A stretch of 57,182 nucleotides of DNA from Lachnospiraceae bacterium (GTDB lineage Bacteria > Bacillota > Clostridia > Lachnospirales > Lachnospiraceae): positions 1 through 57,182 of the forward strand of contig JAAWIS010000013.1 of the NCBI GenBank assembly GCA_022796475.1, written 5' to 3'. How positions within the stretch are numbered: position 1 is the first letter of the stretch; each line of letters starts with the position of its first letter. A model generated the notes under the pieces. That model made no database searches. It was not told the origin of the DNA and saw only the letters and a program-made list of their open reading frames with translations. Positions 1 through 57,182 of the stretch are shown here, one piece after another. Position numbers and translations under genes: made by a program.

Positions 1-11
1 TTTGGTGCTAC

Positions 12-69
12 GCTCATACCATATATTGTTATTGCAAATAAATTTGCACATCAATATATGGTATAGAGC
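12..69. repeat. Long imperfect hairpin at window edge
   Basis: The arms ACCATATATTG (18-28) and CAATATATGGT (52-62) are perfect complements. GCTC (12-15) and GAGC (66-69) extend the stem past a one-base bulge, and an inner stem GCAAAT/ATTTGC lies at 34-47. It sits directly upstream of a terminator-like hairpin. It may be the 3' end of a transcription unit outside the window or a palindromic repeat; no gene was seen in 1-256. Confidence 0.6.
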
Positions 70-88
70 GGGTGCATCGCACCCTTTT
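70..88 (+). terminator. Intrinsic terminator upstream of proS
   Basis: A stem GGGTGC (70-75) and GCACCC (79-84) with an ATC loop is followed by TTTT (85-88). It probably ends a transcript entering from the left. A GGTGC at 4-8 could compete for the same right arm, so an alternative fold is possible. No T-box core was recognised before proS. Confidence 0.55.
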
Positions 89-256
89 GACACCCTAATC
101 TTATAAGAAATTGCTTCCTATCAAGCAAAAACCATCCGGGGGATGTGCACTTCGCGCTTAAGGAAACTGTCTGCTGCAAAATGAAAAGGCTGCCTGCTTC
201 TGTATAAGTTTACCTGCTGCTGGTATGATTCAGAATAAAAGAAGGAGAGTGTTATT

Positions 257-1690
257 ATGGCTAAGGATAAGAAAATGGTAGAGGCTATCACCTCTATGGA
301 AGAAGATTTCGCCCAATGGTATACTGATGTGGTAAAAAAGGCGGAACTTTGCGACTATGCAAGCGTAAAGGGCTGCATGGTAATTAAACCGGCAGGATAT
401 GCGATTTGGGAAAATATCCAGAATGAACTGGATCGCCGTTTTAAGGCTACAGGAGTTCAGAACGTATATATGCCATTATTTATTCCGGAAAGCCTTCTGG
501 ATAAGGAAAAGGATCATGTAGAGGGGTTTGCGCCGGAAGTTGCCTGGGTGACCCATGGGGGACTGGAACCTTTGCAGGAACGTCTGTGTGTAAGGCCGAC
601 TTCAGAAACCTTATTCTGTGATTTTTACGCAAAAGACATCCATTCTTACCGGGATTTACCAAGAGTTTACAATCAATGGTGTTCGGTGGTCCGCTGGGAA
701 AAGACCACCCGTCCATTCTTACGCTCCCGGGAATTTTTATGGCAGGAAGGTCATACGGCTCATGCCACTGCACAGGAGGCACAGGAGAGAACTATCCAGA
801 TGCTGAACGTTTATGCAGATTTTTGTGAAGAGGTACTAGCAATTCCGGTAGTAAAGGGACAGAAAACAGACAAAGAGAAATTTGCCGGGGCAGAGGCTAC
901 CTATACCATTGAAGCGCTGATGCATGACGGAAAGGCCCTTCAGTCCGGAACCAGCCATAATTTCGGCGACGGATTTGCAAAAGCGTTTGAGGTACAGTAT
1001 GCAGATAAGGACAATGCTTTAAAATATGTCCATCAAACTTCATGGGGAGTATCAACCAGAATTATTGGAGCAATCATCATGGTTCACGGCGATGACAATG
1101 GACTTGTGCTGCCGCCTAAGATTGCACCAGTTCAGGTGATTATTATTCCGGTTCAGCAGCAGAAAGAAGGGGTGCTGGATAAAGCGTATGAGCTTAAAGA
1201 GCGGCTGTCTGGCTTCCGGGTAAAGGTAGACGACACAGATAAAAGTCCTGGTTGGAAATTCAGCGAATGTGAGATGCGGGGAATCCCCCTGCGGGTGGAA
1301 ATTGGACCTAAAGATATGGCAAATAACCAGGCTGTACTGGTACGCCGGGATACCCATGAGAAGACAGTCGTGTCCTTAGATGAGCTGGAAAACCAGGTGT
1401 CATCTATGCTGGATACGATTCAGAGCGATATGTTAAAACGGGCGAAAGAGCATCAGAAAGCCCATACCTACTCTGCTGTTTCCTGGGAAGAGTTTGTTGA
1501 AGTGATTAACAGCAAACCGGGATTTGTAAAGGCAATGTGGTGCGGCAGCAGGGAGTGCGAGGAAAAAATTAAGGAAGAAACGGGGGCTACCTCCCGCTGT
1601 ATGCCTTTTGAACAAGAGCGTTTAGCAGATACCTGTATTTGCTGCAAAAAGCCAGCCAAAAAGATGGTTTACTGGGGAAGGGCGTATTAG
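257..1690 (+). CDS. proS: Prolyl-tRNA synthetase, short (type 3) form
   Basis: This cytosolic class II aminoacyl-tRNA synthetase charges tRNA-Pro with proline. Visible signs are motif 2-like RPTSE at residues 113-117, the [18 protein letters not shown] region around 153-170, and a Cys-rich C-terminal domain (CGSREC, then CICC) ending in WGRAY, typical of the archaeal/eukaryote-like ProRS that carries a zinc-type C-terminal domain. At 477 aa it matches that form and lacks the large insertion editing domain of the long bacterial ProRS. AAGGAGAG precedes the ATG. The stop codon overlaps the left edge of a long palindromic element that may end the transcript. Confidence 0.97.
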
Positions 1691-1844
1691 TGTTCCGACA
1701 CGTTTACATTTCGCCAAATGACTTGCCTGAATTTCCATCTGTTATGTTGTTGTCGGAAGGCGATGCCATCGCCTCCCTCCGCCGCCTTGCAGACTGAACA
1801 TTCATTCTGCGTCATTTAGCTGAAAGTAAATGTGTCGGAACACT
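1689..1844. repeat. 156-bp near-palindromic intergenic element
   Basis: The left arm at 1689-1722 and right arm at 1811-1844 are about 34 nt each. The outer 13 bases (AGTGTTCCGACAC) pair perfectly and the rest imperfectly. The centre is the palindrome GGCGATGCCATCGCC (1759-1773), whose midpoint coincides with the midpoint of the outer arms, so the whole unit can fold on itself. It carries no ORF. It starts inside the proS stop codon and may serve as its transcript end; the architecture resembles a non-autonomous palindromic repeat. Confidence 0.75.
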
Positions 1845-1849
1845 AGAGC

Positions 1850-1958
1850 GTGTCTGAAAATTGCTTTCCGTCAGATGTACCTTCCACTTCGCGGGAGATT
1901 CCGGCCAAATGAAGGAGGCATAATCAAACAAGAAACCCGCACCTGACATATCAGACAT
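1850..1958. repeat. Second palindromic element, related to 14014-14062
   Basis: TGTCTGA (1851-1857) pairs with TCAGACA (1950-1956), with inner pairs GTCAG/CTGAC and GCGGG/CCCGC. Its first 27 bases (GTGTCTGAAAA..., then GTCAGATG) resemble the left part of the hairpin at 14014, suggesting one dispersed family. It lies only 5 bp after the larger palindrome. Confidence 0.5.
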
Positions 1959-2003
1959 GCTGCTGGAAATGCGGACTCAAAAATAAAAGGAGTGAATAAG
2001 ATT

Positions 2004-3143
2004 ATGAAACTGAAAAAATGTATGGCGCTGTTTACAGTTGTTACAGTACTTGCATCATCCTGTATTCCGGCCTATGCGGATCAATGGGTGGAAAAGAACG
2101 GGGAATGGTACTACCAGGACGACAACGGGCAGCCGCTGCGCAACACCGTATCCTATGACGGATACTATGTGGATTTCCGCGGAAAGCTTGTTCCGTTAAA
2201 CAAAACAGAGGGAATCGACCGGGATCGGGAAATAAGCAGTAATTTTTACTTTAAATATCTGGAAACAGGCGATCCCCAATATTTAAACGGCAGTGAATAC
2301 ATTTCCCCGACGCCGTGTCCAACCGACCAGCAGGCAGCAGGATATTACCAGGCTGAAAAATGGTATGAAAACTATTATGGCTGTGCAAATGGAATTTTTA
2401 AACCCACGAATGGAAGCATATGGACAAACATAAGAGTGGACTTTGGCCCCAACCATGGCGATAAGGTATATCCAGATTATAAGCTTGAGCAATTAAAAAA
2501 AGCTGTTGCCAATCGACCGATAAAAAGCTATGATGAAAACTATGTGGATTTGTATTATCTAACAGACTTGAATAGCAATCTATATGATAACGGGGATTTC
2601 ACGCCGCTTTCCAACGCGAAAAAAAGAGGGATCCAGGTCTACCAAGTTCCCTTCCCCTATCCGGATTCCACAACGACCTACTCGCTGATTTCCAAGCGGG
2701 ACGCTTACCGGATTTACAAAGAGTTTCTGGATGCGGCAACGGCCGGGACGGAGAATATGTCTGAACGGGAGCTGGCCCTGCACCTTTTGGAATTCGTGAA
2801 AAAGCAGTTGTCTTACAGCTATAGTGAGGAGGCCTCGAATCTGGCAGGCGGACATACAAATGAGGATATGGTTTTGACGCTTCTTGCCGGCTCTGGCATA
2901 TGTGCTAATTACTGCTATATGTATCAGGGTTTATGCCAAACGGTCGGATTGGAATGCAAAATTGAGGAAGGCACCTCCGTAACTGGGGGGCGTCATGGCT
3001 GGAATCTGGTGCGGGTAGACGGGACATGGTATCATGTGGACGCAACTTGGGCCGACACGGACCGGAGGTATGACGGATTAATGGATAAATGCCCACATAT
3101 GGGGAGCAACTGCCAGCTTGTTCTGTATCCGAATCGTTTTTAG
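2004..3143 (+). CDS. Secreted transglutaminase-like protein with wall-binding motif
   Basis: An N-terminal signal peptide (MKLKKCMALFTVVTVLASS, then a cut near AYA-DQ) is followed by a WYYQDDNGQ wall-binding-type repeat and a C-terminal transglutaminase-like domain. A Cys-His-Asp triad is visible: C300 in GSGICANYC, H331 in GGRHGWNLV and D346 in WYHVDATW. Such domains act as proteases, peptide cyclotransferases or crosslinkers on the cell surface; the substrate cannot be told here. The ATG at 2004 is preferred to the GTG at 1992 because AAAAGGAG (1985-1992) overlaps that GTG and sits 11 nt before the ATG. It appears monocistronic, with repeats on the left and a decayed transposase on the right. 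Confidence 0.85.
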   Translation: MKLKKCMALFTVVTVLASSCIPAYADQWVEKNGEWYYQDDNGQPLRNTVSYDGYYVDFRGKLVPLNKTEGIDRDREISSNFYFKYLETGDPQYLNGSEYISPTPCPTDQQAAGYYQAEKWYENYYGCANGIFKPTNGSIWTNIRVDFGPNHGDKVYPDYKLEQLKKAVANRPIKSYDENYVDLYYLTDLNSNLYDNGDFTPLSNAKKRGIQVYQVPFPYPDSTTTYSLISKRDAYRIYKEFLDAATAGTENMSERELALHLLEFVKKQLSYSYSEEASNLAGGHTNEDMVLTLLAGSGICANYCYMYQGLCQTVGLECKIEEGTSVTGGRHGWNLVRVDGTWYHVDATWADTDRRYDGLMDKCPHMGSNCQLVLYPNRF

Positions 3144-3187
3144 TAAATTAAAAAAACAGGGTGACATCAGACGATGAAGCTGGAAAA

Positions 3188-3480
3188 TCATTTGAATTTG
3201 GTTATTTTATTCCAAGATTGAAGCAGGCAAATAAAGCCTATATAAGTAAATACCAGCTTGTCATAACATGCAGCAACCTGGCTTCCATCTATATCAATAG
3301 AGTCCAGCACCGGAATAGCATAATTAATATCATTGCGCTGTCCTTCACTCAGCATATATACGAGATCCCCATAGGCAGCTACTGCTGTATGGATTTTGCT
3401 GCTTGCCCCTCCACGGCTGTGTCCAATTTCATTGGAAGGCCCCCTTTTCTTTATTCTATTATAGAACTTGGGGGAAACCT
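3188..3480 (-). pseudogene. Degenerate IS5-type transposase fragment
   Basis: Read on the minus strand, one frame gives KKRGPSNEIGHSRGG, then SSKIHTAV, then SEGQRNDINYAIPVLD and DGSQVAACYDKLV before a stop at 3188. This matches the middle of IS5/IS427-group DDE transposases (SRGG-TTKIHA and LSEGQ-ND), including the region leading to the second catalytic Asp. An in-frame TAG lies upstream (about 3466) and both ends are missing, so it is a dead remnant. No inverted repeats or target duplication were found. It fills the gap between the transglutaminase gene and cca. Confidence 0.75.
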
Positions 3481-3553
3481 ATATTTTGCGCATTTTTTAA
3501 TTTTCAAACACTGTTTGTTATCAGGTAAATCGTTGGCTTGGAGGTTGAATAAT

Positions 3554-4738
3554 ATGAGGATAGAAATTCCGGAGGAAGTGGGGGCGATCATCAAAAAGCT
3601 GAATAGTTATGGCTATGAGGCATTCGCTGTAGGCGGATGCGTCCGGGATGTTCTGCTTGGGAGAGAGCCGGAGGATTGGGATATTACCACCTCCGCTTCT
3701 CCCGGTCAGGTAAAGGAACTGTTTAAACGAACAATTGATACCGGGATCCAGCACGGCACAGTTACCGTTATGAAAGGCCATAAAAGCTTTGAAGTAACCA
3801 CCTACCGCGTTGACGGAGAATATGAAGACGGCAGACATCCCAAATCGGTTCAGTTTACTGCCAGCCTAAAAGAGGATCTGCAGCGTCGTGATTTTACCAT
3901 AAATGCCATGGCATACAGCCATGAAACAGGGATTGTGGATGAATTCGGCGGAATGGAAGATTTAAAATCTCATATTATTCGCTGTGTAGGAAACCCGATA
4001 GAACGTTTTACAGAGGATGCTCTGCGGATTTTGCGGGCAATTCGTTTTTCTGCCCAGTTAGACTTTACGATTGAAGCAAAAACAAGAGAGGGAATTTCTG
4101 CAATTGCTCCAAATATGGAAAAAGTCAGCAAGGAGCGGATTCAGGCAGAATTAAGCAAGCTGCTGTTATCAGATCATCCAGAAAAAATCGAAGAGGTTTA
4201 TGAAACAGGAATCAGCCCATACGTATCGGCTGCATTTCATAGTGTGGATCGAAGCCGGCTGTTTCTTTCACCAGGCCTGCCAAAGAAAAAGCATATCCGA
4301 TGGGCAGCTTTTTTAAAAGATACAGAAGAAAAAAAGGCAGTGCAGGTGCTAAAAGATCTTAAGATGGATAATGATACGATTTTGCGGGTTCGCATATTGA
4401 ATCAGTGGATTTACCGGGAAATTCCGCCGGGAAAAGTGCAGCTTCGCCGGGCCATGAGCCAGATGGATCCTTCCCAGTTTGATGATCTGCTGGTTTTAAA
4501 GAAGTGGATCGGACAGACGGGCATTGAAACACTGGAAAACTTAACAGAGGAGATCCGGAAAAACGGTGACTGCATCAGCTTAAAAGAACTGAAAGTAAAT
4601 GGAAGCGATTTGCTGGCTGCCGGGATGAAGCCGGGAAAACAGGTGGGGGAGGAACTATCCCGTCTTCTTGATTTAGTACTGGAAAAGCCGGAGCTGAACC
4701 GGAGAGAAATTTTGCTCAGGCTCCTTTCTGTTTCCTGA
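3554..4738 (+). CDS. cca: CCA-adding tRNA nucleotidyltransferase
   Basis: It adds or repairs the 3' CCA end of tRNAs from CTP and ATP. The class II polymerase-beta-like head is clear: GGCVRD at 27-32, the metal-binding DWD at 41-43, then RRDFTINAMAY and ERFTEDALRILRAIRFSAQL of the neck region. Length (394 aa) fits bacterial CCA enzymes. The open frame runs 131 codons further upstream, but that part antisenses the transposase remnant; ATG 3554 has GGAGG at 3540-3544 with 9-nt spacing. A hairpin terminator follows at 4790. Confidence 0.95.
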   Translation: MRIEIPEEVGAIIKKLNSYGYEAFAVGGCVRDVLLGREPEDWDITTSASPGQVKELFKRTIDTGIQHGTVTVMKGHKSFEVTTYRVDGEYEDGRHPKSVQFTASLKEDLQRRDFTINAMAYSHETGIVDEFGGMEDLKSHIIRCVGNPIERFTEDALRILRAIRFSAQLDFTIEAKTREGISAIAPNMEKVSKERIQAELSKLLLSDHPEKIEEVYETGISPYVSAAFHSVDRSRLFLSPGLPKKKHIRWAAFLKDTEEKKAVQVLKDLKMDNDTILRVRILNQWIYREIPPGKVQLRRAMSQMDPSQFDDLLVLKKWIGQTGIETLENLTEEIRKNGDCISLKELKVNGSDLLAAGMKPGKQVGEELSRLLDLVLEKPELNRREILLRLLSVS

Positions 4739-4789
4739 TGCTTTAGCAGGCAATTGTGAACCACAGCATAAAATTTTCTGAGTGAAACA

Positions 4790-4824
4790 GGGGTCAAAAT
4801 TTGTTTTGACCCCAATACTTTTTT
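4790..4824 (+). terminator. Terminator after cca
   Basis: GGGGTCAAAA (4790-4799) pairs perfectly with TTTTGACCCC (4804-4813), followed by AATACTTTTTT. It is long enough to act as an intrinsic terminator for cca. Confidence 0.75.
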
Positions 4825-4839
4825 ATGCTATACTGAAAA

Positions 4840-5159
4840 AGCGAACGTTATTCGTAAGAAAACGCATCAGCATACAGTGGATATAAACACTTATAACTCC
4901 AGGGAACTGTTTCGGCATAAGGCATAAAAGCAGGCACAGAAAAAGTGCTGACCCTCAGGGCGGCAACTTTTGGTTATCTGTGGCAGTTTTATCTATAAAT
5001 GTCAGCCATCTATCCGGTTTTTCGGGCAGTTGCCAATCTTTTTGATTCTATTTTCTGATGTTGTCTTAAAAACGTTCACCTTTATCCCCAAACTATAAAA
5101 ATGTCTGAAAAGCAGGGGACGCATCTGCGCCGTTTTATCAGACGAAAAAGGAGAAAAAG
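4840..5159 (+). promoter_or_regulatory. Long structured 5' leader of the ECF S-component gene
   Basis: About 320 nt without a gene precede the transporter. GGCAACT (4962-4968) pairs with AGTTGCC (5028-5034). Near the start codon a second hairpin, TGTCTGA (5102-5108) with TCAGAC (5139-5144) and inner GGACGCA/TGCGCC, ends just before the AAAAAGGAG ribosome site. Vitamin importers of this class are often riboswitch-controlled, but I recognise no known aptamer consensus (TPP, FMN, cobalamin, THF or preQ1). Confidence 0.4.
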
Positions 5160-5765
5160 ATGAAAAACAGCAGCACAACACACACTCTCTACATGGTAGA
5201 GCTGGCACTGATGGTAGCCATTATCTTTTTAATGGCCTATACTCCTCTTGGCTATTTTCGGACACCGGGGCTTTCCATTACCTTTTTAACGGTTCCGGTA
5301 GCAGTAGGCGCGATTATCTTAGGACCCAAGGGAGGAGCTGCATGTGGTCTGGCTTTTGGCCTTACCAGTTTTATGCAGAGCATGGGAGGCGGAGGCTTTG
5401 GCACAATGCTTTTTGGCATTAGCCCGGCAGCTACCGCATTTACATGCATTGTTCCGCGGATTTTAGAAGGCTGGCTCTGCGGCCTGGTGTTTCAGACAGC
5501 CAGGAAGTTTTCAAGGAATGGATCCTACTTTGCAGCAGGCCTTGCATGTCCTTTGTTAAATACTGTATTGTTTATGACTTCTCTGGTAGTATGCTTTTAT
5601 CATACCGAGTATATCCAGGGCCTTGCACAGACTTTGGGAGTATCCAACCCATTTATGTTTGTCATTGTATTTGTAGGGGTTCAGGGGCTGATTGAAGCTG
5701 CTGCCTGTACGGTGATTGCCAGTGTAGTTTCCAAAACATTAGCAGTTGCATTAAGAATGGGATAA
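5160..5765 (+). CDS. ECF transporter S component (substrate-capture membrane protein)
   Basis: A hydrophobic protein of 201 aa with about six predicted membrane segments, the size and pattern of S components of energy-coupling-factor importers (e.g. LTMVELALMVAIIFLMAY-like first helix; VPVAVGAIILGPKGGAACGLAFG). Such subunits bind a vitamin or cofactor precursor and work with a shared T subunit and two ATPases, not encoded here. The family resembles PF12822 proteins, some annotated as pantothenate carriers, but the substrate is not shown. AAGGAG lies 7 nt before the ATG. It has its own terminator at 5776, so it is probably a single-gene unit controlled through its long leader. Confidence 0.8.
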   Translation: MKNSSTTHTLYMVELALMVAIIFLMAYTPLGYFRTPGLSITFLTVPVAVGAIILGPKGGAACGLAFGLTSFMQSMGGGGFGTMLFGISPAATAFTCIVPRILEGWLCGLVFQTARKFSRNGSYFAAGLACPLLNTVLFMTSLVVCFYHTEYIQGLAQTLGVSNPFMFVIVFVGVQGLIEAAACTVIASVVSKTLAVALRMG

Positions 5766-5775
5766 CAATAAAAAT

Positions 5776-5824
5776 CAGCCGCTTTGCAGGTATCATATCA
5801 AAAAACCTGCAGGGCGGCTGTTTT
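5776..5824 (+). terminator. Terminator after ECF S component
   Basis: CAGCCGC (5776-5782) pairs with GCGGCTG (5814-5820), with an inner GCAGGT/ACCTGC stem, followed by TTTT. A strong two-part intrinsic terminator. Confidence 0.85.
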
Positions 5825-5856
5825 AAAATATTTACGGAAAGGAGAATACTGAGTTC

Positions 5857-6825
5857 ATGAAAGAAAATAAGCTTATGAAAGAAATTTCAGTTACGGAACT
5901 AAAGGGGCTTCGGATTGGAAATGCTCAGAATAGGGAGGCAAAAACAGGAGTTACAGTGCTGCTGTTTGACAATGGGGCAAAGGTTGGAGTAGATATCAGC
6001 GGAGGAGGGCCTGCCTCCAGGGAAACTCCTTTAGCCCTGCCTTTAACAGCCGATAATCCGGTTAATGGAATTGTTCTTTCCGGAGGTTCTGCTTTTGGCC
6101 TTGCAGCATCCGACGGAGTGATGCAGTATCTGGAAGAACGGGGTATCGGCTATGAAACCGGCTATGCCAAGGTTCCTCTGGTATGCCAGTCTTGCATTTA
6201 TGATCTGGGTATCGGACGTGCCGATATCCGGCCAGACAAAGCTATGGGATATGAAGCCTGTATAAATGCAGAGAAAAACCAGCCTGTATGCGGAAGTGTG
6301 GGAGCCGGAACGGGAGCCACTGTGGGGAAGCTGTATGGGATGGGGAGAGCGATGAAATCAGGGCTTGGGATCTATGCAGCGGAAGTAGGGAAACTTAAAA
6401 TGGCGGCTATTGTAGTGGTTAATGCAGTGGGAGATATCTTTCATCCGGAAACGGGAGAAAAGGTAGCAGGACTTTGCTCAGAGGATGGAACCGGATTTGC
6501 GGATTCCTGCAGTGAGCTTTACAAAATCAGCAGGCAGAAGGATTTGTTTGAACAGGATAAGCAGCCTGATATCGATATCAATTCGAATACAACCATTGGT
6601 GCTGTAATTACAAATGGCAGATTTTCTAAGGCAGAGATGAGTAAAATTGCTTCTATGGCAAGAAGTGCATACAGCCGCTGCATCAACCCGGTAGGAACCA
6701 TGGCAGACGGAGATACCATTTATGCTGCTTGTTTTGGGGAGGAAGAGGCAGATCTGAATATGGCAGGTACGCTGGCAGCCCAGGTGATGGCCAGGGCAAT
6801 TTTAAAGGCAGTAGAGTTGGCATAA
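5857..6825 (+). CDS. P1 family peptidase (DmpA/BapA-like, N-terminal nucleophile)
   Basis: It belongs to the self-processing peptidase family S58, which contains D-aminopeptidases and beta-peptidyl aminopeptidases. Seen: GLRIGNAQN near the N-terminus, SGGGPASRETPL, VLSGGSAFGLAASDGV, AGTGATVGK, and NSNTTIGAV, where Thr245 or its neighbour would be the autocatalytic cleavage site and new N-terminal nucleophile. Length (322 aa) fits the precursor. ATG 5857 follows GGAG by 12 nt; an in-frame ATG at 5875 is possible. It lies behind the ECF terminator and ends in its own strong terminator. The physiological substrate is unknown, probably a peptide or amide. Confidence 0.88.
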   Translation: MKENKLMKEISVTELKGLRIGNAQNREAKTGVTVLLFDNGAKVGVDISGGGPASRETPLALPLTADNPVNGIVLSGGSAFGLAASDGVMQYLEERGIGYETGYAKVPLVCQSCIYDLGIGRADIRPDKAMGYEACINAEKNQPVCGSVGAGTGATVGKLYGMGRAMKSGLGIYAAEVGKLKMAAIVVVNAVGDIFHPETGEKVAGLCSEDGTGFADSCSELYKISRQKDLFEQDKQPDIDINSNTTIGAVITNGRFSKAEMSKIASMARSAYSRCINPVGTMADGDTIYAACFGEEEADLNMAGTLAAQVMARAILKAVELA

Positions 6826-6866
6826 ACAGTCCTGCCTGTCTGCTGACGCAGACGCGCTCCGGCGCG

Positions 6867-6892
6867 AGAGTCCGGCAAGCCGGACTCTTTTT
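6867..6892 (+). terminator. Terminator after P1 peptidase gene
   Basis: AGAGTCCGGC (6867-6876) pairs with GCCGGACTCT (6879-6888) and is followed by a T run to 6892. Confidence 0.9.
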
Positions 6893-7061
6893 AGAAAAAC
6901 ACTGGAAGTAGGAAATGCTTTTTAAATCCCAAGTGTCAGATTTCAGACATAAATCCGCTTGTATTTTCATAGGCTGGAAGTAGCCTATCAGAAAGAGCCG
7001 AATACCACAGTTTGGCATAGCAGCCCAGGCTTGGGCAATCGGAATACAAGGGGGAGTATAC

Positions 7062-8060
7062 ATGTCCATGAGTGATCGATACGAGGAGGTTCTGAAACAA
7101 TATGAGTTTCAGGTAAAATCAGTGAGGAAGGGACGGGGAGCCTGGATTTGCGAAACGGATCGGGGAATGAAGAGCCTGCGGGAATATCAGGGAACTGTAA
7201 AACGCCTTGAATTTGAAGATCAGGTTCTGGATCAGATGAAGGGGCAGGATGGCCTGGCAGCAGATCGCTATGTCAGGAACCTGGAAGGGAATCTTTTTTG
7301 TGCTGCCCAGGATGGCACCCGGTTTGTTTTAAAGGAATGGTATGGTGACAGGGAATGCAGCTTAAAAGACGGGAAAGAAGTGTGCCGCGCTATTACCAGT
7401 ATTGCCCTTCTTCATAAGAAACTGCAGGAGATCCCTTTTCATGAAGAGTGGGCCATGGGTTCTACGTTTCCCAGTCTGGCGATTCAGGATATGGAGCGGC
7501 ACAACCGGGAACTGAAGCGGGCCAGAGCTTATATACGGGGAAAACGGAAAAAAAGCGATTTCGAGCTGTGTGTAATGAAGAGCTTTGAAGCTTTTTTCAG
7601 ACAGGCAAAAGAAGCGGCGGAAGGGATTGCAGGTCTTTGGGAGCCAGGACGGGAACCCAGATTTTTGTGCCATGGTGATTTGGATCATCATCACGTTCTT
7701 ATGGGCAGTGGATACGTTGCTGTGATCGAATATAATCGCCTGCACCTTGGGCTTCAGGCGGAAGATCTGTACCGGTTTATGAGAAAAGCTATGGAGAAGC
7801 ATAATTGGAATCTTTCTCTGGGAAAAGATATGCTGGAAGCCTATGAAGAAGTGCTGCCCCTTAGCCAAAAAGAACGGCAGTGCCTGTATTTTTTATTCCT
7901 TTATCCAGAAAAATACTGGAAGCAGATTAATTACTATTTTAATGCAAATAAAGCATGGATTCCGGCACGTAATATGGACAAAATTATAAGTCTGCAGGAA
8001 CAGGAGGGGGTTAGGCAGGCATTTTTACAGGAGCTGGAACGGTACGGTTTGATGGTTTGA
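7062..8060 (+). CDS. CotS-like spore coat protein of the APH/choline-kinase fold
   Basis: 332 aa resembling the CotS/YutH/YtaA group of spore coat kinase-like proteins. N-lobe signs are WICETDRGMKSLREYQG and FVLKEWYGDRECSLKDG; the C-lobe has FLCHGDLDHHHVLM, where HGD matches the catalytic loop of aminoglycoside phosphotransferases, and AVIEYNRLHLG at the place of the DFD-like metal motif (IDF replaced by IEY). The imperfect metal motif suggests reduced or absent kinase activity, as is often proposed for coat members. GGGGGAG precedes the ATG. Its presence points to a spore-former. The role in this species is inferred. Confidence 0.8.
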   Translation: MSMSDRYEEVLKQYEFQVKSVRKGRGAWICETDRGMKSLREYQGTVKRLEFEDQVLDQMKGQDGLAADRYVRNLEGNLFCAAQDGTRFVLKEWYGDRECSLKDGKEVCRAITSIALLHKKLQEIPFHEEWAMGSTFPSLAIQDMERHNRELKRARAYIRGKRKKSDFELCVMKSFEAFFRQAKEAAEGIAGLWEPGREPRFLCHGDLDHHHVLMGSGYVAVIEYNRLHLGLQAEDLYRFMRKAMEKHNWNLSLGKDMLEAYEEVLPLSQKERQCLYFLFLYPEKYWKQINYYFNANKAWIPARNMDKIISLQEQEGVRQAFLQELERYGLMV

Positions 8061-8137
8061 TTCATAACAGCAATAAATATAGCCATGTATACAGAAAAAA
8101 ACGGAAAGGAACCTTTTCTTTTTTGGTATTATTATGG

Positions 8138-8212
8138 TATAATTCCATATAAAGAATTAAAGCTGTGGCGAAGCGAAAGGTTCGCCATGGCATACCAAAA
8201 AATATGCCATAA
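8138..8212 (+). promoter_or_regulatory. Promoter -10 and tandem hairpins in pgcA leader
   Basis: A TATAAT at 8138-8143 (weak -35, TTTCTT, 17 bp upstream) precedes two adjacent hairpins: TGGCGAA/TTCGCCA (about 8165-8187) and ATGGCATA/TATGCCAT (about 8188-8211). The 8061-8308 gap has no convincing gene; a short open frame across it lacks a ribosome site. Confidence 0.4.
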
Positions 8213-8308
8213 AGTCAGACTGTCCGGGACAAAAAATCAGGATGCCAAAGGAGGAAAGTTCCCGCCAGTTCTGAATATGGCAGGAAAAAGCAGGAGGCAA
8301 AAAAGCGT

Positions 8309-10045
8309 ATGAAGGATTACATGAAGATTTATAATGAATGGCTGTCCAACCCTTACTTTGACGAAGCAACGAAAGAAGAACTTCGTGCCATTGGAGGGAA
8401 TGAGAACGAAATTAAAGAACGTTTTTACATGGATTTGGAATTTGGGACAGCCGGGCTGCGGGGTGTTATCGGCGCTGGGATTAACCGGATGAATATTTAT
8501 GTGGTGCGCCGGGCCACTCAGGGCTTGGCAAACTATATTATAAAGCAGGGTGGTGCTTCAAAAGGCGTTGCCATTGCATATGATTCCCGCCATATGTCAC
8601 CAGAATTTGCAATGGAAGCTGCGATGACTTTGGCTGCCAACGGCATTAAGGCCTACAAATTTGAATCCCTTCGTCCCACGCCAGAGTTGTCTTTTGCTGT
8701 TCGTGAACTGGGATGCATTGCAGGAATTAATATTACAGCAAGCCACAACCCGCCAGAGTATAATGGATATAAAGTTTACTGGGAAGATGGCGCCCAGTTT
8801 ACCCCGCCCCATGATAAAGGCGTGACAGAGGAAGTATTGGCGATTGAAGATTTGTCTGCTGTAAAGGTAACGGATGAAGCAAGCGCTAAGGCTGCCGGGC
8901 TGTATCAGGTAATTGGTGCAGACATTGATGACAAGTATATTGCCCAGGTAAAAGCACAGGTGGTAAATCAGGCAGCGATTGATAAGATGCAGGATCAGAT
9001 CACTATTATATATTCTCCGCTGCACGGAACAGGAAATATCCCGGCCAGAAGAGTGATGAAAGAGCTTGGGTTTGAACATGTTTATGTGGTTCCTGAGCAG
9101 GAACTTCCAGATGGCGATTTCCCCACTGTAAGCTACCCGAATCCAGAGGCAAAAGAGGCGTTCGAGCTTGGGTTAAAGCTGGCAAGAGAAAAGGATGCAG
9201 ATTTGGTATTAGCTACGGATCCGGATGCTGACCGTCTTGGCGTATATGTAAAGGATACAAAGTCTGGTGATTACATCCCCTTAACCGGCAATATGTCAGG
9301 TTCTCTTCTCTGTGAATATGTGTTAAGCCAGAAAGCGGCGGCAGGGAAGATCCCAGCAGATGGAGAAGTGGTAAAATCCATTGTGAGCACAAATCTGGTG
9401 GATGCTGTTGCCAAAAACTATAATTGTAAACTGGTAGAGGTTTTAACCGGTTTTAAGTGGATTGGAAAAGAGATCTTAAAAAATGAGGAAACCGGAGAGG
9501 GCACTTATCTGTTCGGCATGGAGGAAAGCTATGGCTGCTTAATCGGCGCTTATGCCCGGGATAAGGATGCGATTTCTGCAACTGCAGCCCTTTGTGAGGC
9601 AGCCGCATATTACAAAGAAAAAGGCATGACCTTATGGGATGCTATGGTTGCCATGTATGACCGGTATGGTTACTACAAAGATGCTGTTCAGTCCATTGGT
9701 TTAAAAGGTATTGAGGGGCTGGCTAAGATCCAGTCAATTATGGAAACCTTGCGAAACCAGACGCCGGCAGAAGTAGGCGGCTATAAAGTGATATCGGCAA
9801 GGGATTATAAGCTGGATACGATTAAAGATCTGGCTACAGGAGAAGTGAAGCCAACAGGACTTCCTTCTTCTAACGTACTGTATTATGATCTGGAAGATAA
9901 TGCCTGGCTGTGTGTAAGGCCTTCCGGTACAGAGCCAAAAATCAAATTCTATTACGGCATAAAGGGAGAATCTCTGGAAGATGCAGATGAGAAGTCTGCT
10001 GCTATGGGCAAAGCGGTACAGGCTATGGTAGATCAGATGCTGTAG
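8309..10045 (+). CDS. Phosphoglucomutase / phosphomannomutase (alpha-D-phosphohexomutase)
   Basis: It interconverts hexose 1- and 6-phosphates, linking glycolysis to UDP-sugar and wall-polymer synthesis. Seen: GTAGLRGVIGAG near residue 50, the phosphoserine loop ITASHNPPEYNGYK, the metal loop ATDPDADRLG, the sugar-binding GMEESYGCL, and the C-terminal phosphate-binding RPSGTEPKIKFY. At 578 aa it has the size of the PgcA-type enzymes of Firmicutes. An AGGAGG lies upstream of the ATG. The stop is followed by a bidirectional palindrome shared with the convergent gene. Confidence 0.94.
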   Translation: MKDYMKIYNEWLSNPYFDEATKEELRAIGGNENEIKERFYMDLEFGTAGLRGVIGAGINRMNIYVVRRATQGLANYIIKQGGASKGVAIAYDSRHMSPEFAMEAAMTLAANGIKAYKFESLRPTPELSFAVRELGCIAGINITASHNPPEYNGYKVYWEDGAQFTPPHDKGVTEEVLAIEDLSAVKVTDEASAKAAGLYQVIGADIDDKYIAQVKAQVVNQAAIDKMQDQITIIYSPLHGTGNIPARRVMKELGFEHVYVVPEQELPDGDFPTVSYPNPEAKEAFELGLKLAREKDADLVLATDPDADRLGVYVKDTKSGDYIPLTGNMSGSLLCEYVLSQKAAAGKIPADGEVVKSIVSTNLVDAVAKNYNCKLVEVLTGFKWIGKEILKNEETGEGTYLFGMEESYGCLIGAYARDKDAISATAALCEAAAYYKEKGMTLWDAMVAMYDRYGYYKDAVQSIGLKGIEGLAKIQSIMETLRNQTPAEVGGYKVISARDYKLDTIKDLATGEVKPTGLPSSNVLYYDLEDNAWLCVRPSGTEPKIKFYYGIKGESLEDADEKSAAMGKAVQAMVDQML

Positions 10046-10060
10046 GGAGAATATAGAAAG

Positions 10061-10095
10061 AAACAGATCCCGGGAATTATTCCCGGGATCTGTTT
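10061..10095. terminator. Bidirectional terminator between convergent genes
   Basis: A 35-nt near-perfect palindrome with arms AAACAGATCCCGGG and CCCGGGATCTGTTT around AATTATT. A-run and T-run at the two ends suit termination from both sides. It overlaps the stop codon of the minus-strand gene. Confidence 0.9.
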
Positions 10096-10738
10096 AGTTT
10101 TTGGTAACATTCAGTTTATAATCAGAATTTCCCACAGCCTGGCCTGTTAAACCATCGTTTTCCAGTGTAACTTTCCAGCTAACCATACTATAGCCGGAAG
10201 GCTCTGATATCCAGTGATCGCTGCGAAGTTCGTAAGTATTAGTTCCTGTTTTCCGCACTTGACACAGGTAGCTTCCTTCCTGTACATTTGTCCGCTTTCT
10301 CAGATTATAGAAATTAATCTGTGCTACCTGTACGTCACCGGTTTCAAAAATAGCAATGTCAATTCCGGCTTTTCCATGAGAAGCATTATAAGTGCCTGTA
10401 TACGTGCCAAGGATGGTATTTCTTTTGGTAACCTCAGCAGTAACCTTCTGGGTTTGTACAACATTATTGACCATCCATGCACCATTTGCGTCTGTCTGTT
10501 CCCCATCCGGAGCAGTCTGAGAAATCAGGCAGTAACCTGATTGATTAAAGTAATAGCATTCTCCAGTTCCATCACGATCCGTATCGATCCAGTACCAGCC
10601 GTTAGCTGGGTAGGTTCCGTCGTCCTGGCTGTACCACCATCCTTCTGTATTCTGCTGCCACTGCCCAGCAAAAGCTGGAACGGCAAGAGCCAGAGTTAGT
10701 ACTGACGTACATGCAGCAGTTTTCCATGTTCGTTTCAT
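10094..10738 (-). CDS. Secreted protein with aromatic wall-binding repeats
   Basis: 214 aa with a classical signal peptide (MKRTWKTAACTSVLTLALAV, cut near AFA-GQ). Residues about 26-95 form choline-binding/cell-wall-binding type repeats: WQQNTEGWWYSQDDGTY, GWYWIDTD, CYYFNQSGYCL, DANGAWMVN. The rest (about 100-214) has no family I recognise. The N-terminal half is clearly homologous to the protein at 29083, while the C-terminal halves differ, so the shared module is probably the wall anchor and the tails are the functional parts. AGGAGG lies just before the ATG on the minus strand. Confidence 0.85.
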   Translation of the reverse strand: MKRTWKTAACTSVLTLALAVPAFAGQWQQNTEGWWYSQDDGTYPANGWYWIDTDRDGTGECYYFNQSGYCLISQTAPDGEQTDANGAWMVNNVVQTQKVTAEVTKRNTILGTYTGTYNASHGKAGIDIAIFETGDVQVAQINFYNLRKRTNVQEGSYLCQVRKTGTNTYELRSDHWISEPSGYSMVSWKVTLENDGLTGQAVGNSDYKLNVTKN

Positions 10739-10930
10739 GCTCCATATCCTCCTGATTAGCGTAGCTGATTCCTGATTGCCGGTGTATTCTGCCGGGCAGT
10801 TTTTTGGGAATCATTTTGTTAGATGGCAATATCATAACATATTTCTTAAGGAAAATAAAGTAGTTTCTAAAGAGAAACAATATGCTGCTCAGGGATTAGA
10901 AGCATATGTGTTTCTGTCCGCTAAGAGAGA

Positions 10931-10944
10931 TGTAAGCGCTTACA
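10931..10944. promoter_or_regulatory. Operator 1 upstream of the tagaturonate reductase promoter
   Basis: TGTAAGCGCTTACA is a perfect 14-bp palindrome that also fits the CcpA cre consensus and the general form of LacI/GalR-family operators. It lies 19 bp before the -35 box. Confidence 0.8.
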
Positions 10945-10962
10945 AAAATATTCGAAAAACTA

Positions 10963-10991
10963 TTGATTTTATTTGGAAAGTGTAGTATAGT
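10963..10991 (+). promoter_or_regulatory. Sigma-A promoter for tagaturonate reductase
   Basis: TTGATT (10963-10968) and TATAGT (10986-10991) are separated by exactly 17 bp. Together with the two flanking operators this explains the 330-bp gap 10739-11070. Confidence 0.8.
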
Positions 10992-11030
10992 AAAGCTAGC
11001 AACAAAAGGAAAATTTGATGTAGCAGAAAA

Positions 11031-11044
11031 TGTAAGGGCTTACA
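11031..11044. promoter_or_regulatory. Operator 2 in the tagaturonate reductase leader
   Basis: TGTAAGGGCTTACA differs from operator 1 at one central base. It starts exactly 100 bp downstream of operator 1, about 40 bp into the transcript. Confidence 0.78.
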
Positions 11045-11070
11045 AAAATAATTTTATGGAGGTAGCAAAG

Positions 11071-12411
11071 ATGAGTACACAGGTAAAAGAAACAGTAATT
11101 CAGTTTGGCGAGGGCGGCTTTTTGCGTGGATTTGTTGACTATTTTTTCCACAAATTGCAGGAGAAGGGGTTATATGACGGAAAAATTGTTGTGGTACAGC
11201 CAATCGAAAAAGGGATGTGCCAGATGTTAGCCGATCAGGACTGCCAGTATAATTTATTCCTTCGGGGCATTGAAGATGGACAGGTTGTGAATGAACACAC
11301 TCATGTTACTTCCATTTCCAGAGCTTTAAATCCGTATACACAGTATGAAGATTATATTGCACTGGCAGTCAGCCCGGATTTGAGAGTGCTGGTTTCCAAT
11401 ACTACAGAAGCAGGGATCGAATATCTGGGAACGGAAAAGCTGACAGATATGCCGCCCAAATCGTATCCTGCAAAGTTAACCCAGTTTTTGTATAAGAGGT
11501 ATCAGGCTGGCTTAAAAGGCATGATTCTTCTCCCCTGTGAGCTGATTGATAATAATGGTGATAATTTAAAGGCGTGTGTATTAAAGTATGCCGATTTATG
11601 GGAATTAGAAGATGGTTTTAAGGATTGGATTAATAAGGAAAATGATTTCTGCAACACATTAGTTGACCGGATCGTTACAGGATATCCAAGAGATGAAGTA
11701 GAAGAACTGACCAAGAAGATTGGTTATACGGATAATTTGATTGATACGGCTGAAATTTTCCATTTATGGGTAATTGGCGGGCATCATGAAGACGAACTGC
11801 CATTTAATAAGGCTGGATACAATATTGTCTGGACCGACGATGTAAAGCCATATAAGAAGAGAAAAGTACGTATCTTAAACGGCGGCCATACCTCCATGGT
11901 ATTAGGCGCTTATCTTTATGGTTTGGAAACGGTAGGGGAATGCTTAAAGGATGAAACGGTTCGTTCTTATTTGGAAAAATGTCTTTTTGATGAGATTGTG
12001 CCCACATTAGGAAACAGTGAAACGGATGTTAAGTTTGCAAAAGATGTGCTGGAGCGCTTCTCCAATCCATTTATTAAGCATATGCTGTTAAGCATTGCGT
12101 TAAATTCAGTAAGCAAATTCCAGGTACGGGTGCTGCCTACCATTTTAGAATACAAAGAAAAGTTCGGAAAGTATCCGGTAGCGCTTACCTTCTCCATGGC
12201 AAGTTTGATTTCCTTCTACCGCACAGACAAAGCCAACGACGGACAGGAAATTATGGACTTTATGAAGACTGCCTCTGTAGAAGAGATTATGAACAGAAAA
12301 GACTACTGGCATGCAGATTTAACAGAAATGGTTCCTGTGGTTTTGGAGTATTATAACCTGATTCAGGAAAAGGGCATGGCAGAAGCTTATAAGATTGTAT
12401 TAAATAAATAA
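11071..12411 (+). CDS. uxaB: Tagaturonate reductase (altronate oxidoreductase)
   Basis: It reduces tagaturonate to altronate with NADH in galacturonate breakdown, a pectin pathway. The protein (446 aa) belongs to the mannitol dehydrogenase/UxaB/UxuB family: N-terminal QFGEGGFLRGFVDYFF nucleotide-binding loop, LVSNTTEAGIEY, and ILNGGHTSMVLGAYLYG in the catalytic domain. Fructuronate reductase is the main alternative; the FGEGGFLRGF start and length favour UxaB. The open frame extends upstream, but the ATG at 11071 has GGAGG (11058-11062) with 8-nt spacing and lies after the second operator. It is monocistronic, ending in a terminator at 12417. Partner genes of the pathway are not in this window. 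Confidence 0.88.
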   Translation: MSTQVKETVIQFGEGGFLRGFVDYFFHKLQEKGLYDGKIVVVQPIEKGMCQMLADQDCQYNLFLRGIEDGQVVNEHTHVTSISRALNPYTQYEDYIALAVSPDLRVLVSNTTEAGIEYLGTEKLTDMPPKSYPAKLTQFLYKRYQAGLKGMILLPCELIDNNGDNLKACVLKYADLWELEDGFKDWINKENDFCNTLVDRIVTGYPRDEVEELTKKIGYTDNLIDTAEIFHLWVIGGHHEDELPFNKAGYNIVWTDDVKPYKKRKVRILNGGHTSMVLGAYLYGLETVGECLKDETVRSYLEKCLFDEIVPTLGNSETDVKFAKDVLERFSNPFIKHMLLSIALNSVSKFQVRVLPTILEYKEKFGKYPVALTFSMASLISFYRTDKANDGQEIMDFMKTASVEEIMNRKDYWHADLTEMVPVVLEYYNLIQEKGMAEAYKIVLNK

Positions 12412-12416
12412 TGTCC

Positions 12417-12449
12417 AAATCCCCTTGTCCGCTGAGGGCAAGGGGATTT
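12417..12449 (+). terminator. Terminator after uxaB
   Basis: AAATCCCCTTG (12417-12427) pairs with CAAGGGGATTT (12439-12449). The arms give an A-rich and T-rich edge on either side. Confidence 0.85.
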
Positions 12450-12539
12450 GAACGTAAAAATTAAAAATGCTTTTGTGACAGACTGCTGTAAAATAAAAGT
12501 AACCGATTTATGAATAGCAAGAATGCCATGAAGGGGATG

Positions 12540-12584
12540 AAAAAGACGGGCCAGAAGGGATTGATATATTCGCCCGCCTTTTTG
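12540..12584. terminator. Bidirectional terminator beside the 12.6-kb minus gene
   Basis: AAAAAGACGGGC and GCCCGCCTTTTT pair around a 20-nt loop. T runs occur on both strands, so it could end the minus-strand gene as well as read-through from uxaB. Confidence 0.6.
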
Positions 12585-12610
12585 TTTTTATGATGTGTTT
12601 ATGCCTGCCG

Positions 12611-13021
12611 TTATTTTTCAGATTCTTCCAAAGGAGGAAAACCGTCGATTAATGTAACCGCGCCGCAGATACTGGGGTAATAGCTTTTGTATGTTTCCGG
12701 ATCTGCAATCCGGAATTTGTAGTATTTTCCTGTTTTGATTTCTTTATAAACATGGGATTCTTCAAATCGTTCACCTAAGGCTTCGTTTGCAATTTCAAAC
12801 GTTTCCGGATTCCCATTCCGATCTTTGGTATGGATCAGGTAAACTGCTTCGCCGTTAATTTCTGTAATTTCTTTTTCCTCTACAAAGATTTCCACATAAC
12901 GAACGTCATACTGATTTTCTTTTCTGGGATGAAATATCATAAAAGCAAGAATACATATAATTATGACCATGCCGACTATATTTCCGATATTGCTTGCGAT
13001 TAAATTGTGTTCTTTATTCAT
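12611..13021 (-). CDS. Small membrane-anchored protein of unknown function
   Basis: 136 aa that I do not recognise. A single hydrophobic segment at residues about 11-30 (IGNIVGMVIIICILAFMIF) follows a short polar N-terminus, with a soluble domain of about 105 aa that is rich in Glu, Lys and Tyr and probably lies outside the membrane. The pattern YVEIFVEEKEITEINGEAVYLIHTKD, with alternating charged and beta-prone residues, suggests a small beta domain. GGAGAGGGG precedes the ATG on the minus strand. It stands alone between a terminator and the divergent deacetylase gene. Confidence 0.7.
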   Translation of the reverse strand: MNKEHNLIASNIGNIVGMVIIICILAFMIFHPRKENQYDVRYVEIFVEEKEITEINGEAVYLIHTKDRNGNPETFEIANEALGERFEESHVYKEIKTGKYYKFRIADPETYKSYYPSICGAVTLIDGFPPLEESEK

Positions 13022-13248
13022 ATCGTTTCCCCTCTCCTAAATACGTTTCTTATTTCTGCCCTTACGAAAAAACATTACATCCTTATTAACATTTTGTCAA
13101 TCCGAATTGGTTAAAATTTTGCTAAAAAATTGGAAAAAGAGGGTTAGGAACAGCAATTTGAATTGGAATAGAACAAAAGTGTTTACATAGGATAGTAGAA
13201 GAGAGAAAAGCAGAGGAAAGGAAATCATCCGGAGAGGAGGAAAACAAA

Positions 13249-14010
13249 ATGCCGGAACAAAAAAGGCAGTTTTTTAAAGGCCGGAAAAGAGTTTTTCGGT
13301 TAAGCGTAAAGACTGGCCTGGGAGTGATTCTGGGTATTTTTTTATTCATTATGGGAAATAGGATGGCTGCTCTTGTTGCCCGGGAAGCCTGGAAGGAAAC
13401 CGGCAGATATCAAAAATCAGAGAATTCAGAAATAGATGAAATTCCGCGAGAAGAGATCAAAACGGTGGCGTTAACATTTGATGACGGCCCTCATGAAAAG
13501 TGGACTGCTGTATTGCTGGACGGGCTGAAAGAAAGGGACGTTAAGGCAACATTTTTTTTAATGGGAGAAAATATTGCTGGAAAGGAAGAATTGGTAAAAC
13601 GGATGGAAAAAGAAGGGCATTTGATAGGGAATCACAGTTACAGCCACATACAGCTTACGAAAGAAGGAATGGATCAGGTTTGTCAGTCTTTTGAAAAAAC
13701 CAGCGATATTATTGAAGGTTTAACGGGAAAACCTCCGGAATATGTGCGTCCTCCTTATGGCGACTGGAATGAGGAGCTGGAATGCCGGACCAATTTGACT
13801 ACCGTTTTGTGGGATGTAGACAGTCTGGACTGGAAATATAAAAACCGGGGCCGGATAGTGGATAAAGTATGCCGTGAAGTAAGGGATGGTGATATTATTT
13901 TAATGCACGATATTTTTCCTGCTTCTTCGGAAGCAGCGCTGGACATCATCGATCGGCTGACCAAGGAGGGATGGCAGTTTGTAACAGTTGACGAACTGGT
14001 AGTAGATTAG
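13249..14010 (+). CDS. Membrane-anchored polysaccharide deacetylase (NodB domain)
   Basis: It is likely to remove acetyl groups from peptidoglycan or another amino-sugar polymer outside the cell. An uncleaved signal anchor lies around residues 22-40 (GVILGIFLFIMGNRMAALVA). The NodB domain shows TFDDGPHEKW (catalytic base and metal Asp), HSYSH (metal His pair), RPPYGDWN, and ILMHDIF (catalytic His near the end). Peptidoglycan deacetylases of the PgdA type and sporulation PdaA-type enzymes share these motifs, so the target sugar is uncertain. AGGAGG precedes the ATG. A hairpin repeat follows the stop immediately. Confidence 0.9.
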   Translation: MPEQKRQFFKGRKRVFRLSVKTGLGVILGIFLFIMGNRMAALVAREAWKETGRYQKSENSEIDEIPREEIKTVALTFDDGPHEKWTAVLLDGLKERDVKATFFLMGENIAGKEELVKRMEKEGHLIGNHSYSHIQLTKEGMDQVCQSFEKTSDIIEGLTGKPPEYVRPPYGDWNEELECRTNLTTVLWDVDSLDWKYKNRGRIVDKVCREVRDGDIILMHDIFPASSEAALDIIDRLTKEGWQFVTVDELVVD

Positions 14011-14013
14011 AAG

Positions 14014-14062
14014 GTGTTTGAAAATATGTTTCGTCAGATGGCAGGAAGGATTTTTCAAACAC
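14014..14062. repeat. Hairpin repeat, possible terminator
   Basis: GTGTTTGAAAA (14014-14024) pairs perfectly with TTTTCAAACAC (14052-14062). A C/G-poor T run follows shortly after (around 14070). The left part resembles the element at 1850, including GTCAGATG. Confidence 0.65.
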
Positions 14063-14152
14063 ATGCTGGCCTTTTTTATGGCAATATGTTATAATTTTTT
14101 TGCTACTAAAAGTCTGCAAACTGCAGGACAAGAATAAAAGGAGAAGGAAGCT

Positions 14153-15073
14153 ATGAAGGATACGGCATTAGTAATTATGGCGGCCGGAATTGGGAGTCGT
14201 TTTGGGGGCGGAATTAAGCAGTTAGCTCCAGTTGGGCCCAATGGGGAAATTATCATGGACTATTCCATCCATGATGCTTTGGAAGCTGGATTTAATAAAA
14301 TCGTATTTATCATCCGGCGGGATTTGGAGAAAGATTTCAAAGAAATTATTGGGGAACGGATTGAAAAGGTGGCAAAAGTAGAGTACGCTTACCAGGAACT
14401 GGATAAACTTCCGCAGGGATTTTCGGCGCCGGAGGGGAGAAATAAGCCCTGGGGAACTGGTCATGCGCTGCTTATGGTAAAGGATTTTGTAAAAGAGCCA
14501 TTTGTGGTGATCAATGCAGACGATTATTACGGAAAAGAGGGATTTTGCCGGATTCATGACTACATGGTTCAGAAGATGGATGAAAATAGCGAAACTTATG
14601 ATATGTGCATGGCTGGTTTCGTATTGGCGAATACATTAAGTGAAAACGGAACTGTTACCAGAGGCGCCTGCGAAGTGGACGAAAAGGGAAATCTAAAACA
14701 GGTGAAGGAAACCTTTGGTATTCAGATGCTTTCCGATGGTCTTCACGCAGAGGATGATACCGGACAGCCGGTGACAGTAAGGCCGGATCAGTTAGTATCC
14801 ATGAATATGTGGGGGCTTCCACCTGCATTTTTAACAGAGTTGGAAAAGCAGTTCCCGGAATTTTTGAAAAGCGTGCCGGAAGGCAATTTAAAGGCAGAAT
14901 TTTTGCTTCCCCAGGTAATTGACACATTAGTTCATGAGGGGAAGGCCAGAGTAAAGGTACTTGACACGAAAGACAAATGGTTTGGAGTGACTTATCAGGA
15001 AGATAAAGAAATAGTCGTAAAGGCTATCCAGAAGCTGATTGCGGAAGGCGTGTATCCAGAGAAACTGTTTTAA
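14153..15073 (+). CDS. Sugar-phosphate nucleotidyltransferase family protein
   Basis: It is a Rossmann-like NTP transferase predicted to couple a nucleoside triphosphate to a sugar or polyol phosphate. The signature VIMAAGIGSRFGG with K at GGIKQL (residues 8-24) is the nucleotide-binding loop, and VVINADDYYGKEGF carries the metal-binding Asp of the family. Length is 306 aa. It is not close enough to GalU, GlmU or RmlA in visible motifs to name the product. AAAAGGAGAAGG precedes the ATG. It is flanked by its own hairpins and seems monocistronic. Confidence 0.82.
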   Translation: MKDTALVIMAAGIGSRFGGGIKQLAPVGPNGEIIMDYSIHDALEAGFNKIVFIIRRDLEKDFKEIIGERIEKVAKVEYAYQELDKLPQGFSAPEGRNKPWGTGHALLMVKDFVKEPFVVINADDYYGKEGFCRIHDYMVQKMDENSETYDMCMAGFVLANTLSENGTVTRGACEVDEKGNLKQVKETFGIQMLSDGLHAEDDTGQPVTVRPDQLVSMNMWGLPPAFLTELEKQFPEFLKSVPEGNLKAEFLLPQVIDTLVHEGKARVKVLDTKDKWFGVTYQEDKEIVVKAIQKLIAEGVYPEKLF

Positions 15074-15111
15074 TTCAGTCTTTGAAGACAGAAAGAGATT
15101 GGCATGAGGAG

Positions 15112-15139
15112 ACCCCGGTTAAAAAGCAGCCGGGGTAAT
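15112..15139 (+). terminator. Hairpin after the nucleotidyltransferase gene
   Basis: ACCCCGG pairs with CCGGGGT around TTAAAAAGCAG. Only a short TAATT follows, so termination strength is uncertain. Confidence 0.5.
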
Positions 15140-15327
15140 TATGAAAAATCTATGTGCAATTTATCTAATGGAAGAAAGTTTTTTGATAACTTTCTATGCA
15201 TTTAGTATAAAAAATGAATGTGAATAAACTATGAACATTGTGTAAATAGATTATGAAAATAACTATGGCAGATTCTCAGAAAAAAACGTGCAGACAGCAT
15301 AAGGTTCAGTAAGCTTGGAGGGAAACC

Positions 15328-17004
15328 ATGGAGGGAGATAAAAAACGGAAAACATTAGTGGTAGGGCATAAGAACCCGGATACGGATTCTATTTGCTCAG
15401 CCATCTGTTATGCAAATTTAAAAAAGGCGCTGACTGGGGAAGAGTATGAGCCAGCCAGGGCTGGCGGCATCAATTCAGAAACTCAGTTTGTCCTGAACTA
15501 TTTCGGGGTGGATGAGCCAGAGCTGGTTCAGACCGTCAGGGCGCAGGTAAAGGATATTGAGATTAGGGAAACGGAAGGGGTGCGGCGTAATATTTCTCTG
15601 AAAAATGCTTGGAATCTGATGCAGAAGGCAAATGTGGTAACGCTGGCAGCCGTTACGGACAGCGGACATTTGGAGGGCTTGATCACAGTAGGGGATATTA
15701 CAAAATCATATATGAACGTATATGACAGCAGTATTCTTTCCAAGGCAGTTACCCAGTATTCCAATATTGTAGAAACTTTGGAAGGGGTTATGGTAATTGG
15801 TGATGAAAACGATTACTTCGGTGATGGGAAAGTTTTGATCGCTGCGGCTAATCCGGATATGATGGAGTTTTACATTGAACCTCATGATCTGGTAATATTA
15901 GGAAACCGGTATGAATCTCAGCTTTGCGCCATTGAGATGGAGGCTAGCTGCATTATTGTGTGCGAGGGAGCCGGAGTTTCTATGACCATTAAAAAACTGG
16001 CTCAGGAAAGAGGCTGCTTCGTGATCACAACCCCTTACGATACATACACAGCGGCCCGCCTTGTCAATCAAAGTATGCCAATCAGCTATTTCATGAAGAC
16101 GAAGCATCTGATCACCTTTGACGAGGAAGATTTTATAGACGATATTAAAGATGTAATGGCGAGCAAGCGTCATAGGGATTTTCCGATTTTGGACAAAGAC
16201 GGACATTACAAGGGGATGATTTCCAGACGGAATCTTTTAGGTGCCAGAGGAAAAGCAGTCATTCTGGTTGATCACAACGAAAAGGGACAGGCAGTAGACG
16301 GTATTGAAGGGGCCGATATTCAGGAAATTATTGATCATCACAGGCTGGGGGCAGTGGAAACCATATCCCCTGTGTATTTCAGAAATCAGCCCTTAGGCTG
16401 TACCGCTACGATTGTCTATCAAATGTACCAGGAAAACAGAATTCCGGTAGAGCCTAAGATTGCCGGTCTTTTATGCAGCGCAATCCTTTCAGATACACTG
16501 TTATTCCGCTCCCCCACCTGTACTGCAGTGGATCGGGCGGCTGCTATGGAGCTGGCAGATTTGGCCGGAATTGAGATTGAAGGATATGCCGGAAAGATGT
16601 TTGCAGCAGGAAGCAATTTAAAAGGAAAGACGGATAAAGAGATTTTTTATCAGGATTTTAAGCGCTTTCAGGCTGGAAAGATTACTTTTGGAGTAGGGCA
16701 GATCAGTTCTGTAAATGCAGAAGAGCTGGATGAATTAAAAGTAAGGCTTCTTCCATTTTTAAAAGAAGCAGTCCAGGAATACGGAACCGATATGATGTTT
16801 TTTATGTTAACCAATATCCTGACGGAATCCACAGAGCTTTTATGTGAAGGAAATGGTGCAGAGCAGTTAATTATGAAAGCATTCCACGTGAACGGGGAAC
16901 AGGAAGAGGGGGAAAACCAGTTTGGCGGCCAAGTGATAAAACTGCCAGGGGTTGTTTCCAGAAAAAAACAGTTGGTTCCGGGAATTATGATTGCAGAAGA
17001 ATAG
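15328..17004 (+). CDS. Manganese-dependent inorganic pyrophosphatase with CBS/DRTGG regulatory insert
   Basis: A family II (DHH) pyrophosphatase that hydrolyses PPi, driving biosynthetic reactions. The N-terminal DHH domain starts with VVGHKNPDTDS (residues 11-21), then two CBS modules (e.g. VVTLAAVTDSGHLEGLITVGDI and RHRDFPILDKDGHYKGMI) flanking a DRTGG-type segment, then the second half of the DHH domain with IDHHRLGAVE and the DHHA2 domain. At 558 aa it is the size of regulated CBS-PPases, which are known to be controlled by adenine nucleotides and diadenosine polyphosphates. GGAGGG precedes the ATG. It heads an operon with the next two genes (19 nt, then a 4-nt overlap). Confidence 0.93.
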   Translation: MEGDKKRKTLVVGHKNPDTDSICSAICYANLKKALTGEEYEPARAGGINSETQFVLNYFGVDEPELVQTVRAQVKDIEIRETEGVRRNISLKNAWNLMQKANVVTLAAVTDSGHLEGLITVGDITKSYMNVYDSSILSKAVTQYSNIVETLEGVMVIGDENDYFGDGKVLIAAANPDMMEFYIEPHDLVILGNRYESQLCAIEMEASCIIVCEGAGVSMTIKKLAQERGCFVITTPYDTYTAARLVNQSMPISYFMKTKHLITFDEEDFIDDIKDVMASKRHRDFPILDKDGHYKGMISRRNLLGARGKAVILVDHNEKGQAVDGIEGADIQEIIDHHRLGAVETISPVYFRNQPLGCTATIVYQMYQENRIPVEPKIAGLLCSAILSDTLLFRSPTCTAVDRAAAMELADLAGIEIEGYAGKMFAAGSNLKGKTDKEIFYQDFKRFQAGKITFGVGQISSVNAEELDELKVRLLPFLKEAVQEYGTDMMFFMLTNILTESTELLCEGNGAEQLIMKAFHVNGEQEEGENQFGGQVIKLPGVVSRKKQLVPGIMIAEE

Positions 17005-17023
17005 AGCAGGAGAGCAGGAAAGA

Positions 17024-17647
17024 ATGAATCAGGAAGCAGGGAAAAAGGCTACCAAAGATGGAGTGGAAAAATCATTATGGAAACCGGGAAACATGCTGTA
17101 TCCGGTTCCAGCCGTGATGGTAAGCTTAAAAAGGCCTGAAGAAAAACCGAATATTATAACAATAGCCTGGGCGGGAACGGTGTGTTCCGATCCGGCAATG
17201 GTATCCATATCAGTGCGGAAGGAGCGCTACTCCTACCAGATATTGAAAGAAACGGAAGAGTTTGTAATCAATCTGGTAACGTCTGAATTGGCGTTTGCAG
17301 CAGATTACTGCGGCGTTAAGTCTGGCCGGGATGTAGATAAGTTCAGGGAGATGAAACTAACGCCAGTTCCATCCAGCCATATCGGGGCGCCGGGAATTTT
17401 GCAAAGCCCAGTGAATATTGAGTGCAGAGTAAAGCAAGTGATTCCCTTAGGAAGCCATGATCTGTTTTTAGGACAAGTTTTAGGCGTAACAGTGGATTCA
17501 GACTACCTGGATGCTTCTGGCCGTTTTCGCTTAAATGACGCAAAGCTGGTGGCATACTCCCATGGAGAATACTTTGAACTGGGAAAAAAGATTGGTACAT
17601 TCGGCTATTCAGTACGGAAAACACACACCAGGAGGAAACGTTCATGA
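17024..17647 (+). CDS. Flavin reductase family protein (FMN-binding split barrel)
   Basis: 207 aa matching the flavin reductase-like family, which binds FMN and reduces it or a small substrate. Seen: the N-terminal YPVPAVMVSLKRPEEKPNI, IITIAWAGTVCSDPAMVSISV and the RYSYQILKETEEFVINL block typical of these barrels. The specific substrate is unknown. I start at ATG 17024, preceded by AGGAAAG and a further GGAG. An upstream TTG at 16991 would overlap the pyrophosphatase gene. It overlaps the following kinase-like gene by 4 nt (ATGA), so translation is probably coupled. Confidence 0.88.
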   Translation: MNQEAGKKATKDGVEKSLWKPGNMLYPVPAVMVSLKRPEEKPNIITIAWAGTVCSDPAMVSISVRKERYSYQILKETEEFVINLVTSELAFAADYCGVKSGRDVDKFREMKLTPVPSSHIGAPGILQSPVNIECRVKQVIPLGSHDLFLGQVLGVTVDSDYLDASGRFRLNDAKLVAYSHGEYFELGKKIGTFGYSVRKTHTRRKRS

Positions 17648-18216
17648 AGCCTAACATAACATTAATCGGGATGCCTTCCTCAGGAAAAAGCACCATCGGG
17701 GTTCTTTTGGCAAAACGGCTGGGTTATTCTTTCGTCGATGTGGATATTGTAATTCAGGAGCAGGAAGGAAGGCTCTTAAAAGATATTATTGCAGAAGAAG
17801 GAATGGATGGATTTCTAAAGGCTGAAGAACGGGTGAATGCAGGGCTGGATGTGAAAAAATCTGTGATTGCGCCTGGAGGTTCCGTGATTTACGGAGCAAA
17901 GGCCATGGCCCATTTAAAAGAAATCAGCGAGATCGTTTACCTGAAAATGAGTTATGAAGAGATGGAAAAACGTATCGGAAATATAGTTGACCGAGGGGTG
18001 GCGCTAAAACCAGGATATACCCTTCAGGATTTATATAAGGAACGTGTTCCGCTTTATGAAGCCTGGGCAGATATTGTGGTAGATGAAGAAGGCTGTTTCC
18101 GGCCAGGAGAAACCGTAGATAAGCTGCGGGCTATTATGGAAAAAAAGCTTGCAGCAGAGAAGAAAGAATTGGATCATATGTTAAATCTTTTACAAAATAA
18201 ACAGGCAGCCAAATAA
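17644..18216 (+). CDS. Shikimate-kinase-like P-loop protein lacking the substrate arginine
   Basis: It has the fold of AroK: Walker A GMPSSGKST (9-17), DVD at 32-34 where D34 would bind shikimate, PGGSV at 77-81 for the GGG loop, and ERVPLYEAWAD at the lid-side arginine. The substrate-binding Arg58 of the FR-x-x-E motif is replaced: the sequence reads FLKAEERV with Leu58, and the third glycine of the GGG loop is Ser80. This makes true shikimate kinase activity doubtful and a different small-molecule kinase possible. It is translationally coupled to the flavin reductase gene; no other aromatic-pathway genes are near. A terminator follows. Confidence 0.75.
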   Translation: MKPNITLIGMPSSGKSTIGVLLAKRLGYSFVDVDIVIQEQEGRLLKDIIAEEGMDGFLKAEERVNAGLDVKKSVIAPGGSVIYGAKAMAHLKEISEIVYLKMSYEEMEKRIGNIVDRGVALKPGYTLQDLYKERVPLYEAWADIVVDEEGCFRPGETVDKLRAIMEKKLAAEKKELDHMLNLLQNKQAAK

Positions 18217-18236
18217 AGAAATGGCTGCCTGTTTTT
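18202..18236 (+). terminator. Terminator of the pyrophosphatase operon
   Basis: CAGGCAGCCA (18202-18211) pairs with TGGCTGCCTG (18222-18231), followed by TTTTT. Confidence 0.92.
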
Positions 18237-18307
18237 ATTGCTTATTACGTTCAAGAGGCTGAATCAGAGGCTTCACAGCTTAATTTGCGGATGAAAAAGC
18301 TCCTCTG

Positions 18308-18847
18308 CTAAAGCATATTTATGTACTGCAAAAGCCGATCTGCTACCTCCATTCCAGCGTAAAGACAGAATGCGATAATGGCCAATGCCAGCAGGAAGAA
18401 TACCAGCTTATAAACCAGATAGGCTTTGGCAAAATCCTTCCGCTGGTCTTTTTTGCTTAAAGCCAAAATAAAGAGATAAATCCAGCCGATAACCGGAAGA
18501 TTCATAATCATAAAAGTGTTAAACCAGCTCTGGATGGAAGAACGGCGGATGTAGCTGCCGTCCGTTGCATCTGGAGTGTCTGACTTTTTTTTAGCAGAAA
18601 AAGCTTTTTTGCGGGGAGCCGTTTTTTTATCGGAGGGAAGTTTTTTATTTGTGCTGCTTTTTTTATCCGAACTTCCCCCTGTTTCCTTTGGAGGCTCATT
18701 TTCCTTGGGGATAGGAAATGCATTTTCCTGCAAATATTTTGGCGTTTCCCATAACGGCATCTCTGCTTTTAAAGCAGGCCGATCTAAGCTGCCAGAAGGC
18801 TTTGAAATCTGCTTTTGGGAATCCTGTATCTTCATGGAGTTGTTCAT
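18308..18847 (-). CDS. Membrane protein with Lys-rich disordered N-terminus
   Basis: 179 aa, family not recognised. Residues 1-100 are polar and low-complexity, rich in Lys, Ser and Pro (KKSSTNKKLPSDKK and APRKKAFSAKKK), with two hydrophobic helices after them (about 112-130 MIMNLPVIGWIYLFILAL and 145-165 LVFFLLALAIIAFCLYA). The start codon overlaps the stop of the upstream PBP gene by one base (TAATG), so it is co-translated with the PBP. A role near the wall synthase, for example as an accessory or positioning factor, is an inference from that coupling only. Confidence 0.75.
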   Translation of the reverse strand: MNNSMKIQDSQKQISKPSGSLDRPALKAEMPLWETPKYLQENAFPIPKENEPPKETGGSSDKKSSTNKKLPSDKKTAPRKKAFSAKKKSDTPDATDGSYIRRSSIQSWFNTFMIMNLPVIGWIYLFILALSKKDQRKDFAKAYLVYKLVFFLLALAIIAFCLYAGMEVADRLLQYINML

Positions 18848-21492
18848 TAATTTTCACCTCCCGGCCCTTGGGGAATGATGGTTACACGGCCGGAAGTGGG
18901 GCCGCTGTCGTTTCCTGGGAAGGCTCCCGGGCCTGCTGAGTAATCTGGTTTTGTTTCGGGCTGGGTTTCCGGTACAGCAGCTTCTGTCGTCTGTGCTGCT
19001 GCCGCTGCCTGTGCTGCCGCTTCAGCCTGTGCTGCCGCCGCTGCCTGTGCTGCCAGTTCCTGCTGTCTTTGGATTTCCGCGGCTGCCGCTGCCTGCTGCC
19101 GGGCTGCTTCCTGTGCTGCCAACTGCTCTCCGTAAGCCTGAATCTGGGGACCCAAGGCTGAAAGCTGAGGCTGGAACAACTCATAACGGTTTTCGATCCG
19201 TTCCAGCAAAGAGGCGCGCTCCGGATGCTCGTCCAGAATACTGATTTGGGCAATCATACTGCGATAAGTCTGCTGAACCCAGTATCCGTCTGCCGGATTT
19301 TCAATGGATTTGGCTTCAAAGGCAGCCAGATTTGCCTGCAGTTCAGCCAGAAGCTGACTCTGTTCTTTTTCATGAATAGCCTGGCTGGCACGAAGTTCAG
19401 CCGTGGTGCTGAAATAGTCTACAATGCCATTTTGAGCGTCGGCCCTGCGAACTACCGTTACTGGAAGCTCCCAGTCCCAGGGCTCCAGATCCGTATGAAT
19501 CTGATCCATTACCCGCTTCCAGATCCGCCCGGCATAAGTACTTCCAAATACACCTGGCATAGCCCTTGGAATATCATATCCTACCCAGATGGAAGCGGTG
19601 TAATATCGGGTATAACCACAGAACCAGGTGTCCTTATTGCTGTTTGTAGTCCCGGTTTTTCCGGCTGCAGGCATTCCGTTGCTTAGTGCAAGCCCACGTC
19701 CGGTTCCATAAGGAGAGGTCATGGTCCCTTTCAGCACATCTGTAATCATAAAAGCGGAATCCTCCAGGTAAACCTGCTTGGTAGAAGGGGTGCGGTTCCG
19801 GGTTAAGTCGCCGTCATGTTCATGAATAATTTTTTCGATACAGGTGTTATCATTATAAACGCCGTAATTGGCAAGGGTGCTGAATCCTTTTGCCATATCC
19901 ACCACACGGAGTCCGTTGGTAAAACCGCCAATACTTAAAGAAGGAATGCCATTGTCAACATAGGTGATTTTCTGAAATTCCATATTACCCAGATACTCAA
20001 GTCCGGTATTGACTCCAATATCTTCCAGGACCTGCCAGGCAACTGTGTTTAAGCTTCGGTTTAAGGCCTCGCGGATCGTAACATTGCCCTGGTAGCTGCC
20101 GCTGCTGTTGGAAGGTCCGTCTTCCCACTTGTGGTCATTTACCATACGGGAGGGATAGTAATTTCCGGTATCAAAGGCAGGACCGTAATCAATCAGAGGC
20201 TTTATGCAGCTTCCAGGCTGGCGTGCGCTTAAATATGCCCGGTTAAACTGGTCTTCTGTGCCGCGGCCACCTACAATCGCTACTACGTAATTGGTGCGGT
20301 TATCCACAATAACGCCTGCTCCCTGGAGAGCAAATTTGCCATTTTCCTGAAGCTCTGTAAAAGAAGAAAGACCTAAATCGATGGCTTCCTGAAGCTGAGT
20401 TTGAAGCCCATTATCCAGGGAGGTATAAATTTGGAAACCGCCGGCCCGGATCAGGTCAGTTTTATTGCCATAGGCTTCTTCGTAGCGATCCATATAGAGC
20501 TTGTAGTCATTTTTATCCTCAAACAGATATTGGAAATTGAATCCATCCGCCTTCATTAATTCCAATGCAGCACAGTGGATGGCATAGCTGGTCTGATAGC
20601 TTTCATCGGTTCCTTCCATGGTTTCCTGGACGATGCTTAATGGAATCTGAGAATAAGAATCATACTGGGCCTGAGTCAGATAGCCTACCTCCTGCATACT
20701 TTTCAAGACATCATTCCGTTTTTTCAGCGCTGCTTCCGGGTGGCGCACCGGGTCATAGGCCGAAGGGCTGTTGCTGATGCCTACCAGGACGGCCGCTTCA
20801 TGGATTTCCAGCTCAGAAGCTTTTTTTCCAAAGTAGTAGCGGCTGGCGGCTTGTACACCATTGCACTGGTGACCGTAAAAATTAGTATTACAGTAAAACT
20901 CCATAATATCTGCTTTGGAAAATTTCTTTTCCATTTCCGGTGCCAGTAGGATTTCCACGATTTTCCTGGTAAATGTCTGCTCCTGGCTTAAATATGTATT
21001 CTTAATTACCTGCTGCGTTATGGTGCTGCCCCCCTGTGTGATGGCTCCATTATGCTTTACCAAAGCCAGGGCCGCCCGCATAGTGGCAATCCAGTCTACA
21101 CCAGTATGGCTTTTAAACCGCCGATCTTCCTGGGCAATATAGGCATTTTGCAGGTTAATGCTGATATTATTAATATCTACATATTCATAATGCCCGGCAT
21201 TAATGAGGCCGATCTGATTCCCGTCTTTATCATATACGATAGTGTCTGACAACATACTGAAATCGGAATGATCCATAGAAGACAGGGTATCATAAGCAAC
21301 TTCACGGCAATGTTCCAGCTCCGGTTTCACCTTAATATAAAGAAAGATTCCAGTGCACACCCCTAAGATGCAGCCTATTGTCAAAACTGACAGAAGAGCT
21401 TTTAAGAGCCAGCCCGTCATTCCCAAAAGGCTTAGGAACAGCGTTACGATGCCTTTCCAGATCTTATATAAGATCGAACCAAACTTTTCCAT
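18847..21492 (-). CDS. Class A penicillin-binding protein (PBP1a-like)
   Basis: A bifunctional wall synthase that polymerises and crosslinks peptidoglycan at the outer face of the membrane. After a membrane anchor (about 15-45), the GT51 domain has QEDRRFKSHTGVDW, GGSTITQQVIKN and EIHEAAVLVGISNSPSAYDP. The transpeptidase has the SxxK motif GSCIK, SLN, and KTGTT. A C-terminal tail of over 100 aa is Ala/Gln-rich coiled coil ending in a Pro/Gly segment. The ATG at 21492 (881 aa) is chosen because AAAGGAC lies 8 nt before it; an in-frame ATG 21 nt upstream lacks a ribosome site. It leads a two-gene operon. Confidence 0.93.
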   Translation of the reverse strand: MEKFGSILYKIWKGIVTLFLSLLGMTGWLLKALLSVLTIGCILGVCTGIFLYIKVKPELEHCREVAYDTLSSMDHSDFSMLSDTIVYDKDGNQIGLINAGHYEYVDINNISINLQNAYIAQEDRRFKSHTGVDWIATMRAALALVKHNGAITQGGSTITQQVIKNTYLSQEQTFTRKIVEILLAPEMEKKFSKADIMEFYCNTNFYGHQCNGVQAASRYYFGKKASELEIHEAAVLVGISNSPSAYDPVRHPEAALKKRNDVLKSMQEVGYLTQAQYDSYSQIPLSIVQETMEGTDESYQTSYAIHCAALELMKADGFNFQYLFEDKNDYKLYMDRYEEAYGNKTDLIRAGGFQIYTSLDNGLQTQLQEAIDLGLSSFTELQENGKFALQGAGVIVDNRTNYVVAIVGGRGTEDQFNRAYLSARQPGSCIKPLIDYGPAFDTGNYYPSRMVNDHKWEDGPSNSSGSYQGNVTIREALNRSLNTVAWQVLEDIGVNTGLEYLGNMEFQKITYVDNGIPSLSIGGFTNGLRVVDMAKGFSTLANYGVYNDNTCIEKIIHEHDGDLTRNRTPSTKQVYLEDSAFMITDVLKGTMTSPYGTGRGLALSNGMPAAGKTGTTNSNKDTWFCGYTRYYTASIWVGYDIPRAMPGVFGSTYAGRIWKRVMDQIHTDLEPWDWELPVTVVRRADAQNGIVDYFSTTAELRASQAIHEKEQSQLLAELQANLAAFEAKSIENPADGYWVQQTYRSMIAQISILDEHPERASLLERIENRYELFQPQLSALGPQIQAYGEQLAAQEAARQQAAAAAEIQRQQELAAQAAAAAQAEAAAQAAAAAQTTEAAVPETQPETKPDYSAGPGAFPGNDSGPTSGRVTIIPQGPGGEN

Positions 21493-21801
21493 GAATTTTG
21501 TCCTTTCTTTCATAGTTTCTTAGTGGAAGTCATGCTTGCCATCTTATTATAAACCATAATCTAAGAAAAGAATATAGGTAATGTGGGGGAAAAAGAGTAA
21601 AAATCTTAGGAAATTTGCATTAAAAGGGGGGATGTGTATTAGAATTACTGAATTTCGGCAAAATTCGGAATAAAATATGGAGGAGAAGGGAAAGATTTGT
21701 ATGATACTGAGGCTGTTTGTCTGGAAATAATTGGAATGCCGGAGGCTGAAATATAATTCCGTACTAAATGCGGTTTATTATCAGGTTAAGAAGCTAAAGA
21801 A
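21493..21801. other. Divergent gap between PBP operon and YfcE-type gene
   Basis: No gene is supported here. AT-rich DNA at 21540-21575 contains a reverse-strand TATAAT that may serve the PBP operon. A nine-codon ORF at about 21701 has a GGAGGAGAAGGG site but nothing else to support it. Confidence 0.5.
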
Positions 21802-21830
21802 TTGACAATTAATATGGAACTTGCTATAGT
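21802..21830 (+). promoter_or_regulatory. Sigma-A promoter of the YfcE-type gene
   Basis: A near-consensus TTGACA (21802-21807) and TATAGT (21825-21830) with 17-bp spacing. The transcript would have a leader of about 125 nt. Confidence 0.85.
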
Positions 21831-21837
21831 ACCCTCA

Positions 21838-21945
21838 GTAGCTTAGGAGGCGCGGAGCAATCGGCCTTCACAGGCAGGCTGGTGAAGCGTCGAATGCTTC
21901 GGAAGTTGATAGAAGAAACAAACGCATGATTAAAAATGCCAAAAA
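21838..21945 (+). promoter_or_regulatory. Structured leader of the YfcE-type gene
   Basis: After the promoter, CTTCAC pairs with GTGAAG (about 21870-21891) and GAAGC with GCTTC (about 21888-21903), which compete for the same bases. No known riboswitch core was recognised. Confidence 0.35.
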
Positions 21946-21964
21946 AGACAGAGAGGAAAGGAAT

Positions 21965-22768
21965 ATGCAAGGAGAACCAATCAGGGCAGCGATTATTTCT
22001 GATACCCATGGTTTATTGCGGCCTGAGGCAAAACAAGTGATTGAAACCTGTGATGTGATAATCCATGCAGGTGATTTCGATAATCAGATGCTGTACCATA
22101 AACTTAATATCGGACAGCCGCTGTATGCGGTCAGAGGAAATAATGACGGTAACTGGGCAGCTCAGCTTCCGCTGGTGAAACGGTTTCTGCTGGGAGGGAT
22201 CTCGTTTATTATGGCTCATGACCGTTCTGATCTTCCGCTGTCATTAGGAAAGGAACAGGTGGTAATATTTGGACATTCCCACATGTACTATCAAAAAATG
22301 GAAGATGGAAGGCTTTGGCTGAATCCTGGAAGCTGTGGATATAAACGGTTTACCCTGCCGCTGTCCCTGGCAGTTATGACCATACAGGATGGAAGGTTTC
22401 AGGCAGAGCCTGTCTGGCTGGAGGAAGTATACGGGAAAGCTTCCCCCTATCCCTGGGGGGAAAATGAGAGGTTTACTGGAAAAGCAGGAAACATTGGACT
22501 GGAAACAGGGGAAACAAATCCTTTAGACAGCCAACAGGAGGAAAGCCAAAACCGTATCAAAACAAAGCAGCAGGAACGGGATCAGTTGTTTCTGATTGCA
22601 AAGATTATCCGTTTTATGAAGCGTGGAGAAACTGTAAACTGGGTAGCTGATAACTTAAAGGCAGAACCGGCCTTTGTAGAAACCATTTACCGGATCAGCG
22701 TTACCCATCCCGGAGCAGATGCCCATAAAATTTTGGATAAGCTGGAAGTGAACCGTCTGTTTTCCTGA
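21965..22768 (+). CDS. YfcE-type metallophosphoesterase with C-terminal extension
   Basis: A small calcineurin-like phosphodiesterase of the YfcE/MJ0936 family that hydrolyses phosphodiester bonds with two metal ions. All metal motifs are present: ISDTHG, IHAGDFD, GNNDGNW, AHDRS and FGHSHM, within residues 8-130. Family members are near 160-185 aa; this one is 267 aa. The extra 100 residues contain a polar linker and a helical LIAKIIRFMKRGETVNW region of unknown role. The ATG at 21965 has AGAGGAAAGG in front; upstream in-frame starts lack such a site. The target may be cyclic dinucleotides or other diesters; not shown. Confidence 0.87.
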   Translation: MQGEPIRAAIISDTHGLLRPEAKQVIETCDVIIHAGDFDNQMLYHKLNIGQPLYAVRGNNDGNWAAQLPLVKRFLLGGISFIMAHDRSDLPLSLGKEQVVIFGHSHMYYQKMEDGRLWLNPGSCGYKRFTLPLSLAVMTIQDGRFQAEPVWLEEVYGKASPYPWGENERFTGKAGNIGLETGETNPLDSQQEESQNRIKTKQQERDQLFLIAKIIRFMKRGETVNWVADNLKAEPAFVETIYRISVTHPGADAHKILDKLEVNRLFS

Positions 22769-23686
22769 TTATTCAATATACAGATGGGTTTTCCAGTAAT
22801 CAGCAGCCAGACGGATGAAATCCTTTGCTGCATTGTTCATATAATGATCGGGGGCATGGACCACAGCCAGTTCCCAACTGGCTTTTGGACCAAGGGAAAA
22901 ATAAGAAACATCATCGGTTTCCACAGCATAGAATCGGGGGATGATTGAGCAGCATTCTCCGCTTTTTGCAAGCTGCTGCATCGTTCTCATACTGATGGAT
23001 TCAAATAAAAGCTTTGGTTTGAATCCGGCATGATCAAACAATTGATCCAAAACGTCCCGCATGGTGGAAGAGCGGCGTACTAAGGTAAACAGATCGTCCT
23101 TAAATTCCAGCAGGGAAATCTCCGGATATTGTTCCGGTTCCAGGTGTTCATGATAGGCCAGACGATGGCTTTTCGGAACACATAAATAAAAAGGTTCATG
23201 TAAGATGGTATCATAAATTAAATGTTTGTACTTTCGTTCATAAATGGTCTGAAAGCTGAAATCAAGCTGGTTGGTATCCAGAAGCTTAATCTGGGCTTCC
23301 ACAGATTCTTCACGTGGCTGGAAGATAGTTTCCGGGTACATGGCATGGATTTTGGGATAGATGGCAGTAAACATCTGGATTCCCCTTTCCGGTGTCAGAC
23401 CTATGGTGATGGTGCCGTTCCAGCGTTTGGCCATATCTTCAATTTTCTTATAGGTCTGACGTTTAATCTGCAGGATTTCTTCTGCACTTTCTACATACAA
23501 TTCTCCAATATCGGTTAACTCCCAATGATTCCGAATACGGACAAACAAAGGCGCTCCCAGCTCTTTTTCCAGCTTTAAAAGCTGCTGATTCAGTGCTGAC
23601 TGGGTTAAATAAAGTTCCCCGGCAGCGCGGGAAATGCTTTGATGCTTTGCAATAGAAAGAATGTACTCAATTAATTTCGTTTCCAT
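22769..23686 (-). CDS. LysR-family transcriptional regulator
   Basis: 305 aa. The N-terminal winged helix shows AKHQSISRAAGELYLTQSALNQQL and LEKELGAPLFVR (residues 13-55), followed by a typical two-lobed effector domain (ITIGLTPERG near 95). It is divergent from the sugar ABC operon, a common LysR arrangement, so it is likely its regulator. LysR control of a polysaccharide ABC unit is less common than AraC/GntR/LacI control. AAAGGA precedes the ATG. It ends next to the phosphoesterase stop (convergent). Confidence 0.9.
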   Translation of the reverse strand: METKLIEYILSIAKHQSISRAAGELYLTQSALNQQLLKLEKELGAPLFVRIRNHWELTDIGELYVESAEEILQIKRQTYKKIEDMAKRWNGTITIGLTPERGIQMFTAIYPKIHAMYPETIFQPREESVEAQIKLLDTNQLDFSFQTIYERKYKHLIYDTILHEPFYLCVPKSHRLAYHEHLEPEQYPEISLLEFKDDLFTLVRRSSTMRDVLDQLFDHAGFKPKLLFESISMRTMQQLAKSGECCSIIPRFYAVETDDVSYFSLGPKASWELAVVHAPDHYMNNAAKDFIRLAADYWKTHLYIE

Positions 23687-23804
23687 AAAAAGTCCTTTCT
23701 GCAGCGGATACCTGCCGTCTGCTAAGTATAACAGGCATAAGTAATGCTAATAATGATAAAAAAATAGAAATGCATCATGCTGTTTTGGTTAAAAATACTA
23801 TAAA

Positions 23805-23821
23805 CTTTAGAAAAACTAAAG
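23805..23821. promoter_or_regulatory. Dyad, possible LysR binding site
   Basis: CTTTAG, AAAAA, CTAAAG is a 17-bp perfect dyad in the divergent intergenic region, consistent with the T-N11-A form of LysR boxes. Confidence 0.5.
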
Positions 23822-23841
23822 ATGGTTTAATTTTAATTAAG

Positions 23842-23870
23842 TTGCATTTCATATATGATATTGATATCAT
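23842..23870 (+). promoter_or_regulatory. Promoter of the sugar ABC operon with overlapping dyad
   Basis: TTGCAT (23842-23847) and TATCAT (23865-23870), 17 bp apart. A 16-bp dyad ATGATATTGATATCAT (23855-23870) covers the spacer and -10 box, so a bound protein could block it. Confidence 0.65.
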
Positions 23871-23946
23871 AAAAATACACAAAAGACAAGGGGTAAAAAA
23901 GAAAAAACTATTCATTACTACTTAACAGGATGAGGAGGAAGGATTT

Positions 23947-25386
23947 ATGAAAAAGAGAACATTTGCACTTTCGATGGCAGCTATAATGACAATTTCTGCT
24001 TTAAGCGGATGCGGCAGTTCAGGCGGAAACAGTACAACGGCTGCAACCACAGCCCCAGGTTCTGAAACCACGGCGGCATCAACTGGGAAGGCTGATGGCA
24101 GCCAGCAGACGGAAGCCGGCAATGGGGCAGAGGACAAAGGCTATTACAGTACCTTTGATGTGGCAGGGGCCGGGGAAGTAAAGCTGGATGTAATGATTAC
24201 ATCGTTAGGCGATTCTGACGGAGGGCCATATCTGCGGGGAGTTATGGATCAATACATGAAGATGTATCCCAATGTTACCTTAAATCCGGTGGAGTGTTCG
24301 ATGAATGATTTATATACTACGCTGATTACCCAGGCCACAGCAGGAACTCTTCCAGATATTTTTACTATGTCAGAGGCGTATTCAGCAAACTGCCTGGAGA
24401 TGGGGATGATGGTAGATAACCTTCCGGAACTTCTGGGAGAGGAGTATATGAGCGGACTTTTAGAGGTTGCAGTAGAGAATTCAACAGTAGATGGCACATT
24501 CGTATTTATGCCGTGGCAGAATAACACTTCAGCTATGGTATACCGGAAGGATCTGTTTGAAGAAAAAGGAATTCAGGTTCCTGCAAATTGGGAAGAATTT
24601 TTAGAGGCTGCAAAGGCACTTACGGAGGATACAGACGGTGACGGAAAGATTGACCGCTATGGCAGTGCCTTTGCCGGAACGCGAAATGACTCTGCAGAAT
24701 CCAGATTCCAGACCTTTGCCCTTACCTTTGGCTGTGACTTTATTACACCAAATGGAGATGGAACCTTTACTTCCGGTTTTGGTACAGACGCTTATAAAAA
24801 TGCAATGAAAACTTTTGTACGTCTGGCGGTGGAAGAGGGCGTAACTCCTCCGGGATTTGTGGAAACAGGTTATTCAGAAGCATATACGATGATTGCAGCA
24901 GATGAAGCCTGCATGTTTTTCAGCCCGTCAAACGTATTAGGCGGCATCTACAATGCAAATCCGGAGATGAGAGGAAAGATGGGGAGCTTCCCCATGCCTA
25001 CAGCAGAAGGGGTTGATCCGGTTACTTCGTTTTCCAGCGTTGGGATGACCATAAGCAGCACTTCTAAAAATCCGGAAGTGGCGGCAGATTTCTTAAAATA
25101 TATGACCAGTGTGGAAAATAGTGTTGCATGGAATGAGGCTACCTGCCGTCTTCCGGTTGTAAAAGAAGCGTTAGCTGCAATTTGTGAAAATGACGAAGTA
25201 TATAACGGATTTGTGGAAGCATCCGACAGCGCTGTTATTTACCCGCCATTTGCCGGATTAGCAGAGTTAAGAGATATTTGTGCCGAGTGCTGGCAGATGG
25301 TTGTTTCTGAGGGCGTTTCTCTGGATGACGCACTGGCGACTGCAGAGGCTAAGGCAGAGGAAACGGCAAAATCTTACAGCAATTAG
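23947..25386 (+). CDS. Sugar ABC transporter substrate-binding lipoprotein
   Basis: 479 aa. A lipoprotein signal with lipobox LSGC at residue 22 is followed by a Ser/Thr/Ala-rich linker and a family 1 solute-binding fold (FLEAAKALTEDTDGDGKID..., EACMFFSPSN). The segment DTDGDGKID is an EF-hand-like calcium loop. It captures an oligosaccharide outside the membrane for the two permeases that follow; the ATPase is not encoded here and is probably shared (MsmK-type). GAGGAGGAAGG precedes the ATG. A large hairpin separates it from the permease genes. Confidence 0.92.
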   Translation: MKKRTFALSMAAIMTISALSGCGSSGGNSTTAATTAPGSETTAASTGKADGSQQTEAGNGAEDKGYYSTFDVAGAGEVKLDVMITSLGDSDGGPYLRGVMDQYMKMYPNVTLNPVECSMNDLYTTLITQATAGTLPDIFTMSEAYSANCLEMGMMVDNLPELLGEEYMSGLLEVAVENSTVDGTFVFMPWQNNTSAMVYRKDLFEEKGIQVPANWEEFLEAAKALTEDTDGDGKIDRYGSAFAGTRNDSAESRFQTFALTFGCDFITPNGDGTFTSGFGTDAYKNAMKTFVRLAVEEGVTPPGFVETGYSEAYTMIAADEACMFFSPSNVLGGIYNANPEMRGKMGSFPMPTAEGVDPVTSFSSVGMTISSTSKNPEVAADFLKYMTSVENSVAWNEATCRLPVVKEALAAICENDEVYNGFVEASDSAVIYPPFAGLAELRDICAECWQMVVSEGVSLDDALATAEAKAEETAKSYSN

Positions 25387-25475
25387 TGGCAGAATACTTG
25401 ACGATTGGATTTATTATGAGCGAAAGAGTCCGCAATGCTTAGTCTGCCGGAACGTTTAGACGATAATACTGGAAG

Positions 25476-25534
25476 TACAGGGGCAGGCGCAATCTGGCAG
25501 CAGTTTCTGCAAAAGCGTTTGCCCCTTTCCTGTA
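25476..25534 (+). repeat. Large hairpin between binding-protein and permease genes
   Basis: TACAGGGGCAGGCGC (25476-25490) pairs with the right arm at 25515-25534 (GCG, TGCCCC, CTGTA) with small internal loops. There is no immediate T run. It probably lowers downstream expression or stabilises the upstream message. Confidence 0.7.
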
Positions 25535-25580
25535 ACTGCTTTTCAAAAGAACGTTTCCTATCATTAAGGAGGTTGAAACA

Positions 25581-26474
25581 TTGAAAGAAAAAGCGCCAAT
25601 GATCAGCAGGACTAAAATGAAATCTATGCTGGTTCCCTATGGCTTTGTGTCGCCTGCATCTCTTACCATTTTGATTTTGGTTGTATATCCCATACTTTAT
25701 GGAATTTATATTAGTTTTTTTGATACCAATCTTGTGAACAAATGGAATTTTGTAGGGCTTCGGTATTATTTACAGGCTTTAACGGATGCTTCATTCCTTC
25801 ACAGTCTTGGAAAAACTATGATTTTTACGGTTTCGGTAGTAGCCGGGCATTTCTTTTTCGGTTTTATTTTTGCATCGGTACTGAATATGAATATCCGGTT
25901 CCGCACCTTGTTCCGGGGGATTCTGATACTCCCGTGGCTGTTTCCGGATGTGGTAATTGCATATTTGTTTAAGTGGATTTTAAATACCCAGGGCGGGATT
26001 GTGAATGAGTTTCTGATGCACTTTAATATGATTGCGGAACCGGTAGGCTGGCTCAGCACTTCTGCCACTGCATTTCCTTGTGTAATTTTGGTCAGCATAT
26101 GGAAGGGGTATCCCCTGGTTATGGTGCAGATCCTGGCAGGAATCCAAACGATTTCCGCTGATATGTATGAGGCAGCAGAGATTGACGGCGCCAACATGTG
26201 GCAAAGATTTTGCTACATCACGATTCCGGCTTTAAAACCGATTTTAACCACGATTTTAATTTTGGATACCGTTTGGGTATTTAAACAGTTTACTATGATT
26301 TGGCTGATGACCTCAGGAGGGCCAGGAAGCACTACTATGGTATCGGCGATCGAAATTTATAAAAATGCATTTTCGTACTTTAAATACGGCCTTGCTTCGG
26401 CACAGTCTGTATATATTCTGGTAATTTGTTATCTGATTGGCGTAGTATTCAGGAGGTTGTTGCGTGATGACTAA
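25581..26474 (+). CDS. Sugar ABC transporter permease (MalF/UgpA-type)
   Basis: 297 aa with six predicted membrane helices and the inner-membrane EAA loop (EAAEIDGANMWQRFCYITIPALKP), which docks the ATPase. The start is TTG at 25581, chosen because AAGGAGG ends 8 nt before it; the next ATG (25599) has no such site. It works with the MalG-type subunit encoded directly downstream, whose start lies inside the last codons of this gene. Carrier for xylo- or arabino-oligosaccharides is inferred from the GH43 gene at the operon end. Confidence 0.9.
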   Translation: MKEKAPMISRTKMKSMLVPYGFVSPASLTILILVVYPILYGIYISFFDTNLVNKWNFVGLRYYLQALTDASFLHSLGKTMIFTVSVVAGHFFFGFIFASVLNMNIRFRTLFRGILILPWLFPDVVIAYLFKWILNTQGGIVNEFLMHFNMIAEPVGWLSTSATAFPCVILVSIWKGYPLVMVQILAGIQTISADMYEAAEIDGANMWQRFCYITIPALKPILTTILILDTVWVFKQFTMIWLMTSGGPGSTTMVSAIEIYKNAFSYFKYGLASAQSVYILVICYLIGVVFRRLLRDD

Positions 26475-27309
26475 AAAACAAAAATCAACTATCGTAGTAA
26501 CAGCAGGATACAGCATTCTGGCATTGGGATGCCTGTGCGTGCTGCTGCCTCTGTCCTGGATGGTGATTACGTCATTAAAATCCATGGCGGATATTACCTT
26601 ATCCCGGGGACTGAAGCTGTTTCCCTCTGGTCCGACCCTGGAGAATTTTGTGAATATATGGAAAGAATATCCCATTGCCACCTATATTAAAAATAGTGCC
26701 GTTGCAGTTGGCGGTTCTACGGTGTTTGGAGTGATTTGTGCGGCCTTGTGCGGTTACGGACTTTCCAGATATGAATTTAAAGGAAAGGCATTCCTGCTGA
26801 ATTTCCTTTTGGTAACTCAGATGTTTCCGGCAGTAATGAAGATCATTCCATATTATAAAATTTTGGTAAATATTCATCTAAATAATACAAGAATTGGACT
26901 TTTGATTGTTTATGCATCATTTAGTATTCCATTTTGCACCTGGATGATGTATGGTTATTTTAAGAGTATTCCTACAGGCCTGGATGAAGCGGCCAGAGTA
27001 GACGGGAGCAGCGCCCTTTACACTTTTTACAAAATTATCCTTCCTATCGCTGTTCCTGGGCTTGTGGCAACGGTTATCTATGCATTTTTACAAAACTGGA
27101 ATGAATATATGTTTGCATCGGTGCTGATGTCGGCAGATGAGAAGAAAACCATTACCTATGCGATCAGTACCATGGCAGATGCTTATAAAATTCAGTGGAA
27201 TTACCTGATGTGTGCAGCTATGATTTCCAGCGTTCCCACCTTAGCAGTGTTTGTAGTTATGCAAAAATACCTGATTGCCGGAATGACTGCAGGCGCGGTG
27301 AAAGAATAA
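26467..27309 (+). CDS. Sugar ABC transporter permease (MalG/UgpE-type)
   Basis: About 280 aa, six membrane segments and the EAA loop DEAARVDGSSALYTFYKIILPIAVPG. A GTG at 26464 and ATG at 26467 are both in frame; AGGAGG at 26451-26456 serves either (7 or 10 nt). It overlaps the end of the MalF-type gene by 8-11 nt, indicating tight coupling. Partner of the previous permease in one importer. Confidence 0.9.
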   Translation: MTKKQKSTIVVTAGYSILALGCLCVLLPLSWMVITSLKSMADITLSRGLKLFPSGPTLENFVNIWKEYPIATYIKNSAVAVGGSTVFGVICAALCGYGLSRYEFKGKAFLLNFLLVTQMFPAVMKIIPYYKILVNIHLNNTRIGLLIVYASFSIPFCTWMMYGYFKSIPTGLDEAARVDGSSALYTFYKIILPIAVPGLVATVIYAFLQNWNEYMFASVLMSADEKKTITYAISTMADAYKIQWNYLMCAAMISSVPTLAVFVVMQKYLIAGMTAGAVKE

Positions 27310-27360
27310 CACAAATTTAGCCAGGAGTACTTAAGTATATAGAAACAGAGGTATGAATTT

Positions 27361-29004
27361 ATGAAGAAAAAAACGTTTCACAATCCGATTATAAAAGGAG
27401 GATATCCGGATCCATCGATCTGCCGGGCAGAAGATACGTATTATATGGTAGCATCTTCCTTTTATTATTTTCCTGGGCTTCCCATATTCCGAAGCAGGGA
27501 TCTGGTACATTGGGAACAGATTGGAAATGCTGTTTCCAGGCCGGATCAGGTGGATTTTCAGGATTGTGACAGCTCAGAGGGGCTTTGGGCAGCTACGATA
27601 CGGTATCATGAAGGGACTTTTTACATCGCTGATATGCTGGATGTAAAAGGGTGTACCTGCCGCTATCATTTCATCATTACGGCAAAAGATCCGGCAGGCC
27701 CATGGTCAGATCCTGTGTTTGTTGAAGGAGCAGAAGGCATTGATCCTTCCTTGTTCTTTGACCGGGAAGGCAGGATGTGGTACTGCAGCAATTTAACTCC
27801 GGATGACCTTTTGTATCCGGAACATAAGAAGATTTATGCCTGCGAACTGGATCGGGAAACGTTTCAGATTAAAGGGGAAAAGCATATTATTTTCGATTCC
27901 ATAACGGATCACAGCTTTTATACGGAAGCGCCCCATATTTATGAAATCGGGGATATGTATTACCTTTTGACGGCATGCGGCGGGACACAGACGAATCATG
28001 GAGTTAATATTTATCGAAGCAAAAATATTTTGGGGCCATACGAACCCTGTCCCAGGAATCCGGTGATCACAAACCGGCATATACCGCTGAATAATTCCAT
28101 AGGGGCTGCTGTAATAGGCCACGGTGATTTGGTCCAGACCCAAAAGGGAGAATGGTATATGGTTCTTCTGGGAATACGGCCTTACCAGAAAGAGGGTAAG
28201 GACTACCATACCAACAGGCCGAGAAAGTGGATCCGCAAGCCGGATCGGAACCGGGATGCTCAGTTTAACCTGGGAAGGGAAGTATTCTTAGCGCCGATTG
28301 CCTGGGACTATGACGGTTGGCCTATGGCGGACAATGAAAATGGAATGGTGAATTTAACGGAACGCCGGCCGGATCTTCCCTTTTATCGTCCTCCCTACCA
28401 AAGCCGGGTGGATAATTTTGAAGCCCCTGAACTGGATATGGCATGGTGCATGCGGCGTCCTATTGATCCTCCTTTTTACTCTCTGGATCAACGGCCTGGC
28501 TACCTTAGGATGGAGCTTAGAGCGGTAAAAGCAGAGGAACCAGGCGGGGCTGCTATGCTGGTAAGAAGGCAGCAGGATAATGATTTTCAGGCGGCGGCAG
28601 CAATGGAGTTTGAACCTGGAAATGAGGGGGAAGAAGCAGGCCTTATTGTAACTCAAAATGAAGAGTTTTCTTATCTTATGGTAAAAGAAATGCAGCAGGG
28701 ACAGGTGCAGATAAGCTGTTATCAGGTGGCCGCCGGAATTCGGGAACGGATCGCATCTGCTCCCGTGAAACCTGGAAGACTGTATCTGTACCTGGAGGGC
28801 GGAGAGGGAAGCTATAGTTTTTATTACGGATATCAGGAGAAAACCCTGATTCCCCTTTCTCTGGATCAGGACGGAAGCCTGCTAAGCACAGTAGTGGCGG
28901 ACGGATTTATCGGATCCTATCTGGGAATGTATGGATCAGGGCAGCCAGACTCCCAAAATTATGCAGATTTTGACTGGTTCCGCTATGAAGTGATAGAGGA
29001 ATGA
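27361..29004 (+). CDS. Glycoside hydrolase family 43 (xylosidase/arabinofuranosidase-like)
   Basis: 547 aa, no signal peptide, so it probably acts on imported oligosaccharides in the cytosol. The five-bladed propeller starts with NPIIKGGYPDPS, where D17 is the likely catalytic base; EGIDPSLFFD supplies the pKa-modulating Asp; and YTEAPHIYE the acid Glu. Residues about 340-547 form a second beta-sandwich domain common in GH43 enzymes. It is the last gene of the ABC operon, 51 nt after the MalG-type gene. Whether the linkage is xyloside or arabinoside cannot be decided from motifs. Confidence 0.9.
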   Translation: MKKKTFHNPIIKGGYPDPSICRAEDTYYMVASSFYYFPGLPIFRSRDLVHWEQIGNAVSRPDQVDFQDCDSSEGLWAATIRYHEGTFYIADMLDVKGCTCRYHFIITAKDPAGPWSDPVFVEGAEGIDPSLFFDREGRMWYCSNLTPDDLLYPEHKKIYACELDRETFQIKGEKHIIFDSITDHSFYTEAPHIYEIGDMYYLLTACGGTQTNHGVNIYRSKNILGPYEPCPRNPVITNRHIPLNNSIGAAVIGHGDLVQTQKGEWYMVLLGIRPYQKEGKDYHTNRPRKWIRKPDRNRDAQFNLGREVFLAPIAWDYDGWPMADNENGMVNLTERRPDLPFYRPPYQSRVDNFEAPELDMAWCMRRPIDPPFYSLDQRPGYLRMELRAVKAEEPGGAAMLVRRQQDNDFQAAAAMEFEPGNEGEEAGLIVTQNEEFSYLMVKEMQQGQVQISCYQVAAGIRERIASAPVKPGRLYLYLEGGEGSYSFYYGYQEKTLIPLSLDQDGSLLSTVVADGFIGSYLGMYGSGQPDSQNYADFDWFRYEVIEE

Positions 29005-29017
29005 TGGCAGGATGTGT

Positions 29018-29046
29018 TTGACAAATACTCTTCTAAGGTATAAACT
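29018..29046 (+). promoter_or_regulatory. Promoter of the second wall-binding protein gene
   Basis: TTGACA (29018-29023) and TAAACT (29041-29046) with 17-bp spacing, so the gene downstream of the GH43 operon has its own start. Confidence 0.8.
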
Positions 29047-29082
29047 ATACATATCTATTTCTTATTAAGGAGGAGTATAAGG

Positions 29083-29817
29083 ATGAAGAAAAAACTATTA
29101 ACTTTAATTGCTGGGGGAATAATGGCAGCAGCAATGAGCTTTACTGCATTTGCAGGAGGGTGGCAGCAGGATCAGACAGGCTGGTGGTATCAGAATGACG
29201 ATGGAACATATTTAACCGGCGGCTGGAACTGGGTAGACGGGAAATGCTACTATTTCACAGCAGAAGGTTACTGCCTGACAGGAACCACCACCCCGGACGG
29301 ATATACGGTAGATGCCAGCGGCGCATGGATTGTGGACGGCGTAGTTCAGACCCAGGGAACGTCAGGAGCAGTATCCGATGCAGGAAGCGGACAGGCTGCA
29401 GGTGAAGCCTATACGGTAAATGGACTGACCTTTACACCACCGGCAGGCTTTTATAAGGATGATGATGTTTCAGACAGCAGCAGCCTGTATTTTTATAATG
29501 ATAATCTTGACGGCGTGATTGGAGTGATGTCAGAAGATATTCCTGAAGCAGCGCAGTATGGCACGCTTTTGGAGATGTATAGTGAAACCATTTTGGATGC
29601 CGCTATGAATTCTGTGGGCACTCCGATTGCGAAAGGAGTGAAGCAGTTCCCTACAGGAACCTGGTATTGCTATCTTTATGATGCTGCCACAGAATTTGAT
29701 ATTCCCGGACAGGTATACGCATACGGCAGAATCAGCGGCGCAAGGGTTCAGATGATAATGCTGATTGGAAACATAGGCATAGCGCCTGACGATGTTTTAA
29801 TGAATTACTTAAGATAA
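29083..29817 (+). CDS. Secreted protein with aromatic wall-binding repeats
   Basis: 244 aa. Signal peptide MKKKLLTLIAGGIMAAAMSF cut near AFA-GG, then repeats WQQDQTGWWYQNDDGTY, WNWVDGKCYYFTAEGYCLTG and DASGAWIVDG (residues 25-95). The shared VVQTQ ends the part homologous to the protein at 10094. After a Gly/Ser linker, a domain of about 135 aa (YTVNGLTFTPPAGFYKDDDV...) has no recognised family. AAGGAGGAG precedes the ATG; a terminator follows. It is not part of the ABC operon because it has its own promoter. Confidence 0.87.
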   Translation: MKKKLLTLIAGGIMAAAMSFTAFAGGWQQDQTGWWYQNDDGTYLTGGWNWVDGKCYYFTAEGYCLTGTTTPDGYTVDASGAWIVDGVVQTQGTSGAVSDAGSGQAAGEAYTVNGLTFTPPAGFYKDDDVSDSSSLYFYNDNLDGVIGVMSEDIPEAAQYGTLLEMYSETILDAAMNSVGTPIAKGVKQFPTGTWYCYLYDAATEFDIPGQVYAYGRISGARVQMIMLIGNIGIAPDDVLMNYLR

Positions 29818-29827
29818 TAAATCAAAG

Positions 29828-29865
29828 CCAGCTTAGGTGCACACCGCATTTAAGCTGGTTTTTTT
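29828..29865 (+). terminator. Terminator after the wall-binding protein gene
   Basis: CCAGCTTA (29828-29835) pairs with TAAGCTGG (29851-29858), then seven T. A second perfect 9-bp hairpin AGCTCAGCG/CGCTGAGCT follows at 29878-29901 without a T run. Confidence 0.9.
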
Positions 29866-30034
29866 ACTTACTGTGAAAGCTCAGCGCCTCGCCGCTGAGC
29901 TATGCGAAAACAGGGCTGTGGAACTTCTGGATTTTTTCGGTTTTATATTGTATAATGAAATTGCATTGCATACTATGAAAATGTGCTTATCATGATAAAA
30001 ACAGGCGGATACAATCGCCGGAAAGTGGAGCAAT

Positions 30035-31417
30035 ATGTATCAGATTGATTTTAACAGGCCAGAGGCCATACATTTTATCGGAATCGGAGGCATCAGCATG
30101 AGCGGGCTGGCAGAAATCCTTATGGAAGAAGGATTTCAGGTTTCCGGCTCTGACGCTCATAAGACGGAGCTTACCAGCCGCCTGGAGGAAAAGGGCGCAA
30201 GGGTAGAGTATGGGCAAAGGGCTTCCAATATTACCGACGGGATACAGGTTGTAGTGTATACGGCCGCTATCCATCCGGATAATCCGGAACTTTTGGCGGC
30301 CAGCCAAAAGCAAATTCCTATGCTGACCAGAGCTGAGCTTTTAGGAGAGATCATGCGCAATTATAAACAGGCAGTCAATGTGGCGGGGACTCACGGGAAA
30401 ACAACTACCACATCTATGCTGACGGAAATTCTTCTGGCTGCCAATATGGATCCGACGGTTACAGTAGGAGGAATCCTGCCTTCCCTTAAAGGAAATATCC
30501 GGGCAGGGGGATCCGGGATTTTTGTAGCAGAAGCCTGCGAGTACACCAATAGTTTTCTTTCCTTTTTCCCAACTATGGAGATTATTTTGAATATTGAGGC
30601 TGACCATCTGGACTTTTTTAAGGATCTGAATGATATCCGCCATTCCTTCCGGCTGTTTGCCAAAAAGCTGGATGATAAGGGGACTTTGATTATCAGCAGT
30701 GATATTCAGGATGTAAAAGAAATTACTAAGGATCTGCCCTGCCGGATTATAACCTTTGGCAGGGAACCGAAAAACAGCCGTTACAGTGCAGAACATATTA
30801 CATATGACAAATATGCCTGTCCTTCCTATACTCTTTTGGAAGAGGGGAAGAAAATTGCAGATATTACACTTGGGGTTTCAGGGGAACATAATGTGTTTAA
30901 TTCTCTGGCAGCCATAGCGGCAGCCAGGGAGCTTGGCGTTTTGATCGAACCGATCCAGGAAGGGCTTCGCCATTTTACAGGAGCTGGCAGGAGATTTGAG
31001 AAAAAGGGGGAAATTGGAGGAGTTACGATTATTGATGATTATGCCCATCATCCTCAGGAAATTGCAGCAACCCTGGCAGCAGCGAAGAATTATCCACATA
31101 AACGGCTGTGGTGCGTGTTTCAGCCCCATACATATACCAGGACGGCAGCGCTGCTGGATGAGTTTGCCCAGGCGCTGCTGCATGCAGACCAGGTGATACT
31201 GGCAGATATTTATGCGGCCAGAGAGGTGAATACAATCGGCATCAGCTCCCGCGATATTGAGGAGAAAATAACGAATGCCGGTGGAAAGGCTCGTTATATC
31301 CCGTCTTTTGATGAAATAGAAACATTTATTTTACAGAATTGTATTCCCGGAGATTTGTTGATAACTATGGGGGCCGGGGATATTGTAAAAGTGGGGGAAA
31401 AGCTTCTTGGAATGTGA
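30035..31417 (+). CDS. murC: UDP-N-acetylmuramate--L-alanine ligase
   Basis: It adds L-alanine to UDP-MurNAc, the first peptide-forming step of peptidoglycan precursor synthesis, using ATP in the cytosol. Seen: GIGGISMSG near residue 16 (nucleotide-fold of domain 1), the P-loop GTHGKTTTT of the Mur ligase centre, EACEYTNSFLSF, and HHPQEIAATL / FQPHTYTRT in the C-terminal domain. Length of 460 aa is typical. GTGGAG precedes the ATG. Its end overlaps a cluster of DnaA-box-like sequences that also forms a terminator hairpin. Confidence 0.96.
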   Translation: MYQIDFNRPEAIHFIGIGGISMSGLAEILMEEGFQVSGSDAHKTELTSRLEEKGARVEYGQRASNITDGIQVVVYTAAIHPDNPELLAASQKQIPMLTRAELLGEIMRNYKQAVNVAGTHGKTTTTSMLTEILLAANMDPTVTVGGILPSLKGNIRAGGSGIFVAEACEYTNSFLSFFPTMEIILNIEADHLDFFKDLNDIRHSFRLFAKKLDDKGTLIISSDIQDVKEITKDLPCRIITFGREPKNSRYSAEHITYDKYACPSYTLLEEGKKIADITLGVSGEHNVFNSLAAIAAARELGVLIEPIQEGLRHFTGAGRRFEKKGEIGGVTIIDDYAHHPQEIAATLAAAKNYPHKRLWCVFQPHTYTRTAALLDEFAQALLHADQVILADIYAAREVNTIGISSRDIEEKITNAGGKARYIPSFDEIETFILQNCIPGDLLITMGAGDIVKVGEKLLGM

Positions 31418-31418
31418 G

Positions 31419-31475
31419 TTATCCACAATATCCACATAGTTTTCAACATTTTATGTAAAGAAGCTATGTGGATGT
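31419..31475. promoter_or_regulatory. DnaA-box cluster 1, overlapping the murC terminator
   Basis: TTATCCACA (31419-31427, the consensus DnaA box) abuts ATATCCACA (31428-31436); TTTTCAACA lies at 31440-31448, and ACATCCACA lies inverted at 31467-31475. ATCCACATAG (31430-31439) and CTATGTGGAT (31464-31473) also form a hairpin followed by GTTTTTA that may end murC transcription. Confidence 0.65.
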
Positions 31476-31574
31476 TTTTATTAACATAAAAAATTAGCTG
31501 ACAATTCAGGAAAACCTTGATTTCTCTGGATTTCGACAGGATTCGCCAGGAAAAAGGAACAAGAATCCACCAGG

Positions 31575-31618
31575 TTATCCACAATATCCACAATATCCAC
31601 AGCAGATTCAGTGGATAA
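31575..31618. promoter_or_regulatory. DnaA-box cluster 2 before dnaD-like gene
   Basis: Three 9-mers abut head to tail: TTATCCACA (31575-31583), ATATCCACA (31584-31592), ATATCCACA (31593-31601). An inverted near-match, TTATCCACT, lies at 31610-31618. A weak -10 TATGAT sits at 31651, so bound DnaA would lie just upstream of the primosome operon promoter. Confidence 0.7.
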
Positions 31619-31716
31619 CTCAGACTATTTTCTTTTTTTCGACCTTGTGTTATGATGGGTGTGATGGCATAAGAAGAGCATGACAGATGCTCGTTTGGAA
31701 AGGATGAAAGCAGAGG

Positions 31717-32718
31717 ATGTCATGGGAATTTAGCAGCCAATTTCAGGTAAATGGTACTTTGGTTTCCAATCAGTTTATTGATGAATGTATGGCGGCCGCC
31801 AGCGGGGAGTATGTAAAGGTATATTTATACCTGCTGCGGCATCAAAATCAGAATCCGGATTTGATGGCGGTTGCGGAAGCGCTCCATTATACGGAAGGCG
31901 ATGTGAAGCGTGCCATAGCTTACTGGGAAAAGGCCGGCGTGCTGGAGGGCAGGGAACAGACAGAAGCAGGGAAGGAAGGACAAGCCCCCAGAGGGATGCA
32001 AAAACAGGAAGAGCCGGTTTACGCAAAGGATGGGATCAGCCGCTTGGCGGGAGATGAAGAGTTTGCTCAGCTTCTTTATATTGCCCAGAAATATATGAAT
32101 AAAGTATTTACCCAGAGAGAATGCCAGACATTTGCTTATCTTTACGGTGAACTTAAGCTTCCGGCAGAACTTTTGGAATACTTGGTGGAATACTGTGTGC
32201 AGAATGGCCATACCAGCATCCGCTATATGGAAACGGTGGCCATTAACTGGCATCAAAAGGGAATGGTTACATTAGAGAAAGCCAAGTCATACAGTGCAAG
32301 CTTTCATAAGGACGCATTTTCCGTTATGAAAGCTTTTGGCTTAAATGACCGCCGGCCGGCGGCCTCAGAGAAAGGGTTTATTGAAACTTGGTTTGGCACC
32401 TACGGTTTTACACGTGAGGTAGTGGTGGAAGCATGCAACAGGACCATAGCAGCTATCCACTCACCCAGTTTTCCCTATGCAGATAAGATTTTAAAGGAAT
32501 GGAAAAAGGCTGGGGTGAAAAATTTATCAGATGTAGAAGATCTGGACATGATCCGTCAGAAACAGGAGAAGGAGCGGGCGGCGGCCAAGAAAAATAGCCG
32601 GAAGCAGGCAGGGGGGAGCAAAAACCAGACTGCCAACAAGTTCCATAATTTTGAACAGAGCCATACGGACTATGATTCGCTGATGATGGAAAAAGTAAGG
32701 GCCAGAATGAAGGAATAA
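31717..32718 (+). CDS. DnaD-domain primosome protein
   Basis: 333 aa with two DnaD-type domains: an N-terminal winged-helix half (NQFIDECMAAASGEYVKVYLYLLRH ...) and a C-terminal DDBH2 half around residues 120-205 and 215-265 (IETWFGTYGFTREVVVEACNRTIAAIHSPSFPYADKILKEWK). These proteins help load the replicative helicase at origins and restarting forks. A basic Lys/Gln-rich tail follows. It is directly followed by the helicase-loader ATPase gene, the classic clostridial dnaD-dnaI pairing. AAAGGA lies 12 nt upstream of the ATG. Possible control by the DnaA boxes in front is inferred. Confidence 0.9.
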   Translation: MSWEFSSQFQVNGTLVSNQFIDECMAAASGEYVKVYLYLLRHQNQNPDLMAVAEALHYTEGDVKRAIAYWEKAGVLEGREQTEAGKEGQAPRGMQKQEEPVYAKDGISRLAGDEEFAQLLYIAQKYMNKVFTQRECQTFAYLYGELKLPAELLEYLVEYCVQNGHTSIRYMETVAINWHQKGMVTLEKAKSYSASFHKDAFSVMKAFGLNDRRPAASEKGFIETWFGTYGFTREVVVEACNRTIAAIHSPSFPYADKILKEWKKAGVKNLSDVEDLDMIRQKQEKERAAAKKNSRKQAGGSKNQTANKFHNFEQSHTDYDSLMMEKVRARMKE

Positions 32719-32742
32719 GCCTGGGCAGGAGGTGGGAGTCTT

Positions 32743-33723
32743 ATGGCACTGAGTAATGCTCAGTATCAGGAGATTATGCGAAATTATCAGGCTCAGCAGC
32801 TTTTAAATAAGCGTGAGCAGGATCAGCGGGTAGATGAAGTTTACAAAAAGCTTCCGGCAGTGAAGGAACTGGATCGGGCCGTTAGTACCCGGGCAGTTTT
32901 AAGGGCCAAAGAGCTTTTAAATGGAGATAAAAAAGCCATTGACAGGCTTCGGGATGAGATAGCAGACCTTCGGGAGCAGAAAATGTTTTTGCTGGCTTCC
33001 AAGGGATATCCGGCAGATTACATGGACATGCATTTTTGCTGTCCGGATTGTGAGGATACCGGATATACAAAAAGTGGAGGGAAATGCCGCTGCTTTTTAA
33101 GGGCACAGATGAAGCTGCTGTATTCTCAGTCAAACTTGGAAACCATTTTGCAGCAGGAAAATTTTGATACCTTTTCTTATCAGTATTTTGATGATGAGCG
33201 GATAGAACCAGCCGTGGGCACGACGGTAGCCGGCTATATGAAGCAGGTATGCCGCTGGTGCAGGGACTTTGTGCAGCAGTTTGATGAGAAAGGCGGGAAC
33301 CTTTTATTTACGGGAACTACAGGGCGTGGAAAAACGTTTTTGACCAACTGTATTGCAAAAGAGCTGATTGACAGCGGCCATTCGGTGATCTACTTCTCGG
33401 CCCATGATTTATTTGAGGTATTTTCTAAGTATCGGTTTGAGTATCAGGCAGAAAATGAAATGAAGGATACGTACCAGCATATTCTGGAGTGCGACCTTTT
33501 GATTATTGATGATTTAGGGACAGAGCTGAATAACAGTTTTACGTCTTCTCAGTTGTTTTTCTGTATTAATCAAAGGCTTTTGTCAAAACGGTCTGCAATT
33601 ATTTCTACAAATTTAACATTAGACCGGCTGCGTGATGAGTATACTGATCGGGTAGCTTCCAGGATTATAAGTAATTACACCATTATCCCTTTATATGGGG
33701 AGGATATTCGTCTGAAACTATAG
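32743..33723 (+). CDS. Helicase loader ATPase (DnaI/DnaC-like)
   Basis: An AAA+ protein that delivers the replicative helicase to DNA. The N-terminus has a zinc module (CCPDCEDTG then KCRC, about residues 94-115). The ATPase domain shows Walker A GTTGRGKT (about 193-200), Walker B LLIIDDLG and sensor 1 IISTN, with the arginine finger region DRVASRI near the end. 326 aa matches the family. AGGAGGTG precedes the ATG, 24 nt after the DnaD-type stop, so the two form an operon. A palindromic element follows at 33744. Confidence 0.93.
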   Translation: MALSNAQYQEIMRNYQAQQLLNKREQDQRVDEVYKKLPAVKELDRAVSTRAVLRAKELLNGDKKAIDRLRDEIADLREQKMFLLASKGYPADYMDMHFCCPDCEDTGYTKSGGKCRCFLRAQMKLLYSQSNLETILQQENFDTFSYQYFDDERIEPAVGTTVAGYMKQVCRWCRDFVQQFDEKGGNLLFTGTTGRGKTFLTNCIAKELIDSGHSVIYFSAHDLFEVFSKYRFEYQAENEMKDTYQHILECDLLIIDDLGTELNNSFTSSQLFFCINQRLLSKRSAIISTNLTLDRLRDEYTDRVASRIISNYTIIPLYGEDIRLKL

Positions 33724-33743
33724 AAGATATGAAACAGTAACAT

Positions 33744-33848
33744 CATATGCCCATTTAAAATTGCCTGGCGGCGATGGGGCATATGCATTGCCGCCATAAC
33801 TGTACTGGCTCATGACGAATCAGCGTGGTGATTCGTCATGGTGTGAAC
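33744..33848. repeat. Palindromic element, copy A
   Basis: Three stems: CATATGCCC (33744-33752) with GGGCATATG (33777-33785); TGGCGGC (33766-33772) with GCCGCCA (33790-33796); and a perfect 12-bp CATGACGAATCA (33811-33822) with TGATTCGTCATG (33829-33840). The first two are interleaved, allowing alternative folds or a pseudoknot. About 70% identical to 53419-53520 with compensatory changes in the third stem. Confidence 0.75.
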
Positions 33849-33893
33849 AGTAGCAGGATGATTCGTATTTTCACAAGAAAAACAGGGATTATC

Positions 33894-33922
33894 TTGACGA
33901 ATAAAGTACATAATGATATAAA
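33894..33922 (+). promoter_or_regulatory. Promoter of PRPP synthetase gene
   Basis: TTGACG (33894-33899) and TATAAA (33917-33922), 17-bp spacing. It lies downstream of palindromic element A, so the element would not be in this transcript. Confidence 0.75.
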
Positions 33923-34011
33923 GAATGCATCGGCCATACATATTTGTATTGATTTGTAAGGGCTTTCATGCACAATTACCAACTAAGTTTAAAAAGCAAC
34001 GGAGGAAAGAA

Positions 34012-35187
34012 ATGCTGTACGAAGAGAAAATCATTGAAACGATTCCGGTGGGGCCATTAGGGCTGATTCCGCTGCGAAGCTGCTGGGAACTGGGCAAAAA
34101 GGTAGATCAATATCTGGTTTCCTGGAGAAAAGAACGGGAAAGTGAACATAAATCGACGATTGCATTTGCAGGCTACCAAAGGGACAGCTATATTATTGAG
34201 GCAAAGACACCCCGTTTCGGATCCGGAGAGGGGAAGGGAACACTTACAGAATCTGTCCGCGGAGATGATTTATACATTATGGTGGATGTGTGCAATCATA
34301 ACCTGACCTATTCTCTCTGCGGAGAAACAAACCGCATGTCGCCGGATGATCATTTTCAGGATTTAAAAAGAGTGATTGCAGCAGCAGCAGGAAAGGCAAG
34401 GCGGATTAATGTGATTATGCCCTTTCTCTATGAGAGCAGGCAGCATAAGCGTTCTGGGCGGGAGTCCTTAGACTGTGCCCTTGCCCTGGAAGAGCTGGTT
34501 CGGATGGGAGTGGAAAATATCATTACTTTTGACGCTCACGATCCCCGTGTGCAGAATGCCATTCCATTAAAGGGCTTTGAAACGGTGCAGCCGATTTACC
34601 AATTTATTAAGCATTTATTGAAGCATGAAAAAGAGCTGACGATTGACAGCAATCATATGATGGTGATCAGCCCGGATGAGGGGGGAATGGGGCGCGCCGT
34701 TTATTTTGCCAATGTGCTTGGCTTGGATATGGGCATGTTTTATAAACGGCGGGACTATACCAGGATTATAAATGGCCGGAATCCAATTGTGGCTCATGAA
34801 TTTTTAGGCTCTGAAGTAGCGGGGAAGGATGTGCTGATTATTGATGACATGATTTCTTCCGGGGAGAGCATGTTAGATGTTGCCAAGGAATTAAAAGCCA
34901 GAAAAGCCAGAAAGGTTTTTATCTGTGCAACCTTCGGCCTGTTTACCAATGGACTGGATAAGTTTGACGAATATTATGAAGCAGGGCTAATTGACAGGAT
35001 TCTTACTACAAACCTGGTTTATCAGACAGAAGCTCTTATGTCCAGGCCGTATTATATTGATGTGGATATGAGCAAGTACATTGCGCTGATTATTGATAAT
35101 CTAAACCATGATGCTTCTCTAAGCGAGCTGCTGAACCCTACCAAACGGATCAACCGCTGTCTGGAAAAGTATCGGAAACAGGAATAA
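34012..35187 (+). CDS. prs: Ribose-phosphate pyrophosphokinase (long clostridial form)
   Basis: It makes PRPP from ribose 5-phosphate and ATP for nucleotide, histidine and tryptophan synthesis. Seen: the PRPP loop VLIIDDMISSGESM near residue 290, DAHDPRVQNAIP and a phosphoribosyltransferase fold. At 391 aa it is longer than the common 315-aa Prs, and the PRPP loop reads DDMISSGES rather than DDMIDTAGT, as in the second Prs type of many clostridia. The ATG at 34012 is chosen because GGAGGAAAGAA sits directly in front of it. It forms a unit with the next gene, 31 nt downstream. A second Prs may be encoded elsewhere. Confidence 0.85.
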   Translation: MLYEEKIIETIPVGPLGLIPLRSCWELGKKVDQYLVSWRKERESEHKSTIAFAGYQRDSYIIEAKTPRFGSGEGKGTLTESVRGDDLYIMVDVCNHNLTYSLCGETNRMSPDDHFQDLKRVIAAAAGKARRINVIMPFLYESRQHKRSGRESLDCALALEELVRMGVENIITFDAHDPRVQNAIPLKGFETVQPIYQFIKHLLKHEKELTIDSNHMMVISPDEGGMGRAVYFANVLGLDMGMFYKRRDYTRIINGRNPIVAHEFLGSEVAGKDVLIIDDMISSGESMLDVAKELKARKARKVFICATFGLFTNGLDKFDEYYEAGLIDRILTTNLVYQTEALMSRPYYIDVDMSKYIALIIDNLNHDASLSELLNPTKRINRCLEKYRKQE

Positions 35188-35218
35188 AATTTTTGAATAT
35201 AGAAGGGCAGGCTGATAG

Positions 35219-37699
35219 ATGAAACGAGTGCTGCAGCGAATCAGCATTCTGCTTGTGATTTTTATTGCGGCAGTTGTAGTATATTTTTTACGAATGCAGA
35301 CAGAAAGGGCAAAGGGGGATACGATTTATACGTCTATGGAGGAAAGTTCCCTGCCAGTGGTCTATATGGAAATGCTGGGAAGGGAAATGAACTGCCTTCA
35401 CGGATATGTGCAGGAGATGACGGGAGCAGGGCTCAGAGGCAGTATTACCGTTCTTCCGGAAGACCGGAATCTCGGTATCCGGATTGGACGCTGTGAGGGC
35501 CAGGTTACTGGGATTTACTATGAAATCAGGACATTAGACCTTAGCGGACTGGTAGAGCGGACCAGTGTGGAGAATTGGACTGTTTTAGAAGACGGCGCTC
35601 AGGCAACGCTTCCAGTACAAAATCTTCTCATGCGGGATCAGGAATATATTATGATTCTGACGGTGGATACGGACAGTCATGGGGCGATTCGATATTATAC
35701 CCGGGTAGTGTGGGCTGATTCTGAAATGATAAAAGGGATGGTGGATTTGGCAGCAGATTTTTCTGCCAAAACCTTCCAATATGAGGATGCCAGAACGCTG
35801 GTAACGTACCTGGAGAGCAATGATACCGGGGACAACAGCAACTTAGGACATGTGGATATTCATTCCAGCTATTCCCATATTACATGGGACGGGCTGGAGA
35901 TGGAGCCTTCAGGAGAAGTGCTGGTAACGTTAAATGAAATGAACGGGAGTATGGGCCAGGTTACGCTGGAATATCTGGCTGTCCGCAAAAATGAGGAAGG
36001 CCAAGTTGAGTATTATGAGGTAGAAGATAATTTTACCATGCGCCAGGGAGAGCAGAGAATCTATATGATGGACTTTGACCGCCGTGCGGATCAGATATTT
36101 TCCGGACACAGGGAAGATTTTTCCGGACGCAGGATTATGCTGGGAATTACAGACGATGAACGGGTTCAGGCTGTGAAAAGTGATAATAAGGATGTGCTTG
36201 CCTTTGTGACCAACGGTGATTTATGGTGCTTTCAGGAATCCAATAAAAAAGCGGTCCGGATTTTTTCATTCCGAAGTCTTAGTGAGGAAGGGATTCGGCC
36301 GGCTTTTCGTGAGCATGGGATTAAGATTCTTAAGACCAGGGATGACGGAGGAGTGGATTTTCTGGTTTACGGCTATATGAACCGGGGACGCCATGAGGGC
36401 TGTACCGGAGTTGCCATGTATCGCTACAGCAGCCAGGAGGACGGGCTGGAAGAACGCTTTTTTATACCGGTAATGGAATGCTTCGAGGAAATGAAGCTGG
36501 ACTTAGAGGAACTTTCTTATTTAAGTTCCAGTGAAATGCTGTATTTAAAAATCGGATCCGGTATTTATGGAATCGATTTAACCAGCAATGAATACATGGT
36601 AGTGGCAGAGGGGTTATTGGAAGACGGATATGCCATCAGTCAGAACGGCAGGCGGTTTACCTGGCAGGAAGGCGCGTTTATCCGCCAGTCCAGACAGATC
36701 CACCTGTTGGATTTGGAAACGGGCGAAAAGAATGAAATAACCTCTGACAATGGCGACTGTTTGAGAACCCTTGGTTTTGTGGGAAATGATTTTATCTATG
36801 GCCTTGCCAGAGAAAACAGCCGGTGGGTGGTAAATGGCCGCCAGGAGGAGCTGCCTATGTATGCGCTGGAAATCCTGGGAGAAGATATGGCAGTTCAGAC
36901 ACGCTATGAAAAGCCGGGATATTATATTGCCGGGGTATCAGTAGGCGACAGCCGTATTCATTTAAAAAGGATCGTTTCCGTATCTGGTGATAGTTATCAG
37001 GCAGTCGATGAGGATACCATTGTCTGCAATGAAGAAATCGGGGATGATAAGCTGGAAAATATCGGATGGTATGCAGATCCGGAACGGAAAAAAGTATATT
37101 TTGCCCAAATTGGATCCGAAATTAAGGCAGGAAGCTATATCTCATTCTCCACCCCGGAGAAAATAACCTATGAAAATGCGGAGATTTTAAATATTGGTTC
37201 TTCTATTGCAGTACCCGGAATGACATTTTATGCTTATGGCAGGGGACGCCTGCTGGGAATCACCCAGGATTTTGCAAAAGCAGTGGCACTGGCTCATGAA
37301 AAGATGGGAACGGTTACAAATAGTGACAGAAAGGTGCTGTGGTGCCGTGTGGACCGTCCCTCTGCCAGCAATGTATCAGGTCAGAGAGAAGCAACAGCTA
37401 AGCTGCTGAAAAGTGTAGGCGAATTTACAGAAAACCGGGCTTTTCCAGATGGCATGGTGATGCTGGATGCCAGGGGATGCAGTTTGGGACAGGTTCAGTA
37501 CTTTTTAGGTCAGGGATATCCGGTGCTGGCTTATGGAGAAGGCGGGGAGCCTTTCCTGCTGACGGGATACGATCAATATAATGTAACAATTTACCAGCAG
37601 GAAACAGGGGAAAGCTGGAAAATGGGACTGAATGATGCTACAAATTATTTTACATCTACAGGAAACGACTTTATTTGCGGGATTTTTCCGGAAACATAA
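35219..37699 (+). CDS. Large membrane-anchored extracellular protein of unknown function
   Basis: 826 aa, family not recognised. A single N-terminal anchor (RISILLVIFIAAVVVYFL, residues 7-24) precedes a large soluble part expected outside the cell. A middle part (about 240-600) has beta-propeller-like repeats with alternating strands. The C-terminal 90 aa (LGQGYPVLAYGEGGEPFLLTGYD, then VTIYQQETGESW) resemble the end of a C39-like peptidase fold, but the usual His is replaced by Pro, so activity is unlikely if the match is real. It lies 31 nt after prs and ends 150 nt before murA. Wall context suggests a surface or envelope role; this is inference. Confidence 0.75.
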   Translation: MKRVLQRISILLVIFIAAVVVYFLRMQTERAKGDTIYTSMEESSLPVVYMEMLGREMNCLHGYVQEMTGAGLRGSITVLPEDRNLGIRIGRCEGQVTGIYYEIRTLDLSGLVERTSVENWTVLEDGAQATLPVQNLLMRDQEYIMILTVDTDSHGAIRYYTRVVWADSEMIKGMVDLAADFSAKTFQYEDARTLVTYLESNDTGDNSNLGHVDIHSSYSHITWDGLEMEPSGEVLVTLNEMNGSMGQVTLEYLAVRKNEEGQVEYYEVEDNFTMRQGEQRIYMMDFDRRADQIFSGHREDFSGRRIMLGITDDERVQAVKSDNKDVLAFVTNGDLWCFQESNKKAVRIFSFRSLSEEGIRPAFREHGIKILKTRDDGGVDFLVYGYMNRGRHEGCTGVAMYRYSSQEDGLEERFFIPVMECFEEMKLDLEELSYLSSSEMLYLKIGSGIYGIDLTSNEYMVVAEGLLEDGYAISQNGRRFTWQEGAFIRQSRQIHLLDLETGEKNEITSDNGDCLRTLGFVGNDFIYGLARENSRWVVNGRQEELPMYALEILGEDMAVQTRYEKPGYYIAGVSVGDSRIHLKRIVSVSGDSYQAVDEDTIVCNEEIGDDKLENIGWYADPERKKVYFAQIGSEIKAGSYISFSTPEKITYENAEILNIGSSIAVPGMTFYAYGRGRLLGITQDFAKAVALAHEKMGTVTNSDRKVLWCRVDRPSASNVSGQREATAKLLKSVGEFTENRAFPDGMVMLDARGCSLGQVQYFLGQGYPVLAYGEGGEPFLLTGYDQYNVTIYQQETGESWKMGLNDATNYFTSTGNDFICGIFPET

Positions 37700-37718
37700 G
37701 CTTAAATCCGTTATTACC

Positions 37719-37748
37719 TTTACAAAGTGCCGCTGTTTGGTATATAAT
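37719..37748 (+). promoter_or_regulatory. Promoter of murA
   Basis: TTTACA (37719-37724) and TATAAT (37743-37748) with 18-bp spacing. Confidence 0.75.
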
Positions 37749-37774
37749 GGTTTGAAGGCTTTTGATTGTTTCGT

Positions 37775-37818
37775 TTTGAAAGTGCCGGCGGCATACGCCT
37801 GAACCCGGCTTTTTCAAA
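37775..37818 (+). promoter_or_regulatory. Possible attenuator hairpin in murA leader
   Basis: TTTGAAA (37775-37781) with TTTCAAA (37812-37818) and GCCGG (37784-37788) with CCGGC (37805-37809), followed by TTTTT (37810-37814). It lies between the promoter and the murA start (37847), so it could terminate murA transcription early; it could also simply end read-through from the upstream gene. Confidence 0.5.
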
Positions 37819-37846
37819 GGTTTGATATAGATAATAGAGGTGTAAA

Positions 37847-39139
37847 ATGGAACAGTATATCATGAAGGGCGGCAATCCGTTAGTGGGTGAAGTTGCCATA
37901 GGCGGCGCAAAGAACGCAGCTTTAGGCATTCTGACTGCTGCAGTAATGACTGACGATGATGTGATAATTGAAAATCTCCCCGATGTGCGGGATATCAATG
38001 TAATGCTGGAAGCAATCCAGGAAATAGGTGCAACGGTAACCAGACTTGACCGCCACAGAGTGAAGATCAATGCTTCTAATATTGGCGAGGTATCAGTGGA
38101 TGATGAGTATATCCGCCGGATTCGGGCATCTTATTATTTTATCGGCGCTCTTTTAGGAAAATATAAAAGTGCCCAGGTGCCCCTTCCGGGAGGCTGTAAT
38201 ATTGGAAGCAGGCCAATTGATCTGCATTTAAAGGGGTTTCGAGCATTAGGTGCGGATATTACAGTGGAGCGGGGGGCTGTGGTTGCCCATGCTATCGATT
38301 TAGTGGGCGCTCATATTTACCTGGACAAGGTTTCTGTAGGAGCTACGATTAATGTTATGATGGCGGCTACCCTGGCTGAGGGGCAGACGATTATTGAAAA
38401 TGCAGCAAAAGAACCTCATGTGGTAGATGTGGCCAGCTTTTTAAACAGCATGGGAGCTAATATTAAAGGTGCCGGGACGGATATTATACGAATTCGGGGT
38501 GTAAGAAGGCTTCACGGTACGGAATATTCCATTATTCCGGATCAGATTGAGGCTGGAACGTTTATGTGTGCGGCTGCCATTACCCGGGGGGATGTGATGG
38601 TGAAAAATGTGATTCCGAAGCATTTGGAGGCCATCTCTGCCAAACTGACGGAGATCGGGTGCGAAGTAATTGAATTTGACGATGCAGTGCGGGTGGTGGG
38701 GAAGCCGTCCCAGTTCCATACCAATATTAATACCTTGCCGTACCCTGGTTTTCCCACAGATATGCAGCCTCAGATTACGGTAACGCTGGCTTTGGCAAAG
38801 GGCACCAGTATCGTAACAGAAAGTATTTTTGAAAATCGGTTTAAATACGTGGACGAATTAGCCAGAATGGGCGGAAGTATCAAAGTAGAAGGAAATGTGG
38901 CTGTGATTGACGGCGTGGGCGGCTTTTCAGGGGCATCAGTGAACGCGCCGGATTTGCGGGCCGGAGCAGCGCTGGTAATTGCAGGGCTGGCGGCGGAAGG
39001 ATATACTACAGTAGATGAGATTGGCTATATTCAAAGAGGCTATGAATGCTTTGAGGAAAAGTTAAGATCTTTAGGAGCTGTGATTGAAAAAGTAGATTCA
39101 GAGAAAGCAGCTCAGAAATTTCGTCTTCAGGCTGGATAA
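37847..39139 (+). CDS. murA: UDP-N-acetylglucosamine 1-carboxyvinyltransferase
   Basis: It transfers enolpyruvate to UDP-GlcNAc, the first committed step of peptidoglycan synthesis and the target of fosfomycin. Seen: GGAKNAALGIL near the N-terminus, the active-site loop PGGCNIGSRP with the catalytic Cys, and DLRAGAALVIAGLAAEG near the C-terminus. 430 aa matches the EPT family. AGAGG lies upstream of the ATG. It could be MurA1 or MurA2; only one copy is in this window. It is followed by the SAM riboswitch of metK. Confidence 0.95.
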   Translation: MEQYIMKGGNPLVGEVAIGGAKNAALGILTAAVMTDDDVIIENLPDVRDINVMLEAIQEIGATVTRLDRHRVKINASNIGEVSVDDEYIRRIRASYYFIGALLGKYKSAQVPLPGGCNIGSRPIDLHLKGFRALGADITVERGAVVAHAIDLVGAHIYLDKVSVGATINVMMAATLAEGQTIIENAAKEPHVVDVASFLNSMGANIKGAGTDIIRIRGVRRLHGTEYSIIPDQIEAGTFMCAAAITRGDVMVKNVIPKHLEAISAKLTEIGCEVIEFDDAVRVVGKPSQFHTNINTLPYPGFPTDMQPQITVTLALAKGTSIVTESIFENRFKYVDELARMGGSIKVEGNVAVIDGVGGFSGASVNAPDLRAGAALVIAGLAAEGYTTVDEIGYIQRGYECFEEKLRSLGAVIEKVDSEKAAQKFRLQAG

Positions 39140-39144
39140 AATGC

Positions 39145-39173
39145 TTGACAGAAGAACGGAAACGGATTAATAT
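39145..39173 (+). promoter_or_regulatory. Promoter of metK
   Basis: TTGACA (39145-39150) and TAATAT (39168-39173), 17 bp apart, just before the SAM-I aptamer. Confidence 0.85.
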
Positions 39174-39214
39174 GAATTTGTAAACAGAAATAAAATTGAA
39201 AAGTTCGTTAATAT

Positions 39215-39396
39215 CCCTTATTCAGAGTGATGGAGATACAAAGGATCTGTGAAGTCACGGCAACCCCGTTTCAGATCCAGGGAATTGCTTGTTTAAAATC
39301 CCTGGCAGAAAATACGGAAGGTGCCAACCTGAGCGAGGGCAGGAAAGGTTTCGGCGAATCAGCGCCGAAAGCTTGCTGCGCGTCGAGCAATAAGAG
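39215..39396 (+). promoter_or_regulatory. SAM-I riboswitch (S-box) in metK leader
   Basis: The P1 stem CTTATT (39217-39222) pairs with AATAAG (39389-39394). Inside, CAGAGTGATGGAG gives the start of the K-turn, GGATCTG/CAGATCC forms P2 with TCACGGCAACC in the conserved junction, CAGGGA/TCCCTG forms P3, and AAGGTGCCAACCTG is the conserved J3/4-P4 part. This matches the S-box class that turns off methionine genes when SAM is high. It fills the 373-nt gap before metK. Confidence 0.9.
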
Positions 39397-39418
39397 GATT
39401 TGAATGTAGTTGCCTTCA

Positions 39419-39445
39419 AGTCCGCTCGTATGCGGACTTTTCTTT
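39419..39445 (+). terminator. Expression-platform terminator of the SAM riboswitch
   Basis: AGTCCGC (39419-39425) and GCGGACT (39432-39438), followed by TTTTCTTTT. An extra perfect hairpin CCCATATCCGTCC/GGACGGATATGGG follows at 39449-39483, just before the ribosome site. Confidence 0.88.
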
Positions 39446-39512
39446 TGGCCCATATCCGTCCCTTGGTGATGGACGGATATGGGTCTGCACAGGAAAACAA
39501 AAGGAGGAAACC

Positions 39513-40709
39513 ATGGAAAAATTATTATTTACATCAGAATCTGTAACAGAAGGGCATCCGGATAAGATTTGCGATCAGATTTCAGACGCAGTTTTGGACG
39601 CAATGTTAAAGCAGGATCCTATGAGCCGGGTAGCCTGTGAAACAGCAATTACTACAGGTCTGGTGTTAGTAATGGGAGAAATTACCACCAAGGCGTATGT
39701 GGATTTACAAAAAGTAGTACGGGAAACCATCCGTGAAATTGGCTATGATCATGCAGAGTATGGTTTTGACTGTAACACCTGCGGCGTTATCACTTCTATT
39801 GACGAACAGTCTTCCGATATTGCTATGGGTGTGGATAAGGCGCTGGAGGCAAAAGAAAACCGGATGTCCGAGGCAGAGATTGCTGCTATCGGAGCAGGTG
39901 ACCAGGGCATGATGTTTGGCTTTGCTTCTAACGAAACGGAAGAATATATGCCTTATCCCATTGCTTTGGCCCACAAGCTTGCCAGAAAGCTGACCCAGGT
40001 GCGCAAAGACGGAACCCTTTCTTACCTTCGTCCTGACGGAAAAACTCAGGTAACGGTAGAGTATGATAAACAGGGAAATCCCATACGGTTAGATGCTGTG
40101 GTGCTTTCTACCCAGCATGGAGATGAAGTGACTCAGGAGCAGATCCATAAGGATATTAAGAAGTATGTATTTGACGCGGTGATTCCAAAGGATATGGTGG
40201 ATGAGGATACGAAGTTTTTCATTAATCCAACAGGGCGTTTCGTAATCGGCGGACCTCACGGCGACAGCGGAGTAACAGGCCGAAAGATTATTGTAGATAG
40301 CTACGGCGGTTATGCCCGTCACGGCGGCGGTGCATTTTCCGGAAAAGATTGTACAAAAGTAGACCGTTCGGCTGCATATGCTGCCCGCTATGTGGCAAAA
40401 AATATTGTAGCTGCCGGATTGGCTGATAAGTGCGAAATACAGCTTTCCTATGCCATCGGTGTGGCACAGCCAACTTCTGTTATGGTAGATACCTTTGGAA
40501 CCGGGAAGATAAGTGATGAAAAGCTGGTGGAAGTGATTCGTCAAAACTTTGACCTTCGCCCGGCCGGAATTATTAAAATGCTGGATTTAAGAAAGCCTAT
40601 TTACAAGCAAACTGCTGCCTATGGCCATTTCGGAAGAAATGATTTGGATTTACCTTGGGAAAAGCTGGATAAGGCAGAAATGTTAAAAACGTATCTGGAA
40701 AGTAAATAA
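39513..40709 (+). CDS. metK: S-adenosylmethionine synthetase
   Basis: It makes SAM from methionine and ATP. Seen: [23 protein letters not shown] at the N-terminus (His of the ATP site), [10 protein letters not shown] at about 130, and [21 protein letters not shown] with GGGAFSGKD near 250-280. 398 aa is standard. AAAGGAGG lies 6 nt before the ATG. It is controlled by the SAM-I riboswitch, giving product feedback. luxS at 45.7 kb recycles the ribosyl-homocysteine made downstream of SAM use. Confidence 0.97.
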
Positions 40710-40719
40710 AATGGAGAAA

Positions 40720-40757
40720 AAAACTTCCTGTAAATGATTGCAGGAAGTTTTTCTTTT
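40720..40757 (+). terminator. Terminator after metK
   Basis: AAACTTCCTG and CAGGAAGTTT pair around TAAATGATTG, then TTCTTTTC. Confidence 0.9.
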
Positions 40758-40872
40758 CTTTTATACCTGGGAATGATATAATTTGTTAAAAGACGTTTCG
40801 GCGTCCCTGTAAAACAGACAGAACAAAAAATTAACAGATTAATGTAAAAACATAAAAGTGAGGCAGAATAAC

Positions 40873-41646
40873 ATGAAAAAATTAATATCCTGGAATGTAA
40901 ATGGACTAAGGGCCTGTGTAGGGAAAGGATTTTTAGAGTATATGAAAGAGGCGGATGCAGATGTATTCTGCATCCAGGAAAGTAAGCTTCAGGAAGGTCA
41001 AATTCAGTTAGATCTGCCTGGCTATTACCAGTATTGGAATTATGCAGAGAAAAAAGGGTATTCAGGAACAGCGCTGTTTTCGAAAGAGAAGCCCATGACT
41101 GTTACCTACAAACTAGGAAAAAAAGAACATGATCAGGAAGGACGTATAATCTGTGCGGAATATCCGGAGTATTTCCTGGTAACCTGCTATACACCAAATT
41201 CCCAGGCAGAACTTGCCAGGCTGTCTTACCGGATGGAATGGGACAATGAATTCCGCAGCTATGTGGTGGAGTTAGATCGAAATAAACCAGTTATTATTTG
41301 CGGGGATTTTAATGTGGCCCACCAGGAAATCGACTTGAAGAATCCGAAAACAAACCATAAAAATGCCGGTTTTACAGACCAGGAAAGAGAAAAATTTACA
41401 CAGCTTCTGGATGCCGGTTTCCTGGATACCTTTCGCTATTTTTATCCGGATCGCAAAGACTGCTATTCCTGGTGGTCTTATCGGTTTTCAGCCCGGGCCA
41501 AGAATGCTGGCTGGCGGATTGACTATTTTTGCGCATCTAAGCGGCTGGAAAAACGGCTTGCCAGTGCGGCAATCCACACTGAGGTGATGGGATCGGATCA
41601 TTGCCCGGTGGAGCTTTGCCTATATGAGGAAGGGGAAACAAAATGA
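40873..41646 (+). CDS. Exodeoxyribonuclease III / AP endonuclease
   Basis: It cuts DNA at abasic sites and removes 3'-blocking groups in base excision repair. Seen: ISWNVNGLRA (4-13), QESKLQ with the metal Glu, YTPNSQ, GDFNVAH, WWSYR and GSDHCPVELCL with the terminal catalytic His. 257 aa fits the ExoA/Xth family. I start at ATG 40873; GTGAGG at 40858 lies 9 nt before it and serves as its ribosome site (a GTG start at 40858 is possible). It overlaps the ABC-F gene by 4 nt (ATGA). Confidence 0.94.
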   Translation: MKKLISWNVNGLRACVGKGFLEYMKEADADVFCIQESKLQEGQIQLDLPGYYQYWNYAEKKGYSGTALFSKEKPMTVTYKLGKKEHDQEGRIICAEYPEYFLVTCYTPNSQAELARLSYRMEWDNEFRSYVVELDRNKPVIICGDFNVAHQEIDLKNPKTNHKNAGFTDQEREKFTQLLDAGFLDTFRYFYPDRKDCYSWWSYRFSARAKNAGWRIDYFCASKRLEKRLASAAIHTEVMGSDHCPVELCLYEEGETK

Positions 41647-43469
41647 ATTTAATTACCATGGAGCATCTGACCAAATCCTATACTCAGCGGCTTCTGTTTC
41701 ATGACACGGATTTCTTTATCCATGAAGGGGAAAAAGTCGGGTTAATCGGCATAAACGGATCTGGCAAGTCTACGCTGCTAAAGATTGCAGCAGGATTAGA
41801 GGAGCCAGACAGTGGAAAAGTAACCAGGGTCGGAACTCCCCATATCCGGTTTCTGCAGCAGAATCCAGTTTTCCCGGAAGGGCTTACTGTTTTGGAGGGG
41901 GTTTTAAAACCTAACAGGGAAAGTATGCCGGAATGGGAGCTGGAAGCCATGGCCAAATCCATACTGAACCGGCTGGGAATTACAGACCACAGTGCAATGA
42001 TAAATTCACTGTCCGGCGGCCAGAAAAAACGGGTGGCATTGGCGGAGGTTCTGCTCTCAAAAGCAGAGCTTTTGATCCTGGACGAGCCTACCAACCATTT
42101 AGACAGTGAAATGGCAGACTGGCTGGAAGCGTATTTGAAAAAATTCAAAGGCGCCCTTTTGATGGTAACCCATGATCGGTATTTTTTAGACAGTGTTACA
42201 AACCGGATTGTAGAACTGGATAAGGGAAAGCTTTACAGCTATGAAACAAATTACGAAGGTTTTCTTATGCGGAAGGCAGAAAGAATGGATATGGCCATTG
42301 CATCTGAGAGGAAACGGCAGTCGATTCTGCGGGTTGAGTTAGAGTGGATGCAGCGGGGAGCAAGGGCCCGTTCCACGAAGCAGAAAGCGCATATCAAACG
42401 GTATGAAACTCTTCGGGATCAAAAGGGACTGGAGGAAGAAGCAGAACTTGAAATGGAATCCGTATCCAGCCGGCTGGGGCGGACTACAGTGGAAGTAACA
42501 GGACTTAGGAAGTCTTATGGAAGCAAGGAATTAGTGTCTGATTTTACGTATATCTTTTTGAGAAATGATCGAATTGGGATTATTGGCCCAAATGGGGCGG
42601 GAAAGTCTACTCTGCTAAAAATGATTGCCGGATGGGTAGAACCGGACGCAGGCCAGGTAACCATTGGCCAGACGGTAAAGCTGGGGTACTTTTCCCAGGA
42701 AAATGAGGAAATGGATGGCTCTCAGCGTGTGATTGATTATATTCGGGATGTGGCGGAATATGTGCAGACGAAAGACGGCAGCGTCAGTGCCAGTCAGATG
42801 CTGGAACGGTTTTTGTTTCCGTCCTCCATGCAGTATACTGCTATCAGTAAATTGTCAGGAGGAGAACGAAGAAGGCTGTATCTTTTGCGGATTTTGATGG
42901 ATGCCCCCAATGTGCTGATGCTGGATGAGCCTACTAATGATTTGGATATCCAAACCTTAACCATACTAGAAGACTATCTGGACAGTTTCCAGGGGATTGT
43001 GATTGCAGTATCCCATGATCGGTATTTCCTGGATCGGGTAGCAGGCAGGATTTTTGCGTTTGAAGGAAACGGGCGTATCGTTCCCTATGAAGGCGGCTTT
43101 ACCGATTATCAGGCTGCTGTGGAAGAAAAGTCTTGGAATGCAGAAGAAAAGGGCAGGCAGAAACGGGAAGGTGAAGGAAAAGAAAACCGCCGCGGTTCAT
43201 GGAAAGAAGATGCCCCCAAAAAGCTAAAGTTTACCTTTAAGGAGCAGAAAGAGTGGGAAGGGATTGAAGATGAGATTGGGGCTTTGGAAGAGGCTTTGGA
43301 AAGACTGGAAGAGGAAATATTGGCTGCATCCAGCAGCTATAGCCGGCTCCAGGAGCTGATGGCGGAGAAAGAGAGGCAGGAAGCCCTTTTAGAAGAAAAG
43401 ATGGAACGCTGGGTGTATTTAAATGATCTGGCAGAACAGATTGCAGCACAGAAAGGGATAACACCGTAA
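41643..43469 (+). CDS. ABC-F ATPase (Uup-like)
   Basis: A soluble protein with two ABC domains and no membrane segments, expected to act on the ribosome or on DNA intermediates. Each domain has Walker A (GINGSGKST, GPNGAGKST), signature (LSGGQKKR, LSGGERRR) and Walker B (LLILDEPTNHLD, VLMLDEPTNDLD). The linker with WMQRGARARSTKQKA and a C-terminal coiled coil after residue 530 are Uup features, favouring Uup over EttA or antibiotic-protection ABC-F. 608 aa. It is the middle gene of an operon with exonuclease III and the GH13-like gene. Confidence 0.9.
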   Translation: MNLITMEHLTKSYTQRLLFHDTDFFIHEGEKVGLIGINGSGKSTLLKIAAGLEEPDSGKVTRVGTPHIRFLQQNPVFPEGLTVLEGVLKPNRESMPEWELEAMAKSILNRLGITDHSAMINSLSGGQKKRVALAEVLLSKAELLILDEPTNHLDSEMADWLEAYLKKFKGALLMVTHDRYFLDSVTNRIVELDKGKLYSYETNYEGFLMRKAERMDMAIASERKRQSILRVELEWMQRGARARSTKQKAHIKRYETLRDQKGLEEEAELEMESVSSRLGRTTVEVTGLRKSYGSKELVSDFTYIFLRNDRIGIIGPNGAGKSTLLKMIAGWVEPDAGQVTIGQTVKLGYFSQENEEMDGSQRVIDYIRDVAEYVQTKDGSVSASQMLERFLFPSSMQYTAISKLSGGERRRLYLLRILMDAPNVLMLDEPTNDLDIQTLTILEDYLDSFQGIVIAVSHDRYFLDRVAGRIFAFEGNGRIVPYEGGFTDYQAAVEEKSWNAEEKGRQKREGEGKENRRGSWKEDAPKKLKFTFKEQKEWEGIEDEIGALEEALERLEEEILAASSSYSRLQELMAEKERQEALLEEKMERWVYLNDLAEQIAAQKGITP

Positions 43470-43553
43470 TTGTGAAATCCGGACAGAACCAGAAAGATGA
43501 AAGTAAAGACAGGACCAAAACAGAAGGACAGATGAAAAGGAGGCAGAAAAGGG

Positions 43554-45533
43554 ATGTTTCAACTTATAGAGGACAGCCGATATTATCCCATTGGTATTAC
43601 GTCAACAGGCGATGGTGTACATTTTTCAGTTGTGTCCGCGGGAGCAGAATGCAGCTTGGTGCTTTATCAGAAAGGGCAGAAAGATTCGATAGAAAAAATC
43701 CAATTTTCTCCCAATGCCAGGGTTGGCGATGTGTGGAATGCAACCATAGCCGGCAATTTCAGCAATGTAGAATACTGCTTTGAGATAGATGGCACATTGG
43801 TGGAGGATCCCTTTGGAATGAGTTTTTCCGGCCGCCAGGTGTGGGGGGAGGAAGCAAGTTTAAACCGAGTTCTCAGGGCATCGATTGTGAAAGAGGATTA
43901 CGACTGGGAGAAAGATAGGCTTCCCGAAATTCCCTTTGATGAGTGTATCCTTTACCGGATCCATCCAAGAGGTTTTACAAAACACCCTTCTTCAGGGGTG
44001 CCGGAAGAAGAAAGAGGAACATTTGCTGGAATCATAAGAAAGATTCCGTATCTGAAGGGGCTTGGCATCACTACGGTTGAACTGCTTCCGTCCACTGAGT
44101 TTCAGGAAGTGATGGAGCAGCAGATTCTGCCGGCAGCCGTATTAAAAGAAGGCCGGCCAGAGGATTTGAAGAAAGCCGGAAACGAAAAAGAAAAAAAGTC
44201 TTCCGGGCGGATTAATTATTGGGGATTTATTCCAGGTCTGTTCTGTGCTCCGAAAGCGTCCTATTGTTCCGGAAGGGAAAAGCACCCGGGAGAAGAATTT
44301 AAGAATCTGGTAAAAGCGCTGCATAAAGCGGGGATGGAACTGGTAATGGATTTCTTTTTTTCCGGGCAGGAAACAGAAGTATTTGTATTGGAAGTGCTGC
44401 GGTTCTGGGCCAGGGAATACCATGTAGACGGTTTTCATTTGATTGGTTTTCATCCAAGCGGCTTGATTAGCAGGGATCCTTACCTTAGCAGAAGAAAACT
44501 GTTTGCCCAGAACTGGGAGGGAGCCCCGGAAACGAACATTAAGCGCCTTGGAGAATATAATGACGGATTTGCTATTGATATGAAACGGGTTTTGAAAGGC
44601 GATGAGAGCCAGATGAGAAATCTGGCTTTCCGGACCAGATACAATCCAAAGAGTCACGGTGTGATAAACTATATGGCCAATATTAATGGATTTACACTGA
44701 TGGATCATGTATGTTATGACCGAAAGCATAATGAGGCAAATGGAGAAAATAACAGAGATGGATGCGACTATAATTTTTCCTGGAATTGCGGAGTAGAAGG
44801 GCCTACGAAGAAAAAAAAGGTGTTGGAAATGCGCCGCAAACTTTTGCGGAATGCGTATCTGCTGCTGTTTTTAAGCCAGGGAACACCGCTTATTATGGCA
44901 GGAGATGAATTTGGAAATTCTCAGGAAGGCAATAATAATGCCTACTGTCAGGATAATGAGATTTCCTGGTTAAATTGGAACCTGGCAGAGGAGAATTCAG
45001 ATTTGCTGGAGTTTGTAAAAGCAGTGATTGGGTTCCGAAAGACGCATCCCATGTTTCACATGCCGAAAGAGCCAAGGATTATGGACTATTTGTCCTGCGG
45101 TCAGCCAGACGTATCGTATCACGGAGAAAAGGCGTGGTGTCCAGAGTTTGAAAATTTCCGCAGGCAGTTAGGGATTCTTTACTGCGGAAAGTATGGGATC
45201 CTTCCGGATGGAAGCTGTGATGATACCTTTTTTGTAGCCTATAATATGCATTGGGAACCTCACGAGTTTTCACTTCCCAAACTGCCGAAGGGCCAATTTT
45301 GGCATGTGGCGGTAAATACAGATGCAAAAGAGAAGGGCGGATTTTATCCTAAGGGAAAGGAAATATTTTTAGAAAAGCAGAAGCTTTATATGGTGACGCC
45401 GCGGACGATTATGGTCTTTATCGGAAAAGCGGTAAGTGAGGAATGGCTGGAACGGCAAAAGCAGTCAAAAGCTGTAAAAGGCGGAAAAAAACCAACAAAA
45501 GGAAAGGGACGGAAAGCAGAAAAAGATAAGTAA
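43554..45533 (+). CDS. GH13 isoamylase/GlgX-like protein, probable pseudoenzyme
   Basis: 659 aa with the domain order of glycogen-debranching enzymes: an N-terminal CBM48-like sandwich (about 1-115), a GH13 barrel and a C-terminal sandwich ending in a Lys-rich tail. Retained GlgX signatures are GITTVELLPSTEF, HNEANGENNRDG, LSQGTPLIMAGDEFG and GNNNAYCQDN. The catalytic positions have changed: VDGFHLIG replaces VDGFRFD (nucleophile Asp to Ile297), LFAQNW replaces LIAEPW (acid Glu to Gln319), and NINGFTL replaces AHDGFTL (His-Asp to Ile377-Asn378). The DxxxNH motif is also altered (VMDFFFS). So it is unlikely to hydrolyse; a glycan-binding or regulatory role is possible. AAAAGGAGG precedes the ATG, 84 nt after the ABC-F stop. 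Confidence 0.85.
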   Translation: MFQLIEDSRYYPIGITSTGDGVHFSVVSAGAECSLVLYQKGQKDSIEKIQFSPNARVGDVWNATIAGNFSNVEYCFEIDGTLVEDPFGMSFSGRQVWGEEASLNRVLRASIVKEDYDWEKDRLPEIPFDECILYRIHPRGFTKHPSSGVPEEERGTFAGIIRKIPYLKGLGITTVELLPSTEFQEVMEQQILPAAVLKEGRPEDLKKAGNEKEKKSSGRINYWGFIPGLFCAPKASYCSGREKHPGEEFKNLVKALHKAGMELVMDFFFSGQETEVFVLEVLRFWAREYHVDGFHLIGFHPSGLISRDPYLSRRKLFAQNWEGAPETNIKRLGEYNDGFAIDMKRVLKGDESQMRNLAFRTRYNPKSHGVINYMANINGFTLMDHVCYDRKHNEANGENNRDGCDYNFSWNCGVEGPTKKKKVLEMRRKLLRNAYLLLFLSQGTPLIMAGDEFGNSQEGNNNAYCQDNEISWLNWNLAEENSDLLEFVKAVIGFRKTHPMFHMPKEPRIMDYLSCGQPDVSYHGEKAWCPEFENFRRQLGILYCGKYGILPDGSCDDTFFVAYNMHWEPHEFSLPKLPKGQFWHVAVNTDAKEKGGFYPKGKEIFLEKQKLYMVTPRTIMVFIGKAVSEEWLERQKQSKAVKGGKKPTKGKGRKAEKDK

Positions 45534-45560
45534 ATATTTTGCGAAACAGTAAAATTTACC

Positions 45561-45711
45561 GGCCGCAGCGGATTGTGCTTCCATGGTCTGCACAATCCGC
45601 TGCAGTCAGAAGAGGTGTTATGAAATAGGGAAACTCCGTAATATATCGGGATGAATGGTTAGAAATCGATTCCTTGTATTGCAGGGGCTGCCTATTTTGT
45701 AGCGCCTTTTT
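45561..45711. repeat. Repeat family 2, copy 1, with convergent terminator
   Basis: GCAGCGGATTGTGC pairs with GCACAATCCGCTGC (about 45565-45603). A second part (about 45659-45715), with ATTCC, TGTATTGCAGGGGCT and ending in AGCGCC TTTTTTT, resembles 49130-49183. It lies between the convergent GH13-like and luxS genes and probably terminates one or both. Confidence 0.55.
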
Positions 45712-46191
45712 TTAATCTGGATAAATCAGCCGTTCTTCCGTGATTTGCTCTAAAACCTCAGTTAAAAACCGGTTTGCCAGCCAGTTTGCCATGGGCAGAT
45801 TCATATCCAGGTAGTTGCCGCAGTCTTTGGCAGCGGCGCCGGGAACGGGATCATGAAAGTCGCGGATAAAGGTAAACATTTCTTTCATCAAAGGCACGAT
45901 GTCCCGTGATTCATAGTCGCCGATTAACAGCAGATAAAAACCTGTCCGGCATCCCATTGGTCCAAAATAAAGGGTTTTGGATCCAAATTGAGGGTGGTTT
46001 CGCAGGAAAGTGGCTGCCAGATGCTCAATAGTATGGGATTCTGCTGTGTTCATAACCGGTTCGTAATTGGGGCGGGTCATGCGGATATCAAAGGTGGTAA
46101 CAATCGTATCCCCTGCGGGATCTTTTCTGGATACGTAAATGCCAGGGAGAAGAGCCAGGTGGTTAATTGTAAAACTTGTTATTTTTTTCAT
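45712..46191 (-). CDS. luxS: S-ribosylhomocysteine lyase
   Basis: It cleaves S-ribosylhomocysteine to homocysteine and the autoinducer-2 precursor DPD. The metal ligands are H53 and H57 (SHTIEHLAA) and C124 (AKDCGNY), with the catalytic E56 and Cys81 (PMGCRTG) in place. 159 aa is the usual size. AAAGGA lies before the ATG on the minus strand. It recycles the by-product of SAM-dependent methylation, linked in function to metK at 39.5 kb. A palindrome GTTAT-N9-ATAAC in its upstream region may be an operator. Confidence 0.97.
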   Translation of the reverse strand: MKKITSFTINHLALLPGIYVSRKDPAGDTIVTTFDIRMTRPNYEPVMNTAESHTIEHLAATFLRNHPQFGSKTLYFGPMGCRTGFYLLLIGDYESRDIVPLMKEMFTFIRDFHDPVPGAAAKDCGNYLDMNLPMANWLANRFLTEVLEQITEERLIYPD

Positions 46192-46379
46192 GGTAAGGAT
46201 CCTTTCTTTCTGTTATTGTATTATGATAACACGAAAGTCGCGGCGGGAAAAGAGGAAGGATTTAAAATTCCGTTCTGAATCCAGCGAATCTACAATATGT
46301 ATAGAAAAGGCGATAGACAGCCGGGCAGGATGTCTGAAAAAGCAGAGAGCCCACAGGAGGGACGGAAGGGCGGTGTTTT

Positions 46380-49037
46380 ATGGATTGGTTTCGGATGCCA
46401 GCCAGACAGGTTTTGGAGCAGTTAGGAAGCAGTGCACAGGGGATTTCCAGGCAGGAAGCCAATGAAAGGCTGAAACAATACGGAAAAAATACCATAAGAG
46501 AGCGAAAACCAAAAGCCTGGTGGCAGGTGTTTTTCGGCCAGTTTAATGATTTGCTGGTATGGATTTTGATTGCAGCCGCAGTGGTTTCTGCAATGACGGA
46601 CAACAGGGAAAGCTCCATCGTAATCGGCGCAGTGCTGCTGTTAAATGCTGTGCTGGGAACCATAGAGCATCAAAAGGCAGAGAAATCCTTAGAGAGCCTT
46701 CGGCGGCTGTCCGCTCCCTGGGCAGCAGTGATCCGGGAAGGGAAAAAGAAGAGAATTCCGGCAGAGGAAGTGGTGCCAGGGGATATCCTTGTATTAGAAA
46801 CAGGAGATCTGGCGGCAGCAGACGGAAGACTTTTGGAAACGGTACAGATGCAGGTGAATGAAAGTTCTCTTACAGGGGAGTCTGTGGAAGTCGAAAAAAA
46901 CATAGCAGCGATTAAAGGCAGTCAGGTTCCGCTGGCAGCACAAATGAATATGGTTTTTGCCGGAACACTGATAACAGGAGGAAGAGGGCTTTGTGCCGTA
47001 ACAGCCACAGGAATGGATACGGAGATCGGGAAAATCGCAGCGTTAATGAACGAAACTGAAGAAAAAAGAACTCCCCTGGAAATTAGTTTAGACCGGTTTT
47101 CCGGCAAGCTGGCTGCAGGAATTCTGGCTGTTTGCGTGGTAGTTTTTTGGCTGGATACTTACCGGGGAGCGCCTCTTTTAGAGGCGGTTATGTTTTCCGT
47201 CGCATTGGCAGTGGCAGCAATTCCAGAAGCATTAGGCTCCATTGTTACCATAGTTCAGGCTATGGGAACCCGGAAGATGGCAGGGGAGAACGGGATTATC
47301 AAAGATTTAAAAGCCGTTGAAAGTTTAGGCTGTGTATCAGTTATCTGTACTGATAAAACCGGAACTCTGACACAAAACCGAATGGAGGCAGAAGAAATTT
47401 ACTATGATTTCTGCCCGGAAGCCTGCAGAGATTTGGCGGAAACGAAAGAGGCAGAAAGCAGGAAGCTGCTGTGGAGGGCCGCGGCTTTAGTTAACAATGC
47501 TTCTGGTGAAAACGGAGAGCCTACAGAGCTGGCCCTTCTTCGGGGAGCAGAAGAAGCAGGAGAAGGGGAAGCAAGAAACCGATACCTGCGAAAAGGAGAA
47601 CAGCCTTTTGATTCCAGCCGGAAGCGGATGAGCGTGTGCTGCCTGGATACGGAAACCGGCAGTGAGATTGTATTTGCCAAAGGTGCTTTCGAATCGATTC
47701 TTCCCCGCTGCAACCGGATTTTTAGCAGCGGACAGATACGGGAAATCAGAGAATCGGATAAAAGCCGGATTAAAATGCAAAACCAGCATTGGGGTGCAGA
47801 AGGGATGCGGGTGCTGGCATTTGCCTTTCGTCCAGAATCGGATCTGGAAGAAATGGCGCTGCCAGGATTTGGGCCGAAAACTTGGGAACAAAATCTGGTT
47901 TTTATCGGCATGGCGGCATTATCCGATCCCCTCCGGCCGGAAACGAAAGGGGCGGTTTTGGCTGCCAGAGAGGCAGGAATCCGCTCGGTAATGATTACAG
48001 GTGATCATCCGGTTACGGCAGCTTCCATTGCCAGGAAAGCGGGAATATTAGGTCCGGGGGGAATTGTTGTTTCCGGTCCGGAGCTGGATGAAATGGGAGA
48101 AAAAGAATTAGGGGCAAAGCTGGAACAGATTTCCGTTTATGCCAGAGTATCGCCTCAGCATAAACTTCGGATTGTGGAGGCGTGGCAAAAAAAAGGCAGG
48201 ATTACTGCTATGACGGGTGACGGGGTAAATGACGCTCCTGCACTGAAGAAAGCAGATATCGGCATTGCCATGGGGCGCAGCGGAACAGAAGTTTCCAAGG
48301 ACGCGGCAGATATGATTTTGGCAGATGATAATTTTGCCACAATTATAAAAGCGGTTTCTAATGGAAGAAATGTTTACCGGAATATTAAAAACGCCATCGG
48401 CTTTTTGCTGTCAGGGAATATGGCAGGAATTTTTTGTGTGCTGTATGCCTCCTTTACTATGCTTCCAATGCCATTTCTTCCTGTACACCTGCTGTTTATT
48501 AACTTGGTAACTGACTCGCTGCCAGCGCTTGCGATTGGTATGGAACCAGCGGAAGAAGGGCTGTTAAAACAGCCTCCAAGGAATGGGAAAGAAGGAATTT
48601 TAAACGTAAATTTCCTGAAAGATTTGCTGATCCAAGGGCTTTTAATTGCGGTCTGTACCATGGCAGCCTTCCGGATGGGGTTAGAGAGCGGCACAGGGCC
48701 GGGGCTTGGATTCGGGGGGAATTTAGCCCGAAATCCACAGGCAGTGGCAACAACCATGGCATTTACAACGCTTACATTAGCAAGACTGTTCCATGGGTTT
48801 AACTGCCGAAGCGCCCATTCCATATTATGGCTTGGATTTGGCAGCAATCCTTACAGCGTGATGGCCTTTGAAACCGGTGTGCTGCTTTTGGCAGCAGTGC
48901 TGTTTGTACCAGGGCTGCAGATTTTATTTGCTGCATCGGATCTCAGGCTGTTTGAGATTGGCGGGGTGCTGATTTGCGCCTTGCTGCCCACAGTACTGAT
49001 TCAGGCTCAGAAAATACTAAGAGAAGGCCGAAGTTAA
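46380..49037 (+). CDS. P2-type cation-transporting ATPase (calcium-pump-like)
   Basis: 885 aa. Seen: actuator TGES (SSLTGESVE), phosphorylation motif CTDKTGTLTQ, FDSSRKRMSV and MTGDGVNDAPALKKADIGIAMG, with about ten membrane helices. The M4 motif reads PEALG, keeping the ion-binding Glu, and M6 has NLVTDSLPALAIG (Asn, Thr, Asp kept). In M5 the sequence SGNMAGIF has Gly where two-site calcium pumps have Glu. So only one cation site seems complete, as in plasma-membrane pumps. Calcium or manganese are the likely ions. AGGAGG lies about 20 nt and GGAAGGG about 10 nt before the ATG. Confidence 0.88.
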   Translation: MDWFRMPARQVLEQLGSSAQGISRQEANERLKQYGKNTIRERKPKAWWQVFFGQFNDLLVWILIAAAVVSAMTDNRESSIVIGAVLLLNAVLGTIEHQKAEKSLESLRRLSAPWAAVIREGKKKRIPAEEVVPGDILVLETGDLAAADGRLLETVQMQVNESSLTGESVEVEKNIAAIKGSQVPLAAQMNMVFAGTLITGGRGLCAVTATGMDTEIGKIAALMNETEEKRTPLEISLDRFSGKLAAGILAVCVVVFWLDTYRGAPLLEAVMFSVALAVAAIPEALGSIVTIVQAMGTRKMAGENGIIKDLKAVESLGCVSVICTDKTGTLTQNRMEAEEIYYDFCPEACRDLAETKEAESRKLLWRAAALVNNASGENGEPTELALLRGAEEAGEGEARNRYLRKGEQPFDSSRKRMSVCCLDTETGSEIVFAKGAFESILPRCNRIFSSGQIREIRESDKSRIKMQNQHWGAEGMRVLAFAFRPESDLEEMALPGFGPKTWEQNLVFIGMAALSDPLRPETKGAVLAAREAGIRSVMITGDHPVTAASIARKAGILGPGGIVVSGPELDEMGEKELGAKLEQISVYARVSPQHKLRIVEAWQKKGRITAMTGDGVNDAPALKKADIGIAMGRSGTEVSKDAADMILADDNFATIIKAVSNGRNVYRNIKNAIGFLLSGNMAGIFCVLYASFTMLPMPFLPVHLLFINLVTDSLPALAIGMEPAEEGLLKQPPRNGKEGILNVNFLKDLLIQGLLIAVCTMAAFRMGLESGTGPGLGFGGNLARNPQAVATTMAFTTLTLARLFHGFNCRSAHSILWLGFGSNPYSVMAFETGVLLLAAVLFVPGLQILFAASDLRLFEIGGVLICALLPTVLIQAQKILREGRS

Positions 49038-49065
49038 AATGAAAAGGGGTTGCTGCAAAACTTGC

Positions 49066-49190
49066 TGCCCTCAGCGGATTCGGATCCTGTGTTCCCATAT
49101 CTGCTGAGGGCACAGCCGCAATAGAAAGAAATCCTTAGGGATTCCAATGTATTGCGGGGCTTATGTTTTGCGGCAATCCTTTTGGTCTGC
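49066..49190. repeat. Repeat family 2, copy 2
   Basis: GCCCTCAGC (about 49067-49075) pairs with GCTGAGGGC (about 49104-49112), followed by GATTCC, TGTATTGCGGGGCT and TTTTGCGGCAAT CCTTTT. The order and several blocks match 45561-45711. The rest of 49038-49348 holds no gene that I can support. Confidence 0.5.
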
Positions 49191-49348
49191 TTACATGCCG
49201 ATTTTAAGGCGGTCTGTTTCGCGGAACATGCAAAAGTGTATAGAAAGCAGAAAAAAAGCCATACTGTTTCTTAAGGATTTTGATTCAAAAAGATGTGCCG
49301 GGGTATGAAATGATTCCGGAAGTACGATAAGGGAAAAGGAGATTATCC

Positions 49349-50455
49349 ATGGGAGATTCCATATATAAACGCAAGATTTGCTTATGTATTCTGCTGACTT
49401 TGCTTTGCTTTACCCTTGGAGGCTGTATGGGAAACGAGGCAAAAAGGCGGATTGTCCGGATAGGACATAACCAGTCCACCAGCCATCCAATCCACATTGC
49501 TCTGACTGCATTTCAAGATTATGTAAATGAAAATCTGGGGGACCGGTATGTGGTGGAGGTATATCCCAGTGAATTGTTAGGTTCGCAGACGGATATGGTT
49601 CAGTTGACCCAGACAGGAGCCATTGACTTTTGTGTGGCCAGCAATGCAATTTTGGAAACGTTCAGCAAAAATTACGAGATTTTTAATCTTCCATATTTAT
49701 TTGCCAGTACCCAGGCTTATCATCATGTAATGGATGATCCGGCAGTGACCGGGCCGATTTTTGATTCTACAAAAAAAGCCGGATTTTTGGCAGTTACCTG
49801 GCTGGATGCCGGAACCAGAAATTTTTATACAATTAATCGCCCTATCGAAAGCCCGGCGGATTTAAAAGGGCTGAAAATCCGGGTTCAGCAGTCGCCTACT
49901 AATATTGAAATGATGCGGCTTTTAGGAGGCTCTGCCACCCCCATGGGCTTTGGGGAAGTGTACACAGCACTCCAGTCAGGGATTATTGACGGCGCAGAAA
50001 ATAATGAAATGGCGTTAACAGATAACGGCCATGGGGATGTGTGCAAATATTATTCTTATGATATGCATCAGATGGTGCCGGATATTCTGATTGGGAACCG
50101 TATGTTTCTGGAGGGGCTGTCAAAAGAAGAACAAGCTGTTTTTGAAGAAGGGTTTCAAATTGTAAACCGGGTAGAGCGGGAAGAATGGGTGAAAGCAGTG
50201 GAACGAGCAAAGAAACGGGCAGAAGAAGAACAGAAGGTTACATTTCTGTATCCGGATCAGAAGCCTTTTGTAGAAGCCTGCCAGCTTTTGCATCATAAGG
50301 TACTGGACGGCACCCCGCAGCTTAAGCCTGTCTATGAAGCGATTCAGGCTTACAATCAGCAGTATCCTTCATCAGCAGGAGATGCCAATATAGAACCATC
50401 AGAGGCTGGGAAAGAAAGAGAACAGGATCCGTCCGGAAAAGGAAATAATGGATGA
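49349..50455 (+). CDS. TRAP transporter substrate-binding lipoprotein (DctP)
   Basis: 368 aa. Lipobox LGGC near residue 26, then a DctP fold: RIGHNQSTSHPIH at the start, LTQTGAIDFC, INRPIESPADLKGLKIRVQQS with the conserved Arg that binds the substrate carboxylate, and LQSGIIDGAENN. It binds an organic acid outside the membrane for the DctQM pair downstream. The anion cannot be told from sequence; the nearby FAH-family hydrolase and esterase suggest a keto or aromatic acid. AAAAGGAG precedes the ATG. Confidence 0.93.
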   Translation: MGDSIYKRKICLCILLTLLCFTLGGCMGNEAKRRIVRIGHNQSTSHPIHIALTAFQDYVNENLGDRYVVEVYPSELLGSQTDMVQLTQTGAIDFCVASNAILETFSKNYEIFNLPYLFASTQAYHHVMDDPAVTGPIFDSTKKAGFLAVTWLDAGTRNFYTINRPIESPADLKGLKIRVQQSPTNIEMMRLLGGSATPMGFGEVYTALQSGIIDGAENNEMALTDNGHGDVCKYYSYDMHQMVPDILIGNRMFLEGLSKEEQAVFEEGFQIVNRVEREEWVKAVERAKKRAEEEQKVTFLYPDQKPFVEACQLLHHKVLDGTPQLKPVYEAIQAYNQQYPSSAGDANIEPSEAGKEREQDPSGKGNNG

Positions 50456-50471
50456 TATAAGGAGTAATTAC

Positions 50472-51029
50472 ATGAAGCAGTTCAGAACAGTATTGACACA
50501 ATGTTTAAACTGGCTTGCAGGAATCAGCTTTTTAGCTATGGTAATCCTTACCTGCTGGCAGGTTTTAACCCGGTATCTTCTTAAGAATCCCTCTTCCTGG
50601 TCGGAAGAGCTGGTTTCTTATCTGTTTGCCTGGATGTCCCTTTTAGGAGCCAGCCTTGTTACCAGCGAAAGAGGCCACATGAATATTCCCGCCTTGGTAG
50701 AGCGGATGCCCAAAAAAGTTCAGACAGGCTTTGCTGTGTTTTCAGAAGCAGTGGCATTTTTATTTTCTGCTGTAATCCTGCTATATGGAGGATTTCAGAT
50801 TACTTCCCTGGCAATGGGACAAATGACTTCTTCACTTGGAGTTGCCATCGGTATTTTCTATTTTGTGCTGCCTCTCTGCGGAGTGCTGAATATGATTTTT
50901 ACAGTGCTGAATATATTAGATATTTTACAGGGAAACATCCCGGCGCTTTTGAGCAGTCAGAAGCGGGAACAAAGTGGGGCAGCATACGGCAAAAGCGGGA
51001 AGCATTCAAATTTAAAAAAGGGGGTGTAA
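50472..51029 (+). CDS. TRAP transporter small permease (DctQ)
   Basis: 185 aa with four predicted helices; motifs VILTCWQVLTRYLLKNPSSWSEE and GASLVTSERGHMNI are typical of DctQ. The earlier in-frame ATG (50448) overlaps the DctP gene; I choose 50472 because AAGGAG (50459-50464) lies 8 nt before it. It bridges DctP and DctM in the membrane. Next gene starts 3 nt after its stop. Confidence 0.92.
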   Translation: MKQFRTVLTQCLNWLAGISFLAMVILTCWQVLTRYLLKNPSSWSEELVSYLFAWMSLLGASLVTSERGHMNIPALVERMPKKVQTGFAVFSEAVAFLFSAVILLYGGFQITSLAMGQMTSSLGVAIGIFYFVLPLCGVLNMIFTVLNILDILQGNIPALLSSQKREQSGAAYGKSGKHSNLKKGV

Positions 51030-51032
51030 GGG

Positions 51033-52337
51033 ATGGCAATGGAGTCCTTGGCGATTATTATGGCAGTGCTGATTCTTTTGTTAGCAGCAGGTATTCCGAT
51101 CTCATATGCAATTGGAATTTCAGCGCTGGCGGCAATCCTTAAGACGGTGCCTTTGGATGTATCGGTGCTGACAGCAGCCCAGAGAACCTTTGTGGGAATG
51201 AGTAAGTTCAGCTTAACTGCAATTCCCTTTTTTGTGCTGGCAGGAAATTTAATGAATCAGGGAGGGATTGCAAAGCGTCTGGTAGATTTTGTACTTGCCC
51301 TTTTAGGGAAGCTTCCCGGTGCGCTGCTGGTGACAAATGTAGGAGCAAATGCACTGTTTGGGGCAATCTCAGGCTCTGCTTCTGCTGCAGCGGCTGCAGT
51401 GGGAAGCATGGTTATGGAAGGGGAAAAAGAGCAGGGATATGACGAGGCTCTTTGCGCTGCAACCAATGGGGCTTCTGCACCTTCAGGCCTGCTGATTCCC
51501 CCCTCCAATGCATTAATTACCTATTCACTGGTATCAGGCGGAACCTCTGTGGCCGCCCTGTTTTTAGCTGGATATTTTCCCGGGATATTGTGGGCGGCCT
51601 GCTGTATTCTGGTAGCAGTTTTCATTGCAGTGAAAAAGGGATACGGTCAGAGAGCCGGAAGGTATGACTGGAAGAATTTGGGCGTATCTGCCTTAAGAGC
51701 GATTCCCTCTCTTTCATTGATTATTGTGGTAATCGGCGGAATTATTGCCGGAATTTTTACTGCTACTGAGGGTTCTGCCATTGCGGTAGTTTATGCGCTG
51801 ATTCTTGGAATCTGCTATGGAAATATTACAATAAAAAGCTTTTGGAAGATAGTAGTTGACAGTGCCAAAATGAGCGGCATGATCGTATTTCTGATTGGCG
51901 TGTCCAATATTTTAGGCTGGGTGATGGCATTTACCCAGATTCCCCAGGCGATTTCAGAAGCGCTGTTAGGCCTGACAGACAGCCGGATCCTGCTCCTTTT
52001 AATCATGAATCTTCTGCTTTTGGTAGCAGGCACTTTTATGGATGTGACTCCGGCTATCCTTATTTTTACCCCTCTGTTTCTTCCTGTGGTAACTGCTTTC
52101 GGCATGCATCCCGTTCAGTTCGGCCTGATTTTAGTTTATAATTTATGTATCGGAAATATTACGCCTCCAGTGGGAAATACCTTGTTTGTTGCAATTAAGG
52201 TGGGCAATACATCCCTCTCAAAGGTAATGCCTTATATGCTGATGTATTATGGTGCAATCTTAGCGGGTTTGCTGCTGGTAACGTATCTGCCGGCAGTCAG
52301 CATGGCGCTGCCCTGGGCTGCGGGGCTGATTCAATAA
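51033..52337 (+). CDS. TRAP transporter large permease (DctM)
   Basis: 434 aa, about 12 helices, with AIPFFVLAGNLMNQGGIAKRLVDF, SGSASAAAAAVGS, IPPSNALITYS and IGNITPPVGNTLF, all signatures of DctM. It performs sodium-coupled uptake of the organic acid delivered by DctP. AAGGG precedes the ATG. The gene faces the FAH-family gene tail to tail with only 5 nt between stop codons. Confidence 0.95.
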   Translation: MAMESLAIIMAVLILLLAAGIPISYAIGISALAAILKTVPLDVSVLTAAQRTFVGMSKFSLTAIPFFVLAGNLMNQGGIAKRLVDFVLALLGKLPGALLVTNVGANALFGAISGSASAAAAAVGSMVMEGEKEQGYDEALCAATNGASAPSGLLIPPSNALITYSLVSGGTSVAALFLAGYFPGILWAACCILVAVFIAVKKGYGQRAGRYDWKNLGVSALRAIPSLSLIIVVIGGIIAGIFTATEGSAIAVVYALILGICYGNITIKSFWKIVVDSAKMSGMIVFLIGVSNILGWVMAFTQIPQAISEALLGLTDSRILLLLIMNLLLLVAGTFMDVTPAILIFTPLFLPVVTAFGMHPVQFGLILVYNLCIGNITPPVGNTLFVAIKVGNTSLSKVMPYMLMYYGAILAGLLLVTYLPAVSMALPWAAGLIQ

Positions 52338-52342
52338 ACGGT

Positions 52343-53239
52343 TTATACTACCTGATTGGAAAGGGTTCCAATCCCTTCTATGATGCATTCTACCGTATCC
52401 CCCGGTTTTAAGAACCTTGGAGGGTCAAATCCCATCCCCACTCCGGCAGGCGTGCCCATAGAAAGGATGGTTCCCGGTTTTAAAGTCATTCCCCTGGAAA
52501 GCTCGCTGACCACGTGATCGATTCCAAAGATCAGCAGGGAAGTATTGCTGTCCTGACGCAACTGGCCATTTACTTTCGACTGGATGGAAAGGGCCGGCGG
52601 ATAAGGTATCCCATCGGCGGTGACAATACAGGGGCCCATAGGAAGGAACCCGTCTAAACTTTTTCCGAAAAACCATTGTTTGTGGCGGTTCTGAATATTC
52701 CGGGCGCTGACGTCATTTAAAATCGTATAACCGAATATGTAATTTCGCACCTGATCCTCAGGAACATTCTTAGCTTCTTTTCCAATAATAACTGCCAGCT
52801 CTGCTTCGTAGTCCAGGCTGTCTACAATATCTTCATGGCTTAAAATGTTTCCTCCCGGATTTACAGCTTCATTTGCCCGTTTGGAAAAATACACGGCATA
52901 AGGCCGTTCTCCGTTAAAGGTCTGCTTTTTATAGCGGGCGGATTCTTCTGCATGAGCCATATAATTAATTCCCAGACAGATAATATCCTGCCCTGGATGG
53001 GGAATAGGGGCTAAAAGCCGCACATCGGAAAAGGGGGCGGCTCCCGGAACAGAATCCGGTTCCTGCAAAGCTCCGTAAGCGATTCGCTGCATTTCCCCTT
53101 CGCTGATTTTTGCAATCAGTTCTTCCATAGTTTTGTAGTCAATTTCAAAAGACTTTAAAGGATAAATAAACGTTTCGTTTTGGTTTACCACACCTAATGA
53201 AACAGGAAAGCGGTCAATCTGATAGGTTACAAGTTTCAT
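52343..53239 (-). CDS. Fumarylacetoacetate hydrolase family protein
   Basis: 298 aa. FAH-family enzymes cleave or hydrate/decarboxylate beta-diketo acids in aromatic and sugar-acid catabolism. Seen: ICLGINYMAHAEE, the metal ligands in SLDYEAELAVIIGKEA (conserved E-x-E) and FGYTILNDVSARNIQ, then SMGTPAGVG at the C-terminal end. ACAGGAGG precedes the ATG on the minus strand. Convergent with the TRAP operon and next to two LysR genes; it may degrade the imported acid (inference). Confidence 0.92.
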   Translation of the reverse strand: MKLVTYQIDRFPVSLGVVNQNETFIYPLKSFEIDYKTMEELIAKISEGEMQRIAYGALQEPDSVPGAAPFSDVRLLAPIPHPGQDIICLGINYMAHAEESARYKKQTFNGERPYAVYFSKRANEAVNPGGNILSHEDIVDSLDYEAELAVIIGKEAKNVPEDQVRNYIFGYTILNDVSARNIQNRHKQWFFGKSLDGFLPMGPCIVTADGIPYPPALSIQSKVNGQLRQDSNTSLLIFGIDHVVSELSRGMTLKPGTILSMGTPAGVGMGFDPPRFLKPGDTVECIIEGIGTLSNQVV

Positions 53240-53418
53240 GAAAATTTCCTCCTGTATGTATCATTTGCATTTATAATCGTTTCGCGGCTGAGAAGCCAAT
53301 TACAGCCATTTTCTTTCTATGGTATCACATTAGAAAGAAGTTTACAATTTTTTTCGGCTGTTTGTCCGTATTTGATTCAATTTATGTTAGGTTTACAGCG
53401 CCCTGTGAACCGTAATCC

Positions 53419-53520
53419 CATATGCCTATTTAAAATCGCCTGTGGCCACAGACATATGCTTTGGCCTTATCACTGCACTGGCTCTTGGCGAATCAGCGGA
53501 GTGATTTGCCATGGTTTGAA
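53419..53520. repeat. Palindromic element, copy B
   Basis: About 70% identical to 33744-33848. It keeps CATATGCC at the start, ACTGGCTC in the middle, and a stem CTTGGCGAATCA (53484-53495) with TGATTTGCCATG (53502-53513). Where copy A has A-T in the stem, copy B has G-C. It lies between the FAH-family gene and the LysR gene. Confidence 0.7.
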
Positions 53521-53535
53521 AAGCAACTAAATTTA

Positions 53536-54369
53536 TTACATCAGTTCTTCCATTTCACGGATGGCTTCCCGGATCAGGGGAAGGTGCTGGTGTTTCCGGC
53601 AGGCTGCCACAATATAAAAGTAACATGGCTGAGGGAAGGAATGAAGCTCTAATTTCGGATCTGTAATACAGCTTCTGGGCAGGATGGCGGCGCACTCTCC
53701 TGATAAGGCAAGGTGGAGAGAAACAGCAGTATCATTTGTTTCAGCGTAATAACCTGGCTTTAGGCCGTTTGCGCTCAGCGCGTGGCTGCACAGGTTTCTT
53801 AAGTGACTTCCTTCTTCCGGCAGAGATATTGGAAGAGATTTCCAGAATGGGTGGGGAAGTGCGGCGATTACCAGTTCATCTTCCCGCAGCGTAGTGTAAG
53901 AAAATAATTCGTGGGCAGGGTTCATAGTGGGAAAAAACACCAGATCCGTTTGGCCGGTTTCCAGGGAAATCCTGGCCTGGCCTGCCGCTAAACCATGGAC
54001 GCGGATATCAGCCTGTGGAAAACGGTGACGCAGGCGCGGCAGAGCCTGCATAAAAAATAAGGGCTTTAAATAGGCAGCTACAGAAATATGGAAGGTGCGG
54101 ATATGGTTTGAGGACAGATTTTGTAAAGCCTCCATAGCGTCTTTTTCCAGTTTCAGAATGGCGCGGGCTCCGTTTACATAGATTTTGCCTTCATCAGTAA
54201 GCTGCATTTCCCGTTTGGACTGGATAAATAAAGGAGGAAGCCCTTCTTTCTTCAGCTTAGCAAGCTGCTGGCTGAGGGCTGACTGAGTAATAAATAGTTT
54301 TTCGGCAGCACGGGAAAGATTTTTTTCCTGAGCGATTTCTAAAATATATTCTAATTGTCTGGTATCCAT
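53536..54369 (-). CDS. LysR-family regulator (second of a tandem pair)
   Basis: 277 aa. The winged helix has NLSRAAEKLFITQSALSQQLAKLKKEG (residues 16-43), similar in type to the regulator at 22.8 kb. The effector domain follows from about residue 90. Its ATG lies inside the last codons of the upstream LysR gene (19-nt overlap), with AAGGGA in front. It probably controls the FAH/TRAP unit, which is an inference from location. Confidence 0.88.
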   Translation of the reverse strand: MDTRQLEYILEIAQEKNLSRAAEKLFITQSALSQQLAKLKKEGLPPLFIQSKREMQLTDEGKIYVNGARAILKLEKDAMEALQNLSSNHIRTFHISVAAYLKPLFFMQALPRLRHRFPQADIRVHGLAAGQARISLETGQTDLVFFPTMNPAHELFSYTTLREDELVIAALPHPFWKSLPISLPEEGSHLRNLCSHALSANGLKPGYYAETNDTAVSLHLALSGECAAILPRSCITDPKLELHSFPQPCYFYIVAACRKHQHLPLIREAIREMEELM

Positions 54370-55349
54370 GGAATCCCTTCTTTCGATTCAAATTCATTTA
54401 CAATCTGCTTTGCCAAAGTGTTTAAATAGGTTTTGCCGTTTAAATTGTTTTTTCCCTGAAGCCGTGTGATCAGATAGACAAAATACCGCTGTGCTGTTGA
54501 CAATTGATAGCCTTTCCGGTAAAAAACCCCCGCCAGGCTGCAAAGAGGAGGAGTGGTAGAAAAATAAACCCGGTTCTGTTTCGGAAGACAGAAGCTGGCC
54601 GGCAGAAATCCTACGCCGATTCCAGTCTGTAACATACTGTTCAGCAGCAGTGCATTATTGCTTTCGTATACAATCGTAGGGGTGAAACCGCTGTGATGAA
54701 AGAGGTTTTTAATCATCCGGCTGTTGGTAGTCTGGCTGCCCCACATCACAAAAGGGGTGTCGCTAAAGGAACGAATATCAATACTGGGGTAAAAGGGGCC
54801 GGTATCAGAACCAAATTCAGCCAGAGGATGATAGCTGGGAACACATAAAAGGAGCTCCTCTTTGCTTTGGCTGGAAAATTCGTAGAGTACCATATCTGAC
54901 GAAAGAATCGTCCCCAGTGCCATGGACAAAGAGCCGCTGTCCAGACCATTTCGCATGGTTTCCATATAGCCTTCTGCCAGTTCAATCCGTACATCAGGAA
55001 ATTTTTGATAAAATTCGGGAAACACTTCACTGAACACCTGGCTTCCCCGGAAAGGCGTTACTCCTACCCGGAACGATTCGGTGTACTGGTTATGTAAGCT
55101 GGTGATGGCATGATAGGTTTGGCTCATTACATCCAGAATTCGGCGGCAGGTTTCTAAATAAATCAGGCCGGCTTCTGTAGGGATCAGTATTTTTCCGCTG
55201 CGATCAAAAAGAGTATGGCCAAGCTGCCGTTCCGTGCCGGAAAGAAAATTCGACAAGGTAGGCTGGGAAATGCCAAGTGCTTGTGCTGCTTTGGACAAAC
55301 TGCCTTTTTCGGCAATGGTAATCAGATATTCATAAGGCCGTCGGTTCAT
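54351..55349 (-). CDS. LysR-family regulator (first of a tandem pair)
   Basis: 332 aa from ATG 55349. GSLSKAAQALGISQPTLSNFLSGTERQLG is the helix-turn-helix. GGAGG lies 5 nt before this ATG (2 nt from an adjacent ATG at 55352), so the long N-terminal open frame further upstream is not used. It has a longer C-terminal tail than the usual 290-300 aa, ending where the next LysR gene starts. The two genes are transcribed together. Tandem overlapping LysR genes suggest a duplicated or two-signal control unit. Confidence 0.87.
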   Translation of the reverse strand: MNRRPYEYLITIAEKGSLSKAAQALGISQPTLSNFLSGTERQLGHTLFDRSGKILIPTEAGLIYLETCRRILDVMSQTYHAITSLHNQYTESFRVGVTPFRGSQVFSEVFPEFYQKFPDVRIELAEGYMETMRNGLDSGSLSMALGTILSSDMVLYEFSSQSKEELLLCVPSYHPLAEFGSDTGPFYPSIDIRSFSDTPFVMWGSQTTNSRMIKNLFHHSGFTPTIVYESNNALLLNSMLQTGIGVGFLPASFCLPKQNRVYFSTTPPLCSLAGVFYRKGYQLSTAQRYFVYLITRLQGKNNLNGKTYLNTLAKQIVNEFESKEGIPWIPDN

Positions 55350-55352
55350 CAT

Positions 55353-55600
55353 TTCCTCCATTAGTATTAGAAAAATAAAATATATAATATAGATTTTTCT
55401 AATAGTTTTAATAGGTTTTTCGCGATTGATTATTATAAAAAATACCATTATAATAAGGATAACAACGAAAATAACAGTGAAAAAGTGCTAAATTCTTTGA
55501 AAAAGCAATGGATACTTTTAGTATAGTAGAGAAGTATTAAAATTGCAAGTATTACTTATAATTCATATTTATATTAGAAAAAACTATATAAAAGCGGTTA
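55353..55600. other. AT-rich gap upstream of the LysR pair
   Basis: Very AT-rich DNA without a supported gene. It should contain the promoter of the LysR pair on the minus strand, but several TATAAT-like candidates make a choice unsafe. Confidence 0.4.
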
Positions 55601-55607
55601 GAGAAAA

Positions 55608-55942
55608 TTGTATCGATCCCTTTTGCGAAGTAGGTTTGAGCTTAATGGATCTGGTATCAATAATAAGAAAAAGGTGGCGACTGTGAGGATACCATACATT
55701 CCCGCACCGTATTTGCAAAGTATTTGCTGCAGACCGACGACGGCATTTATATTGCCATAGAGAATCTGGGCTATAAGCATGGGGATAACTATTTGAATCC
55801 CACAATCCAGACCAGGCCTTCCTTCCATGCACCAAGAGGAAAGTATGAATGGCTGAATTATGGGGTTTATGTGGCCAGCCTGTCAGGAAGCACGAAAGAA
55901 GGCGTCCGGGGGGTGGACATTAAAATTTACAAGATGCTGTAA
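55608..55942 (+). pseudogene. Decayed DUF3237 gene (C-terminal part intact)
   Basis: From about 55667 one frame reads KGGDCEDTIHSRTVFAKYLLQ, then TDDGIYIAIENLGY, PSFHAPRGKYEWLNYGVYV and DIKIYKML-stop, matching the C-terminal half of DUF3237 (UPF0311) proteins. An in-frame TAA lies at 55664. Just upstream another frame gives FELNGSGINNK, which fits the preceding family segment, so a frameshift in the A-rich run near 55665-55673 is likely; further upstream the frame breaks again (IPF-like remnants). No start codon or ribosome site was found. Confidence 0.7.
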
Positions 55943-56022
55943 GCAGAAAAGCAAAAAGAACGAGGAAGGGCAACAGCTAAAACTTTTAAAACAATAGGAA
56001 ATCGGAAGGAGGAATTGTCTGG

Positions 56023-56955
56023 ATGAGGACAGTAATTGAGCCGGGAAGGAAACGGAAAAGCATAAATTTTATTGATAATATTGTTTATTCCGTACAAAAG
56101 GATTTAAATGGAAACGAAATGGAACTGAAGATGTCCATTATGCTGCAAAACGGAAACAGTGAAATGCGGCTTGCAGCGGGAAGAGATGACGAGGATGAAG
56201 ATAAACTGCCAAAACCGGCAATTCTCTGGGTTCCGGGAGGCGGATACCGGGGATGTGATAAAAATTTAATGGTAGCTGAAATGGCATTTTTGGCAGATGC
56301 CGGCTTTGTGGTAGCTTCTATGTATTACCGAAGCAGTGCAGAGGGGCATTTCCCTGACCAGATCATTGATGTAAAAACTGCTCTTCGTTTTCTTCGCGCC
56401 CATGCGGCTGAGTATGAGATTGATCCGGATCATATCGGGCTCATAGGCCGATCGGCAGGTGGGCACTTATCTGCGCTGGCGGCCATGAATTCAGCTTGTT
56501 ATGAAAGTGAAGAGTGGGAAGGATTCTCTTCTGATGTGCAGGCATGCTGTGATCTGTTCGGGCCAGTTGATTTAGTGAAATTAATGGAATTTGACGCTGA
56601 AATGATGGAAAAGGATCCCTCTTACCGTTGGAAACGGGTGGAAGATACCCATGCAGGAGCGCTGTTTGGAGGCCCGGTTGAAACCATGAAAGAGCGGGCC
56701 CGCCTGGCCAGTCCGCCCTATGTGCTTTCTAATGAAATGTGCCCAATACTGATTCTTCATGGGGATCAGGACGCACTGGTTCCGTGTGAGATCAGTGAAA
56801 ATTTTTACAAATCGATTGCAGACGCTGGGATGGAAGAAAGGGCAGATTTCTACATTTTAAAAGGTGCAGGACATGGAACAAAAGAATTTTTCCAGCCTTA
56901 TGTAAAGGAATTGATTGCGGCGTTTTTTTATCAGCATTTAAGAAATTCTACTTGA
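56023..56955 (+). CDS. Alpha/beta hydrolase (esterase/BD-FAE-like)
   Basis: 310 aa. A carboxylesterase-type fold with oxyanion-loop WVPGGGYRG, nucleophile elbow GRSAGGH (about residues 146-152), the acid Asp in HGDQDALVP and catalytic His in GAGHGTKE. No signal peptide, so it is cytosolic. It may release acyl groups such as acetyl or feruloyl esters from plant glycan or an ester-linked acid imported nearby; the substrate is not shown. AAGGAGG lies upstream of the ATG. It follows the decayed DUF3237 gene. Confidence 0.88.
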   Translation: MRTVIEPGRKRKSINFIDNIVYSVQKDLNGNEMELKMSIMLQNGNSEMRLAAGRDDEDEDKLPKPAILWVPGGGYRGCDKNLMVAEMAFLADAGFVVASMYYRSSAEGHFPDQIIDVKTALRFLRAHAAEYEIDPDHIGLIGRSAGGHLSALAAMNSACYESEEWEGFSSDVQACCDLFGPVDLVKLMEFDAEMMEKDPSYRWKRVEDTHAGALFGGPVETMKERARLASPPYVLSNEMCPILILHGDQDALVPCEISENFYKSIADAGMEERADFYILKGAGHGTKEFFQPYVKELIAAFFYQHLRNST

Positions 56956-57102
56956 TTTTTCATGGTTTTTACAGGGCAGATATGTTATACTATTTAATAA
57001 GTCTAGGAAGGAAGTCCGTGTAAGGAGCAGTTAAAACAAAGCAACGAGAATGAGAAAAAGTAATATACAGGGAATAAGAGAGAGAAATGAGGGAAATATC
57101 CG

Positions 57103-57182
57103 ATGGCAGAGTTCCTAATGAAACCAAAAGTAGACTATGCATTTAAAGAGATCATGATGGATGAGAAGGCCCGGATCGGTTT
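57103..57182 (+). CDS. Rpn-family nuclease/putative transposase, 5' part only
   Basis: The first 26 codons (MAEFLMKPKVDYAFKEIMMD then EKARIG) match the N-terminus of Rpn-type PD-(D/E)XK proteins (PF12784-like), which are linked to recombination and defence-type functions. The gene is cut by the window end. GAGGGAAA precedes the ATG. A TATACT -10 box at 56986 may serve it. Confidence 0.75.
   Translation, partial: MAEFLMKPKVDYAFKEIMMDEKARIG

Follow-up and report, generated by a model that had tools for sequence, protein, structure and literature searches.

In the glycogen pathway of Firmicutes, ADP-glucose pyrophosphorylase has a regulatory subunit, GlgD, which is a catalytically weakened paralog; it forms a heteromer with GlgC, and its fold is unrelated to that of GlgX. 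Among isoamylases, plant ISA2 is a GH13_11 paralog without catalytic residues that is kept by selection, and the available text of the maize study (PMC12510319) describes it as diverging faster than its active relatives and, according to its authors, as glucan-binding. ISA2 is there reported to lack the second surface site, SBS2, and to bind glucan solely at the first surface site, and its role is called presently unclear (PMC12510319). The GlgX of Streptomyces venezuelae is activated by c-di-GMP, and is thus allosteric, as given in the accessible part of PMC9530166, and glucan is contacted there by residues of loops that are retained in the protein described here. Our search of the literature, which covered titles and the beginnings of abstracts with subscription journals outside its scope, retrieved no description of a catalytically dead bacterial GlgX, a result that does not prove its absence in print.

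Here we analyse a gene that we designate pseudo-GlgX, contained in a window of 57,182 nt (the whole stretch of DNA analysed) from a Lachnospiraceae genome. The gene (43554..45533, + strand) is a single ATG-to-stop open frame of 659 aa, preceded by the ribosome-binding site AAAAGGAGG (43535..43543, +) 10 nt 5' of the ATG, so that the intact frame and good ribosome site described in an earlier, sequence-only reading of this DNA are both present. Pfam comparisons placed over cut-off an N-terminal CBM48-like domain (PF02922, 25.7 bits, cut-off 22.4; residues 13-81, 43590..43796, +) and a partial alpha-amylase barrel (PF00128, 37.8 bits). Both GlgX/isoamylase signatures pointed out by that reading are kept, HNEANGENNRDG at residues 392-403 (44727-44762, +) and GNNNAYCQDN at residues 459-468 (44928-44957, +), inside a retained beta7/beta8 loop block (residues 384-475; 44703..44978, +). 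The protein ends in a Lys-rich tail (residues 640-659; 45471..45530, +), and tails differ in length and charge across the family. The CBM48 domain, the barrel and the loops HNEANG..NRDG and GNNNAYCQDN indicate descent from GH13_11, and the closest solved structures are TreX 2vnc (2.9e-71) and Streptomyces GlgX 7u39 (1.1e-67), followed by ISA1 (1.8e-63), whereas ISA2 scored 6.9e-37. Active GlgX and TreX share with pseudo-GlgX the CBM48 domain, the barrel, the C-terminal domain and near-identical beta7/beta8 loops. Unlike them, pseudo-GlgX has no catalytic triad, its active-site loops are deleted, and it reaches only 337.8 bits against the GlgX model TIGR02100, below the curated cut-off of 640.9, which is weak as a sole test, since the intact GlgX proteins of the same genome score 632.1 and 627.6.

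The residues that define an active GH13_11 enzyme, the Asp nucleophile, the Glu acid/base and the His-Asp pair, are all absent from the window protein. Alignments with TreX 2vnc, with 7u39 and with the two GlgX of the same genome confirmed the substitutions read earlier from the sequence: Ile297 at the nucleophile position (44442..44444, +), Gln319 at the acid/base position (44508..44510, +) and Ile377-Asn378 at the His-Asp position (44682..44687, +). Alignment with the genome's own GlgX additionally revealed His295 in place of the beta4 Arg. The long loop that follows beta3 (approximately residues 287-330 of the GlgX on contig C124) is deleted, as is a 14-residue stretch following the nucleophile position. 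The region I Asp is present (D266), and across the family this position is mostly occupied by Glu. The two GlgX encoded in the same genome (contigs C5 and C124) have intact catalytic residues, and the genome also encodes a GlgA over cut-off, while two of its proteins exceed a cut-off for GlgB. The second of these, on contig C131 (L250:4575-6527, - strand), is a divergent GlgB in which AEDS and DFVPVHF take the place of the AEES and DWVPAHF of the other copy.

To place these losses in the family, we assembled 128 pseudo-type sequences, 78 from chosen genome loci among the matches listed and 50 from named loci, a set in which deletion-bearing members are under-represented. The named loci were the best 80 of 591; the 50 pseudo-type ones are attributed to Lachnospiraceae or its genera, Clostridium, Eubacterium, Clostridia, Bacillota or unnamed bacteria, and the other 30, with an intact FDLA motif, come from several phyla. 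None of the 128 keeps all three acids (Asp, Glu, Asp), and 88 keep none. The nucleophile Asp is missing in 127/128, indicating that the loss seen in the window is more than chance, and the homologs share the loss while the exact substitutes vary. Fifteen different residues occupy the nucleophile position, and therefore the old active site appears to be free to drift. Single survivors do occur, namely the acid/base Glu in 19 members, Asp378 in 24 and His377 in 30. By comparison, Asp and Glu are present in 32/32 active GlgX and His-Asp in 31/32, the remaining sequence being gapped. The sole member with a nucleophile Asp (L085:4938-6797, - strand) has no acid/base Glu.

Pseudo-GlgX occurs in around 236 of 299 sampled Lachnospiraceae genomes representing 298 genera (approximately 79%); carriers were called on an A1 E-value no worse than 1e-125 or on the position of the match, with G048 left out, and the sampled genomes are drafts, some of them less than 75% complete. 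In a sample of 196 genomes at the level of the order, all 20 matches above 600 bits fell in the family of the window, and the best match outside that family reached 385 bits (G478), with a split pattern like that of ordinary GlgX. In a tree of 40 of the 128 pseudo sequences, drawn at random, and 32 active ones (unrooted, from a quick search without bootstrap), all pseudo rows lay on one side of a single branch with an SH-aLRT of 100. Given this support and the long branch separating the groups, we reject recent duplication of a GlgX of this genome as the source of the gene. As judged from the alignments and this tree, pseudo-GlgX is one clade of non-catalytic GlgX/isoamylase (GH13_11) paralogs.

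Selection on this clade was examined by simple pairwise counts, from which many dS-saturated pairs were set aside; six pseudo pairs had at least 80% identity. In the genus of the window, pseudo-GlgX gave dN/dS values of 0.081, 0.072 and 0.119 (pairs of at least 80% identity), and in three other genera values of 0.058, 0.083 and 0.036, the last with a near-saturated dS of 3.5. Set against active GlgX in one genus (three pairs, 0.023-0.044), pseudo-GlgX gave 0.058-0.124; the GlgX pairs of the window's genus, which are diverged copies of around 60% identity (0.119 and 0.195), were not used as a yardstick. These low values indicate strong constraint on pseudo-GlgX, although looser than that on GlgX. 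Full-length frames of 648-692 aa were found in 11/11 genomes of the window's genus. The sequence-only reading had taken the gene for a maintained pseudoenzyme and had proposed a dN/dS comparison; the purifying selection found here (0.04-0.12), the intact frames and the family-wide conservation support this view.

Conservation is distributed unevenly along the protein. Counting as conserved the columns with the same residue in 90% of active GlgX, and as kept those with that residue in 80% of the 128 pseudo sequences, 38/41 columns are kept in the loop block (384-475) and 12/13 in the C-terminal part, and only 36/129 in the barrel (130-383) and 8/25 in the N-terminal part. The accessible text on Streptomyces GlgX (PMC9530166) lists contacts with the -1 sugar (Trp222, Tyr224, His271, Asp342, Glu378, Trp380 and His449) and with the remaining sugars of acarbose (Arg212, Glu470, Asn534 and Tyr536). 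We mapped these through the sequence alignment, without superposition, using a chain offset of 3 fixed on Asp342, Glu378, His449 and Asp450. As mapped in this way, Trp222 corresponds to W223 (127/128), Tyr224 to Y or F225 (128/128), Glu470 to E398 (128/128), Asn534 to N462 (128/128) and Tyr536 to Y464 (122/128, with Trp in the other six). Of the -1 contacts, His271, Asp342 and Glu378 have wholly or largely disappeared, while His449 remains in 30/128 and Trp380 in 51/128. Active GlgX do not all share the E398 contact: their residue at this position is Glu in 18/32 sequences and Trp in 14/32.

A second set of residues comes from the border lobe of maize ISA1, where variants of R504, N561, W578 and N628 showed no detectable activity and W578 touches glucan at SBS2 (PMC12510319, available text). 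By spacing, their equivalents in the pseudo family are position 344 (Arg in 125, Lys in 3), N393 (128/128), W410 (122/128) and N460 (128/128). The spacing N-16-W-49-N occurs once in each of the 32 active GlgX and in 122/128 pseudo sequences, where, judging by the commonest contexts, it corresponds mostly if not always to N393/W410/N460. The rice ISA1 alignment has the same spacing, with an Arg 57 residues earlier (counted by hand), and we infer the maize equivalents in this manner because they were reached by spacing through rice ISA1 and not by alignment with the maize sequence. The kept beta7/beta8 loops and C-terminal domain would thus hold a patch that contacts alpha-glucan in active relatives, although their strict conservation could instead reflect folding of the lobe and not binding.

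The retention of a patch that contacts alpha-glucan in active relatives argues that the protein most likely binds glucan without cutting it. We propose that, in an ancestor within the Lachnospiraceae lineage, a single GlgX copy was stripped of its catalytic acids and of the loops surrounding them, and that the dead copy was then retained through most of the family. The resulting protein would bind chains of glycogen or maltodextrin and leave them uncut, and once bound it would serve as a scaffold, a sensor or an access regulator for other glycogen enzymes. On balance, we favour a role for pseudo-GlgX in glycogen metabolism as a scaffold, sensor or regulator that binds alpha-glucan, a reading that is probable but held with some reserve. 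A glycogen sensor or scaffold had also been suggested from the sequence alone, and this remains plausible, with indirect support from the kept glucan-contact residues and from a single locus with the order pseudo-GlgX, glgB, malQ-like.

The alternative that survives best, although we regard it as unlikely, is that pseudo-GlgX is a bacterial counterpart of ISA2 in the strict sense, that is, a non-catalytic subunit that would form a heteromer with active GlgX and tune its activity or choice of substrate. Consistent with this, the genome of the window encodes two catalytically intact GlgX, and every ISA2 that the authors of the maize study looked at departs from the conserved catalytic set in at least four of five residues (PMC12510319, accessible text). 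GlgX was detected in 99/299 genomes, and 92 of the 98 that were resolved encode pseudo-GlgX as well (Fisher p = 3.8e-6, a value that overstates the link because the genomes share ancestry). GlgX presence was here taken as more than approximately 370 bits against TIGR02100, with 61/299 genomes over the curated cut-off and without checking catalytic residues individually; the best three candidates per genome were scored for GlgX, and the best four for carriers. However, 144 of the 236 carriers lack a detected GlgX, and scoring of all candidates in 12 GlgX-less genomes gave no GlgX-type match in any of them. An obligate GlgX partner is thus rejected on the presence table, and another partner must be possible. 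GlgX queries moreover matched none of the neighbouring ORFs at 97 pseudo loci, recovering only the window protein itself, and ISA2, as described in the available text, has an extra N-terminal domain and no SBS2, whereas pseudo-GlgX starts at its CBM48 domain and appears to keep border-lobe residues, the SBS2 Trp among them. The regulator of another debranching enzyme envisaged in the sequence-only reading is therefore weakened as an obligate role, although pseudo-GlgX accompanies GlgX in 92/98 resolved genomes. Co-occurrence with glycogen synthesis is uninformative: GlgA is over cut-off in 289/299 genomes, exceeding the 236 carriers, indicating that synthesis does not require pseudo-GlgX.

In the window, the gene follows an exonuclease III-type gene (40858..41646, +; PF03372, E = 1.5e-33), possibly the first of the transcription unit, and an ABC-F ATPase gene (41643..43469, +; PF00005 in two stretches, PF12848 and PF16326) that overlaps it by 4 bp. 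An 84-bp gap separates the ABC-F gene from the pseudo-GlgX ATG, and a weak consensus scan of its + strand yielded no promoter-like or terminator-like match, making co-transcription of the three genes plausible. Downstream, luxS is convergent and lies beyond a terminator-like hairpin (45687..45703, +; consensus match only). For comparison, we collected ORFs of at least 80 aa around 97 of 98 loci drawn from the 128 members, naming one member per cluster with Pfam. Upstream on the same strand, exonuclease III lies within three genes at 19 loci, ABC-F within two genes at 20, and both at 8, so that the coupling noted as odd from the sequence alone does recur, but in a minority of loci. Within five genes on either side, the neighbours include GltX (28/97), UvrD (28), exonuclease III (21), TrpS (21), TraX (17) and an ABC-F type (35 when ORFs are clustered, 29 under a stricter match). 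A DUF5662 gene lies one or two genes downstream at 41/97 loci and a DUF1292 gene nearby at 36/97. Glycogen genes were searched for with GlgA, GlgB and GlgX queries, without GlgC, GlgP or MalQ, and GlgB was found within five genes at 3/97 loci. The closest link to glycogen genes is in an Oribacterium assembly (L103:9051-17621), where exonuclease III-like, pseudo-GlgX, glgB and malQ-like genes follow on one strand, the first and last identified by eye.

This neighbourhood bears on a second alternative, slightly less likely in our estimation than a GlgX subunit, in which the scaffold would have left glycogen for a role in DNA repair or in the handling of nucleic acids, its former glucan surface being either vestigial or put to new use. 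Besides the position of the window gene after the exonuclease III and ABC-F genes, and the exonuclease III and UvrD helicase counts given above, an O6-methylguanine-DNA methyltransferase of around 160 aa with a PCHR motif is fused in frame to the C-terminal end of four of the 128 members, which belong to four genera (L034, L035, L040 and L097; PF01035 at 2.2e-34 or better, plus PF02870), and 27 of 51 tails of at least 15 aa have a net charge of at least +3. The other two long members that we scanned, L056 and L103, contain no methyltransferase fusion, and the two fused members included in the tree both fall within one small clade. Against a repair role, fusion is confined to these 4/128, and a search of all the pseudo loci collected found no other methyltransferase copy close by, nor one in the window. 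Much of the neighbourhood consists of general housekeeping genes (GltX, TrpS, HtpG, AroC and LuxS), and gene orders are inherited, so that raw neighbour counts are not independent. The tails are not conserved and 9/51 are acidic, and the near-invariant glucan-contact residues would be left unexplained. The fusions, with exonuclease III and UvrD close to other members, keep a repair role under consideration, although four members and an inherited gene order give it thin support. A bolder combination, which we rate as a long shot, would be that in 144/299 sampled genomes the sole GlgX-type protein detected is a dead glycogen-binding protein for signalling or scaffolding, in some lineages welded to a DNA-alkylation repair enzyme and so tying the state of the carbon store to genome maintenance.

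In part of the family a debranching activity appears to be unaccounted for, which raises the question of whether pseudo-GlgX could still be an enzyme, through other residues or other chemistry. In 108 carriers neither GlgX nor type I pullulanase was over threshold. The pullulanase set comprised 66 genomes, 65 of them over cut-off; the one below, G262, is outside the 108, and among the 108 at least G008 shows a partial, sub-threshold match to pullulanase (279 bits). A GH133-type debrancher was rejected as the missing enzyme, since GDE_C exceeded its cut-off in 5/80 genomes, always below 31 bits; the 80 comprised 60 of the 108 carriers, each at least 97% complete, 19 non-carriers and the window's own genome, and among the 60 there were just two hits, both below 26 bits. 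These gaps would suit an enzyme, but we consider one very improbable. Not only does the nucleophile position accept 15 residues, the acid/base and His-Asp positions also vary widely, and, of the three conserved acids specific to the pseudo clade, E398 belongs to the loop block and the other two, D511 and D519, to the C-terminal domain. Takeover of catalysis by other acids, which the sequence-only reading had named as evidence that would count against it, is rejected, because no conserved acid specific to the clade lies within residues 130-383. The missing activity may also have an ordinary source, such as other 1,6-glucosidases or pullulanase types outside our search. Pseudogene decay, or a mis-assembly, is barely credible as an explanation, despite the loss of catalytic residues and active-site loops and a selection somewhat looser than on GlgX, since full-length frames in all genomes of the genus, dN/dS of around 0.1 and family-wide conservation refute decay as far as sequence allows.

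Taking pseudo-GlgX as the glucan-binding, non-catalytic protein that we favour, its closest parallel is ISA2. Pseudo-GlgX is, from what its sequence tells us, a bacterial analogue of ISA2, forming a conserved non-catalytic branch of GH13_11. There are several differences: CBM48 similarity from residue 13 leaves no room for the extra N-terminal beta-sandwich domain of ISA2, pseudo-GlgX often occurs without an active GlgX, and it was found here in one bacterial family only. The SBS2-related residues N393, W410, N460 and R/K344 are kept in 122-128 of the 128 pseudo sequences, an assignment made by spacing that covers only part of SBS2 as it appears in the accessible maize text (PMC12510319). What the pseudo family keeps of the parent surface thus seems to differ from what ISA2 keeps, and the origin of the family is apparently separate, as judged by distribution and similarity, without a tree that includes ISA2. 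Unlike pseudo-GlgX, the S. venezuelae GlgX is catalytic, and the comparison with c-di-GMP control is drawn from the GlgX side only (PMC9530166, available part).

For the family, the analysis exposes a gap, in that branch removal in 108 carriers is explained neither by GlgX nor by type I pullulanase, yet GlgA is present in 289/299 genomes. Approximately 79% of the genomes sampled in this major gut-associated family encode a protein to which the name GlgX could easily be misgiven by similarity. Pseudo-GlgX would represent a second, apparently independent dead isoamylase with different retained residues, and may offer a simpler system in which to ask what such proteins do.
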